Shown one piece after another: positions 1 to 64,000 of a stretch of 64,000 nucleotides of DNA. Made by a program: the position numbers and the translations under genes. The first letter of the stretch is position 1; every line of letters starts with the position of its first letter. The stretch is from Rhexocercosporidium sp. MPI-PUGE-AT-0058 (lineage: Eukaryota; Ascomycota; Leotiomycetes; Helotiales), in contig JAGTJL010000010.1 of the NCBI GenBank assembly GCA_020746875.1, forward strand, positions 620,001 to 684,000, written 5' to 3'. The notes under the pieces were generated by a model. That model did no database searches and was not told where the DNA came from. It saw only the letters and a program-made list of their open reading frames with translations.

Positions 1-158
1 CAAGTGATATCCTTTGATAAGCTAAAGATTGAGCGACTGTCTTAGCTGGAAATTGACGAAAGTGGCGCATCATTGATGTTATTTAATTCCCGAGAGCCTT
101 TTAACCAAGATTCACACCACCCGAAAGTTCCTTGATCCCCCTACCAATCATACCACAT

Positions 159-557
159 TCATCCACAATAGTCTCGCCCAGTTCCGCAATACCCCCACTT
201 GGAACAACACAGCCCAGGAGCACAATTGCACCCTGTTGAACCTGTTGGAACCCCAGAGTGAACTGCGGTTGCGGTGCTACCTCCACCTTTATGGAGCAAA
301 AATATATCAGCTATGTGACAAAGGACGCAGGGTTGGAGGATTATCAAACCGACAAGGAGGCTTTGGCAATAGGTATGGTCATTTTACTTACAATAATCTG
401 GGCCGCTTCCGCAATACCCGTATTTGGAGCAGCACAATCCTCCACAGTCGGCGCTGCTACGGCAGTTTCCCTGGCGTTCCGTGAGGGAAGGCATGGCAGC
501 TGAGAAAGCAGTGCCAAAGAGAAGAGCGATGGTGGTGATGTGAGCGAGCATATGCAT
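159..557 (-). CDS. Small secreted chitin-binding protein with two hevein-like (CBM18) motifs
   Basis: Two exons, 557-392 and 286-159, joined across a 105-bp intron (donor GTAAGT, acceptor AAAG); the product is 97 aa. The start is the first ATG before a hydrophobic stretch that looks like a signal peptide (about residues 1-20, ending near FSAA). The mature part has two cysteine-rich modules: CRSSADCGGLCCSKYGYCGS, continuing to DYC, and a second from CNCAPGLCC to DYCG at the C-terminus. Both keep the CCS-[KR]-[YW]-G-Y-C-G core of hevein/CBM18 chitin-binding domains, with six cysteines each, fewer than the usual eight. The family binds chitin. In plant-associated fungi such proteins can shield the wall from chitinases, but that role is inferred here. 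The intron falls inside the last cysteine codon of module 1, consistent with module duplication. Confidence 0.8.
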
Positions 558-3013
558 CTTGTTGATAGACAAAAGGGTCTGAAGGAACTTTGTGTTTAAC
601 GTAGTCTTGGAAGGCGATGAGGGTGGAGAAGGTAGAGAATATTGATGTGATAGTTGGTATTCAGCACGCCATACCAAAGATTCTCGACCTTCTACTTATA
701 CTTCTTCGCGGAATAGTGATCCCCTCATTGTTTCTTTCACAATGTTCTCTCTCTTACGTTGCATTCAGTTTATTGCAAAGTAATAGACCACAAGGTAGTC
801 CATAGATGAAAGCTGACATGATACGAGCTTACAGATCACTTGCAAATAGTCGGCTCCATGTATTATCCTCTTGGCCTACAATTTCAAAGCCTTGACTGCA
901 TCGACCCCACAAACAAAGATAGACTCAGGAGAAGAAAACTACTCCTCGTAGTACAGTGCTTACAGCCAGAAATGAGAGCTTCAATATCGGTCCTGGACCC
1001 CAAATGCGGGGTAAATCAGAAGTCAGAATATTTTGACAGCAGTGTGATGCACAACACAAAATGGTGCCTGCCGTGGTAAGACTGTGAAACCTTCAAGTGC
1101 CGGCTATCTTGCGGACCGTTCTTTTACCTGCCGGCTGATATCTCACGTCTGCTTTGGCGCCTAATTTGTCTTGCATGAAGGGGCCAAAGCGATGCAAATG
1201 GACGAAATGGGGTGGAAGAATATAGTAGCGTCTCATTGTGAATGTCTGAGAGCCGATGAGTCAGAATAAAGCAAAGCTACCTTCCGCATTTCTCAATCGC
1301 CAAGTCAACACAGGATACGTGAGCTACCAAATTAAGCGAGGCCAAACTCAACTGAGGTCTTGGAATTTCAGTGGCCACTTGTCTTGCTCAATTCTTTGCA
1401 CACACAGAACACAACGGAGAATAATTGGCCTATGAAAATGCCCCGTAGATCCTTGAGCAGTTGATTCCACTTTACAAATCTCAAGTTGAAGTTCGTGCCT
1501 GTCACTAAGAGAACTGCATTAGACAGAGTGGAGGATGGCGATTAGGGGTAGAGTAGCCTAATGACAGTATTTTGACCAGAGTTTGAAGGTAAATAAAGCT
1601 GATGGCAAAAGTATAGTGAGAGTTTAGCAAGTTTTATAAATAACCAAATGAGCAGAAAAATGCGAAATGCTAAAAGCTAAAAGCCGGCGATAGCTCTACG
1701 ACTCTTATACTTATCTTTAGGCACTAGCATATCTCGTGTCTTGCATATGTCTTAGTGATGATATCACTCATGACTTTGAACAAATCTTGTACAAATTGAT
1801 TGCTATCTTCGTTCATGACATACTGAGTTCAAACTACAGCTGAAGATTGCTGTACAATAGAGCGGTGGATTGAAGGGCCACTGTCCATTGTGTTACAAGA
1901 GAAATCGAAAATAACAATTTAAACGTCCATGAAGCATGACTGCATACTCGGCTGAACTTTAAACCATCTACCTTCTAGGACACACACAGGACAGAAATAC
2001 AGACCGCAGCACAGTCAACCATGTAGACTCGGTTCGGGCACGTTGCGGGCCGGTTAAATGGAGCGGGTATAGAGTCCGCATAGAGTATCTGCGCTCCAAA
2101 ACTGCATTGTATTCGGTAAGAGAAAGTCAGCAATGTGTAAACAAGAAGCTTGTCTCAAGATCGTGCCCGATTCTACGATATTGACGGACGTCTTTTCTAA
2201 AGGAAAATCTTCTACACAAATTCAATCCGCTAGATCTAGTCTTTTGTTCAATATCACCTGAGAGATATAGAGCATTCAGACGACCCGGAGTTCATACCGC
2301 ACATTCTCGAGAAACCCTACCACACCATTTCCCCACGTGGTTCGACCCGAGGCTAGTGGACTCTAATTTTATTTTTGCGTAGTAGCAGCGGTAGGTTGTG
2401 AACTCGGGCAATCCGAAGTAGCCCACAGAGATTGAGAAATCGAGGGCATGGCAAATGCCCAAGAAGATGGAGATAGTGCCGTCAAAGAGAGTGTGGTGTA
2501 GCCAGTCGTCACGTGGTTCGAAAGCTGGAAGCGAATGTCGAGATTCAGAATATCCTTCTTCTTGATCTCTTCGAAACATTATAAACCCAGGTACGAAATG
2601 AAAATGAAAACACTTCTTCAAACCAACTCATACATTTGAAGATCTGTAATAATTGCTAGGTCGTTCTGCAACGTCATTGCCGGTCACGAGCCTCAGCAAT
2701 CGTGGAAGCCTCGGCTCTTGAATCTTGACCGGCAAGTACTTCCTTTGATTGCTTCTTCAACGAATCTTCAAGTGCCATATATGACGTCCAGTCTCTTTGT
2801 CAGTTGAATTTGACGAATTGCACGATTGCAATTGAATACCTAAACAACCAATAAATACTGCAGGACGCAGCTGACTCGCTGAAAGGCCCACGAACAACGA
2901 CAGGGGCCCATTCTTGTCCTTATTCCAACCTCTCAGTACCTGAAAGGCCAATTCCATTTAACAAGGTCAACAATCAGATCACAACCTCACATCTCTGTTC
3001 CAGAAACCTGGCC
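558..3013. other. Gene-poor intergenic stretch, AT-rich
   Basis: About 2.4 kb with no recognisable gene, tRNA or repeat array. It should hold the promoter of the chitin-binding gene (left) and of the esterase (right). Short ORFs here have no start context or family signature, apart from the weak candidate at 2292-2579. Confidence 0.5.
2292..2579 (-). CDS. Weak candidate small ORF, unrecognised
   Basis: A 95-codon ATG-initiated frame (MFRRDQEEGYSES... to ...VSRECAV). It has no signal peptide, no known motif and no clear splice partners. A central hydrophobic stretch (about residues 29-47) could be one membrane segment. It may be a chance frame or a relict. It is listed only because it is the longest ATG frame in an otherwise empty 2.4 kb. 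Confidence 0.15.
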   Translation of the reverse strand: MFRRDQEEGYSESRHSLPAFEPRDDWLHHTLFDGTISIFLGICHALDFSISVGYFGLPEFTTYRCYYAKIKLESTSLGSNHVGKWCGRVSRECAV

Positions 3014-4698
3014 ATGATGCAATCTCTCCAACACCACTGTCCAAGCTTATCAGCAGACCTAGTAGCCGCAGAAGATACCAAAGCAGGTCTCGCGCTCTTC
3101 AGAGGAATTCCCTACGCATCTGTTTCCAAGAGATGGACCCAAAGCCATATCAAAAACTCACTGCCATCTCCATTCGACGCTACTAGATTCGGGCCAAGAT
3201 GTCCGCAGCCACCTCACATCTCCATCATCACGGCGACTGTGAAAGCACCTGATCTTGAAGAAGATGAATTTGCTTGCTTGAATCTGAATATCGCTGTACC
3301 AGTGGATACTCTACCGAAGAGTGCTAATCGTCGCTCGAAAACTCTTCTGCCGGTGATGGTTTGGGTACATGGGTATGTTATTTTTACTATTGCTTTGCCC
3401 CATTTCAAACTTCTTCAATGTGCTCCTTACTAAACCTACCCAGAGGAGCATTCAAAAACGGATCAGCTTCGGATCCTCGTTTTTACCCATCCGCACTCAG
3501 CACTCTTGCATCAGAATCCAACCACCCAGTAATCATCGTTCAGATCTCCTACCGGCTAGGAATTTTCGGCTTTGCCGCATCCACAGATCTTCTCTCAGAA
3601 CACAGCTCCACCTCCCACTCTGTTCCATTTGCCAACTTCGGTCTTCATGACCAACGTACAGCTTTCCAATGGATCCAATCGCACATCCAAGACTTCGGCG
3701 GCGACCCAAACAACGTGACCGCTTTTGGAGTCAGCGCTGGAAGTGCAAGTTTACACATGCACATCCTATCCGGCACGCCTCTCTTCGACCGTGCAGTACT
3801 CATGTCTGGGTGTGCGCCTACAATGGGTCCATTCCCTCTTCCTATAGTTGATAGAAGTTGGAGTAAGCTATGCCAGAACTCGAAAGTCGATACATTGGAA
3901 ACGTACCAACAGCGCCTCGAAAAGCTACGCCTCCTAACCCCAGAGGAAGCAATGAAGAACAACGGACTAAGTACCACACTCGCGCCCCTCGCCGACGGGA
4001 CGTACCTCCCTCTATCCTGGAAAGAGGGCGATGCGCATCCCCCTACCCGCTGCAAAGAGATCATAATCGGTAATACTCTCGTCGAAGCTATAATCTTCGA
4101 CGTCCTCGCTAAACTCCTCCCCCAATCAATCTTCCACTCCAAACTCATCGCCGCGTTCCCAAAGCCCGAAGACAGCAGTAGATTCGCCGAGCTCTTCGGC
4201 TTTAAGTTCGAGGAAGGCAAAGAGATGAGTGCCGAAGCATATAGAGATGCTTTGAGGACTTTCCTATCAGCAGTCATCTTTCACTACCCATCTCTCAAAG
4301 TAGCAGAGTCGTTCTCCTCACTAGATACAGAGACTAAATCGTATCTCTACCGCTTCAGTACGCCATCGCCGTACCCAGGACCGTCGCATAACTTATCCGT
4401 GCATGGTCAATGCTCGATCTTCCTTTTCAATAACGACTACGATGCCTGGCCTCCCGAATGTCAGGTTATTTCCAAGGAGATGGTGAGGCTTTGGACGGGT
4501 TTCGCGTATGGCGAGAAACCGTGGGAAGAGTTCACAGCTAGTAATGGGAAAGTAATGAGTTTTGGGAACGGAGAGTTCGGCGTGAGGGGTCTTGAAGAGG
4601 GAGAGGACGAGGGGTGGGGAAGGGAAGACAGTACTACTGGCTGGCTTAGAGAACATTTCGGTGAAGCTCTGAGATTCGTGCTTGGGTTGATGGGTTAG
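3014..4698 (+). CDS. Type-B carboxylesterase/lipase (alpha/beta hydrolase)
   Basis: Two exons, 3014-3372 and 3444-4698, give 537 aa; the 71-bp intron has donor GTATGT, branch-like TACTAAAC and acceptor CAG. It splits the oxyanion-hole motif, and splicing restores WVHGGAF (His119-Gly120-Gly121). The nucleophile elbow GVSAG puts the catalytic serine at about 217. Candidate triad partners are Glu334 (NTLVEAIIFD) and His440 (SVHGQ). These are the hallmarks of the carboxylesterase type-B/cholinesterase-like family, which hydrolyses carboxylic esters. There is no obvious signal peptide, so it is likely intracellular. The natural substrate cannot be read from sequence. It lies convergent to the REC8-type gene. 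The first of two adjacent ATGs was taken as start. Confidence 0.88.
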
Positions 4699-5781
4699 CC
4701 ATGCTCTCTTTCCCAATCAGATGATCCATTCTAGGAGGATGTCACAAATGCGAACTCTTAAAGGCTCATACTTCCCAAGTGAATATTAAATATTCACCGG
4801 GTAACTTTCAACGGAACTCGGTCTTGGTCGTTCGCTTTGTCAGGCGCAGACCAGGACTTTTGAGATTCGTCTTTTATATTGGTCCCCCAGAGCTGGCCAA
4901 CACAACCCGGATAATCGAGGTTGCCATATTTGCACCACCAATGCAACCTCGAAGCTTGAATTGGCATGTTCTCGCCGATTTGGATTTAATCTAGACACAT
5001 CGCCTTAAGTTTACGGCTATTATCAATGGGTATATCAATGGGTCTATTGATGATGACCATATCAGTGGGCGGATTAGATTACGGGCTTTTGAGGAGGCGG
5101 GGGAATCCGAGATTTGTCTCTTAGATTAGAAGATATGGACATTCTGGGGAACTGGGTAATTTGGCGGTGAGTCCGATGGTGCGGTTTGGTTCACTAGGCT
5201 GCTGCTGCTATTTTCACTCTCAGTTGGGACCCAGATGAGGATAGGACGGCGCGGAGAGATGGCCGGATTAGACTTGAGGGTTAATTAACTGGGGAAATGA
5301 TATTTACGAGAAGAGGTCTCGTTTTTATTTCTGTGCGAGTTGCGTTCTGATTCTGATAGAAGGAGGTAGTGGGGAGAGATAAAGAGAGTCAAATATTCAG
5401 TCAGTCTTCACCAGCGTTCTTCTACAAGCCTCATCATAAATGGACAAATGTGGTATTGATTCTAGCAAGTATAATCGGTAGCAAAAGGAATATATCTCCA
5501 ACCACGCGAGAGAAACATTCCCTAATTATGTAGCAAATGGGTATTGTATCGTCGTATCGTATCGTGTCGTATCCATCAATCATCATCGTCATTTACTCAT
5601 CCCTCATCATCCATCCATCCATGACTTCTCAAGTCTCCCAAGCAATATGTGTTGTAGCAAATGCATCCATCCCCTCTCCCATCCTCATACCACACTCAAA
5701 GAACAAACAAAATTCGCTCAAAAACAATATAACTCAACCACTCGACCATGCAACATAGGATGAATACTGACAATCGATCGA
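4699..5781. other. Intergenic region between convergent genes
   Basis: Roughly 1.1 kb between the 3' ends of the esterase and the REC8-like gene. It contains a short direct duplication (TATCAATGGG at 5021 and 5033), CGTAT-type short repeats near 5550-5575 and a TCCA microsatellite at 5608-5622. No gene is supported. Confidence 0.5.
5608..5622 (+). repeat. (TCCA)n microsatellite
   Basis: About 3.5 copies of the tetranucleotide TCCA/ATCC just downstream of the REC8-like gene's stop. A similar tract lies downstream of PBS2. Confidence 0.7.
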
Positions 5782-8202
5782 TCAGACAACACCAATTCTA
5801 ATCTCTCCAAACGGAATCAACAGATCCTCGTCGACATCCTGCTCAACCCACACCTTTCTCTTAGTAGCAAGACTCAAGATATGATAGAAAGCCTGCGCGG
5901 CAACAATGCAAGAATTATTCTCGGGAACGAACAACTCTTCGAAAGTGACAGTCTTTTGCTGCGTCCCGTCATCGTCATCCTCACCAAGCTCGTCGCTAGA
6001 CATCTCCTCGATGGTATTCTTGACGTATTCGAAGAAATTGTTGCTCTCGCGGTCCATGACATCCTTCATCCATTGCGAGCTGCCCGCGGTTTGGGTATCG
6101 ACCCCTGCAGCAACGCCAAACATCTCAAATTCATCTCCTCCAATAGCCCGGCTTGATGAACGGAAACCGCCTAGGTGGAAGCCTGAGGCTTGACTTGCAC
6201 TTCCGAGACCGTCGTCGTCGCGACCATACATGACCATATCGTCGTCCATCAGTTGAGAGAACTGCTCCAGATCACCAGGGAGTGCGGAGCCACGGCCTAC
6301 GAGTGGTGAAGTAAGGCGTCGGCCAGTGACAGAGCCCTTTTGAGAGCCCAGGATTCCAATACGACCTTGGATAGAGGATGATTGGCCACGCTGGTGGGAG
6401 TGAAGAGATGCCGAGACGTTCCATGGCATGGCAGAAGGTGGATGATCAAGCAAAGCACTTGCAGCATCTCTGCCTACCTCAACACTATGCTCATGAGAGC
6501 GTTGGTATTGGTCATCATACTGTTGGAACAAGTCCTCATCCTCATTGTTACCACGTCCAACCTCGTCCTCTCTGGCACGCTTGTTAGGGGTCTCCTCCTC
6601 CTCCTCGGCATTTTCAAGAAAATGCTTCGTACGCTTCTTGGACTTTGGCTCGAGGATAGCTTTGTCGGTGATCTTGGCCATGAGCGCATCGCCAGAGAAC
6701 ATTGCCAGTGGGTTAACAAACTTTCCTGATCCAATGGCATCTCCAACACCATTGATTCCAGAACCGTAAACATAGTACACGGCGTTCTTCTTAGCTTGCA
6801 TGTTGGCACGTTGCTTGACTCTAACACGAGAGGCTGCAGCCATATTCTGCGGATACTCTCTGATCCATTGGGTGAGAATCGTGCCTCCTATCTCTAAGCG
6901 GCGATCAATTGCTGGTCCCTTGACCTTCTTCTTTCGTCGCTGTGGAGCCTCGGCAGAAACGGAAGATTCTTGAGAAGCGGACATAATGCGATCCTCATCG
7001 GACATATGCAAAGACCTATCGGTACCTTTAAGCCCGCCAGTCATGAGTGGGAATGGCTCTGCATCTGGGAGAACTGGCATATCATCGTCACCATACAATG
7101 GCATATCGAAGTCACCGTTACCATCAACACCTTGAATGCGGGGAACAAACGCGTCTTCATGTTCCTTACGAACGCGTCCACTGGCAGCAGAGTCACTTCC
7201 GATTCGACGCTGAGGATTGATACTGGCGGCTCTACGAGCGTCGCGCTCACTGGCTGGAATATCGCGAAGTTGTCCATCGGCATCGAAATCGAAGAGGTCA
7301 TCATCCTGCAAAATCATGTCCTCTTCGGCATTGAATATACCAGGGCCAGCTCCAAAAGGTTTCTGCGCAGAAGAGTCGCCGAAAGGATCAAGAACAGGAA
7401 GCTGGTATGATCCACCGTTGCTTGAAGGGATGTTGAAGCCGAGAACAGAAGATGCCTGAGAGACAACGGAGCCACTGCGACCACGGATGGAAAGCATGGA
7501 CTGGGAAGAACGTTGAGAGTCGCCTTTTGGATTGAGGTCCATGTTGGTCAAGTCAAAATCGAGGGGAGGAGGGGGCATATCAATTGCAAAGGCAGGATCA
7601 TCCATCATGATTAGTTGATCAGGACTAGATGCGTCAGTTCTTGGTTTTACCGCTAGCATGGAAGACTTACTGAGCCTTGAGGGCATCCGAATCAAGCTCA
7701 TTGTTGCGCGTGACCTTGAAGAGAGTCCGCATGGTATTCTGGGCTATCTGTGCGTCCAACAGAAGGTACTCCCATTGCTGGTTGTAGACCTTGGTGACGC
7801 CATAACTATCTGGTCAGTCAAGTCTGGGGAGACGGGATAGAATGCTCACAGAAGGTTGCTTTGGAGCCTCAATGCCATTGGTGCCTCTGGCTCAATGATG
7901 GTCTCGCATGCCTTCTTGACGTTGACATCGAGGATGGCCTTCTTGGTCACTTTCTTGGTGTTTGACTTCGCGCCGAGTGTGGCCACCAACCTGCCGAGTC
8001 AGCCATTGATCTGTGAAACTTCTCTTGCCATCAAGGTGTAGAGAAAGGTATGCGAGAGAGTCTAACGCGTAGGTGTTGGGAGAAGAATATACCAGATGGT
8101 TGCAACGCCGTACTTGCGACTTGTCAAGACTGTCATTATCAGTAAAGGCCCTCTCTTGAATTCTGACATCTAGAATAACTTACTTTCATGACTGTAGAAC
8201 AT
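5782..8202 (-). CDS. REC8: Meiotic cohesin kleisin subunit, Rec8 type
   Basis: Five exons, 8202-8184, 8129-8093, 7990-7850, 7805-7671 and 7624-5782, keep frame and encode 724 aa. The assembled N-terminus begins MFYSHEILTSRKYGVATIWL and continues VATLGAKSNTKKVTKKAI. This is the Rad21/Rec8 N-terminal domain, closer to Rec8 (xIWLVATLG) than to mitotic Rad21 (KVWLAAHW-like). The first about 110 residues form the Smc3-binding domain. A long acidic, Ser-rich linker follows. The last about 50 residues (TVTFEELFVP... to ...PFGEIRIGV) are the winged-helix domain that contacts the Smc1 head. The protein closes the cohesin ring, in the Rec8 form for meiotic sister cohesion, in the nucleus. A large frame open from 7701 has no ATG-led domain of its own, so its apparent N-terminus is intron read-through. 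Confidence 0.88.
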
Positions 8203-9169
8203 CTTGACAGATCAACGCGTTGAGCGCGTTCCAACCCAAATGTTCCTCGCCGTGCTCTTCAGATTAGAGTGATCTTGAAGGGAACTGCGACGCCTGTAGG
8301 ACTTTTGAGATAGATCACACTGACGATCGAGGAGAGAGGGATACTGAGGGAGACAGAACGTCGACCGTGGGAAGACAAAAAATGGCTGTGTTGATAAAAG
8401 GGAGACGGGACGGAAGGGACGGAAGGGAATTATCCAGGTAGTACGTTGACGTTGACTTGGTAGAGTAAAAGTGAAGTCTCGCTTCCCAAACGACAGGAGC
8501 GAGTGAGTCACGTGGACGTGTTGACTTTTGGCTGAGTAGCACAACTTCTCCTCAATACCTGTCCAAATCCGTGTTATAAGTTGCAGGTTCGTAGGAAATC
8601 ACGCAAGTCTGTGTGGGTGTCCTTCGGACCTGCGGTAGAACCCTAACTACGGGTATCTCTGCAAAAGATTCACCATGACACGCATAAAATATCATCAAGA
8701 ACATCAACCCAAACAAAGAATTGAGGAATTTAAGAGATCTTATTGTAAGGAGCGAATCTGCAATTTGCAGGAACACTCTCGCTCGTTCGTCTGTTTGCTG
8801 AACCTGCAACATGCTTTGCCTTGCCCTTGATCCGCAGATCTTCCAGACGCCATGTATTACCATCAACTCCATCCCATTTCTTGCCACCCCATCCAAATGC
8901 AAAGAATCAATTACAACGCGTCCAAGCCGCTCTATGTGTACCCCATTCCAGCGTTAATGCAAGAACGCAAATGCAAGCTCCAGTCTAGCAGAAAACCCCA
9001 GGCGGCCGACCATTGTTTTAAAGGCCAGACGAGCCGCAGTGAACAAATGAAAATTAACGCCTATGCTGTGCAAGAATCGAAGGTCCGCAATCTGGCTCCT
9101 CACGATATTCTCCCTCCCTATTTCTTTAGCCTCTAATCGTGATTTCGTAAATGTCAAGCATTCTGTATA
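8203..9169. other. Intergenic, promoter of the REC8-like gene
   Basis: About 1 kb upstream of the kleisin gene and downstream of the FLC-type gene. It contains short GGGACGGAA direct repeats around 8400-8430. Open frames in both strands lack ATG/splice support or family resemblance. Confidence 0.45.
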
Positions 9170-12013
9170 TTACTCGGCAGAAGCGACTCGTTGGGCTTGA
9201 TACTGTCTCTGCTGTTCTCTCGTTGGTGTTGACGGACGCAAACTGGAGTGGGACGGCTGTGGTCGAACAAGCGGCATTCCAGAGATCGAGTTGTTGACAG
9301 TGTTGTGTCCACTTGCGTGTCTCGACGGGGTATTGAGCGGCGAAGCTCTACCGTTATCCTCCTGCCAGTTCTGGAAATCGCGTGAACTCCAACTTGCTCT
9401 GTGGACCCGGGCTCCGTATGGGACATTACCATACGAGGAATAGTGGCTGCGCATGCTACCTGCTACAGAATTGGCTCTGCTGCCACGCGGACCGGGGAGT
9501 GAGGGTTGCGAGGTTGCTGGGTTGAAATCGTTCATATCCGGAACGAAGTCAATATCCTCATCTTCAATCTTGGGGGCACGGCGAACGCTCTGGACAGAGA
9601 AGTAAGGCTCCTTTGGCTCCTCAGGCTCCGGAGGAGGTGGTGGGGGAATGTCCTTCTCCTTCTCCTCGAGGTGTGTGAAATACTTCAGGCGGATATCTGT
9701 CATACCATGTGGTCTAAATACTTCGCGGTTACGTGTGACCGACATGTAGCTAGAGATGGCGCCCAGGACAATGAGTATCATGACACCAATAACCAGGAAG
9801 CCTTGGATCACAATGATAATGACACCAACGATCGTGGTTGGGATTCGGGCCAGGTTGAGCTTGGGGAGGAAAGCAATTGAAAGCCCGGCGGTTGCCACCT
9901 TACTCAGACCAAGCATCCAGACCGCCAAAACAGTGTTTCGTCGCCCCTCGAAAGGATTGATACAAACAATGGCAACGAAGGCAATGATTTCCCAGATGAA
10001 AAGACCAATGACCTGTGCAGATGGATTGTTGCGTGCACCACCAACGAAACAAGCGCGGACGAATTGATAGATGACCCAGAATGAGAAGAACCACCAACGC
10101 GTGCGTCTATACCGAGCAGAGAGCCATCCGAACCGCTTGGTGAAATTGGTGTTTTGGTGGATGCTCTGCTCCTCCTGATCGTTGTCGACGAATCTGATCT
10201 GGAAGAATGACATGGATCCGGCTGTCTTCGCCTTGTCTTGTTCATCCAGGGAGCTTTCACGGACAGTGCTGTACCATGGAATGAACTTCATGATCTTCTT
10301 GCGTCTGAAGTGGATGCGGTCGGGAGAAGACTCGTACTTTCCAAAACGAACTCGGTAGAAGCAGGCGTAGAAGCAGACGCCGAGTCCACCAGTAAAGAAG
10401 ACCAGGAATACGATGACGGCGATTGCGATGGGTCCGGCCTTTCCTCCATATGAGAATTGGTACAATGCCAGGGTCATCATCATGAAGAAAGCAATGAACA
10501 ATGTTCTCAGAACAATGAGTCCAATGAAACCGATCCAGTGCTCTCTGAAGATAACGAAGCGGTCCTTCTTCATCATGTTAACGGCACTGAAACCCTCGAG
10601 AATCCATTTGAAGAGAGCCGTGACACCAATCAGAATGGCGATGAGAATGAGAAGCCACAAGAATCCGATCATAAAGGCATCAGCAGCTGGGACACCGACA
10701 AGTGAAAGAGAACCGGCAAATCCAGACCAATCTCCAGGAGTTGGTAGCCCGGGAGCGATTGGAACTCCAGCCCATTCATACAACTTTGCCGATTGAGTGG
10801 TGTTCACTGCTCGCTTGTACAAGTGGCTGGCAAGTTGCTCACTCTTCTGCGCCACCTCGAGGCTGCGTTGGACGATCGAGCGTCCGTATATTTGCTGCTG
10901 AAGACCACCGTTGTTGTTCAGTACCGTTGATCCAGCACCTCCGACTTGGCTGGCGTTCCCAACAACTCCAGTGAAACTGTTGATAGAGCTGACGATTGAT
11001 GGGGTGGATATCATGCCAGCTGACCAGGCAAAGTTACTCCAGAAAGCGGGCAAGACACTTGGCCAGTTCAAGGACAGCGCTCCGGAGAAGAAGATCGACT
11101 GGAAAACTTCGAAGATGACCAGTACAGACAGCGAATGGGCGTAGTGAGTTCGGATATGTGGTATGCTTACTCCATAAATGGCTGTAAAGAACGATGCAAT
11201 AAGGGCGATGAATGTGAAGACTCCTAGGGTGGATCCAACAGCGGCAGGGTGGGAGAAGCTTGCTCCATTTCTCATGATAGCCGAGAAGCAGGCAATTTCG
11301 GTCCTGGAAGAATTCGAGAAGAACCTCAGCATCAAGGTTCCTTCAAAGTCCGGAATCCCCAAAGCGATAGGAGGGATTGCTGAAACATCTGATGATGACA
11401 CTGGAATGACAGCTCCACCGGTGATAGGAACACTGGCGTTCAATGGACAGAGACTGCGTGGGTTAGACAATGCTCGTCAAGTAGGTAGTCCGAAGTACTG
11501 ACCTGCCAAAGTTCGCATTACATGGGTTGAAAACCAAGTCGAACCTATCTTCGCCATCTGCATATCTCGTCAGTATTTTCTTCCGCTTTATTTCTCGAAT
11601 TGTTCGTCTTACAAGCATAAACAGAGATATACACTAGATTCAAGGTCAGCCACATGCCCGGAAACAACGGCTGGGTTTCAAAACGTACACATAAGAGTCT
11701 CGTTCCTCAGGTTGGTCGTGCCCGCGAGGTTGAACAGAACGGTCATATTATCGGCATAATAAGCTCCATCGAAAGAAGTCAAGTTGATCAAGCTCTGTCC
11801 TCCCATACAGTCTCCAAAATCCCCACTGTACAATGCCGGGTATCTGTCAACTAGTAACGTTGATGTTTCGCCTGCTCCATTCGTGCCTTGTATCGTCTCC
11901 AGTCCGCTATCATCTTGTGCTCGCACCGAAGGAATGAATGTGCCGAAGATCGCGAGGGGGGAGATAATCGCGGTGGCCCATGATGCCGGTCGTAACGAAG
12001 GAAAACGCGCCAT
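9170..12013 (-). CDS. FLC-family (flavin carrier / TRP-like) multispanning membrane protein
   Basis: Four exons, 12013-11689, 11633-11613 (21-nt micro-exon), 11557-11503 and 11453-9170, give 894 aa in continuous frame. A signal peptide (about residues 1-33, ending SVRAQ) precedes an ML-like lumenal domain with DCMGGQSLINLTSFDGAYY, NPCNANFGSLCPLNAS and IPDFEGTL. Then come around nine transmembrane helices of the TRP-like fold and a cytosolic Pro-rich tail (DIPPPPPPEPEEP, residues from about 730). This is the layout of yeast Flc1-3 and fungal Pkd2-like proteins, which act in ER/plasma-membrane calcium and flavin handling and wall integrity. Which paralogue it is cannot be settled here. Splicing across the micro-exon restores MLYISVYAYGEDRFDLVFNP. 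Confidence 0.88.
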
Positions 12014-15000
12014 TGTAGTGAGAGAGGGTATTAGTTTAATGTGTTTGTCGAAGATCGAGGAAGGAAACGGGGCAACGCCCGGCGGAATTGGTGTTGTCAG
12101 TCAGATCGAAAGGGGGGTTTTGCAAATTCGTAGAGTTGTTGATGCAGCCCAAGTCTTGGTGACGTGAGCTTGCTCCGAGTTCGTCCAGCCTCCAGATGAA
12201 GTGAAACGAAGCAACCGGTGTTTTGGAAACTTGAGCTTTCTTTCTCTGATTGTTCGGTCGCAGATGGCAACGAGCGTTGCAGATGGTATTGGGGAAATGG
12301 GCTGCAGCTTGAGGATGGTAATTGAATGTTCGAATTATTCTGGTTGTCGTGGTTCGTTCGTTGCTTGGCTGGTTGGGTCTTTTCGAAGATGAAAGCCACC
12401 AAAGTTTCTCTGGACGACGACAACGACGACGGGTTGAATAGAGATTATCACCACAACTGAGTGTGCATGATCCTTGGATATGGTGGAAGAAGCGGAAGAG
12501 TGACAGTGTGTCCTGGGACTGTCGGCGACAACAATAACGACGATGGGGGGTATTTCTGGGAGAACAAAACGAGTGTCGTACCCTGATCTGCCCTCGAAAT
12601 GGACCTGGGTTGGGAGATAAAGAAAGTGGATGAAGGCAGGGCGGCCAGCCAGCAGTGGAAGTGGAGACCAGGCGCTGGCCAAGCTTCTTGGGCGCGCGCT
12701 ACGCTAGTACCACCTCGGAATACAGGACATTTACTTGCTGCTTCGTACTTCCCACACTGACTGCACCCGGCAAGTCATAGCCACTGACGAGAAGATCGGG
12801 AATCATACGAGCTACGTATGTTTCTACACTGGAGACTCTCGGCATGCTTGGAAACTGGAACTGGGCGGATGAGGGGCAATGGAACCATATGTGCGCATCA
12901 TCAAGGGATGCAACAGGAAGGGAGGATGTTCCGATATCTACACTTGTAGACCTTACCTCATGTACGAGTAATAAGCCTATCATATGAATTAATCCACTGA
13001 CAACAGATCGTAGCTTCCCTCTAAGTTTCGAAGCTCGGGCAGCACAAAACGAAACCAAACGGCAATCCGGAAGAAGCCAGCGACGGCCATGTTGATCGTG
13101 TCTACACTTGATTCAGCCATCAGCCGAATGCCCATACGAAACAATTACCCTGATTGGTCTTTTGTTTGCACCGTAATACTCAACTCCAAGCAACTAAACA
13201 CATCTCTTTCTACCCAAAAAATGGTGGTCTAGTTTACTTTAAAGACAGCCATTTAAATTGAGTTCTGCGTCAGCTTCTCAGTGAAGAGGTAGTGAGTGGG
13301 AGAGGTTGTTATTGAGCTTCCGGATGCAGGCAGGCTGTTATGGCTGCTGACATGGAGGTGACTTGCCTCTGGAATGCGATGGCTTTGGGTGGGATGATAA
13401 CCTTATTAAAATGTGCCCTTGCAGGTTAATTTACCAAACCCTACAGTCTTAATTTGCCCGTCCCTCTATAACCCCCATCACCTATAAACAGAGAATGATT
13501 GCTTCAAAATACCTGCTTCTCCCTCTCCCCGAACTCAAGCACACATCTCCCCCAGCAAATGCGAATCAAAATCTTCCGAACTCAAAAAATTCCCACGAAA
13601 CAGGGCAGGGAAGTTCTCCCGACTTGGCATAGCCTTGGTCTACGGCATCTTCGGATACGACGCACGAATGCAAGCGATCTGCTTCTGGCGTGGTGTGGCT
13701 GGGAAACCTGCACCAGCCCCTTGCGAGATGCAGCCAAATAATTTTACCATCAAAGCAAGTTTATCTACAGTACGGATAGGAACGATAGGAGTCTCTTTTG
13801 GGGTTTAAAGTCAACAAAAGAAATTCAACGACGAATCTTCTCATGAAGATGCAAGCCACGATTGAAGTAATTTCTATACAAAACAGACAGACGCACCGAA
13901 CATCCTACTACAGCTCAACTCAAAGAGAGATCCAGACCACTTCACCGCTCGTGCATATCTGCAGCTAAATAGAAAAGCTCAATGCGGTGTTCTGTTGTCT
14001 GCTGTCGCTTACTTACTCCCAACCTCTTCCCTCCCACATCACTATCACCACCGCCAGTAGTAGTAGTTACAGCATCACGCAAACAGCGAATTTCTGAATC
14101 TCGATTACCTGTTAGAGGAGACCCCCACATAGCCTCAAAACCACAACTTTATCACTATCACGGTTGAGCCTACCCGACTCAGAACCACATCTCCATCCCA
14201 TCATCCAACTTGAATTAAGCAAGCACAGAAATCGGAAATAAACGCAATCAAACCAAGGATAGCTACTAGAAGGTTCCCTCTGCAATCTGAAAACCCAACT
14301 TCCATCTTGGTGTCAATGTCAATATCAATGTTACCCCACATCCAGCCTCCCCACTCGCCGTCCTCAACACCCCCCAAAATACCTCGCTTCACATCCGAAC
14401 ATCCATAAATCCTGAAGTCCACTCCACTTCACTAATTCACTAACACACCCCAAAAACCACACCAAGACCGCACCATTGAAAACCCTATGACGACGCACAA
14501 GGTCGAAGCTCAAAAACGGCTCAGGTAATAGTCCTCGCGTCGTACTCTTGGAACGAAATTCCATCCACCCCTCCTTCCCCGCTTTTCAAGCTCCAGTCCC
14601 ACCTAGCCCATCCTCCTTCCTGCTCAAGGCTTTTTAACCTTAAGAGGTCAAAATACACGCACACATCGAAGAATTCCTGAGCCTTGAAAGAACGTCTATA
14701 ATAGAAGGCGTGCTTAGTCCACGCCACATGCCAAAGCCGACGGACGAGCTGTATAGCCGAACCAAGTAAGAATGATAATTGCGGCAACGCAGACCATTAA
14801 TCACAATATAGGCTAAACTAAGTGCTTGCAATAATTATTTGACACTGTTTTAGCCTTGGACCGCAACGTTTAAGATAAGTGTAAGTGAGAAACCGATTGC
14901 TCTTAAGTTTGCACTATAATACTATCCGTTATCCTAACCCCTCAATTCTATAATTTACTTCAGAAAGCAAAGCAATATCTACCTCTTATAAAAGCTTCTT

Positions 15001-15148
15001 CTGTTCGTGGCTATCCTCTTCTCAGCTGACAGGGAATTTAAAGCTAGCTCTGCATCTATATTCAAGATTAAAGCCGCAGACGTTCACAAGCAATAACTTA
15101 CGGAGTTCTTTTCTGCCGGTATGCTATTCGACGCAGCCCTGGATTTCA
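12014..15148. other. Long gene-poor region
   Basis: About 3.1 kb. The first kilobase is the promoter and 5' leader of the FLC-type gene, with pyrimidine/purine-biased tracts. The part around 14,800-15,100 is AT-rich. Several 60-120-codon frames occur on both strands, but none has both an ATG and recognisable content. No tRNA-like or repeat structure was seen. Confidence 0.45.
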
Positions 15149-16153
15149 TCACACTAACTTACCAGCGATGTGGATGTGTTCCCTAGCTTGTTCAAGGAAC
15201 TGTTCGCATTTTGATTCGAGACACTCTAGCAATTTGGTCTCCATTTTCAGGGAATTATGCTCTACTTTCATGGACACCCCAAGCTCGTCGAAAAGAATGC
15301 CAACTTCCGTATCAAGTTCTCTGATAGAACTATATCTTCCAGTCCAGCATCCTCGAACGATTGTATGCAGATTACCATAGGGTTCGAAGGATTCGTTATC
15401 AGTTGGTGGGAAAGCCTTCATCTCAAAGAGCGTGGCAACCTCGCCTTCAGTCATGGTAGGATACGGTAGGTGTTCCATAACAAGAGCATATATGCAAGTC
15501 CCGATAGCAAACATCTCGCTTTGCTCGTCTGCAACCATGTTGGCATCGCCATCCACGGGTTTGAGAATCGTGGTAATAATGGAGCGACTAATCTGTCATT
15601 CTTGCGGACTGTTGCACATAGATCGCAGAGTTTAACATGTCCGTTGTAGAGAAGAATATTAGGGAGTCTCAAATCGCCGTGCACCAACCCCAGGTTTGCC
15701 AGCGCCAACTCCCACTTTATAGTCCCTTGAATCCAATCCAGTTTCTCTACCCGTTGTATAGGTTTTTGCTTCGCGATAGCAAGACGTTGTTAGAGACAGC
15801 CTTCGATAGCGAATGGTAGGAAGAGTCCCTCTGGCACTGATAAAATCATAGACATAATATAGAGAGGCTGGTGTTGACGCAATAGTTTGATAAGTTGGCT
15901 TTTCCCTCTCTATGCTTTGCACGCTTTCTAGATGTGCTTGATCAAGATCACTGGTCGCATTAGCCCAGGCAAATGGAGCTTTGAATACGAGGTCGTCGCT
16001 GATCTTGTATACAATCCCATCTCTCGAGTTCGAACTCAATATTTCGAAATTTTCAGGCAGGCAAATGGATGCAGACGTCGAGGCATCGTGTGTCTGAAGT
16101 TCGAGTGGCGATGAGGATGTTGATAATGCGCGTGAAGCCGTTGTGAATCCCAA
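15149..16153 (-). pseudogene. Broken protein-kinase-like gene
   Basis: The kinase fold can be followed through three frames. The first piece (from ATG at 16153) holds the N-lobe, with DGIVYKISDDLVFKAPF and SIEREK. Just after YDFISA an extra base shifts the frame. The continuation reads EGLFLPFAIEGCL, followed at once by an in-frame TAA. It then runs through the catalytic loop LVHGDLRLPNILL and a DFG-like LCDL. A second shift near 15,560 leads into DGDANMVADEQSEMFAIGTC and the C-lobe to 15149. The shift sites lack intron-like GT...AG signals, so decay is more likely than splicing. The HGD/LCDL motifs suggest the ancestor was an atypical kinase of the kind common as expanded families in Helotiales (inference). 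It may be non-functional or give truncated peptides. Confidence 0.7.
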
Positions 16154-16582
16154 CAGTGCTTATCGAACGTCCGAAGTGGTAGCATTCGCTGCTGTCTCTC
16201 TTGGTTGGGACAATTAAGAATTTGTGCCTTGTACAGTAAGTAGCCTTAGGGAAAAGCTTGTGTCACTCAGCCTCAGCCACAGCTAGCTCATGTTGCCAGA
16301 GGCTTTATGAAGCCAGTGAGGCCAACCGCTCGCTAAATTGCGTGACTCTGTTAGCGCTGCCCTGTCGGTAGGCTCCGAACCTTCTAGGGAGGTAGAGGGG
16401 AAGCCGGTTTTGCAAGCGACTGGAAGTCTGTTCGTTCCTCTCTTCTGCACATATAAATGTTGGCAAATTTCAATGTCAATGGCGGAAATAAGGGCCTTCA
16501 TTGACTAGGCACTACCTTTGCTCTTTCCAAACAATACATCAAGTAAAGGCAATATTTCACCTTTCCTCAATAGAAAAAAACT
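16154..16582. other. Intergenic spacer
   Basis: About 430 bp between the kinase pseudogene start and the 3' end of the next minus-strand gene. Nothing recognisable is present apart from presumptive promoter sequence for the former kinase. Confidence 0.4.
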
Positions 16583-18084
16583 CTACTCTCCTTTAATCAC
16601 CTTGATCCATTCTTCCAATGGCTTCATTCCTCTCCCAGCTTCCTTACGCCAGAGTGAGGCGAGTTCCGATGTTATTGGTCCCTCTTGTATTCCATGTACG
16701 CCCTTCATCTTGTCACCCCACTCTCTCAGTTCTTCAATCGGAGGATACAGATCATACTTCGACATTAGCTCCAGAAACCAGAGTCGATTCTCAAGTTGCC
16801 TGCCACCATCGAAAATGGCAATAGAGTATTCAAAGAACGGTGCAAGGTCCTTGAAGTATGTATCCTTCCAGGCATCAGGTCCATCTCTGCCATGTCTCTC
16901 GGCCTCAGCGACCGACATTTCCCGAAGATGGTCAAGCAACATTTCAAGGTTATCGACATTGGGATCTTCGATGTTTGAGCTACCATTCGGTGAAGCGGAA
17001 ATAACATGGTCTGGTATTGAGGAAGGGACAGGCAAAGCGTAAAGCTCCGTCCGCTGGTTATCTGAGAAGTACCGAACGCTGTTGTTGATTCTGTTGTGGC
17101 TCTCGATCGTCAGGCTGAAATGTCTGACGTCGTAGCACATAACGTTCACTTGGTACCAATACAACAGGTCGCGTTTCAGACTGTCGATAATATTTCGATT
17201 TTTGTTCACAAATTCTTGTTGACTGGTATGATCATTCAGCAAATTTTCATTACTGCCGTCAAGTTGGGATCTTTGGCAGCAGCCGAGCTGGTGGCCGACC
17301 CCGCACTGCTTTCACTCCATGTCTAGATCTCGTAGTCAGCACTGCTCTTTGGAATTTTCATTGTATCAAGGTTGACCCGAGACATATCAAAGGGAACAAG
17401 TTCTGTAGTACTCACAGGTTCCATTGTCACACCTTTTGTATCCGGCTGTGGCTCACTTCTGATATTTGGGTTGCATAGTGTTGAGCTGGATTGGTCAAAT
17501 ATATTCGAAAATCTCGGTTCTGGTGGAGGTTGTCTTGATTCGCCCTTCATCTCATTGTCTCGCATCCCATTGCTGACTTGCTCGGCATGTTTTCGCTCTG
17601 CGGCTTCTGCGTCCCGGTGGGCTTTGAATTTGGTTGCCATAGCATGGAGGAATTCGTTGGGGGTATGCATCTTCCCTTCTGCTCGTCTCCGAGCAGCATC
17701 ATTCGCCGGGGCGACCCCAAAACTCATGCCATTTGACTTCGCTCTTTCGGATCTTTCCGCTCTAACCTTCTCTACTTTCGCCGCAAGCCTGTCGTTAAAA
17801 TTGGTTGGTGCTTGTTGTTGCTGCTGTGTCTTCTTGGGGCGTCCGATGAGTGTTTTGTTGATTACTTGCACTCCAAGCCTCTGTTGTCTCGGGTCAGAGT
17901 TATTGTTTACGGTATCTGGGTTGTCTGATTTGTTGAAGAATTCTGCTACGCTGTTGTGTCCCGTCATGATTTGTGCCCCTGTATGTTGCATTGGAGGCGC
18001 TGGTGGTGGTATTGAAGCTATATCTTGTGACCTGAAACATATTGGAACACATCCGCCACCGAGCTGGGAGTTTGTAGAACCCAT
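16583..18084 (-). CDS. Uncharacterised protein, two-exon model, possible N-myristoylation
   Basis: Proposed exons are 18084-17416 and 17305-16583 (463 aa). They join across a 110-bp intron with a strong GTGAGT donor and an AAAGCAG acceptor that restores frame exactly. Without splicing, the first exon would run into a stop at 17323. The start ATG gives MGSTNSQLGGG, a good match to the N-myristoylation pattern (Gly2, Ser6). The middle has a poly-Gln run and a basic, Ala/Glu-rich stretch likely to be helical (DRLAAKVEKVRAERSERAKS). The second exon encodes an acidic helical region (LLNDHTSQQEF... to ...EEWIKVIKGE). I do not recognise the family. An alternative is two separate gene remnants, since the joined sequence CGVGHQLGCC looks unusual. 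Confidence 0.5.
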
Positions 18085-18778
18085 AGTACTTGTATCGAGG
18101 GTGATGTGTGATATTGGATTGACTTCTGGAGTACTGGGAAGGGCCAGCAACGTGGTCTCCGCAAACGCTAGTGTTGGTCCCTGATGCGATGGAATCGATT
18201 TTGATAGCAATGCACTCGATGCAAAGAATGCTCATATAGGTATAGCTTGCAGTAGCAGTATTCAATACTCGAGTAAGCGAAAGCGAAAGCGAATGCGAAA
18301 TGCGAAACCGATTGCTGTTGATAGTGATGATGGGAAGACAAATGTTGAGTGCCGAAAAAGGACTGCGGAAAGAGAAGAACAGGTTCGTTGTCCTCCTTCG
18401 TAAGAGTGGCAGGCACGACTACGCATACCGGTCATGACTGCTGAGTGTGTGAGGAAAGACCCAACGAAGTCCCTCCTCGAGTAATATTTTAAGGAAAGCG
18501 GTGTTGGCACTTGCCATTGTGTTGATGTGAATGATGTAGTGATGATTAAGGAACAAAAGAAAGTGAGAAGTCAATAGAAACTCGTTTGCTCGCTGCAGGG
18601 ATATCCTATCTATCGCTGTATGAAACGCTATTTATCCACCCACATTGCCAAGATGAAGTTGATTATCATAAAGCATTAACTGTTGCCTGAAAGGCACCTC
18701 AACCTTCCATCACTACCCCACATCAATTCGATCACCACCGGGAAGCTTTTGAGCCGCAGAATCACTGTCTCTCTACGC
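18085..18778. other. Intergenic, promoter with GCGAAA-type hexamer repeats
   Basis: About 700 bp upstream of the uncharacterised gene and downstream of choline kinase. It includes the short imperfect hexamer run at 18277-18307. No gene is supported. Confidence 0.45.
18277..18307 (+). repeat. Imperfect GCGAAA hexamer repeat
   Basis: Five diverged tandem copies of GCGAAA/TGCGAA upstream of the minus-strand gene at 16583-18084. Confidence 0.65.
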
Positions 18779-21314
18779 CTAATATTCCACAATCTTCACT
18801 TTCTTGAGTAGCTCCTCCGGCAACTCTGACTTGTCAACAATTCCCAAGGAGATCACATCTCCCCAAAAGAACATAGCTCTGTCTTGAGCGTACGCCAGGT
18901 AGTCGAACTCTTCTTCATCATCTGCTTCAGCAGTCTTGTCTCCGTCCTCTTTAGCCTCTGATACCTCTGATGGCTTCTCCCCAGGGACTTCTGATGGCAC
19001 CGCTTCACCGGACGCTTCGTCGTCGGAAACATCTGAATGCTTGCTTTCTTCAAGTCCCGGGACGACGGCTTGAACGATGCCCCATGCAACCCACTGGGCA
19101 CTATTGGCAACACGCCAAATGCGCACTTCCTTCAATAACTCCTGGACTTGGCGTTCTGTTTCCTGCTCCCTTCTGGCCTCTTCTTCATTATAGTTGGAAC
19201 TTTGCAGGTCTACTGTACTGCCGCCCGGAGTTCGGGAGTCGAGATAGAAGTCAGAGATGCTGTTCCTGCTGGAGCTTTCCAATGGATGCATCTTGGGAGT
19301 CGCAGAGGCTCTTGGATTGAATTGCGGGCGGTGATTGAGGTAAGAACGGATGAAGGTCACCTGCTGCTCCAATGTTGGGTAGCACTGAGTGTTGCAAGCC
19401 CATGCCCTTGTAGCATCATGATAGTTGTAGCACCATTCAGTGAAGTGATTAGCAAATTCCAAGCCTGGGGTGTTTGCCGACGCGTATTCGAAGTCAATGA
19501 CGATCAGTTGCTTGTGTCTGTTCTCGGGGAGGAGAAGAGGCGAGGGAGCCGATCCTTCGGTTGGCTTCTCCGGAACAAGACGCAAGATATTTCCATATTG
19601 AGTCTGGGAGTTGTCAGTAAAGAAGAAGAGAGGGCAGTAGAAGGCAACTTACATCGTTGTGAGCGAATACCAATCTTCTGTTCACGCCACCCTTTCCGTA
19701 GTAGCTATCCAGCCACTTGCGGTACTTGTCAATGGCAGCTTTGAATTGAGGCCATTCAACTCCACAGACCAAACCTCTCGAGCGCCATAGCTCATCCTTT
19801 GGCCCCTGACCACTGGCAATCTCCTTATCTAGATAGCTGATGACCTTCTCGCAATTGTTGACCCACTTGTCCCAATTCAACCACACAAAAGGACCCTCTT
19901 CTCTCTCGTTCTCAAGTAAATCGATACCATCGTGCAACTCTCGCATACGCTTGGCAATTTGCTTGCTCGTGCTCTCGACTCTTAAATCATCAAAGGTCAA
20001 AGTCTCCGCGTTAAAGAACTCTTCAAAGCGGCCATTGGTGAAAGTGCCCAAAAGTCTTGGGCCAATCTTCTTCCGGGCCAAGCGGCGGAGAATAGAGAGC
20101 TCGTTCTCGCGATCAATGAGATGTTCGACTTGGGGGCCATAGATACGGAGCAGGAGTTTTGGCGGCGGCTTGGGTGTGTATGGTTTGCCATTCGAGTTCT
20201 GAATCGGTAGATCCTTTGGTGGCGAGACAACATAGACGGCGTTCGTGAGAGCGCCACTCAGTCTCTGAACCTCAATATCCCCGCCACGTTCCAATGGCAC
20301 ACGTCTCCAGCCCTTCAGCCTCAACGTATGCGCCAGTCGAACAATTTCCCCCTTGAAAGTCGCCCAGGCCTTTCGCTCCTTCTCGGCCTTCTTACTGGTA
20401 CTTAGTGTAACCGTTTCGGTGGCTGATTCTGCGCCCCCACCCCCGTACGACATGGTCTTGGAATTATCCAGCACGACATCGCATGTAGGTACGACGACAT
20501 CACCATCTTGGTATTCTGTGTCCGAACTTCCAACATACATCTTTCTCGCAGACGATCTTCTTCTTGCACTATGGCTGGGCCGACGTGCCTCGGTTGTGGG
20601 AGTGGCCACAGGGAGGCTGTCGAGGCCGAAAGAACTCATGTTGTCCTCCAAGATCTGCTGAAGCTTCTCCAAAGAGATAGCACTGCCATCGGAGCTCTGA
20701 CTGGAGGTGCGCGGTCGAGAGACGTTGTTTGCTTCGTTATCTTCCAATTCGTCACCTCTCTTGTGTGCCTTCTTCGCAGCCCGTTTGGCTTTCTCTGCCT
20801 GTAACCACTCAGCGACTTGAGACAAGAGTTTGTCGTGGCGATGCTCATGGTGGCCATGATGTAGGGGGCTGTGGTGTTTATGGTGCTTCCCCGAAGCTGG
20901 AGAAGATGCGTCTGAGGCAGGCAGAGGATCATCGATACTGCTTTGACTGAGCATTGATAACCTCGAGGAGCTCGTGGGGATACTGGGACGACCCGTCATT
21001 CTTCTTTCGCTGACTCCTGCTCTGTATTGCTTTGGTCGGGATGAATCTTCAGATCCGGAAAGAGGAGTGATATTCTCTGGCTCTGCGATGGAGACAACTG
21101 TGTTTGTTAGCTCCTGATTGCTGGTTTTAAATAAAGAGGGAGGAGGTATGTGGAGTGTGGGGTGAAGTGATAACACCTCTCTTCACCTCCGTCAACCACC
21201 CCACGTCTATGTCTTACCTTTGACTGGGCCATTCTTTGGACTCGTAGGCTGCTCTTCTTTGAGTGCTGGTCGTAAAGGCAGAGCTGAGCTATTCTCTGAG
21301 GGCGAAAAGGACAT
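18779..21314 (-). CDS. CKI1: Choline kinase (choline/ethanolamine kinase family)
   Basis: Three exons, 21314-21218, 21082-19653 and 19603-18779 (last intron 49 bp), give 783 aa. The catalytic domain occupies roughly residues 260-780. Splicing restores the Brenner motif as FAHNDTQYGNIL (His507-Asn508-Asp509); the metal-binding motif VIDFEYA follows at about 546. Earlier RLSGALTNAVYVV and LLRIYG match the choline-kinase ATP-binding region. The enzyme phosphorylates choline with ATP, the first step of the CDP-choline route to phosphatidylcholine, in the cytosol. The N-terminal about 250 residues are Ser- and His-rich (SGKHHKHHSPLHHGHHEHRH) and probably disordered. Such extensions occur in fungal homologues and may be regulatory. 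The C-terminal part carries an acidic insert. The first exon was found by its ATG and GTAAGA donor; an unspliced start at 21176 is not ATG. Confidence 0.9.
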
Positions 21315-22536
21315 AGTAGCGGTCTGCTGCCTCTTCTTCGATTCCTTTGTCCAACCCTGCTCTTATTGCCTCGGTATCGGGGGCTTAGTGTTTGGCAACG
21401 TGTGCTCTGCGACGACAGGCAGGGCAGTACAGTACCACCCCTTTTCTTGCAGTATCAGGCGACTGGCAACTTCGAAGTTATCTTGACCCAAAAGAGACTG
21501 CTATCAGATCAGACCGCTGTTCCCCGCTTCCAGTCTGCGCCGTGGCCGGATTGTCCGTGCGGAGGGGTTGGTATCGTCCGCTTCGAACAAGGAATTGTGC
21601 CTTGAAATCAATGATCAGGTCTACCGCCTTGTTAATTACGTTGGACTGCTGCTTGAAGTAGGGAGGTAGGCTGCAAAAATTGACCAGAAGGATTATGGAT
21701 TTTCCAGAAGACAACAATCACCACGCTATCATTGCCCAGCTTGGCCGATCGCAGGGCTTCAAACCAGGGTCTCGCAGATGACATCGACTGCTGCAAGGAT
21801 TCGAGACTTGGCCAGCGAATCACCGCCTGCCCACGTTTCTATCAAGGCAGCTAGGATACTGTGGCTGAGCTGGCATGTGATCCGTGGTACGTGTGGCGGA
21901 GTGGATGCTGATGCTGGATGGAGATCTGCCAAGCATCGTCAATTCCTATTTCGACATCACTAGATCAGTTATTACTTCAACAGCCGTCGTCATTGTGCTT
22001 CACAGTCCGGTGAATAGATCTACCAGTCGAGCTCATCCTGTCATAATTCACTGGAAAACCCCTATTCTAGCCGAGTATCTCGCTAAGTGGCGAGTCTACA
22101 ATAAATCATCTCGCTTCTATTTCTCTTTCCTTATTAGTAACGCAGACAAAATGATCAATATTGGTTACCAGTGTCATTGAGGCCAGTCTTTTGCATCTTT
22201 ACCAAGTTTGAAGACAATGCAACCCAATGTCCCAAAGAAACAGAATTGCGCTGCTAGGTATCCAAGAAGGAAGGACCCTTCGGTAAATACCAAAGAATCT
22301 TGCAAATCCTCGGAACGGCCTTCAGTCTGATTTACCACGAGACCGAGTGAACCAGTGTCTAGCAGAATTGGATCCTCTTTCCACCATGGTCTGTGCACGA
22401 CAAGCAGCTTACGGAGAACTCTTTCAGTTTTTAATCACAGTCTATCCGGTCGGGAGAGTGGCTTGACCAACTCAATATCCTGACCTGCTCATTTATTTAT
22501 GCTCTCCACTAAAGTATCCCTATCTCTTCCAACATT
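21315..22536. other. Intergenic region
   Basis: About 1.2 kb: choline-kinase promoter on the left and the 3' flank of the HxxHC protein on the right. Short frames only; no motif, tRNA or repeat was recognised. Confidence 0.45.
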
Positions 22537-23351
22537 CTAGAAATAGCCGCAAGAGGTGTATGCCATGTTGACTCGTGAAATACATCCATCTTTTCGCGTA
22601 CATGGCGGTACCTCATGCAACCAGCTATCAAGTAAGATCTCCGTACACTAAGCAATTGAGTATTAGCACAGGTGATAGACTACAACGCAAAAGGCACTCA
22701 TCAAGGCTATATATGGACAAGGCAAAGAATCCAGAAGCACGAATTGTTACTTACATGTTCCGTATGTTCCTGGATCCTCACCAAGTTATCTGTCGGGCTC
22801 CCATTCACAAAAGCCTCATGTAACTTCGCCAGCATAAAAGCGCAATGCATCGGATGCTGCTCCTGATCCGCAAACACCGAAGGATGTCTCCCATCCATGA
22901 TCTCCTCAATCGGGATGCGACTTTCCGGAGAACGAGTAGGCGAGTAATAATAGCCAATCTCGTGACGATCCTGGAAGTTCTTGAGAAGCAAGGGGTGATG
23001 ACAGGCTGGTTGCACCCAGGAGTAGGATAGATTGTCGAAGATGATGCAGCAGTTGGCAAGAGCAGTGGTGCGGTTGTTGCCACAGGAGCCAAATTCGATT
23101 CCGGTGGGGGCTTTGTTGACGTGGTGGTGATGGTTTGCTGTTTTTAGGAAGAATAAAATTGGTAGAAGAGTGGCTGCGACGGCGAGGAGGCCAATGATGG
23201 TAATTTGGAAGCCGGTGAGACGCCAGCAGCGCCTTGTCTGTTTTGCTCTTTTGAAGGATGTTGCAGCACCTCCTTTCTCGGTTGTACCGAGTAGACCCTC
23301 ATCCCGGAAGTGGAAATCGAGGGAGTCGAGCGATTGGAGATATCGTGACAT
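22537..23351 (-). CDS. Small single-pass membrane protein with two HxxHC motifs (UstYa-like layout)
   Basis: Two exons, 23351-22755 and 22647-22537 (107-bp intron, donor GTAAGT, acceptor CTTAG), give 235 aa. One hydrophobic segment (TGFQITIIGLLAVAATLLPI, near residue 50) follows a short basic cytosolic tail, as in type II membrane proteins. The lumenal part has SCGNNRTTALANCCIIFDNL and SYSWVQPAC, then HPMHC and HTEHC about 30 residues apart. Splicing is needed to complete the second motif. Two HxxHC motifs after one N-terminal helix is the layout of UstYa/DUF3328 proteins, copper-dependent-looking oxidases of RiPP clusters. The CG...C/FD...W.P.C block instead resembles a widespread, unnamed ascomycete family. 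Function is therefore unassigned. Its ATG overlaps that of the divergent transporter pseudogene. Confidence 0.7.
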
Positions 23352-25235
23352 GAGCAGAGCAACCCATCGCCAATCTTTCGCTCAGGACGATGACCTGATT
23401 CCGCAAAAGAAGCATGGAAGAGCGTATCTGTTTTGTCTCACGATACCTGCTGGTGGGTTCGTAAAGCGTATCTCAAAATACATTAAATATGAGCTGAAAT
23501 TAGCTGCGGTCTACAGATGATCTGGGTGGCAGTAATGGGCCAAGGCTCTGTAAGTATTCTACTCGAAAGTGTATGAATGAGACTCAGGCTTACGAATATA
23601 TGATAGCCTCTACTTTTCGATCTCGGCTTACCCACCTACTTGATTGTTCTCATATGGCTCGCTGGTCCACTGTCCGGCGTCTTTGTGCAGCACTTCATGA
23701 GCATTTTGAGTGACCGGTCGTCGCATCCATGGGGCCGACGAAGGCCATTCATCGTCATTGGGACTATGTTCACAATCGTCCCAGCGATTCTGTTACCCTG
23801 GACTGCAGAGATTGTGGATATCATGACATCGGGTCAAGAACCTGATGAACAAACTATCGCCATAGCCCGGAGTATATTCGCTGGGCTGATGATTTGGATA
23901 TTGAACGTTGCAGTGCAGCCTGTATAGGTGTGTATTCGGGCTATGGTTGTAGACGCATATCTACAGAGCCAGCAAGTGCAAGCCTCTGCGTACGTGAGTC
24001 GGATTACTGCTATAAGTAGTATTCTAGGATATGGATTTGGCTTCATCGATATGCCGCGAACACTGCCCTGGTTGGGAACAACGCAATTCCAGTGCTTGTT
24101 TATGGCGGCAGTTCTCGGCTTGCTATTGACTGTTGTGGTGAGCTGCCTGATTGTGAAGGAGAAAAGTCCACCTCGATACAAAGACTTCGTTCACGGAAGA
24201 AATAGTGGCATGGTTTCGATAGCCAAGCAACTATTCAGAACCATCGATTCGATGCCGCGTAGCATGAAGATGATCTGCAAAGTTCAGTTTTGTTCTTGGC
24301 TCGGGTGGTTCCCCTTCTTATTCTACATCACCACGTTAGTTCAACCGTTCCCTGGAGACGAAGAATGAACGCTGACAGCAATTAGCTACCTAGGAAACAT
24401 TTGTCAGTCCCCATTCGCTGTAATTTCACCGAATGAGAAACTGATCCCTGCGCTAGATGAGAGTGAGATGTCAACACCAACGGCAGGCGATAATTACACC
24501 GTTGAGATGTATTCTGCAAATTCGTTTGCCATCCGACTAAGTACCATGACAATGGTTCTTTTCGCATCAGTCTCGTTCCTTAGCACCATACTGATTCCCA
24601 TGATCATTTCAACAAATTCAATGCGCCCGACAACAGGGCCAGAAATGTATGAATCATCCACGACAACAGAAGTAGAGTTTAAGATTTGTCTGTTGCTCCG
24701 TATTCAGAAACAAAATCAAAGATTCGAATTCCTTGGCTCACAATTCCTACCGCATGGGCTGCTGCCAACGTCTTCGCGGCGGTGGTTTTGGTCTCAACCA
24801 TGTTCGCAGATTCCTCTCTGGCGGTCACGATTCAGGTTTCCTTTCTTGGGATTTCGTGGGCTATATCTCAATGGGCACCCCTGGCGCTCATATCCACCGG
24901 CATCTCATCACATAAAGCTCACAGCGACCGACAAACTGTTCTTACTGACGGAATAGACCCACTTATTGCAGCTCCACTTTGGAAAGGGGATTAGGCGAGA
25001 CATCAGAAGATATTGACTTCGCAAGCGAGGACTTGAATGCGGGTGTTGTCATGAGCATTTACAACATCTCAATAGCAGCTCCAAGATCATTGCAGCTGTA
25101 CTGAGTAGCTGTACTTTTTGGTTTTTGGGACGACTAGGTGCCGACCCGAATAGTGTTGTTGGTTGGGTGATTAGACTAGGCGTGTTGGCAAACTTGGGCG
25201 CTGCGTGGATTGCCTATCGGGAGATAGATGAGTAG
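23350..25235 (+). pseudogene. Decayed sucrose/disaccharide transporter-like MFS gene
   Basis: Homology to the fungal SUT/GPH-type glycoside transporters runs the whole length. Intact-looking exons are 23350-23460, 23517-23549 and 23607 onward, giving GRAYLFCLTIPAGG, MIWVAVMGQG and LPTYLIVLIWLAGPLSGVFV, then the loop SDRSSHPWGRRRPF. Lesions: an in-frame TAG at 23925 inside the fourth or fifth helix, then resumed IRAMVVDAYLQSQQ; a frameshift near 24,680 before IPWLTIPTAWAAANVF; one-base losses near 24,975 and 25,090. After those the C-terminus GLGETSEDIDFASEDLNAGV and GRLGADPNSVVGWV is still readable to the TAG at 25235. A real intron (24335-24385) remains usable. Many single-base lesions with well-kept residues point to recent loss. 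The ancestor would have imported disaccharides with protons. Confidence 0.8.
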
Positions 25236-25348
25236 TCAAGATGCGAGGCCCATGAGTCGCAAGGCAGAATTATGGACTCTTATTCACGGTCTTGGATCTA
25301 TCTTTAGCCCTTCCGCCTCAAATGCATCCCAGAACCACCTTGGTGGCT

Positions 25349-26523
25349 TCAAACATTCCCACCAGTGGAACTGCCAAGCTGCAAGAACACCATCAAAACA
25401 GCCGAATATCTACCATCGAATCAGTAAGTTTATCAACTTTCATTTTAGAGAAGAAGAGGAAAAACTCACGCAGCAGTAGCCGCCAACGTCTCAAACGGCT
25501 TCGCAACCGTAGCATAAGAAACTAACCCCAAAAACACAACGACAAACACCGTAATCACAGCCAACTTAAGCACACTCCTATCCAGCGCCTGCAGGATCCA
25601 CATTGGCGCCAGCAACATCACAGTCCCAATCCCAACGATCAACACGGTCACAAATCGATCGATACGTTTGTCTGACGTGTAAGTGATGACGTCTTGGTCG
25701 TAGAGCGGCAGGCGGGGAGCTTCGTCTGATTTCCACAAGGAGGAGATACGGAAGGTACGAGAACGATCGAGGAGGCGTCTAAGTGGTACCTTTTCTTTAG
25801 GAACGACGCTGAAGACGTCGAGGGAGTGGGTTAGGTATTGTTGCTCGTCTGGTGAAATGGCGTGGCCGCCGTGGTTGAAGTGCCAGTTCCGCACGCTCTT
25901 TAGATCTTGTCTTGCTGCTTGAGGGAACTTTTTCATCTCGGCTTGTTGGAGCATGAATGCATCTGCACAAGTCGATCAGCCATGCTGCCTGTATCCCCAG
26001 TAGAGTTCAAAGGGAACGAACTATACTTCGTCAGAGCCTCGATAATCTCGCCCATCAACACACTTCTTCCCTCTTGATCGTCCCTAAAAGACCCATTGTG
26101 TATATCTACCGCATCTCGCCTACCAAAACTTCTATCGAGATCCTCCAACTGCTCTTCCAACACCGATACCTTATCCTGCAGTGCAAGAGCCGCTCGGGTA
26201 TTGAGCGCCGCAAACCGTCGGACGATGTAGAAGTCATTCTCGGAGGCGATGAAGTCAGCATATCCTCGGTAGCCTATGTATTTCCAAGGTTTCTTCTCAA
26301 CTTCTTCTGGTGTTAAGGGCGGTTCTGGTGGTAGGCTGGAGATTGACGATCGGATGGATGAGCTCCCGTCAAAGGATGGTGGTGAGGATGGCGGTGTTGA
26401 TGTTTGGAGTTCCATGCTTGTTCCGGTCTGATTCGACATATCGATAATACTCTTCTGATCCTTGTTGCTTCTTTGGAGAGAAGACAAGTTGGTTTTGTTA
26501 TCAGATGACGAGGCTGCAGTCAT
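25349..26523 (-). CDS. DUF6594-family membrane protein
   Basis: Three exons, 26523-26022, 25962-25470 and 25409-25349, keep frame for 351 aa. The first intron uses a non-consensus GTTCGT donor, but splicing there restores TKYNAFMLQQAEMKKFPQAA, a conserved family stretch. The N-terminal about 85 residues are Ser/Pro-rich. From about residue 90, GYRGYADFIASENDFYIVRR, ALNTRAALALQDKVSVLEEQ and VDIHNGSFRDD are typical of DUF6594. Three closely spaced hydrophobic segments end the protein: VTVLIVGIGTVMLLAPMWIL, LAVITVFVVVFLGLVSYA and AATAAYSAVLMVFLQ. Such proteins are abundant in Leotiomycetes and Eurotiomycetes, with no established function. The third exon supplies the last helix, which would be lost without splicing. 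Confidence 0.82.
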
Positions 26524-26927
26524 AGGGTCGTAAACAATGAAGAGCGATTCATCCGTCTGCAAAGCTTATCTCCATATATTCCAGTCTTATCTTGTATGTT
26601 GCACTTATTTGGTAAGTCTTTCGTGCAAGATTACATTTCGTCTTTACATTTGACAGTATCGAGTTTTCATCGGTGAACATCGTGGTGTGAGTATACCTTG
26701 CACGGCTCAGCCCCGAAACAGTGTCATTCAATAGGCTGGATCTGAAGACTGCCTCGTCTTGGCATACAACGCAGCCGGGCGTATTCAGCTCAAAGAGACA
26801 TACATGGATTCCCAAGGGAAAACCAATCTGACAATATCTTCACCGCTGAAACTCGACTTGGCTTTTGAGCACTCACACGACTCAGAATCGCCACTTCTTC
26901 TCCTTCCGATTTCCAAGTTCAGGATAC
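26524..26927. other. Divergent promoter region
   Basis: About 400 bp between the divergent starts of the DUF6594 gene and the next plus-strand gene. No other feature was seen. Confidence 0.4.
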
Positions 26928-28433
26928 ATGCAAGTTGAGCTGTGTCCGAGATGGCTTCCATTCAACGACTTGATAGCCGACAGCCAGGCACAACTACCCG
27001 TCCATCATTCACTCAAGCGGCAGATGTTCAATCGGATATTGACCAAGACTGGTCTGATACTGCCGTCTCTTCACGGGCTCAAATCGGTAGCCCATGCCTT
27101 CGACCACTACCCGCTAGCAGTCCTATTCCACGCGCTGCTGCTGGCGACGTCCGTCGCAGAACAGACAGAGCGGCTGTTGACGCCCCCCCCTTCTTCAAAA
27201 GCCGACGCGAAGGCGTCGAGAAAGAAATCGACTAGTACCGCGCCCTCTTCTAAGAGAGCAGACAAAGATGAGAGCGACTCGGATGAAGATGGGAAGAGGA
27301 ACAGAGACTGGCTAGTGGATACCGATGCCACGGATCAATTTCGTCGAATCCCAAAGAGTCGACAAACTACAGTAGAAACATCAACAGCCGCTGTGGTAGA
27401 GAAAAGCCTGGAGGCACTTCCTGAAGCCCGTGCAACTGAGCTCATTGCCAACTGGCACGATTTTCAAGTTCACAGGAACGAAAACAAATCCGCAAATGCG
27501 GCAAGAGAGCAGGTTCTTCTCTCTGTTAGCGTCGGAGCGATCTCCTCTGTCAGCTCTAGCACAGCAAATCAACGATTCTCCGATATGCTTTGCAAGATTG
27601 CAAGTGAGGATCTGGAGACTGTCAAGTTTACAGAGGACATTGTTTCACCATACATCGATGGGACGTTGACGGGTACTGAGAGCCAGCTAGCAGTGGACGA
27701 TCTGCTTGCCAAAGTTGAAACTGCTGTGGTGACAACGCTCAGAAGGTCTCCTTTCTTCAAGCTTACCATTGACTCGCACACAGCTACTGTATTGGACACC
27801 CACGATACTTTACTCAAGATATCGAGACAGATACATACAGATGACGTCTATGCAGCAAAAGCAGACAAAGCCCTTCACCATCTCATGAAAGGTATGGCGC
27901 CATCACTGCTGTTGGAGTACCTAGCCAAGATGAGAGACATACCCAAAATCACAGGGGTGTTCACGGGAGGGCAATTGTGGAATGCCTACGACCATTGGCG
28001 GGAGACCAAATTCCCTGGATTTGAGATGACAGCGATCCTGGCTGCCGAACAGAAGAAGCGAGCAGAGATAATTGCCAAGACAGAATACGCCTTTGTTCCT
28101 AGATCGATGGCAAGGGTCCGGATTCTGATCTTCAGTGGAGAGCGGCTCGTCTGCGAGAAGACAATTCCTCTTGCCGCCATGAAGAAGCTTGGGTGGCATA
28201 GACATGCGAAGTGGATCAAACGGCCGGCAGACGAATGGTACTGGCGATATCGCGTGGGGACTTCAGAGGGTGATGATCGCTACATCTTCAAGGTGCAGAT
28301 GAACGGCAAGGTTATTGGTCTTTGGTCGCCGGATGGAGACATCGACTGGGATACCGAGTATGATGAACTACTCCTGAAGCGTGGTGGGCCCGAGATAGAT
28401 CCCAAAGATAGCCTTCGGCTTCCACTTCCTTGA
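26928..28433 (+). CDS. Uncharacterised conserved-looking protein, intronless
   Basis: A 501-aa frame from the ATG at 26928 (MQVELCPRWLPF). The frame is open further upstream to 26865 but only from a TTG codon. Another possible start is Met at about residue 34 of this model (MFNRILTKTG). A low-complexity charged segment (SSKADAKASRKKSTSTAPSS to DKDESDSDEDGKRN, residues about 90-125) separates a hydrophobic N-terminal part from a longer globular part. The C-terminal 150 residues are rich in aromatics (WHRHAKWIKRPADEWYWRYR, then GLWSPDGDIDWDTEYDELLL). There is no signal peptide or clear membrane helix. I do not recognise the family. Uninterrupted length and codon-like composition argue for a real gene. 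Confidence 0.65.
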   Translation: MQVELCPRWLPFNDLIADSQAQLPVHHSLKRQMFNRILTKTGLILPSLHGLKSVAHAFDHYPLAVLFHALLLATSVAEQTERLLTPPPSSKADAKASRKKSTSTAPSSKRADKDESDSDEDGKRNRDWLVDTDATDQFRRIPKSRQTTVETSTAAVVEKSLEALPEARATELIANWHDFQVHRNENKSANAAREQVLLSVSVGAISSVSSSTANQRFSDMLCKIASEDLETVKFTEDIVSPYIDGTLTGTESQLAVDDLLAKVETAVVTTLRRSPFFKLTIDSHTATVLDTHDTLLKISRQIHTDDVYAAKADKALHHLMKGMAPSLLLEYLAKMRDIPKITGVFTGGQLWNAYDHWRETKFPGFEMTAILAAEQKKRAEIIAKTEYAFVPRSMARVRILIFSGERLVCEKTIPLAAMKKLGWHRHAKWIKRPADEWYWRYRVGTSEGDDRYIFKVQMNGKVIGLWSPDGDIDWDTEYDELLLKRGGPEIDPKDSLRLPLP

Positions 28434-29654
28434 TAGCCATCTAAATATCTTCCGTTATGGCGAATTCTGCCCTGGTGTTCGAATTGCAATGTATGATTAC
28501 AATTCATTACTTTCGCTTAGTTCACAAGACAGTGTTTACTGTTTACAATCCTCCTAGTAGCGCCCCCAACACCACACCATTTCCATATATCCATATCACA
28601 CTCAAGATTCCTCAACAAGTCAAAAATAATGCATGTCCCCTCCCGTCTTCCCCATGCGAGAACAGCCACATCGCCAAAATTCTTCGCACTTCAGAACTTA
28701 TGTCTAATATAAGCCTCGATCCCCCACGAGCAATGCACAGATTTCCGCCTCGGTTCGAACGCTATTCAAAGAAAGAAAATGGAATAGCAACTTACTTCTT
28801 GCAGAGCGCAATTAATCGACCGACTTAAGAACAACTGAGGGAAATTAACACTGTAGTCCTAAAGAGGCAAATCGTCTTCTTCTTCAATCCTACGAAAGCT
28901 AAACTCTAGATACGAACACTATGTTACAAACCAGATGAAGATTTCTTTGAGGGAACAGGGTTTGTCGAGGCGTTCTCATTGGCAAAGATTGGAAATCACA
29001 TTTAGCTTTTCCGGGGAAGAAAGTCAGTGCAGCTTCTCAATTTCGTTTTCTTTCATTTCATTTCTCTCCTCCCGCCGAAATATGCCATCCATCCGCAGTA
29101 TACGTAGGTAGGTGCGTTTCCTCTACCCTCGCCATGTATGCTACAAGCTGTATCTACCTCCACCACTTCCGCTCAATCTTTGCAAGACCCATCTGACGTC
29201 AGCCTGCAACCCTTCCTCCAACACTCGTTACGTCTCTCACACGCCTCCCACTGATCCGCAATCATTCTCATCCGCTCCTTCCCTGAAATCGCTCCCGGAA
29301 CAAAAGAGACATGTACTGATGTAGTGTATTGCTTGAAGAGTGGAGAAAAAAAACAAAAGAACCACCCTAACGACCCGAACCACTCAAATTTCTTATCCAC
29401 GCGTTCGCTGAAATGCATGTATCAATCGTCCATCCGTCATCATCTCTCATCATCATCCATCCATCCATCCGTCATTGTCGTCGTCATCATGAACAACACT
29501 GAATTGAGCTGATCCATCTCCGTGACTGAAAAAGAAGAGTGAGAAGGAATCCCATCTCAGGAAGGAAAAGTCGAATTCTGTTGGCTAGGTTGCTCCAAGT
29601 CTCATGCGCAGGGATAAAATCCACCAGAATGATGAAAGAGCAGGCCAGCCTACT
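28434..29654. other. Intergenic between convergent genes
   Basis: About 1.2 kb between the 3' ends of the uncharacterised gene and PBS2. It contains a TCCA microsatellite (29454-29470) and no supported gene. Confidence 0.45.
29454..29470 (+). repeat. (TCCA)n microsatellite
   Basis: About four tandem TCCA units in the 3' flank of PBS2, followed by short GTC/ATC-rich sequence. It is similar to the tract at 5608-5622. Confidence 0.7.
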
Positions 29655-31685
29655 CTAAGCCTCCGGTGTTGCAGCAGGGCTCACAGTATCCAGAGGTGCA
29701 GCATGAAGAGCAGGTTTAGCGAACTCGCCCATCAAACCACTCCTCTTGCGCTCCATAGCATTCTTGACCCATTCCGCAACCTCCTCGTCTTCGGTTCCGC
29801 GTCCAGCACCCATCTCTCTCTTTGGCGTCTCGCCGTCCGTGACATCTGTAAGGAGTTCCGCTTCCTCGTCCTCGTCCTCCTCGGAAATAGTGAGGGGTTT
29901 GGAGAGCCCCGCTAACCAGGGGTGGGCGAGGAGCATTGAGTAGGTGGGACGGAGTTTGGGAATCTTGTTCAAGCAGCCATGGACGAAGTCACGGGCTGTA
30001 ACCGAGTAACCTTCTTCTGGGAGATCTGGTGGCTCGCCATCTACGATTGCCTATGAAATTTTAGTGGATTCCACAGTATTGTGTGAGTAATAACTTACGC
30101 TTAATTGTGAGAAGATATTGTTGTAGGTTTCTGGTGGGTATGGATATCTTCCCATTGCACACTCGATGATGGTCAGACCCAAGCTCCAGATATCACTCTG
30201 GACACTGTATGTTCCACCCGCACCACCAGCTTGAGACATCCCACCGCCGGATATCCGCTCAGGAGCCATGTAAGACTGACAACCGATATTGGTCTTCGCA
30301 ATACTGGCTACCAAGTTCCCACTCACTCCGAAATCGCAAATCTTCACTTGACCTCTGGTGTTGACCAGGATATTCGTAGGCTTGACATCTCGATGAATGA
30401 TATTGTGGTCGTCCTTCAACGTCTTCAGACCTTGAGTTGTTGCATAGGTGATTTTCCTCAGCACGTTCTCTGGAATACCATCTCCATAGATCTTATCTAT
30501 CGAGCCACCGTCCATAAACTCAATACAGATGTAGACTGCTCCTTCTTGGAAGAAGGCACCGTAGAAGTCGATGATGTACGGACTTAAACATCTGTGCAGG
30601 ATGTCGAGTTCCATAATAATATTGGCAAACTTGGCTTCATCAAGCTCCAGTCTAATCTCCTTCATGGCCATAACCACACCACTTGTAGAACCAGTAGGCT
30701 TGGGTGACAAATCCGGGGAGAGGGTGTCATTCAACGAAGTAGTCGAGGCTGAAGACATCTGTTTGTTACCAGCCAATCCAAGTCCCGGTCTGCGCATCCT
30801 AGGTCTTGAGTGGCGAACTTTGTAAACAGTGCCATAATTTCCCTTGCCCAACTCCTCCAGGGTGTCGACTTCGTCTAACGAAATACTGAAAGTACTGCCA
30901 GAGCTAAAATCGATACCGTTTCCATGAATAACCGCCTTGTTCTTGAACTTCAAGGTGCCATTCTTAGCGTCGAGAAATTCCGAGAACTTGTCGAACATAG
31001 ATTCAGGTTTCTCGGGCTTCACAGCGCCTGAATTGCCATTCAGATTCATACCTCCCGGGCTATCTGGGACAGCGCCTGGTAGGCCTCCCAACTTTGGCGC
31101 TCCACGTCTTGCCATCAATCCGCCACCCTTCGCAGGCATCTTGGGGACTGCTGGAGCAGAGACAAAGTTATGAGCTTGTGGTCGCATATTTGGAGGTAAC
31201 CGCAGTCCGCCCGGCAGACCTCCCATCGCCTGTCCACCGAATTTGGGTTGGTCTGGCAGAGGACCAGCACCCGTGGATAACGAGGGACCAACACCTGGGC
31301 GCGTTGGTGGCGTTCCCTGTCTCGAGAGGTGGAAAGCCTTCATCTTCGCCTCCATACTTTGTGGTAACTGTTGTGATGTTTGCGCTGCTCGTAGGCCCGA
31401 CATGCTGGATGGGGGAGGGGCTGGTCTTCGTGCGTTTTGTAGGAGGCCTAGTGGTGTTGATGAGGCGGTCATGGACGCAGTGCCTTGAGGGTCGGATTTG
31501 AGGGAGGGGAGGCGGAAAGGAGGGTTATTTGAAGATTCTGGCGTAGGACTTGCCAATGGACTTGCCAAAGGGGACTCATCTTCGTCGTCTGAAGAGCCTG
31601 GCGATTGTGGGCTCGCAGCGAAATCAATCGACTCGATCGAATCGTCACGGGGGAGTCTGGGTGCGGGGGCTGGCGGGGAAGCCAT
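29655..31685 (-). CDS. PBS2: MAP kinase kinase of the HOG osmostress pathway
   Basis: Two exons, 31685-30099 and 30050-29655 (49-bp intron), give 660 aa. The N-terminal about 270 residues are Pro/Ser/Gly-rich and probably disordered. The kinase domain has the glycine loop LGKGNYGTV at about 280, the ATP-anchoring lysine in VVMAMKEIRL (Lys342), catalytic HRDVKPTN (Asp433) and DFG in CDFGVSG. The activation loop NLVASIAKTNIGCQSYMAPE has the MAPKK phosphosites Ser461 and Thr465 and is diagnostic of Pbs2 rather than Ste7 or Mkk1/2. Pbs2 is phosphorylated by MAPKKKs such as Ssk2/Ssk22-type (OS-4) kinases and activates Hog1 (Sak1/OS-2) by dual phosphorylation. In filamentous fungi it also governs sensitivity to phenylpyrrole and dicarboximide fungicides. 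The C-terminal tail after the kinase domain is acidic. Confidence 0.93.
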
Positions 31686-32291
31686 GGCTGTTCCAATGTT
31701 CTATCTCTTTGGCATGGGCAAAGTCTGGCGGATCCAGCTGTTGAAGTCTCCAGAAGAGTGGGAATTGGAGGTCTGCGATGTCTGTTTGTAGCGCATAGTC
31801 AGTAACAAGGCTCTTGGCAATTTGGAATCGAGATTCGAGAAGATTAGGACCAACTTTTGCTATCAAAATGCCGCACGCTCCGGTTGGTCGACTGTCGGTG
31901 GATGTCAAAAGAACGTGGTAAACTGGAGCAACTTTAGGTCGAGTGGCGACTGAAATAGGGACCGTGAACGAGCCAGGAGTGACTGGACCGCAGATATGGA
32001 GTTTTGGAAGGACCTGGTATCTTTTGGAGGGGAAAAAGTGGTTTGGTGAGCAGGCGAGCCTCGACGGTCCGGGCTTGCAGGTGGAGGGGTGGTCGTTTGG
32101 TACCTGAGGCTGTACAATATACAGTCTAGACGATGACTGGACAAGCGCGATCCAAGATTATGCGGGATGATGGCCGCATCGATCGAGAATTGCGTGGAGT
32201 AGAGAGTCAGTTGTTCCTGTTCCTTGAGTCGTGAAGACACGAATTGTTTGACTTTGATAGCCTTTGACTAAGTAGGAGGAGGGTGAGGATC

Positions 32292-32342
32292 GGAAGTGAA
32301 AGTAGAGGCAGAAGCAAAAGCGAGAGTAAAAGTAAAAGCAAG
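32292..32342 (+). repeat. Imperfect purine-rich hexamer repeat (GAAGYA/AAAAGY)
   Basis: About eight diverged hexamers (for example AGTAAA, AGCAAA, AGAGGC) in the PBS2 upstream region. It is comparable with the GCGAAA run at 18277-18307. Confidence 0.55.
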
Positions 32343-32992
32343 TGGCTGCATCTGCTGCAAGAGGTAGGGATAAGTACGGCAAGGTAAGGAAGGTTGCTGG
32401 AGACGAGCTCTCCTTGAATGATGTGCTTGATCAGAGGAAGCTAGGAGGGACTTATATGATGAAGATATCAATGGCCGGATGGGACAGGTCAGCCATGATG
32501 GGATGAGCATGGCATGGATGGAATAATGGAATGATGTCTGCTGCTGGTCCCTGATGCCGTAACAGTCGGACTCCAGGGAAGGATATTTTAAGAAGCCTGC
32601 TCTCTGCTCTCTGCTCTCCTGGAGATTTCTAACGAACGTATCAGAGACTTGCAAGGGGATGATGATAATGACGCTTTTGGAGCTCGTTGGCTGCGATGAA
32701 TCCTCGGTGCATCTCGGTGCATCAGGGCAGGCAGGGCAACTCGCACGTACGCATCACATCACATCACCATTATTGGGGGTCTTTTGACTTTTGAAGGAGT
32801 TGAGGTGCAGCAGCAGGTGCAGGAGCAGGTGCAGATGGGGACATTTTCGCATGGAGATGCAGAGCTGGCACCTCATGTGCGATGACGTAGTTGTGGCATT
32901 TCTGCCAGTACTTTGTATCGGAATGGAGAGGGAGAGTGGAGTGGATGGATAGGAGGGGAGGGGTCGAAGGTTTTGCAGTGAGTGGGCCCTGG

Positions 32993-33020
32993 GCGGCAGC
33001 AGCAGCAGCACCACCACCAG
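32993..33020 (+). repeat. (GCA)n(CCA)n trinucleotide repeat
   Basis: Six GCA-type units running straight into CAC/CCA units in the PBS2/AEC intergenic region. No supported coding frame contains it. Confidence 0.75.
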
Positions 33021-35977
33021 TTTGTGAATTCTTTGAGTTTGAGCGAGAGCAAGTGAGGGTCGGGTGGCTTGACTTTCCTATTCCCCGCGATGTGTGGTGG
33101 CTGCTGATATCAAACTGGAGTGAACCGGATGGTTCAAGTTCAAAAGTAAGAAGCAGCTTAGTAACCTGCTCTAATGATCCAAAATGGTGGCGTGGTGCAA
33201 GCTATCAGGCCCGCAAAAGCTACAATTATTCCAGGTCGAAATGGAAGAATGATAATAAGCCACCGTCGACAGACCATCGCTTCGAGCAGCTTTGAGTAGA
33301 TATGTATGTGCCTTGGGACCTGAACGCCAGCAGGTCGGTCACCGCTGTATGCACTCTACTTTGAGCTGCACCACCAGACTACACCTACTACACCACACTA
33401 CAGTACAGTACAAGCAGCAGCCAGCACGCTAAAAAGATTCTAATCTTTCCATGAAAATTCCAGCCGACCACCATCAAACTGGCTTGGACCTTCCCAAATC
33501 AACTACTTGTACATGGCTTTTCAACTTGCATCTCAGCTCGTGAGAAGATTATATTTAGATATCCGGGGTTCTACTCTCTGAGTAAACTTTGAGTTTGCAT
33601 CGTGGCTATGAAAACTTGAAACGACTGCTGGTGGCGAATAAGAAGAATCCAGGAACTGCTCCCGCATGCAGGTGGAGAAAATGACACTGTGGTACATTGA
33701 TTGGTTGATAGGTTATGTGATGACATCCGCTGGCTCAGCTAACCGAGCTTGGGGACAACAACATAGATTTTCTGCTTCTGTCTAGATGGGTTCACAAACC
33801 AGAAATAACACCGTGGCTTCATCATAGCCACAATCACAAGACCTGTGATGTTGAGTTGAGATCCCCTCGTTCAGAAGGTCTATCCGATTATGTGGTAAAC
33901 GTAGGCTTGGTCCTTCCTCTGATCGATGCACTGAAACGCGACCAACTTCAAACCACTTCCTCCGTGTACAGATATGATACCGAATTGACCTATTTTTGAA
34001 CCTGATATCCTACTAGAAAGAATCCGGCTTCCAAGAAATGCCATACAGTCTTCCTACTCTACACTTTGTTTACACTTGGCTGAGCATCCCACAATTCGCG
34101 GAAGAGAAGTCGGTCAGTCGCAAGGGAAGTTCACAAGTCGCGAGGGGAAATACGAGGGACCGAATGTGTGCCACGATACCGAGTAACTCCTCAATCTCGT
34201 GATTTGTGATTCTATGACTCATGAAATTACTCCTTTGAAAGCGCACTCGTGATGCCTTGCGTAGTAGGATTGGAATTTTTGGTTGAGCTTAGCTTGATGT
34301 GTTTCGCAACTGTGGAGGATGTACTCAGGAGAGGCACAAGTGAGGGGACATGCTCCTTGTCCAAGATCCCATGACTTTCAAAGTACCATTCACAGTTGTA
34401 TGCGGGAGGTCTCCGGCTTTCATACTCGATGGAGTTTGACATGTCGTCGGGAAGTTCCCAGGCTTGGTTCTAGACCGGCATATCATTCCCGAAGGGAAGA
34501 AGTCAAGACTACTTGTACTTCCAGGAACCTCTGCAGGCCTCCCCATGAGCCAAGAAGCTAGGAATGTAGCGCTACTCTTGGTGTTTAATAGTAGGGTGGT
34601 ATCGGACCGGTATCGAAAGTAGAAACCTTTAAAGATGGGTAGGTAGTGGTAGCGAGCAATCGAAGACCATATGGCTCGATGGTCGATACTAATTTCCCTA
34701 GTACCGATAAGGAAGAGAGGGCGAAGACTAAAGCAACGTATGGAGTTGAAAGCCGAGAGGTAGACCCGTACTTTACAGAACTTCTATCCTTTCTATACTG
34801 GTCAGGTTGTAACGATGTTTTGAAGCTTGTGAGAGGAGGGTGATTCTCGAAAGGTACTTACTTATCCAGCATGGTGTTCTTTTCCATTCAGCGCTCCTAG
34901 CGTAGCTAAGTGTGCCCAAGGGGTATTACGTGCCGCCGGGTGCTAGTTCTCGGGAGTTGAACTCGACGCTGTTGCTCCGCCTTTTTGAAAGGTACGGAAG
35001 TACGAAAGTACTTTCTTTGTATGCACCTCTCGAGACTTGGATGAATCAAGCGAAGCGAAGGTGACTTGGCGGGGCTTGAAAGAATGGAAGAAAAAACACC
35101 ACGTCATGGTAGTGTGGCTGGTGACAGCATCAGCCACAGCACCCATGACGAGGATCGTTGGCTTGGGACTTGACAGCGGAAGACTAGAGAGACGCCCGCT
35201 TGAACTTGGGGTTTTCCGTAGTTACTGTACTGTAGAGCGAGCGATGATCGCTGATAACGATTGATCAAAGAGATAATGTACTGTACACATCTTCCTAGCT
35301 GAATCAAAGAGTGTGCAAAACTGACACATTCTTCCTCCAAAATGGCCGCTTTAGCGTGGGGAGAGAAACATTCACGGCGCCACTCTCTGTCTCTCTCTAG
35401 CCGACAATTATTGCGTCTTTTGTGAGCTGTCGAATGGCTTCCAATCACGAAAAACACCAGCCGACACGGGCTTGCGTTCTCTCTCCTCTGGCACAGCACA
35501 AAGGCCAAGCCCCCAGCGAGAAACTAGAAACGCCCCAGCCAACGCAGTGCAACTTGACGAAGCAGATCAACCCTTCTTTGTTCACTTTGTTACTTCATTT
35601 ACGTTTCCTCGAGTTCGTCAAGGAATTACAAACAAAACCAGGGAATACGAAGTACCTTTCAGGCAAAAGGGAAGAATCTCCAAAGTGTTTGTTGGCTCTC
35701 CTGCAGGGACAAGTATCTATTGAGTCGCTACCCAGGATACTAAGCCCAGCCACCTCAGATCAGCTCTTGCCTGCCTTGCTTTTCCCGCGTACGCAGCCAG
35801 CTTATCAGATCCGACCCACCCACGGGTATCAAAGTCGCAGGGCAGTGCCATCCCTCCAAGTTTCTCTTCTCTCAGCAGTTTCTACAACAACAACATCAAC
35901 AACCACAACCAGAGGCATCTCCCCTCTCTCACCCCGTCTCATCACAACGGTTGAGGCCGTCAAATCCTCACTCCGAA

Positions 35978-37845
35978 ATGGGCTTCTTTACCAATCCCAC
36001 ATCCTACCGTCTCAATGCAGTTGCTGGCAACTATGGCCCTCCCATCGCAACCACCACGAATTTCTCCTTCCTCTCTGCCCGCATGAACGATCATGATTCG
36101 CATCCGCCGCTGGGACATTTGATCCTCCTCGTCTTCGAGGCTGTGATGGAGGTCGTGTGCGTCAGTCTGCCGGGTTACATTGTTGCGAGACAGGGCATGT
36201 TCGATGCCGATAAGCAGAAGTTTGTGGCGAACTTGAATGTGGCTCTATTCACACCATGCCTGAGTATGTGTGGCCGTAGATCTGCCAAAAAGAATCTTAT
36301 ACTGACGGGGAACAGTTTTCACAAAGTTGGCGAAGCAATTGACTGCGGAAAAGCTGGTGGAATTGGCCGTCATTCCTGTCATCTTCGTTGTTCAGACACT
36401 GGTTTCGTACTTGGTCTCCCTCGCTGTTTCCAAGGGATTTGGATTCAAGAAGCGGCCTGCGAACTTTGTGACTGCTATGGGTGTAGGTCTATATTTCTGA
36501 GATGCTATGCAATTGACTAAGTGACTCAGGTATTCGGAAACTCGAACTCGCTCCCCATTTCGCTCGTTATTTCGCTCGCCCAGACCCTTCGCGGATTACA
36601 TTGGGATAAGATACCAGGAGATAACGATGATGAAGTGGCAGCACGAGGTATCCTTTACTTGTTGGTCTTCCAACAGCTCGGACAGCTTGTACGATGGAGT
36701 TGGGGATACCACGTCCTACTCGCACCACCCGAGAGTTACGAAGAAGAAAGTTCGGATATCGAGGGTGGCAGATACAGAGACGAACCGGAACTGATTCCTG
36801 GACTTGATGGCACGAACCCGGAAGAGTATCAGGTACTCAACGGGCATGGATCCTCTTCGACTGTCTCGTTTGAATCCGGAGGGAGGACTCCCGTCACACA
36901 TGCCTATTTCGCCCATTCAATAGATTCAGATGACGACGATACCAAAGATGATGCCGTGAAGAAGGTACAAGCGACGCCCACGAATGGAAATACTCTTCTC
37001 TCGAACGGCAACATCACTTCTTTCCCGAGTATCCGTACTCCTACTCCCGGAGACGATTGGGAAATTCCAGATGGAGTTAGAGGAGTTATCCCGACCATCC
37101 ACCTGAAGTCAAGACGTGGTATTTTCTACGTTACCCAGAAGATCAAGAGGACATCTCAGAAGGCTTTCGGATCTCTTCCTACTCCAGTCCAAAATGGACT
37201 CGCAAAAGCTTATGCAGCAATATCCAATTTCCTTGCCGGTCTTTGGGAGTTCATGAACCCACCTCTCTGGGCTATGCTCCTCGCCATTATCGTAGCCTCG
37301 ATCCCTAACCTACAGCGTCTATTTTTTGAGGATGGTTCCTTCATCGCCAACTCCGTCACTAGAGCTATTGGTCAATCAGGTGGTGTTGCTGTTCCCCTCA
37401 TTCTAGTCGTATTGGGCGCCAATCTCGCTCGGAACACTCTTCCCAAGGAATCTCTCGACCCAGATTCCGAAGAGAATAAAATCGGTACCAAGCTGATGAT
37501 CGCATCGCTCATCTCGCGCATGTTGCTCCCAACCATTATCATGGCACCTCTCCTTGCTCTTGCAGCAAAATACGTCCCAGTCAGCATCTTGGACGATCCA
37601 ATCTTTGTCATCGTCTGCTTCTTGCTCACTGGTGCACCGAGCGCTTTGCAATTGGCACAAATCTGTCAGATCAACGGCGTTTATGAGGGGGTGATGAGCA
37701 AATTGCTCTTCCAGAGCTATGTTATCTGGTATGTTCATCTCCTACACTTCTCCCAAATCCCTACTAACAACCCTGCAGGATCCTACCCTCGACACTCATC
37801 CTCGTCATGTGCGCCCTCGAAGTCGTCGAATGGGCAAACCTGTAA
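35978..37845 (+). CDS. Auxin-efflux-carrier (AEC/PIN-like) family transporter, Ecm3-like
   Basis: Four exons, 35978-36263, 36316-36482, 36530-37728 and 37779-37845, give 572 aa in one frame. The N-terminal half has helices around LGHLILLVFEAVMEVVCVSL, FTKLAKQLTAEKLVELAV and VIPVIFVVQTLVSYLVSLAV, plus the family block GNSNSLPISLV. A long hydrophilic central loop (about residues 190-400, acidic and Ser-rich) follows, then C-terminal helices including PPLWAMLLAIIVASIPNLQR and VIVCFLLTGAPSALQLAQIC, ending at ALEVVEWANL. This N- and C-terminal helix-bundle layout with a central cytosolic loop is that of the AEC family (yeast Ecm3 and relatives), likely in ER or vesicle membranes. The substrate is unknown. 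The last 22 codons lie in a separate exon; without splicing the frame runs into a different tail. Confidence 0.88.
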
Positions 37846-38477
37846 ATATACCTCACACGTCTTTATCCCTCCACTGAGGAATATCTTTCTTTTGACTCGA
37901 AGCGTCTGTTTTGATATCGTGCCTGACGAGCAACGGGCACGCGATGTATTGATAGCTCGTCGTCTCTTTTGGGGACGGCACAACAAAAATATGGTTCTGG
38001 TTCTGGGTCTGGCTCTTTAGAAATACGCATTTGTTCTGTTACCTCTTTTCCTTTCTACGTAACATGGGACAGCATGGCGTTTCGGCTGGAATATTTGGGG
38101 TGTGATGTGTGTTTTGTTGTGTTGATACTCCGTAGCGTGTGTAGGCAGGTAGGCTAGCTAAAAGAAGAAAATGGTGAATATACATGCCGCAGCTCCATAC
38201 TATGTGCATTGCAAGGCTCGAAGTGACATGGGAATTGCACGTTAGTGAGCCGTGGGTACGGTTATGAACAATGCTCTGTTATTGTAGCCGAGCTACGCCT
38301 TCATTTATTCGTGAGCAGTGATTTTGGCCTGCTCTTTACATGAGCCACTAGCTAGTCGTCATTACCATCCATCGTACACTGAGCTATCTATTATACACGG
38401 CTGCATAGGTCCACACCCATCTCCACCATATTCATGAACCCTTCCTAGCATCCTATCCCCTCTCCTCCTCACTCAAC
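37846..38477. other. Intergenic between convergent genes
   Basis: About 630 bp between the AEC transporter stop and the RecA-like gene stop. No feature was recognised. Confidence 0.4.
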
Positions 38478-40516
38478 TCAAACCCTCCGTCCACCGAACC
38501 CCCAGATCTTAGCTACATTCCCCACACCACCACTCAATCCCCCCTCCATACTAATTCCAGCACCTCTCTCCCTACTCAACCCCAACCCCCTCATCCCACC
38601 CCTCTCCTGAAAAGCACAAACAATGCCCGTCCCACCATTCACAGTATCCACATCCACAGCCGTCCATCTCTGCTCTCGGTACCCGAATTTCCTCCCATCA
38701 CCACCCAGAGCATCCTCACCTAAAATAGGCGCCTCATCCTTCAACACCTCAACGACCGTCACGTACCTCACTCCTCCTTCTCCCCCCTTGGTATCACTAC
38801 CCTCCCGAAAACCATCCTCCTCCCTGCCGTACAAAACCTCCGCATCCTTCCTCCCCCTTGGTAGCCCGTGCAGAAAAAGATGCACGTCCGGGAACTGCGC
38901 GAAGATCTGTCCTAGTGCTGGTTTCTGGGCTGAGGATGCGAAGATGGAGTGGGGTATCGTGGCGTGGAGGATTTTCGGATTTTGATTTGGGTTCTGGCGG
39001 TGGGTGTGGGCATGTGGATTTTGAGGGTTTTGGGGAGGATGAGAGGTGGAAGAGGATGATGGGTTGATGGTGTTGTGGAGAATGGTGAGGATGTTGTGGG
39101 TTCTGGTTAGGGTGTGGAGGGTTTGGGAGAGGAGGGTTAGGAGGGTGTGTGCTATTGGTGTGGTTAGCTTGGATCTTTGGCCTCTGTCCCTGATCTTGTT
39201 TGTCTGTATCTAGCGATTAAACTTGGAGAAAAGGCAAAAAGAAGATGGACGGGAAAGGGAAACGTACCATCGTTCTTCTCCTTCCTAGCGAATAATTCGT
39301 TGACGATGTGCGTTATGTTATCCACGATGATGATCTCTGTACCTTCATCTTCGCTAGTCTCTTCTTTCTGGTCTTTCGATATGAAGGGTAGGCTACCAGT
39401 AGGTGGTGTGAGATCTTCTTCGCTGTCGAGGATTTCGGGATCAGGTTCGTCGCTGCCGATATCTTGCTCGAAGACAACTTCGATCTCATCCGGACCACCA
39501 ACTGCTTCCTTCTGCCTCTTTTCCTCACTCTCATCATGAATCCCATGATCGGAAGACACAGGGGGAATTTGATCCAGCTCCCCAATAACCTCCCATAACC
39601 CCTCAACATCAAACACTCGACTGATAGCCACCATCTCTAGACATTTCTGTACTTGCCCATCCACATTGAGTTTCTCGCCTTCCCTCCCGTTTTCGTCTTC
39701 TCTCACTTCAGGGGTTTGGACGGCATAGTTACCTGTTTTGATAGAATTTTGCGCAAACAGAGATTGTGCTTCCAGGAGCCGTGACTTCAGGACTGAGGCG
39801 AGGAGGGCGAGGGGGAAGGAGCCGGTTGTGTCGATTATTGTTGCTTTCGTTTTGGGTGGCGAGGATGGGATAGAGTTAGATTTGGTGAGTGTCTGGATAT
39901 TTGGAAGGAGAGCTGAGGCGAGGAGATTGAGTGAGAGCTGGATTGATTAGTTGAATGACTTCTGTGATGTTGTGAGGAAAAGGGAAATGAGGTTAAGAAG
40001 GAGGGGCAGTAATGATAAGAGTGTATAATAAGCAGGAAAGACATTCGTATAGAGACTGGATAAAACGAAAGAAAAGCAGAGAAACAGAGGGAAGCAGTAT
40101 CGACGAGTAAATATGTATGCCACGTGATGCATCTTCCCATCTATCACTTTGGGAACCAAGTGCCATCATGCATCCCTCCCTTGCAGAACTACCACCTCAA
40201 TATCTCTCAAACCCCAAGCAACCAAACCGTAAGCAATCAAAATGCAAGAAAGGAACACACTCACCAACCTCCCCTCCCTCCCCTCAACTGAAGCGCTAAT
40301 CCCCAGCACAACACCCCGCTCAACACCCCCTCCACCCAGCACCTCATCGACCTCCGCACACCCCGTGCTTAATCTCTCTACCCTCCCATTTCCCACGAAG
40401 CGTCTCCGTTGCTTCTCTTCCAGCTCTAGGAGGTGACAGGCTAGGATTGGGAGGGCGGGCTCGGGGGGCAGTGGAGGTGGGTTCTGGGTAAGGAGTGAGT
40501 GGTCAATGTGTATCAT
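38478..40516 (-). CDS. RecA/Rad51-like protein with degenerate Walker A
   Basis: Three exons, 40516-40265, 39937-39268 and 39151-38478, keep frame for 531 aa. The first intron is unusually long (327 bp), with a textbook CAACTAATC branch just before CCAG. Residues about 45-85 read RLSTGCAEVDEVLGGGVERG with the extra Gly of the Rad51-paralogue STG..LD..LGGG signature. The following P-loop position is GISASVEGREGRLLSLNLLA, lacking GxxxxGK[TS]. The Walker B strand is kept as TEIIIVDNITHIVNELF. KATIIDTTGSFPLALLASVL resembles the strand after Walker A. This suggests a Rad51-paralogue or XRCC2-like recombination factor in the nucleus that may not bind ATP normally. Long acidic and Gly-rich inserts are present. 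Function is inferred from fold only. Confidence 0.7.
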
Positions 40517-41171
40517 ATTTGGTGGAATTTTCGGTCACGCAGTTGTATTAGGTGGTGTGATGAAGGCGGTGGGAGGGAGGGAGTGCTTAGAAGGCCTTGA
40601 AGATGATGAGATGGGGCGGGTGAGATGAGATGAGTCCGCGAGGGGTGAGAAGAAGTATTTGAAAGACGTGAGAGAAAAGAAAAGAGCGTATCTTGTGTCG
40701 TGAAGAGATCACATGGCTTTGATTCGATGAAGAGTCGTGACTTATTCTTTGGTTTGGGATGATGTCCCTAGCATGCAACAGTCGAGGTTGTTTGTTCATC
40801 CAAGCTACTCATGAGAAGCGAGGCCGAGGTGGAAGCGAGAAGGCCAACATCCGTGGGTTGCGTCACACGTGATACTTCAACATGTAATTCAAGAAGCCCA
40901 AACCATGGCATAACAAGAAGATACACTTACAGAGCTTTGTCAGAATGAAGATATCTTATCCTCCTCGACCTCGTCTACAGATCTCCAAGCACACGTGCTT
41001 AGCACACCTGCCAAACATGTGTCCCATCCCTGTCCTTCCCGCGCGACGATCTCGCAATCCAGACCCGGCTATTTAGGGTCGCAACCCTTCAAGGCTCAAA
41101 TCCTGAATATCCTCATCCCCCCGATCCGACGAAATCCGACTTTGAACTTGGCGAGCAAAAGATCGTCCTTG
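40517..41171. other. Upstream region of the RecA-like gene, left edge of the gene-free zone
   Basis: About 650 bp. It should contain the promoter of the RecA-like gene. No box of the adjacent array is convincing here; ACACGTGCTTAGCA near 40,992 is only a weak resemblance. No gene is supported. Confidence 0.4.
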
Positions 41172-44100
41172 CTACATGCAACAAAACTCACTTCTTTCCA
41201 ACAACTCGTCTCTTTCTACCCAATCCAGTGCTTCGCCAGGCGCGCGAAAGTAAGCAAGCAAGCAAGCCCAAGGATGTGTCTGCCATCTCGCGTCCGGGTG
41301 AAGCCACGATGAGGGAAAAGACTGGTCTAGATGCAGGGAGGGCTGTCTTCAGGCTTCAGGCCCATTCAAACTGTCTCGTTGTCGATCACGAAAAATACGA
41401 CGTGCAACAAAGCTGAAATCAGATCACTTGTGTCCTCTGTCCTCTCGTAGCCCTTGCTGTTGGGCGTGGGTAAAAGCAAAGTAATCCGGAAACAGTTGGT
41501 GAGAAACCGGCTGTCGTGGGGTTGTGGGAAGGGGGCTTAACGCCCAAACCTTCAACCCACGGTCTGGAATGCTCCAGACACTTCCCAAAGGGGCAGTCGA
41601 AATGTCGTCTCAAACTGCGGCGTGCAACAAAAACGCTGACCTCTTCTCATGATTTGATTGCTCTTTGTGCAACCTCGGACTTTGGTCGCTGGGCTTGAGG
41701 CTTGGGACCTGGATTCGGGCTTGGAATGGGATGTTGCATTTCCTCTTTCGGACAGTCTGGCCTCACCAGCAGACTTCTTGGCGACTGGGCGACGATCTCA
41801 GACGTGCAACAGAGGGTTCAGTACAAAGTTCAATTACCTTTACGAGCTATCGAAATCTCAGGAGCTGCTACTGAAGTGTCGCTGTAGTCTAGTACACGTT
41901 GGTTGTGTGGCTGCAGCCACAGTAGGATCAGGAGATTACCCATATTCCATAGACGAGGGACCAAGAAGACTACAGAATCGGTACAGTATCGTGACTTATG
42001 GGAGACTCGAACGCTCGAATATATCGCAGATCTTTTGAGACCTGCAACAAAAATTGTCAGAAGCTTCTCTGATTTGACTCTTCAGGAGTTGTTGGCTGCT
42101 CCAAGTCCGGTAAGGGGATCTGCCTCGAACCGTGGCTGATGCAGATGGCCGTGCCAGGGGTTGAAATCAGGATGAAGTTGACGATCTCTCAGCCCATAAT
42201 CGTCGCCTGGACCGCTCGATTTTGTGAAGATCAATTTGCGACGTGCAACAATCGTTCAGAAGACTGCAACTCTCTCAAATGATTCGCTGCTATCTTGTAA
42301 AGCGGCCCGTCGCTTTCTCGAAAGCTGACAGCCGATGCTTGTCTATCGCTGGAAAGTTCCCGTGGCTGGGCTGCCATTTGGTTATTTTCGGGATGCCTAT
42401 CAGCAGACAACCTCACACAACAACCGTCTACAGCCTCAAAATCCGACCCATAATTCAAGACGTGCAACAAATCCCTCTTTCATTCCTTCTGTGTAACCTT
42501 TCAGCTTTGATCTCCCCTCCCAAACCCACCTGCAAGCCATTCCATCAAGATCCCGTACAAGCCATGTGAAAGGCAACCCCCTCCGTCCCGATGACATGCA
42601 GGTCATGCATCAATCTCGAACGCTCCAAAGCCCCCATCTAAGCTCATTTAGACCCTTGGATAGCTGGGCTTAGGCTCAGAGCGTGCAACAAAACATCAGT
42701 TTACCTCTTTTCCACTCTTATGACTGGATCGTGAAGAGCCGTTGACGGGCGGTTTTGGCCCTTGGAAGTTGGAATCCTGCAATAAATGCGCCGCTGCAGC
42801 TGCACACGCCCGGATGCAATCAAAGATGAGAAGGCCAGGCTACGCCATCCCGAAGCAGCCGCATGGTCTAGAATGAAGATCCCTTTTCTGCGGTCTGCAA
42901 CAAAATCAAAACTGTCATCTCTGTCTGTGAGTAATCAGAATCAAGTAAAGCTGACTTTGACTCTTCGAAGAGTGACTGGGATCACTGGGTGGTAGTGGTA
43001 ATTTGCTCCAAACCTCCAGTCGGGCAAACGAATCAAGGTCAGGCAGTCAGCTGGTGCGGTCTCGTCTCAGCATCATTCTGGAACATCACCATCCATCGTC
43101 CTGAGACACCAGCGAAAAAGTACTCTAAATCGTCCAACTCCGCTCTTGTGCATGAGAACTGCGATGTGCATCAAAATATTTTAAGAGACATGGAAGTTGT
43201 GACCTTTGAGATCAGCTGAGCTGAGGACAGAATACCCCGTGCCCGTGTTCTGTTCTGCCATCATCCCTTCAGCCCTATTAAGGGGCTGGAATTCTGATGA
43301 CGCCTGACTTGGACACGACACCTGACTTGTCATCTCCATAATTTCTCCCTGTAGTCGTACAAACAAACCCACATGCGAAAACCTTCCGAAGCAAACCCAT
43401 CAGTCATACTAGCTCCGGCACTTGAAAAACTTTGAGTTGAGTGGGGGCCACTTCCAAGACTCCCAAGACCCGTCGACGTGCAACAAACATGCAAGCAAAG
43501 TTTATAATTTTTCTTGATGACTCCTTCGCAGCGAAGAGAGGAAGGATGGCTGCTTCCGAAGTCAAGGGTTTGCTTGGTTGGTTGGTTGGTGTGTGTTGGT
43601 CTGTTACATTTCTCTTGGGACCAAGAGAAGAAAGGGACGATTTCCACCCTCGCTAAGATCTGGGCTCTGCTTGTTTTCTCTTGGTGGTGGACGGGGAAAG
43701 TCCATCTTCTCTCCTTTTTCAAAGACGAGTTGAAAGTATAGACATGAGATGACTAGTAGCTCATAGCAATTCTCAGATCACTTAGAGTCATTCGAGAGAT
43801 TCTTTTCTACCGAACAATATCATCGAGACTTCTGTTCGGATCGTCTAATCATGTCACATCACCACCAGACGAACATCCCAGAAGCGAGAAGACTGCATGC
43901 AGTTCGCGGCCTCCTCCCAACAATTGAATGACTAACATTCCTACACGTATGAGCCTCTATAGGAGGCTGAGGTGGCATCCCTCTCTTTCGAGATCAGAGC
44001 TTCCTTAGAGAGACCTGCATTTAGATAAGGTTGAGTGACTGCACCCACCCGCATGTACATCAACTAGCGCCTCTTGGGTATTTCCTCGACATGCAACAAA

Positions 44101-44830
44101 ATCTCTCTTCTGCTCTTTCCAATTCGTCATATTTGGTAGCCAAGACATACTTTCCATCATGACTTTGCAGAGCCTCGGATATCACCGAGTCACTCGGTGT
44201 GCGGCTTCAACGGCAGCGCCATGGCAGGCGCCGCCCTTTGACCTTGGCGAGACGCGGAACTTTACATCCCCTTTGCAGCTACAGTCATCAACTTCCAAGA
44301 ACTTCAAATCGACGCCCAGAAAGTGAGACGTGCAACAAAATAATTTTTGGGGGATGATCTTGATCGTTTGTGGATGGGTCGTGTTAGTAAATTGGAACGG
44401 CTGCTGATCAGTCGTACACGCTACGGTATTTGGGTTGATGTGGTGCCATCTTGGCTGACGAAAAGGTTTGTACATCTTGCTCCTCTCCTTGTCAAAGAGA
44501 GAACATGGTTTGACGATAGTTAGGATACCGGCAAATGCATGATTATTTACAGAGATCGCAAATTTCCGGATTACGGAGGAGGAAACCTTAACTCCCTCGT
44601 GTGAAAACTTTTTTTTTGACTGTTGACAACAACACCACCCCTTGGCAAGCGAGGTTTATCTTCCACCTCGACATTGCCGCGTCTGTCACTGCGCAGATGT
44701 AAAAACAACCAAGATATTAGCAATTAACATGATCCAAAACCACCCTCTCATCTCCCCCAAAACACGCGCAACATTGGCATTATTCTCCACGGTTGACTTA
44801 CAGCCTTGGCAATACCACACCGCGAAAAAA

Positions 44831-45400
44831 GAAGAATCTCGGATGTCTTGGCTGCCAAATCGACCTCGGATACCGCCAAGCACAGGTCAATCCTCAACAG
44901 ACTCTAGACCTCAAGAATGAAAAGCCAAGGGAATTGGCAAGATATTCGATATGCAACAGAACTTTTTTCATTTGGATTGATTGGGAAGTTTGGTATTCAT
45001 GGTGGAAAGTACCATAGATTGAAGAATCTCGGATGGCTTGGCAGTCCGAACCATCTGATGCTCCCTTACAAACAAACGACAGTCCAATACAGCATCTAGA
45101 CCATGGATATAAGAGCCAAGAGAATTGGCAAGAGTTCAGATATGCAACAGAAGTTTTTTTATTTGAATTGATTGGGAGGATTGGTAGGTAATCTTCGTTG
45201 TGCAGGAGGAAGATGATTATGGAATATCTTGGCAGTCGAAACCAAACCGTACGATACAAATCGTACGGGAATTCCCCACCCCACGAGGACTCACCAAAAA
45301 CTCTAGACTGCGGATACTAAGCCAAGACAATTGGCAAAAGATGCGACTTGCATCAGAAGTCTCTCAATCCCCAAAATTTGCAGATTTAAGGTGCTGCTTC
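44831..45400 (+). repeat. Three still-alignable tandem units inside the box array
   Basis: Units starting near 44831, 45021 and 45211 share ordered blocks: GAAGAATCTCGGATG (units 1 and 2; diverged in 3), CTTGGCAGTC (45037 and 45228), CTCTAGAC/ATCTAGAC, AAGCCAAG, AATTGGCAA (44932, 45123, 45329) and the array core (44952, 45143, 45349). The period is 190-191 bp between units 1 and 2. It is 206 bp for the last interval, where unit 3 has gained about 15 bp around a perfect inverted repeat. This shows the array arose by tandem duplication. Confidence 0.85.
45247..45268. repeat. Perfect 9-bp inverted repeat with 4-base loop
   Basis: CCGTACGAT, loop ACAA, then ATCGTACGG: a 22-bp potential hairpin or dyad binding site in the third alignable unit, at the place where that unit is longer than its neighbours. 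Confidence 0.85.
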
Positions 45401-47201
45401 GGCCGACTAGAAGATCCGGAATTAAATCTCAGCATCAAAAGGAGGTTGCCGACGCTACTTTGGGAGGGACTCGTCAACCCACATCGTCACTCCACTCCGT
45501 AAACGTCCATTTCAACATCCACAGTCATCAGTCTAAATGTCTTGTCATTTTTTGCTACATGCAACAAACCCCCAATTTACGCAATATCATTGATCGAAAT
45601 CCAAACTCTAGGAAGATTGACAAATGCACACCACGTCATTAGCCGCGCTGACTGTTCAGAATTGGTCGCTCGTATCGAAGTACCACTCCTCATCCTAGCG
45701 TGAGCTTGAATGCCGACCCTCTATCTCCGCGCATTTGTTCTCGAAAGACTCGCGACGAAACCAGACAGATTACCCTCCCATTCCCAGCAATCAGAGAGCG
45801 ATTTAAACGCCTCTTTTACTGGGCGTTGGGTGCGAAATGCAACAGAAGTTCTGTTCATTCAATTAACCTTTCGTGAAATGGATGGTTACATCCATCTTGG
45901 CAGTTCATTGCCTTGGATGGTCCTCTTGATCTGACTTTTGAGACTTGTCCCTTGGTGGTTCTCGCTTAGCTTGGCATAACATACCTCGCCCCTTTTTGTG
46001 CTTCACAATGTTGGAGATCGCTGGAAAGAAGTCATGTAGAATTCCTTTCGCCAGTAATTACATTTGCAGGTCTTCATGTCTCAAAACTTAATTTTTGTCC
46101 TTCGAAAAGGTCTTATTCGACCTCACCGACATCCGCGACCGGCAAACTCATCTCATGTCCACCCGTCCACCGCCTCATGTCGGAACAGCCATCCGCGGAA
46201 CGCTCCCAGTAAACCTTCCTTTCCAAGCATCTTTCTCGTCGCTTGGCTGGAAATACGGCGTGCAACAAAACATTCCTACATCCATTTCGACGAGGAAGTC
46301 CTCTTCCGCGGGGTTCGTAGGGTGTTCGCAAGCTCGAGGCGAGGGCCATCAGGAAGGGGGTGCCGAATGCCCGTCTTGGGGTTTTGCTGGCCGTGTCTCG
46401 CCTGGCTCCCCCAACCCCAAGCAACCGACATGAGCCCGCCCTCGTCTTGACAAAAAGGTTTGCGTAAGTGCTCGATACGGAGTACGTGGAAAAGCCAAGG
46501 CATTTCCGCGATGTGCAACAAAAGTCCTGCGCAAGTTGAGCCCAGCTTGATCGGCCAACGATGAGCTCAGCAGCGAGCAACGTGAAAAAAGATGATCAAA
46601 TGGAGTAGAATTGGATCTTGAGGCGTTAAATCCCATCCCAAGCCAAGCGCCAAGACAAGCTTTGCCAAGATACTTGGCAAGATGACTGCCGTGATACATC
46701 GACTTATCTTTTCCATCTCTACGCAACCTCATTCGTCTTCATTCTAGATATCATAACATGTATTCGACTCATATTAATCCTTGTTCTGACTGCTAGGCTG
46801 GAATATGGAAAAGCGCTCACGATCTCCTCCATCTGCCATCTCTACCGGCCTCCTTTCACCCATCACGGACTTTGCCCAGCCCTGATCACCGCCAAGAGCC
46901 TCATACATTCCAACTCAGCAAGCAACTCATCACTCAAGCAAAGCCAGCACTCCTTAGCTTCGCTGGGCATTTCTATCGACGTGCAACAGTACTTCTTGTT
47001 CAAACGCAAATTGACGAATCAGCAGCCCCATCAAAGCCCAGCTGCACTCTATCTTGCTTCTTCTCCTTGTTTCTCCGCTCACATACTATGCCGTTCGGTC
47101 CGACCACGACCAGTCATCCAAGCTATTTCCGCAAGCAGACTTCCCAAGTACGTATACAACAGCAGCCGATGTCTCGGCACTGGATTAGACGTGCAACAAA
47201 A

Positions 47202-50200
47202 CCTTTTCTGCTCTTCTTTCTTCCATCTGATTTGATCTGATTTGATCGTAGGCGAGGCTTGTTTTGTGGCTTGGTTGAGATTTGTTTAAGCTTTGTTTGA
47301 CGACTGTCGCAATTTTAGGATGGTTTGGAATCTTTTCTCGCTTAACTCTCTCCCCCGCTCTTTCTACTCTTCCAGACTACAGTACCACCACCCCCTGGAA
47401 GGAGAGGGAAAGTATCACTCCTGAGCACCCAGGGGAAATCAAACGTCACATCCTTTGCGAAAGTGTAAAGAAGTTTCGGTGCACTGCCTCTTACACTGCC
47501 TCGTTGTATTACAGGTGGTTAGATTGTTTGGATTGTTTGGCTTTCACCGATTCCAGTTTCTGGTGTTTGATCCCCCAGGGTGTGAGAGATGGCGTTGATG
47601 AGGTATTTACGCCTGAATTCAAAATATTAGGGAGAGTCTTCGTTAGATGTTTCCAGATGCTGTCTGAAGCTGAAGTTGGTAGCGGGGGTGGGGAAGGGAT
47701 TTGCCAAACGAGACTCGTTCCAGAAGATCTTTGACTTTTGGGGAGATCAGTACCGAGATCAAGAAACGTTCTGGGAAATGAAATCTGGCACCCGAAGTGG
47801 TTAATTTTATGACTTATCTCGCTTGTTATGTGTAGCTCCTGCATCGAAAGCTTTCAGAACGACAGGGAGATACGGACCTCTCCTCTTCTCAAGAGGTATT
47901 TTCCCTCATCTAGATGCAAAAAATATTCTTCTTATAGCGGCCTGCCCGCTCCCTCAATCAAATCTTTGGCCTGTTATATAATAACAAATTGAGGTTAGCC
48001 GTGAGAAGGTGAATCCAGAAATTTGGAGCAATACCCATCCGCTGGCATGATTCCCCCTCAACCTGACAGGTATAGGAACGAGTTCCTCAAGTCCCAAGGT
48101 CCAGAATACCTCGTCGAAGCTACAGAAATAACATCAAGCCCCTCAAACCCGAGGATGCAACCACAGTGTTTCGCTATGCAAAGCAAATCGCCCAACAAGC
48201 TCTTTTACTCTACCTCTCCTCCTTCATTGTATATTAGCTCAATGTCTCACCCACCAACCCCTCGAGATCCAACGACAGCAATCCAACACAGCTACAGACG
48301 ACCCCCTTTCGATGCTGGGACACTCACCTAGAACCTCAAACAGACCTCTGCGCAACATCTCCTACATCCCTCGTCAAGCATCTCCCCGTCAACAGTTGGC
48401 TGCATAATATCATAACAGAAAACAGTCGTCTAGGTCCGGGACTGCAAGACTCCACGTCGAGATTCAAGAGGAAATACTGGTATAGCCAAGGAGCTTCCAG
48501 GTGGCATGATCAATGGTCGAGGAGACATCTATCTATACAAATCCTGGCTATATGGATAAACATGGATGGAATAGAGGTGGGTACAGAAGAGACTTGATCT
48601 CGACTCTCTACCCTACCACCCTCCACAAAACGAAAACCTCGTTTCTTCTAGCCGGCCGGTATAAGAATAGTTACCTTGACGTCAGCTACATGCCTACAAA
48701 AGACTACACAGATGTTTCTATTGTCTCTCTTCTCAACGACATAAGCTTGAGTATGATGACCATCGAACAACTTTCGAAATCAAACTCTTGCCGCGATAAT
48801 TTTGCTCACCCCCTGGCCGAATTCCAATCCCTTTGAAAGGCGCAGACAGACACACAAGAATTAGATCTCCACAGCCTTTCATCTCCCACGACAAGAGGCC
48901 AGTCTCTAGAAGTCTAAAGCCTCGTTCCGAAGCCCAAACCAAAGCAGACATGTCTACAGGAGATGAAGAGAGAGGACAAGAAGAGCTGATCCAGATGACT
49001 ATACTCCAACAAAGACAGACAAATAGCGAGGGAGGAGAGAGATGAATTGACGAGATGAAAGAATTTGACAGTTTTTCTTCCACGAAAAATTACAGTACAG
49101 AACAGAGGAACACTAGTTCCTTGATTAGAATCTGTACTTTCAGCAGACAGCATGGTTGATGCTACAGTAGCTAGGAACTGCGAAAACACATCTTTGCACT
49201 CCTTGCGTTTTCCATCCCATAAGCAGCCCCCTTCCATCCCATCCCAGGCAGCTCAACCCACATCATCCCCCCTCCCAATCAAAGAAACCCCCTCCAACAA
49301 TCAATAAATCCCTACCCCTCCCCCTCCCCACATCCCCCCTCAAATAAAGTACACTCCTCTTCTCCCGCCACCCATCACTACATATAGTAAGCGAGCAAGC
49401 GAGAAATCTAGACCTCCTTCCTTCGCTTTCCGCCCCTCGCTCCTGAGTCGCTACCTCACCAGTAACCCACCCCCAGAAGACCAGAGACCGGTCTAGCCCA
49501 GATGAGACATGCAACAACGAATCCGATATTCTTTTCGTGCGTCTGGGTTCTTTTCTGGTGGGCAATAGAGGGAGGAGATGTACGTAGGTAATGAGCGGCT
49601 CCGGCAATGTTAATCTGGACATCATGAAGCAAGCAGCAGCGGAAGGATGTATGCATGCAGGCATGCATACACGGCGTGCATAAAGAATCTCGGCCTTCCC
49701 TCCGTTGCGACTTCTTAAGAGTCTGACCTGGCCTTCAAAGATGTGTAACCAAACCTTCGGGGTATAAACATAAGTGTCGTGCACGGCAGAAGTCAGCTTG
49801 GGCGCTCATAACCCTTCTGTGCAGAAGAGACTCTGATCTACCGAGCGCAAACAATCGGTCAAAGGTGTCAAGGTCAAAAGAAAGAACGCGTCGTCTTTTC
49901 ATTTCATGCATTCAATTTGCCTCCGAAATTATCTCACACAAGACCGAGCGCTCTTCAAGAGAAACTCAGCCATCGCCCATCCACCGTTGGCCTGCTGCCT
50001 GCCTCTGGTATCTCAGACCCCCTCGTCTTCAACTTCTCTAATGCAACACACTTGAAAGCAGCACCGAGAAACAGAAAGAAGCAGATCCAGACATCCTGCG
50101 CCTTCCCGTCTGTCATGCAAAGGAACCAATCAAACGGTTATCATCTCGCTGGAATAACGCCTTCCTCCTCTACTTCACTTACTAGCCCCTCGGGTTTCAA

Positions 50201-50451
50201 AACCTAGGTCTCGTCGACAAAGGAAAAACACTGGCAGACCATCCATTTGTCAGGGCTCCAATCAATATTCTAGGCCACCTCTCTAATCGTGCTATCCAAG
50301 GCGGATAGAGCAGGGTAGGTATTTAGAGGCAGGAGGTGTAGTCTGAAAAGAAATAGTCGCAAGGAGGGGATAGACCTCTATTGCTGTATGCTCAGGGTAT
50401 CTATTTCTCCCTGAAATCTGTGCTGCTGGTTGTATGGCTGTGGAAAGAGCC
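47202..50451. other. Gene-free stretch right of the array
   Basis: About 3.2 kb. Frames of 60-170 codons occur on both strands (for example around 47,282-47,734 and 49,263-49,784), but none has a signature or plausible exon chain. A single array-like box, GAGACATGCAACAACG, lies with its core at 49510, about 2.3 kb beyond the last regular copy. A perfect palindrome is at 49649-49670. The last part is the 3' flank of PAL1. Confidence 0.5.
49649..49670. repeat. Perfect 10-bp inverted repeat with 2-base centre
   Basis: GTATGCATGC, centre AG, then GCATGCATAC. Alternating purine-pyrimidine composition could favour cruciform or Z-like structure. It sits in an otherwise featureless stretch. Confidence 0.85.
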
Positions 50452-52490
50452 TCAAGAATCTTGTGGCGGTGATCTCTCAGCTCGTGCCTTTCTTGGGCCA
50501 CCCTTCAAACTCTTGACGCGAGACAAGAATCCTCCACTGGTCTTTGGGGTTGTAGCTGGGGGCATGCTACTGTCGGTTCCGTCACCAGTAACACGTCTCT
50601 CAAGGCGTTCACCAAATCCACGTCTAGGAGGGCTACTTGGTGCTCTGGCTCTCCCGGTTTTCTCGGGCTCAACAATAGTAATGCTCTCCTTCTTATCATC
50701 ACCCTTGCCGAACTCATTGAAGAATGGGTTCGTCTCGTTGACCTTGGAACCACCAGGCGTGCGCAGCTCTGGAGAGTACATTCCTTCGGGACTGGTAATA
50801 CGGCCTGAGGGGCCATAATCACGTCTAGTGCCGTTGATTCCACGAATCTTTTGAGCCAAAGACTTCTTGCGTCCCAAACCTCCTACCTCGGTTGGCGATG
50901 TTTGCTCGCTCTCACGGCGCTGAAGTGCTGCTCTGGATGCAGGGGCTCCCTCCAAGAAGGTCGAAGTTCCTAGGCCGAGGGTTTCCTCACCATGGATAGG
51001 CTCGACTCGGGTGGTGGCGCTTTGGACAACCGGCTGAGATCCGACAGGTCTAGGAACTGGGTTGTCGTAGGGCTCATATCCATTGTTTCCTGCTCCACCC
51101 TTGGAATATTCCTTGAAGGCCTCCTCATCGGCTTGTCCAAGGAAGGTTGCATGGTCCGGTCTCTTGTTGATGGGTCCTCCACCTCCCAGAACATTGTTCA
51201 GTGAATCCTTGGGGAAAGCTTGCATCGGGGCGCGTCTGCTACCTTGTCTGTTGCGGTGAGGATTACAAGCATCGAAGGGTCCGTCATGATGGAATACTAT
51301 TACAATTAGCATTGAAGAAACCGTAGTTCGAGAAAACTTACATCCAGTGCCATAGATACTCGTAACATCTAACTTGTCGATAATGTCCAATTTCCGGTCC
51401 GGCTTTCTCTTGGGATCCTTCCCCTCGCGCTCTCGCCGTTCTCTACGCTCACGTCTCTTTCTCTCCTGTCGCTTCTTCTCCTCTTCTGGGTCGAGTGGTT
51501 TCCGGTCAACGACGGAAGATTCGGAGTTTCTTCGTACGCGTCTGTTGGAATCGAGTCTTCGAGCGGTTGAGGAATCGACTGGGTCGGCAAAGATATCCAA
51601 TTCTTGCTGCGAAGGGGCCGGCTTGCTGATAGACGAACCTCCAGCTATTCTGCGAGCCCGCATTGCCTCCTCCTGTGATCGAGATGGTCGGTGACCAGAT
51701 GGTCCTCTTGGGGGTCCACGGGGCGGAACATTCTCACCACGGGTTGTGTAAGGTGGAGGCATCTTTTCACCAGTATTCGTTCGAGGAGGGGGCGGTCGCA
51801 TGGTGTTACTGGTAGCTGGCTTGTCATCAAGAGTGAGATTGTCCTGGAGATCCATGGTCAGTAATTCAGTACTTTGAGTCATTGACATGATTACTAGAAC
51901 AGTGATTTGTACAACCAAGCAAGAGAGAGTGAGGAGGGTTCGTGTTCAAGTACGGGGCAGAAAAACATGTCCTTGGAATGGGAATGACGTACGAATAGAT
52001 CAGCGGCGTTGCCAGTCAATGCTGGTCTTGGCTGAGAATCTGCTGCGAAGGCCATCTTGTCAGGGGATCCGAGGGCTTGTTGAGAATAGGTATTTGCTTG
52101 TAGTTGTTCGGAAGAGGAATCAAGGAATGGATTTCGAGAGACAGGTCTGGGGGGAGGGTGTTGAGGTGAGCGTTGACCGTTCGAAAAAGCAGGAGATGCT
52201 GCCCGATTTCGAAAAGGGTTGTTGGAGGAAAGATTCAGCTGCAGTCCTGGGGACATGCGAGAATCTATATCAAAACAGGATCTTGTTAGCCGGCGGATTC
52301 ATGCATGTCCCTGACAGCGAGTTGCAAGAACGTTTGAAACAAGCCAATTGCCAACATGATACGCCCAACACAACCATAAGTGGGGTTGAGGATCTGTCGT
52401 TGATGCGGCGAAGCGTGCCCACAGGATATATCATCAGGGGATTGGAGCACCAGAGAACTGACCTGCTTGGCCTGGTTGGGCGAGCGACAT
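50452..52490 (-). CDS. PAL1: Pal1-family cell morphology/endocytosis protein
   Basis: Four exons, 52490-52463, 52264-51993, 51843-51342 and 51296-50452, give 548 aa. The assembled start MSLAQPGQADSRMSPGLQLN leads into SSNNPFRNR, RNPFLD and ALTGNAADLFDNLTL, NPF-type motifs that bind EH domains. A basic KRQERKRRERRERREREG stretch precedes the Pal1 core: LDVTSIYGTGLFHHDGPFDA and CNPHRN. Fission-yeast Pal1 and budding-yeast Pal1/Pal2 sit at the cortex with endocytic coats and influence cell shape. The third intron is only 45 bp and in frame without a stop, so retention would insert 15 residues into the conserved YGTG/FHHDG block. The 28-nt first exon was chosen because it joins in phase to the MSPGLQ exon; starting at that internal ATG (52256) is the alternative. 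Confidence 0.88.
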
Positions 52491-54828
52491 TGTGGCGACT
52501 GGCTCGACCCAGATTCGAGGGTTGTCGTAATGCGACGGAGAAGGATGTCCAAAGAAAGGTATGTGCGGTGATAAGCTCTGCTCTGCAGATCAGATCACAG
52601 GCAGATCAGGTTTGTTTGCTTTTGAGTTGTGAAGATGTTTCGTGCGGGACGTCCGAGGGAGAGGGAGGGAATGTTCTGTTTGGCTTTGTCTGAACGAACG
52701 AAACGAAAGATCTCGAGGGACGCGCGAAATCCAACTCGCCTTTTGGCCTGGTCGGCTCCGCTTCGTTTGTTCGCTAGCGACCGAGGCAGAAGAGCTAAAA
52801 GGAGGAACGCGTGAGTCTGGCACTGCAGCACCTGCGGCCTAATTCTCGATCGACTCTGGATTGACTGGATATGTGCTCGTGTTTAGATAAAGAGCGGCGG
52901 AAAGCTGCTGTTGATGCTGGTCTGGTGTGGGGAAGAATCAGGGGGACGGTGGGATAGCTTTGATTTTCAGGAGGCTGTCCAAATTGGACTGGTCGAGGTG
53001 AGGGGCGGTTGTTTGGAGAGATGCGGGCTGGCTGCTGACTGCGGCTGGCTGGATTGTGAGGCGTGAGGGGTCCAGTCCAGAGAAAGAACACCAAAGGCGT
53101 CTCGAGGGGAGAGGAGAGCTGGCTATCGTGATACTGTATAGGGAGTTCTGAATAACCTAGGACTGCACCAGATTCTTGGCTCGAAGATATCTCGACTGGA
53201 ACGAAGCAGGATAGCAGCTCGGTTGGGAGACTGGAGGACTGTTGTAGGGGAGGGTAGAGTAGGCAGGAGAGGAAAGGATATTCGTAGCCCCAATCTAAGC
53301 CCAGTTGGACGGAGTCGGGGTAGTACAAAGTGATGTATCCAAATGACCCGCTGTGCGAGGACGACGAGGTGCCTGATGATGAGGAGAGGAGAGGGGAGGA
53401 GAGGAGGACGAGCCGAGAATGAGGATGAGGAGGGTTTCGCAGAGAGGAGGAGTACGAAGTGAAGAGAAGTGAAGAGGGTTGGTTTAGTATCTAGGTGGTT
53501 AGATAACGATCGAAGGCTGCTAGAGACAAAAGAGGTTCAAGTCGAGGAGGATGAAGCATATGTACAAGTTGTTATCTTTTATTTTTTCCGAAAGAGTCTC
53601 AACATGTAGAGTAGGTAGGTAGTTTTCAAAGTGAAGTAACCCAAAAAAAAACAAAATAAGATAGATACATCCCTCCCTTCCCTTGTTATGCCGACAGGGA
53701 GGTGTCTTATCTTGCCTCTTGCATGCAAAGCAGCAAGGACCCGGGACCCTTCACTTTGACGAGGAAATCGCGGACTCTGGCTGGTTGTGAAGGAAGAAGG
53801 ACCTTCCCGCCCGCCCTGGATCCGGACGGGCGATGGGTCACGGGAGATGCAGCCCATCTCGCCCATCTCATCCACGATGCCCAAAGCAGCCAAGTTTTAC
53901 GGGGAACCTTGACGGGATTGTGCAAGGGCTTGCATGGCTGGCATAAGTTATGTCGACATTGCAGATGAGTCAGCCCAGTCCATCTCTATGATTGGTGGAG
54001 ACCGGCAGCCCCTGAGCGGAGCTGTTCATTCTCCTATTCTGGAGACGCCCAGCTGGTGCAGGCCAAGAGTCCTAAATCGCGGTGGACGTGCAAGTGCAAG
54101 TGCACTGCATGTCCAAGTCTATCTACTTCGTGGCTCTTCGTCCCATGACCAGCTTCCACAGCCACAGCTTCCCGTCCGTCTGGCTCCTCGTCAGGCTCTC
54201 TCTTTTTTGGTTTGATAGCGCTTAAACTTCATTGCTTTTGGATAGTCTTGACTCCGGGAAGTCATGCCAGCCTTGAGCTAGAGCTACCAGTGCAGTTCGT
54301 ACTGGATGAAGATCGCTGACGAGGTCTTCTAATCCTCATCTAGATCTAGCATCAAACAGCCTGTGGATTCGCATCCCCATGGTAATTTCATATGTAAAGC
54401 TGAGGCGGTGAAGAGCCTGTACCTGTTTCGTGTACCTGGATACCTAATCTCTCTGCATGAAGCCCTGATAGGGGAAACAGGGGGACTATGGGAGTACTCA
54501 AACTTGTAATCGACATTCTTAGAGGCCTGATTCTCAAGATCACCGCACACCAACAATCTCTTGAAACAAAGAACATTGGATACCTTCCCGGGAGCTCATC
54601 TCCCTGCGAACCAACCTAGCAGTGCTCAAGTGTTGTTTTGATCCGCATATCGCGACGGTGCCTAGCGCCCCTCTACTCAGTTCGTAGCTGCGAACCTAAG
54701 CGAATGATCTTCCACACCAATCTCAGCCTCGTCCTCTCCGCAAACCATCACATCTCCCCAACCTCAGCCTCGACATCAGCATCTTGAGATCCAACGACGA
54801 GCATCATACTCGAGTGTATGCATCAAGG
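52491..54828. other. Intergenic between divergent PAL1 and MED31
   Basis: About 2.3 kb. GA-rich tracts (53,360-53,500) and CT/GA-biased sequence are compatible with a long PAL1 5' leader. The 177-codon minus frame at 52795-53328 is Ser/Pro-rich and shows no motif. A short GTGCAA triplication lies near 54,087. No gene is supported. Confidence 0.45.
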
Positions 54829-55435
54829 ATGTCCAGTTCTTCGCCAGCAGATACCAAGATGGAGGACATCGCCACGAACCAAAATCAAACACCTCCGCCC
54901 ATTCCATCCGACGAACCAAAGTACGGAGGCTTTACGAGATTTGAAATTGAGCTCGAGGTACGCTATCCCACCATCCAATTTCAGCCTCGTGTTTCCCTCT
55001 GTTGAATTGCCGCTTTCCGGCCTATCATCATCTACCTCTACCTGCCCAGTGTCCAATCATACCATTCTTCTCTCCTCTGCCCACCTCTACTCCTCACTCA
55101 CCAGCATCAATGCCCCCGTCACCAACACAAACAAACCAAAGCTAACATCCAACGCAACCAAACAGTTCGTACAATCCCTTGCCTCACCCCTCTACCTCAA
55201 CCACCTCGCCTCCCAGAAATACCTCGAGAACCCGTCCTTCATCGCCTATCTCAGCTACCTCCAATATTGGCAGCACCCTCCCTACACAAAGTTCCTCAAC
55301 TACCCAGGACCAACGCTCAAGAACCTAGAGTTGTTGCAGCAGGAGAGGTTTAGGACGGATATTCTGAGCCCGGATACGGTTGCTAGGTTATTTGAAGAGG
55401 GTGTGAAGAAGTCATTGGAAGGTCCTGGGAGTTAA
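54829..55435 (+). CDS. MED31: Mediator complex subunit 31 (Soh1)
   Basis: Two exons, 54829-54957 and 55166-55435, give 132 aa. The 208-bp intron (donor GTACGC, GCTAACATC branch, ACAG acceptor) interrupts the domain. Splicing restores RFEIELEFVQSLASPLYLNH, followed by LENPSFIAYLSYLQYWQHPP and YTKFLNYPGPTLKNLELLQQ. These match the highly conserved Med31/Soh1 domain nearly end to end. Med31 binds Med7 in the middle module of Mediator, the nuclear coactivator of RNA polymerase II. The N-terminal 35 residues are a variable polar leader. The gene is convergent with RPC11, with about 320 bp between stop codons. Confidence 0.93.
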
Positions 55436-55756
55436 ATGGAATTACACTATGCATAAGTGAATTGAGGTTTTGGGGGAATACTTGTACTTTTGATACCCGG
55501 TCACTAGGCGTTGGTGCTTCGCAATGTTATGAAGGCATTGGATGAATTGGTTTTGCATTTTGGCGCCATTGGCATATTTTTGGTGTCTGCAAACCTCTCT
55601 CCAACTCTCCTCTCTCCACAGTATCTCTCTGCAGTTCAAATGACCACCATCCTTTCCATACGCCTCGCTAAATCGCATGCAAATAAAGACCAAACTCCCC
55701 ACCCTATGAAGAGAATTATTCCCCGGCCAGAGCCATCCTTCGAGAAAATAACCAAT
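55436..55756. other. Short spacer between convergent MED31 and RPC11
   Basis: About 320 bp holding the two 3' ends. No other feature was seen. Confidence 0.4.
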
Positions 55757-56266
55757 TCAATTCTCTCTCCACCGATTACCACAAGTCATGCACTATCAAA
55801 TCATCAGCTCAAATCCTCTGCATCTCGCATCCCCCCCCTCTGCCCCAAAGCACCACCAAACTCACCTTATAAAACCCCGTCATAGGCTCATCCGCACTCC
55901 TAATCTGCACCTGATAGAAAGCCGCCTCGTCACCATCACATCCATCCTTCGGACACTGGATCTTCGTCTTATCGGCATCATCCCAAGCCTTCTCCCCACC
56001 AAAGACATCCTCGCGCTCCTTGCGCGCGTACATCTTCCGCTCGTAGTAGAGGCCCTCGAGCAGGAACTCGTAGGGGCAGGTCTGGCATTCGAGGCGGTTG
56101 ACAGTGTCATTGTCGGGGCCGCGGGTGGTGGTTGAGATTGTGAGGACGTTACTGCAGGAGGGGCAGACTTTGGAGAGGGGGTGTTAGTTTGCGCGTTCTT
56201 TGACCAAAGACGCATAACGCAATGTCAAGAGGAAGTTGAATAAATGATATACTAACAGAGTAACAT
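55757..56266 (-). CDS. RPC11: DNA-directed RNA polymerase III subunit C11
   Basis: Three exons, 56266-56257 (10 nt), 56167-55866 and 55792-55757, encode 115 aa. The product opens MLLFCPSCSNVLTIS and has the N-terminal zinc ribbon (CPSC ... LECQTCPYEF). A linker with KMYARKEREDVFGGEKAWDD follows. The C-terminal TFIIS-like ribbon has CPKDGCDGDEAAFYQVQIRS, the catalytic-type RSADEP and CMTCGNRWREN at the end. The Asp-Glu in RSADE is the acidic pair needed for transcript cleavage in C11 and TFIIS. C11 supports RNA 3' cleavage, termination and reinitiation by Pol III in the nucleus. Length agrees with the family (about 110 aa). Both terminal exons are tiny and would be missed by ORF scanning, but each restores an invariant zinc-ribbon cysteine pair. 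Confidence 0.94.
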
Positions 56267-56749
56267 CTTGCAAAAGATAAATATGGTCTTGCGTTGCGAC
56301 GCATTCAAGGTAGCTCTCGGGGCTCTGTACTTTTTTCTCAATCAGTTCATCTCGAGTGCTCCAAAAATAACCCACCATCGGCGAATCTAAACTCCGATGT
56401 CAGCCAACCAACCAGAACGGCGCTAAGCCAAATCCCCGTACCTGAAATCAATTCACTTTGGGTTTCAACACAGCCCAGCCCATCCAGCACCAGCGAAGCG
56501 CTTTCCAAGCTTGTCTCAAGCCTCACAACACCTCACCAGACTTCTCAATCTCACCGTCATCTACCTCTCCAACCCTCTGCACATCATCTCGAATTCCTAA
56601 CATCAAAACGAGCAATTCGCGACCAGAAATCCCGCTCTTCCCGAGACTGAGACAACTACGTCAGCCTCGAGGCACGCGCTCTAGCTACGTTTCTATTTAT
56701 CAAGAAGGACAGTTAGTAGAGGAAAACGAGGAAGGAGAAGATATTAGAG
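56267..56749. other. Divergent promoter region between RPC11 and the ankyrin gene
   Basis: About 480 bp between divergent start codons. A CT-rich stretch is present. No gene is supported. Confidence 0.4.
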
Positions 56750-57798
56750 ATGGCGAAGGATTTGAGAGCTCATCCTGAACAGGATCAGGAACATGAGGTA
56801 TGCTACTTATTTCTTGTCCTTTGGATCTCTCACTTTACCCCTCTACCCCACTACATCCACTCGTCTACCCTCCTCCTAACACGTCCTTCCAACTCAACAT
56901 TCAATATGCATTCTCAATATGTACCATACATTCAACCCTACGCCCTCCACAGTTCAAAACATGCTCAATAATCACATATAAAAGAATCTACAGAATACTA
57001 ACAACCCTCCCAACAGGGCGCCTCAGTAGGCGAGATCCTCATCGAAGCCGCGCGCCGCAACAACACCGACCTCCTAAAAGAAACCATCGACAGCATCGGC
57101 GACGAAGATAAAGTAGCCAAGATCCTGAACGAAACGAAGACCGTGCTGGGGAATTACATCTATCATGAAGCTGCTCTGAGGGGAAACTGTACGTCTACAT
57201 CCCCTATACCATATACCCCAACCATCAGTCTTCGTCCACATATAAATACTACTACAAAGACCTCGCCGAACTTTTCTTAAATTAAATGCCTAGCTGTATC
57301 AATCGTTTAAGATGCTAATGGGTGTGGATCGCAGACGAAATAATCGATATGCTCCTCGACCAACCCGGCTTCGAATGCGACCCCATCTCACGTATTGAGC
57401 ACGACACCCCCCTCCACTCCGCAATCCGATACCTCAACTCACTCACCGAATCTTCGCCCCTTACACCTGCAATATCCTCCTTCTCCGCCGAGCTAATCGC
57501 CATGATGATCGAAGCCGGGTCCGACCCACGACTGCGCAACAAAGCGAACCTGACGCCATACCAGCTGGTCGATCCGCGGAACGAGAAGCTGAGGGCTCAG
57601 CTGCAGGATGCGGTTGATGTGGTGCAGAACCAGGGCGATTATATCGAGGTTGAGGAGGGTGGGTTTGAGGAGGAGGAGGAAGGAGATGTGGGGAGTGCGA
57701 GCGATTCGGATTTTGATCCCGAGGAGTATAGGAGGGAGATGGAGAGGAGGAAGGGTGGGAAACAGGCGGGTGGGGTTGCGAAGGCGAATGTTATTTGA
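56750..57798 (+). CDS. Ankyrin-repeat protein, small acidic
   Basis: Three exons, 56750-56797, 57017-57188 and 57335-57798 (introns 219 and 146 bp), give 227 aa. The first exon (MAKDLRAHPEQDQEHE) is the least certain. Exon 2 starts GASVGEILIEAARRNNTDLL. The body carries ankyrin-type helices: LGNYIYHEAALRGNYEIIDM with LLDQPGFECDP, DTPLHSAIRYLN and ELIAMMIEAGSDPRLRNKAN with LTPYQLVD. The last 60 residues are strongly acidic (EVEEGGFEEEEEGD) then basic. A compact ankyrin block with an acidic tail recalls fungal cytosolic ankyrin proteins such as Yar1 (a ribosomal protein S3 chaperone), but orthology is not shown. It is divergent from RPC11. Confidence 0.78.
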
Positions 57799-58806
57799 GT
57801 TTGAGTTTGGCATGGACTTCCCAGGGACGGGGCATTTCACGGTCTGGTCAGATGGGCGGGAGGTCGGACGGTCGGCGCAGGAGAGAACGGACGGGTTTTG
57901 GATATTGTACGGACCATTTTCTTTTTGTCGTTGCCTTATTTACTTGCATAGCGCGGGCCGTGGTGTCTACACAGAGGATCCTTGGTCAGAAATGAGAAAC
58001 TAGAGAGGAGTTTTCACTTTACTCGCTGGCTCCCTTCCTTCCTTCCTTACTCCTTAGTTAGACAGCGTTGCCTATTCACGGACAGAAAAGAACAGAAGAC
58101 ATCCGTCAGTCAGTCAGTCAATCGTATCGTTGACCAAAACCCAAAAAAATCTTACCGCCTTCCAACCCCGTGCTACCACACACACTCCTACCGAATCTCA
58201 CGGATTCAGGCAATTCGCATTCGCATTCACATTCCCATGGTTTCAATTGTGGAGGACTGAATTGATTGATCGATTGACTGACTAGCCATCTCTTTAAGTA
58301 GCATAGTTATAGTTGGCTACTTGGTTTCTAACACTTCTAGCACTTTTCTCCATCTCGCTTGCCTTTGTTTATGAGCTTGCTTGAACTCCAACCTCCATCC
58401 AACCTCCAACCTCCGAGCTCCGACCTCGCTCCCTTCCTTTACTCTCGCTTGCGCTGTTGACATCACTCCTCTAATGTAATTAACTAGTCTATTGGTGAAT
58501 TATTCACAGTAAATCGCACACAATAGAGCTATTTCTTCATTCACAATCTTAATCTCATTCTAACAACCAGACAGACAGACAGGCAATCAATCGTCTGAAT
58601 GTGTACGTGCAATAGGGGTATCGAAAGGTAGTAAAGGTGTCTCGTCTCGTATCATAACTCATACGCGGGTTGGGGTATCTGCGCTCGCGAAAAACAAATG
58701 CTCATCCTTCTCCTCTCCTCTTCTCATCTCATTCAATCTTCTCCAGATAGCTCAATCCAAACCATCTCATCCTCCTCTTTCAAAGTCTACACCATTCATC
58801 CCTCGT
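57799..58806. other. Intergenic between convergent genes
   Basis: About 1 kb. It contains short TCAG/GATT-type tetranucleotide runs (58,104-58,120, 58,258-58,285) and GACA repeats near 58,571. No gene is supported. Confidence 0.45.
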
Positions 58807-60113
58807 CTACCACAATACAGCCCAAGCAACAACCATAACCAACGCACCCAAACTCAAACTCCTATCCACGCGATTCTCGTCCGCACCACTTGCCGCCTGC
58901 TCAATAATAGTGATATTCATACAATCCGCCAGAATACTCTTACTCATCTTGCCCTGCTGGCTGAGAGCCTGCAGCTGGTCTTTGAAGGTAGCGAGGATAT
59001 TGGTGCTCCTTCCAGGAGGGCAGAAACTGATTTCCCAGCCGCCGCCGGAGGGAATGATAAAGGTGGATGTTTGGTCGTCGAAGGCGAATGAGTAGGCGTC
59101 TGGGCAGACGGCTTTGGCTTTTTGGGCGTAGAGGTTTGGCTTGCATACTTTGGGGTCGTTGAAGGAGCCTGCGCAGCAGTCTTCTGCCTTGTTCGTTTTG
59201 GAGCAGGCAGAGAGGCAGGGGTCGAAGATAGGGCGTTGGATATTATCGTCTGGGTATGGGTAGACACCGTCACCCGGCTTGGTCGGTTGCTGTTTCTGGA
59301 GATCCCAAGGACACCAATCTGCTACCATTGTGTTGGTTTGCTTTCCTTCATATGGAAGAGGAAATGATGAATTGGATGCATTTCCGGAAGTGCCAGAGTC
59401 TGCTGGCTCAGCGAGCCATCCTGAAGTTGCAATGCAAGCACAATTTGTCAGATTCGGTGGGATATCTTGGAGTGCTGGGTTGTCTCCTGGAATGTAAATG
59501 ATCCCGAGGGGGATATTGTAGCCATCTACGAGCGAGATGTCGTAGAAGACTTGATTACCACCAACACCGCCTGCAAGATCAAACTCAGCCAGAGTCACAG
59601 GCGTTTCGCCCTACAAACTGTCAGTCATCACCTTGTAAGTATTGAAGATGAACCCACAGTCAAGACACAACTCAGGACTCCAGCACAATCTCCAGTCGTG
59701 CAAGCAGCTCCACCACCATTGTTGCCATTCAAATTGCTCGCTCCAGTCCCGAGTTCATTGAAACTGCAATTCGTCCGGCCCCAGATTCTGCCTTGCCAAT
59801 CCGCGCTGACAGTCAATTCCTTGACTTCTCCAGAGTCAAGTTCGAATCCACCAGTCCCCGGACCAGTGCCTGCCTGTGTGCCAATTCCCGGCCAGATAGT
59901 CTGTTCACAATTGTTGCTTATCTTGAGAGGAACTGAACCGTCTCGCTTCACAGGAGGACCAGGTCTAGCAGGTCTTGGTTTGGGATTCGCATTTCTCGCA
60001 AAGTACGGATTCGTGGTATATGATAAGGCTGTTGGTACAAGGTTCAAGAACAAGAGAGCTGTGAGGAGAGCCGAGGGATTACGCTCTCGGCGATTGAGTG
60101 TTGTAGGGCGCAT
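58807..60113 (-). CDS. GPI-anchored thaumatin-like protein
   Basis: Two exons, 60113-59658 and 59610-58807 (47-bp intron, donor GTGGGT), give 419 aa. The ATG at 60113 is followed by a signal peptide (ALLTALLFLNLVPTALS). The thaumatin fold begins about residue 62: VPLKISNNCEQTIWPGIGTQ, then GFELDSGEVKEL, WQGRIWGRTNCSFN and GDCAGVLSC. Splicing joins LSCVLT to GETPVTLAEFDLAG. Later CCAGSFNDPKVC and YSFAFDDQTSTFI belong to the same family. The C-terminus ends in a hydrophobic tail (LSLGALVMVVAWAVLW) after a small-residue stretch (AASGADEN), the usual GPI-attachment signal. Thaumatin-like proteins of fungi are wall-located and some bind or cleave beta-1,3-glucan; activity here is not provable. Several Asn-X-Ser/Thr sites are present. 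Confidence 0.88.
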
Positions 60114-61510
60114 GTCTATTCGAAATCGCAAAATCGTTTAGGGAAGTGATGTATAGGAATCCAAGAAGTAAGGGCGAATGACTGTATACAAGTATACAAT
60201 AGAAGGGAATCGAGTCGGCAAGCCCGTCTCCACTATCGACCAAGATCTTAAAGGTAAGGTTATCCAAGATCAGGGCCAGGAGGAGGTCCGCAATAATCCA
60301 AGGGTTGGAGGAGAGCTTGCTGGATGTGGCAGCTTCGCGCACAGCCTCGCAGGCCTCGCAACGGTCGAGAAAGTAACTTTCTGTCTGGTCCAACGAGCGT
60401 GCGATCAGCCAACATGGGAGACGGCCTGCATCTCCAGTTATGACGTCGAATCGCTTGCTTGGACGGGAGAGGGAACGAGGCGCTGGGATGGACGGTTGGA
60501 TAGTTCAGAGGTCTGCTGTTGAAGCAAGGCAGGATCCCTGTCGCCCTCAGCCCCCGTCGATCGTCGTAGATACCAGCAAGATAAGGCAGAGGAGAGGATC
60601 CAAGGTTGACGAACAAACGAAGGAGAGCCAAGCAGGATGCAAAAGCAGGGAAAGGCGTGCGTGCAGTTGTTGGAAAAAGAGTGTGGATGCCTCGTGGCGT
60701 GGATGTTAGGATGGATGGGTAATAGAAAGAATGTTTGGTGTTTCAGGAACGACGACAGGAATCGAGTTGTTTGGCCAGCAATGCAAGTGAAGAGACGATA
60801 CGAGAAATGGGATGTGAGGTCTGGAAAGCTTGTTCCCACACACCAGGCTGATGACGCAGGTGCGAGGGATACGGGTGACTTCCCATTTCCAATCGCAGAA
60901 CAGTCCAGTCTCGGCTCCATCCGACTTTGGCAGCACCCAAGTGGAGATGGCAGGAAACAGACAGCGGAAAGGCACGATCCTAGCCTTAACTTGTGGCTGC
61001 CGTTGGATCTCGTTCCTGTGCCTCGACTAGGATGATGATATTTTTATTTCGACTACATCTGAGCTTGTTCCGCATCTACCTGCTCTACCTGCTCAAACAT
61101 ATACGGTATATAAACAAGTCCCTGCTCTCAACAACGGAGGCAGGTCGGCGGAAATGCATATACACTAAAGTCATTCAAGTAGTCAAGTATTTTGAACTTA
61201 CATCATACTGTATCATTACAGACCCATTTCAGTTCTCTATCGCCACCTCCCTCTCTAACAAGAAAGACTTCTTTTGAAATTTCAAGGCTAAACATTGCAC
61301 AGGGTCTCTACCGACCCATTAACTTATTTAAAGAATCGCCAAAAGCCAACGACATGTAATCCACGCCTGTCCATTTCGTATCCCACATCTCCCCCGCTCT
61401 GCTATCATTTCCCAATAACTTGGAAATATTCCAACAAGCATCTGTTCTCCGAAGGCAAGAAAGAAATTCGTCTATATCCGTGGTATCTCTTTTTGAAAAT
61501 TTGCCATCCA
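60114..61510. other. Intergenic region
   Basis: About 1.4 kb with the promoter of the thaumatin-like gene and the 3' flank of the Hsp70-like gene. The 160-codon minus frame at 60438-60920 has an ATG but no recognisable content and no conserved pattern. No gene is supported. Confidence 0.45.
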
Positions 61511-63875
61511 TCACTTGAATCTCGATGTGCAGCGTCCCATCACCTCACCCTGGCAGACCAACTCGGCATTGAACTCGGATCCATCCAGTGTGAGATAGAT
61601 GTCGAAGTATACACGATAGAAGGTTCCTTGTGGGGTATCCATCCTCTCGAAGTCCTTCTCAAGATTTTTCCGGGAGAGATCCGAAGTGAGTGTAACGACC
61701 TCCTTAACCCCTGTATATTTATTAGAAGGGCTGGACTGAATCAGTAGAAGGGCTAGACTTACGGGGATCTTTGGTGTATTCGGGGCAGATATCATCATCG
61801 CAAGCATACAAAATATCCTCGTACATTAGAGTGGCACCGGGAGCAACTTGTCTGAAAAAGGAAACCTTCACAGGCTCTCCAATCTTGACTCTCTGTCCCT
61901 TCTGCACGAAAATTTGTCGCGTGAACTTGCATCGGTCTTTGCCATCCAAAGATGGAACTCTGTACGCTTCTGGGTGGTGTCCCTCCTTGAATGGTTGGAG
62001 AGTGGCCATCAGGTAATGGCGACGGGCTACACGAGATGTGACGACTCGCTCAGTGATACCAGCAGTAACAGCACCCTTGACGATGGCAGCAACGGAATCC
62101 ATGGGTCTGACAACCTTGGCTTGAAACTGAGGTGGTACATGTAGCTTGATCTGTTGGAAGAGATACTCGGAAGCGCCAAATCCACCAACAACCAGAACGT
62201 TTTGAAGTGTTCTGTTCTGTGCTTGAATGGCGATGATTTGGTTCCGTACCAACTCCAAAATTCGGTTTACCACAGGCTCGAAACATTGCAGAATCTCCTC
62301 GTTGGTGAAAGTCATGTAACCTTCCTCGATACCTGCCTCAGGGAACTCTGCTTCGATACCAACATCCACAGCCCACTTCTGGTTGTTATTCCGGAAATCG
62401 GCCTTGATTCTGTTCTCAAAATCCATGATGCACTTTGCGTAAACTCTTCCAGCTGTTTTTGACCCATCTGGAAGCTTCATCTTTCGGATCTTGGTTCGGA
62501 GGATATTGCTGAAATTTCGGTTCAGTGCTGTTGACCCGCAAGAATCACCAGAACCTGCTGTACACTCGGAAACTGTGAAAGGGGACTCCTCTTCGACTTC
62601 GTAGGCGATTAAATCGACTGTTCCGCCACCACAATCCACGATGAGCACAGCATCGTGAACCTTCAGGTTCAACAGTCCAGCTTTTGAACAGAACAACGCA
62701 GCTGCTTCTGGCTCGGTGATGAGGGTCAGTCTGTTGTCATTCTCATCACGAAGGAAACCAGCTTGAATCGCAGCAGCTCGGGTCGCGGCCTTTCCAGCAT
62801 CGTTCCAGATAGCTGGTACTGTGAGGTAGTATCTGATATTCCGCTCTTCTCTGTTGAACACTTCTCCCAATGTTTTCTGCAACTGACTCCGCATCGCCTG
62901 TCGAAGCTTGAAGAGGTAATCAGCCGCCACATCGATTTCAGACTTCCCAGGAGGAAGGGGTGGAAGGTTGATAGGATCGATATATGTATTCCCGGAAAGC
63001 ATAAGTTGAAGTTTGAACCATTCGACCTTCTGCACACCTGGCTTTGGGTATCCGGTTGGCGCCAGCGCATCAGCAATATCAGGTCCCCAGCCCACAACCT
63101 TCTGGTATTGATCGTAGTATAATACGGTCGGAATCTAAATTTGTCAGCCTGTGAAATATCAGTTTTGACCTGACTTGGCATACCTTCTGCTTAGTATATG
63201 ATCCAGCTCCTGGCCATTCTGTAATGATGTCTTCCTTTGCTTCTGTGTTCGTAGCAAATGCGAACGCAACACCGGAGAAAGTAGTTCCCTGTAAGCGCAA
63301 GTGTTAATTAGAGTCAAATAAACCAGTTCCTCCAGACTTACAAAGTCAATACCAACGATTAGCTGCGCCTTACTGCGTCCAGCTCCCTCAACCTCAACAG
63401 CATTGTTCCTGTTTGCATACTGTGCTGCAGCAACACTGTTACCCCCCACAGGAAGTGGAGCCCCGTACTGCGGTGGTCCGTACCCTGGAGGTCCGCCTGC
63501 TGCCGGGGGCGCTCCCATACCGCCAGCGGGGTGACCAGGAGGATAGCCACCTGTAGCAGCAGTATTGATCGGAGGAGGGCCTCCCATTACCTGCGACGGC
63601 GGTGTTCGAGGATTCCCCGCCATAGGGCTCTGTGTGCGACCGGCGGCAGCTGGAGCTGGAGCATAGTTGTTTGTATAGCTAGGTGGTCGCCCACCAGCAC
63701 CGTTATGATTCATTGGGAGGCTGGTCGTTGAGGAGGTTGTCGAGGTAGAAATGGGACGAAGCTGTGGCGCCGAGGACGAGGTGGGGGGGTTCTGTGCGAT
63801 GGTCGGGACGTTGGCGCTCGATTTGCGTTTGGAGCCGAATCCCAGGCCTTTAAATCGGGAGTTCATAGAACTCAT
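61511..63875 (-). CDS. Hsp70-like ATPase with Pro/Gly-rich N-terminus (HSPA12-type)
   Basis: Four exons, 63875-63342, 63288-63184, 63134-61763 and 61710-61511, give 736 aa. Residues 1-165 are Pro/Gly/Ser-rich and likely disordered. The actin-like ATPase domain starts QLIVGIDFGTTFSGVAFAFA (phosphate-1, completed by splicing). It continues with phosphate-2 VLIVDCGGGTVDLIAYEVEE (about 375) and the adenosine motif NVLVVGGFGASEYLFQQIKL. The C-terminal about 130 residues differ from canonical Hsp70 substrate domains, as in the fungal Hsp70-like/HSPA12 group, often expanded in Pezizomycotina. It is likely cytosolic; the client is unknown. Three short introns sit in the first and last thirds. The first ATG (MSSMNSRF) was chosen; a second ATG lies three codons later. 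Confidence 0.9.
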
Positions 63876-64000
63876 GTGGTCGAGGAGGTGTAATCAATGC
63901 GAGGGAAAGGAAAGGAGGAAAGAAAGGAAGATCGAGGAGGGGCGTGGGGAGGGGTGAGGTTCGTGTTCGCGTCGTTGCTGTCAGCCAACCTCAAACTAGC

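What the first reader, a model, noticed from the sequence alone, without database searches (positions are those of the whole stretch)
41172..47201. A 6-kb noncoding array of 22 same-strand 15-bp boxes spaced about 210 bp apart
The box MGACGTGCAACAAAA recurs 22 times in one orientation with a near-constant period. The larger gaps are close to whole multiples of that period. The loose core TGCAWCAR turns up only about four more times by eye on the + strand in the other 58 kb (12909, 32718, 49510, 54819), close to chance, and once off-phase inside the array (42606). Most of each unit has diverged beyond recognition while the box has not, which suggests the box itself is selected. Possible readings: a satellite with a protein-binding box (compare the CENP-B box in alphoid DNA), nucleosome-scale phasing sites, a multi-unit noncoding RNA or small-RNA precursor, or a replication or heterochromatin element. 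I know of no described fungal element of this form.
Basis: partly seen in the sequence, partly recalled or inferred. Interest (0 to 1): 0.92.

Follow-up and report, generated by a model that had tools for sequence, protein, structure and literature searches.

The report
Fungal DNA box in arrays
A non-coding stretch of a fungal genome carries 22 copies of a short directional DNA word that recurs at more than a hundred other places in the same genome, singly or in rows, most likely docking sites for a DNA-binding protein not yet identified.

Summary
The 22 same-strand boxes are real, but not a local 210-bp satellite. The box (TGCGAYGTGCAACAAAA) is genome-wide: the exact 14-mer GACGTGCAACAAAA occurs 63 times, reversed control 0; a degenerate form 179 times, control 9; 173 of these fall at 116 loci. 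Other arrays have their own spacings, about 52 to 210 bp. Within arrays similarity extends upstream of the box, usually little downstream. RNA folding shows no average signal. At some loci a forkhead-like word sits at one fixed distance: all 9 RTAAACA hits at -50..-10 lie at -18 (7 loci); the reverse word lies at -21 in 4 of 7 hits (3 loci). Acceptance in either orientation points to duplex DNA. RGGTGAA accompanies this class (13 of 15 loci). The window's own array has neither partner. Best reading: sites for an unidentified DNA-binding protein, multiplied by tandem duplication and kept by selection. What binding does is unknown; no relative's DNA, expression or ChIP data could be examined.

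The parts
41170..47201 (+). non-coding array of 22 same-strand boxes
41170..41186 (+). box 1 (core 41177)
   Evidence: 26.0 bits
41396..41412 (+). box 2 (core 41403)
41616..41632 (+). box 3 (core 41623)
41798..41814 (+). box 4 (core 41805)
42036..42052 (+). box 5 (core 42043)
42237..42253 (+). box 6 (core 42244)
42456..42472 (+). box 7 (core 42463)
42677..42693 (+). box 8 (core 42684); left half departs from the genome-wide matrix
   Evidence: below 6 bits
42889..42905 (+). box 9 (core 42896)
43160..43176 (+). box 10 (core 43167)
43472..43488 (+). box 11 (core 43479)
44085..44101 (+). box 12 (core 44092)
44324..44340 (+). box 13 (core 44331); exact 14-mer GACGTGCAACAAAA
44945..44961 (+). box 14 (core 44952); boxes 14-16 lie in the least decayed units
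45136..45152 (+). box 15 (core 45143)
45342..45358 (+). box 16 (core 45349)
45553..45569 (+). box 17 (core 45560)
45831..45847 (+). box 18 (core 45838)
46254..46270 (+). box 19 (core 46261)
46507..46523 (+). box 20 (core 46514)
46975..46991 (+). box 21 (core 46982)
47185..47201 (+). box 22 (core 47192); exact 14-mer
49503..49519 (+). outlying good box (core 49510), not among the 22
   Evidence: 17.4 bits
44923..45360 (+). three related units; similarity strongest from about -40 to the box
   Evidence: families D5, D7-D10; (box 0.78, -40..-8 0.72, downstream 0.50)
50455..51945 (-). neighbouring open frame with Pal1 domain; its 3' end faces the array

Best explanation
Each box is a directional, roughly 17-bp recognition site for one unidentified sequence-specific DNA-binding protein. 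The box can be read as two heptamers in direct repeat (TGCGAYR TGCAACA) plus an A tract, which would suit a protein with two tandem DNA-contacting modules (inference, untested). A site is first present singly, at some loci beside a partner site at a fixed distance (forkhead-like GAAAGTAAACAAA, with RGGTGAA further out). Local tandem duplication copies site and neighbourhood, so a row has one orientation and its own spacing. Afterwards the sequence between sites decays, while the box and, more weakly, the 30-50 bp upstream are kept because binding is under selection. The window's array is an old row of this kind. Shown: the genome-wide family, one-strand rows, array-specific spacing and upstream sequence, and a partner word at a fixed place in either orientation at a subset of loci. 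Inferred: the protein, selection on binding, and that bound arrays act as intergenic regulatory platforms (enhancer, silencer or promoter of non-coding transcripts).
For: 63 exact 14-mers genome-wide, reversed control 0; GAYRTGCAWCARAA 179, control 9. Of the 179, the 173 whose places were listed lie at 116 loci, 27 with two or more; 43 of 47 neighbours within 2 kb share the strand. Between loci identity is 0.25-0.27 outside -10..+14; adjacent units of one array are 0.34-0.55 identical at -30..-6 and 0.25-0.33 at +15..+89. Eight chosen arrays: box 0.78-0.92, -40..-8 0.41-0.72, downstream 0.34-0.65. In a young two-copy duplication (L012) 63 columns around the box are identical, 49 of them outside the 14-mer used to find it, against 17 changed of 94 columns further upstream, 5 of the 17 being gaps (P about 8e-4). 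All 9 RTAAACA hits at -50..-10 lie at -18, in 7 loci; genome-wide 11 of 13 GTAAACA at gap 7 and 2 at gap 5 of 31 gaps allowed, control 1; TGTTTAC 4 of 4 at gap 10, control 0. A partner accepted both ways round at one place argues for duplex DNA. RGGTGAA within 100 bp: 13 of 15 composite loci, 6 of 51 loci without the composite. No average RNA fold signal; no Rfam family in the window.
Against: No binding, expression or chromatin data and no DNA from a related species: selection is inferred from one genome. Sites were found by the box, so box conservation is partly ascertainment; the L012 test and the empty score range between good boxes and background in this window answer this only partly. 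The partner words were noticed in the sites in which they were first tested; searches are genome-wide but include those sites. The window's array has no RTAAACA and no AGGTGAA and only slight upstream similarity overall (0.27-0.35 at -30..-6), so duplex DNA is shown for the composite class and merely extended to it. The reverse forkhead-like word also occurs at -45..-48 in two arrays (3 of 7 hits). In L016 the downstream flank is as similar as the upstream one (0.65 and 0.64). Rough coding scores do not put boxes in promoters: intervals with a box were 6 of 13 convergent, 12 of 31 tandem, 1 of 7 divergent at the loosest of three cut-offs, unlike ordinary fungal promoter elements. Pfam domains of 29 nearby frames show no common theme.
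Confidence: 0.6

Rival explanations
1. RNA-level array: the interval is one long non-coding RNA carrying many copies of an RNA-binding-protein motif, as NORAD does for Pumilio.
For: Rows lie on one strand (22 of 22 here; 43 of 47 neighbours within 2 kb); the four exceptions all diverge, as outward transcripts would. NORAD has 12 repeat units probably from tandem duplication and at least 17 motifs (PMC9680495, passages).
Against: At composite loci the partner word occurs in both orientations at one place, which RNA would not explain; tandem duplication alone explains the strand; no average folding signal; with the looser matrix convergent neighbours also occur (L009, L016, L020); boxes sit both sense and antisense to neighbouring coding segments (in tandem intervals 41 antisense and 7 sense sites, dominated by a few arrays).
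Confidence: 0.13
2. Chromosome-organising element: arrays load a protein that anchors, pairs, silences or replicates chromosomes rather than regulating genes.
For: A box lay in 1 of 7 divergent (promoter-type) intervals against 18 of 44 others (weak); multi-site loci occur on many contigs; arrays of a bipartite site bound by PfSIP2 belong to chromosome-end biology in Plasmodium (PMC2829057, passages).
Against: 89 of 116 loci are single sites and multi-site loci are not one per contig; no clear compositional difference (GC 0.485 against 0.490; CpG observed/expected 0.82 against 0.80).
Confidence: 0.15
3. Remnant of a dispersed repeat or transposon end with no present function.
For: Copies are dispersed; L018, L024 and L025 share about 30-40 bp ending at the box; two boxes 1.2 kb apart in L026 share about 85 bp upstream.
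Against: Across loci, nothing outside the box is shared at a fixed place except the forkhead-like word and its edges; that word occurs flipped in place; in this window there are no half-decayed boxes between the good ones.
Confidence: 0.1

Closest known systems
SPE2 arrays bound by PfSIP2 (Plasmodium falciparum)
   Same: Short bipartite site, 777 predicted copies, in non-coding arrays and singly; one SPE2 half-site is GTGCA, which also lies inside this box; binding needs two adjacent DNA-binding domains (PMC2829057, passages).
   Different: SPE2 has two 6-bp half-sites with a 4-5 bp spacer and 94% lie in subtelomeric heterochromatic domains; here the heptamers abut, an A tract follows, and loci lie along many contigs. 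A tandem-AP2 factor is not expected in a fungus (recalled, not tested).
NORAD and other repeat-built long non-coding RNAs
   Same: Units from tandem duplication that carry a short protein motif (PMC9680495, passages).
   Different: The motif is not the Pumilio element UGUANAUA, and the evidence here favours DNA.
CENP-B box in alphoid satellite (recalled)
   Same: 17-bp-class box repeated in non-coding units.
   Different: Different sequence (0 matches in the window), no common monomer, ordinary GC content, about 116 loci.
Composite forkhead sites of yeasts, such as FLEX or Mcm1-Fkh sites (recalled)
   Same: GTAAACAAA next to a second factor's site at fixed spacing.
   Different: The second site is unlike any I recall, and most box loci read here lack the forkhead-like word.
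C. elegans pairing-centre motif arrays (recalled; the listing and the passages do not describe the motif)
   Same: Many short sites clustered for a DNA-binding protein.
   Different: Those are limited to one region per chromosome; these are dispersed.

Membership tests
CENP-B box / alphoid-type satellite | CENP-B box sequence (pattern recalled) | tested here: not met
   0 matches on either strand of the window
CENP-B box / alphoid-type satellite | one monomer length shared by arrays | tested here: not met
   array spacings from about 52 to 210 bp
NORAD-like multi-site lncRNA | one transcript spans the motifs | not testable with these tools
   no RNA data
NORAD-like multi-site lncRNA | motifs all on the transcribed strand | tested here: inconclusive
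   22 of 22 on one strand here, 43 of 47 neighbours genome-wide, but duplication alone gives this
Known structured RNA family | match to an Rfam model | tested here: not met
   0 gathering-level matches in the window; mean fold z about 0
Homotypic array of DNA-binding-protein sites | short site repeated well above chance in non-coding DNA | tested here: met
   non-coding by rough coding scores
Homotypic array of DNA-binding-protein sites | rigid spacing to a partner site independent of the partner's orientation | tested here: inconclusive
   met in the composite class; absent in the window's array
Homotypic array of DNA-binding-protein sites | a protein binds the box | not testable with these tools
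   no binding data
SPE2/PfSIP2 arrays | tandem AP2-domain protein and subtelomeric heterochromatin | not tested
   no AP2 search was run; sites lie along contigs
RFX X-box | GTTGCC N0-3 GGYAAC (pattern recalled) | tested here: not met
   0 matches in the window

The most novel reading that the evidence does not exclude
A so far undescribed fungal chromosome-organising system: a dedicated DNA-binding protein with a 17-bp bipartite site, loaded at a hundred or more intergenic loci and concentrated at some two dozen multi-site loci that grow by tandem duplication, each array with its own neighbouring sequence, so that arrays act as addressable anchors (for pairing, loop formation, silencing or replication).
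Probability: 0.13. Interest if true: 0.88.

Novelty: new variant of a known kind. Interest (0 to 1): 0.66.

Why it matters
I know of few described cis-elements of filamentous fungi that are this long, this numerous and so often set in rows (recalled). One genome offers a sharply defined 17-bp word with 116 loci, 27 of them with two or more sites, and a subclass with a rigid grammar. That makes it simple to ask which protein reads it, what rows do that single sites do not, and how tandem duplication builds regulatory DNA. Related units within a row also allow a within-genome measure of which bases selection keeps.

Tried and rejected
Structured RNA or H/ACA-like RNA (the box ends in ACA plus three bases): mean folding z about 0, with single units at -3.4 and -2.2, and no Rfam match in the window; no pairing partner for the bases before ACA was seen by eye. 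tRNA genes: none. Coding repeat (GAY RTG CAW CAR would read D-V/M-Q-Q): rejected by eye, stops follow the box in several units and spacings are not multiples of three. 3' UTR element: some boxes lie 110-500 bp past a coding segment in sense, others antisense; not consistent. Convergent-gene element: weak trend only (6 of 13, 7 of 11 and 5 of 8 convergent intervals at three score cut-offs, against 12 of 31, 8 of 17 and 8 of 16 tandem and 1 of 7, 1 of 4 and 0 of 2 divergent). TATA-type core promoter ending at the box: TATAWA has a small excess at -30..-21, from few loci. A general partner for boxes without the forkhead word: the strongest enriched words nearby are pieces of further boxes; weaker ones such as AAACTTT (P 5e-6, 8 loci) were not followed. 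Literature: four 10-letter forms of the box gave 90 papers, and the 30 listed are not about fungal elements by their titles; searches on Helotiales motif arrays (15 of 57 listed, 6 of 10 listed), homotypic clusters in fungi (0 papers) and forkhead composites (10 of 316 listed) showed nothing on this element in the listings; bodies were not read. The composite pattern was absent from viral and prokaryote contigs, collections not meant to hold fungi, so this says nothing about conservation. One search aligned overlapping pieces and gave trivial self-matches for most pairs; searches replaced it. The output was cut. The motif patterns tested were recalled.
Full report
What is there. The 22 boxes exist at the places given, all on the + strand. 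Aligning them shows a conserved stretch from about -7 to +9 around the core, numbered so that the T of TGCAACA is 0. With 95 sites from the window and twenty 10-kb stretches the consensus is TGCGAYGTGCAACAAAA, with a preference for A at -12 to -10. It can be read as two heptamers in direct repeat, TGCGAYR and TGCAACA, or as TGC and GCA arms around GACGT; neither reading was tested.

Is it more than chance? 13 of 21 gaps lie between 182 and 239 bp, where uniform placement gives 2.1 on average and never more than 9 in 2000 trials. The claim that large gaps are multiples of the period fails: keeping the short gaps and jittering the others gives equal or better phase coherence in 31% of trials. 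On the + strand of 41-47.3 kb, 21 boxes score at least 18 bits and no other place reaches 6; the copy at 42684 departs in its left half and scores below 6. A further good box lies at 49510.

It is genome-wide. The window lies in contig C2 of a 62.7-Mb genome. C2 is 2,439,245 bases long, the same as the contig of the best PAL1 match, from Rhexocercosporidium sp. MPI-PUGE-AT-0058, a helotialean fungus; I infer that this is the organism. The exact 14-mer occurs 63 times, reversed control 0; the degenerate one 179 times, control 9. Of these 179, the 173 positions listed fall at 116 loci when merged at 10 kb: 89 single, 27 with two or more. Among neighbours within 2 kb, 43 of 47 share the strand and the other 4 point away from each other; random placement would give about one pair so close. 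With the looser matrix some neighbours also point towards each other (L009, L016, L020).

Arrays differ. Spacing is a property of the locus: about 52 bp (L044), 62 (L041), 80 (L034), 100 (L010), 140 (L032), 175 (L020), 200 (L015) and 210 here, and several rows are irregular (L013, L016, L030). So 210 bp is not the element's period and nucleosome phasing is unlikely. Within one array similarity extends upstream of the box: adjacent units are 0.34-0.55 identical from -30 to -6 and 0.25-0.33 from +15 to +89; between loci identity is 0.25-0.27 outside -10 to +14. In the window's own array the upstream excess is slight (0.27-0.35 at -30..-6). Alignments of eight chosen arrays give box 0.78-0.92, -40..-8 0.41-0.72, downstream 0.34-0.65; in L016 both flanks are equally similar. 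Sites were found by the box, so its own identity is partly built in. A cleaner test is L012, a young two-copy duplication: 63 identical columns around the box, 49 of them outside the 14-mer used for finding it, against 17 changed (5 of them gaps) of 94 columns further upstream (P about 8e-4). Just past this run the two copies differ again.

A grammar. In 198 sites at 60 loci, RTAAACA occurs 16 times from -120 to +124, 9 of them in the 5-bp bin at -20. All 9 of its hits from -50 to -10 start at exactly -18, in 7 loci. The reverse word TGTTTAY occurs 7 times from -50 to -10: 4 at exactly -21 in 3 loci, the other 3 at -45 to -48 in two arrays. Genome-wide, allowing gaps of 0-30, GTAAACA precedes GAYRTGCAACA 13 times, 11 at gap 7 and 2 at gap 5 (reversed control 1); TGTTTAC 4 times, all at gap 10 (control 0). 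GAAAGTAAACAAA resembles a forkhead site (recalled). A partner fixed in place but free in orientation is what a duplex-DNA complex gives and what an RNA motif would not. A third word, RGGTGAA, lies within 100 bp in 16 of 21 composite sites (13 of 15 loci) against 8 of 187 other sites (6 of the 51 loci without a composite). Five of those 15 loci (L068-L072) had been fetched because of the forkhead word, and RGGTGAA was noticed by eye before it was tested, so the P values are optimistic. Genome-wide, GTGCAACAAA followed by AGGTGAA gives 4 matches at 20-50 bp and 6 at 51-81 bp (controls 0 and 1), 9 box sites in all, 6 of them of the composite class; TTCACCT at 20-50 bp gives 1 (control 0). The window's array has neither partner word; its own upstream neighbourhood is shared mainly by three units (GCCAAG..AATTGGCAAGA).

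Surroundings. The array lies between coding segments on the - strand at 38.5-39.9 kb and a Pal1-domain frame on the - strand at 50.5-51.9 kb. Rough hexamer coding scores put boxes in 6 of 13 convergent, 12 of 31 tandem and 1 of 7 divergent intervals: no clear link to promoters or gene orientation. Of 30 frames scanned (29 distinct), the domains found share no theme.

RNA. Folding 22 units gave a mean z of -0.07, the reverse strand -0.35 and other places of the window +0.37; two units stand out at -3.4 (41403) and -2.2 (45143). No Rfam family reached its threshold in the window.

How it most likely works. I commit to sites for an unidentified DNA-binding protein, seeded singly, copied by local tandem duplication and maintained by selection on binding (0.6). 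That arrays regulate transcription of neighbours or of non-coding RNA is the most likely use but only inferred; chromosome organisation is the main alternative (0.15), an RNA-level array next (0.13), a functionless remnant last (0.1).

Compared with the known. SPE2 arrays of Plasmodium are the nearest working analogue: a bipartite site with a GTGCA half, 777 predicted copies, in arrays and singly, bound by a protein that needs two adjacent DNA-binding domains (PMC2829057, passages). Sequence, spacer and chromosomal place differ, so this is likeness, not membership. NORAD is the nearest RNA analogue (PMC9680495, passages). CENP-B satellite membership fails on two tested features. I found no description of this box in the searches, which cover open-licence papers only and were read as listings.

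Limits. One genome; no expression, binding or chromatin data; no fungal relative's DNA could be searched; tool counts are lower bounds; not all loci were read; gene models are crude.

Noticed in passing
L009, L013, L018, L024, L025, L037, L048, L051, L053, L063, L068-L072: A composite subclass: forkhead-like GAAAGTAAACAAA at a fixed distance (either orientation) next to the box, with RGGTGAA within 100 bp at 13 of these 15 loci. Not present in the window's array.
   Followed up: yes
L032 near 1015 and 1305; L068 near 754: Runs of about 12 to 22 C just downstream of boxes.
   Followed up: no
L016 (C23:933-943k) and L073 (C23:943-947.5k): Rich array: 19 + strand and 3 - strand boxes at 10 bits or more in L016, four more at 13 bits or more in L073.
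   Followed up: partly
genome-wide: Where neighbouring strict boxes within 2 kb differ in strand, all 4 pairs point away from each other; with the looser matrix convergent neighbours occur too (L009, L016, L020).
   Followed up: partly
L015 units: Array-specific upstream block CTAAC...GCTATTACAGCAAA before several boxes, resembling an intron 3' end by eye.
   Followed up: no
window 49510: Good extra box (17.4 bits) about 2.3 kb beyond the array, near the 3' end of the Pal1 frame.
   Followed up: no
L011, boxes 3638 and 6495: Boxes lie 460 and 432 bp past the last coding segment of a P450 and of an MFS-type gene; may be a metabolic cluster.
   Followed up: no
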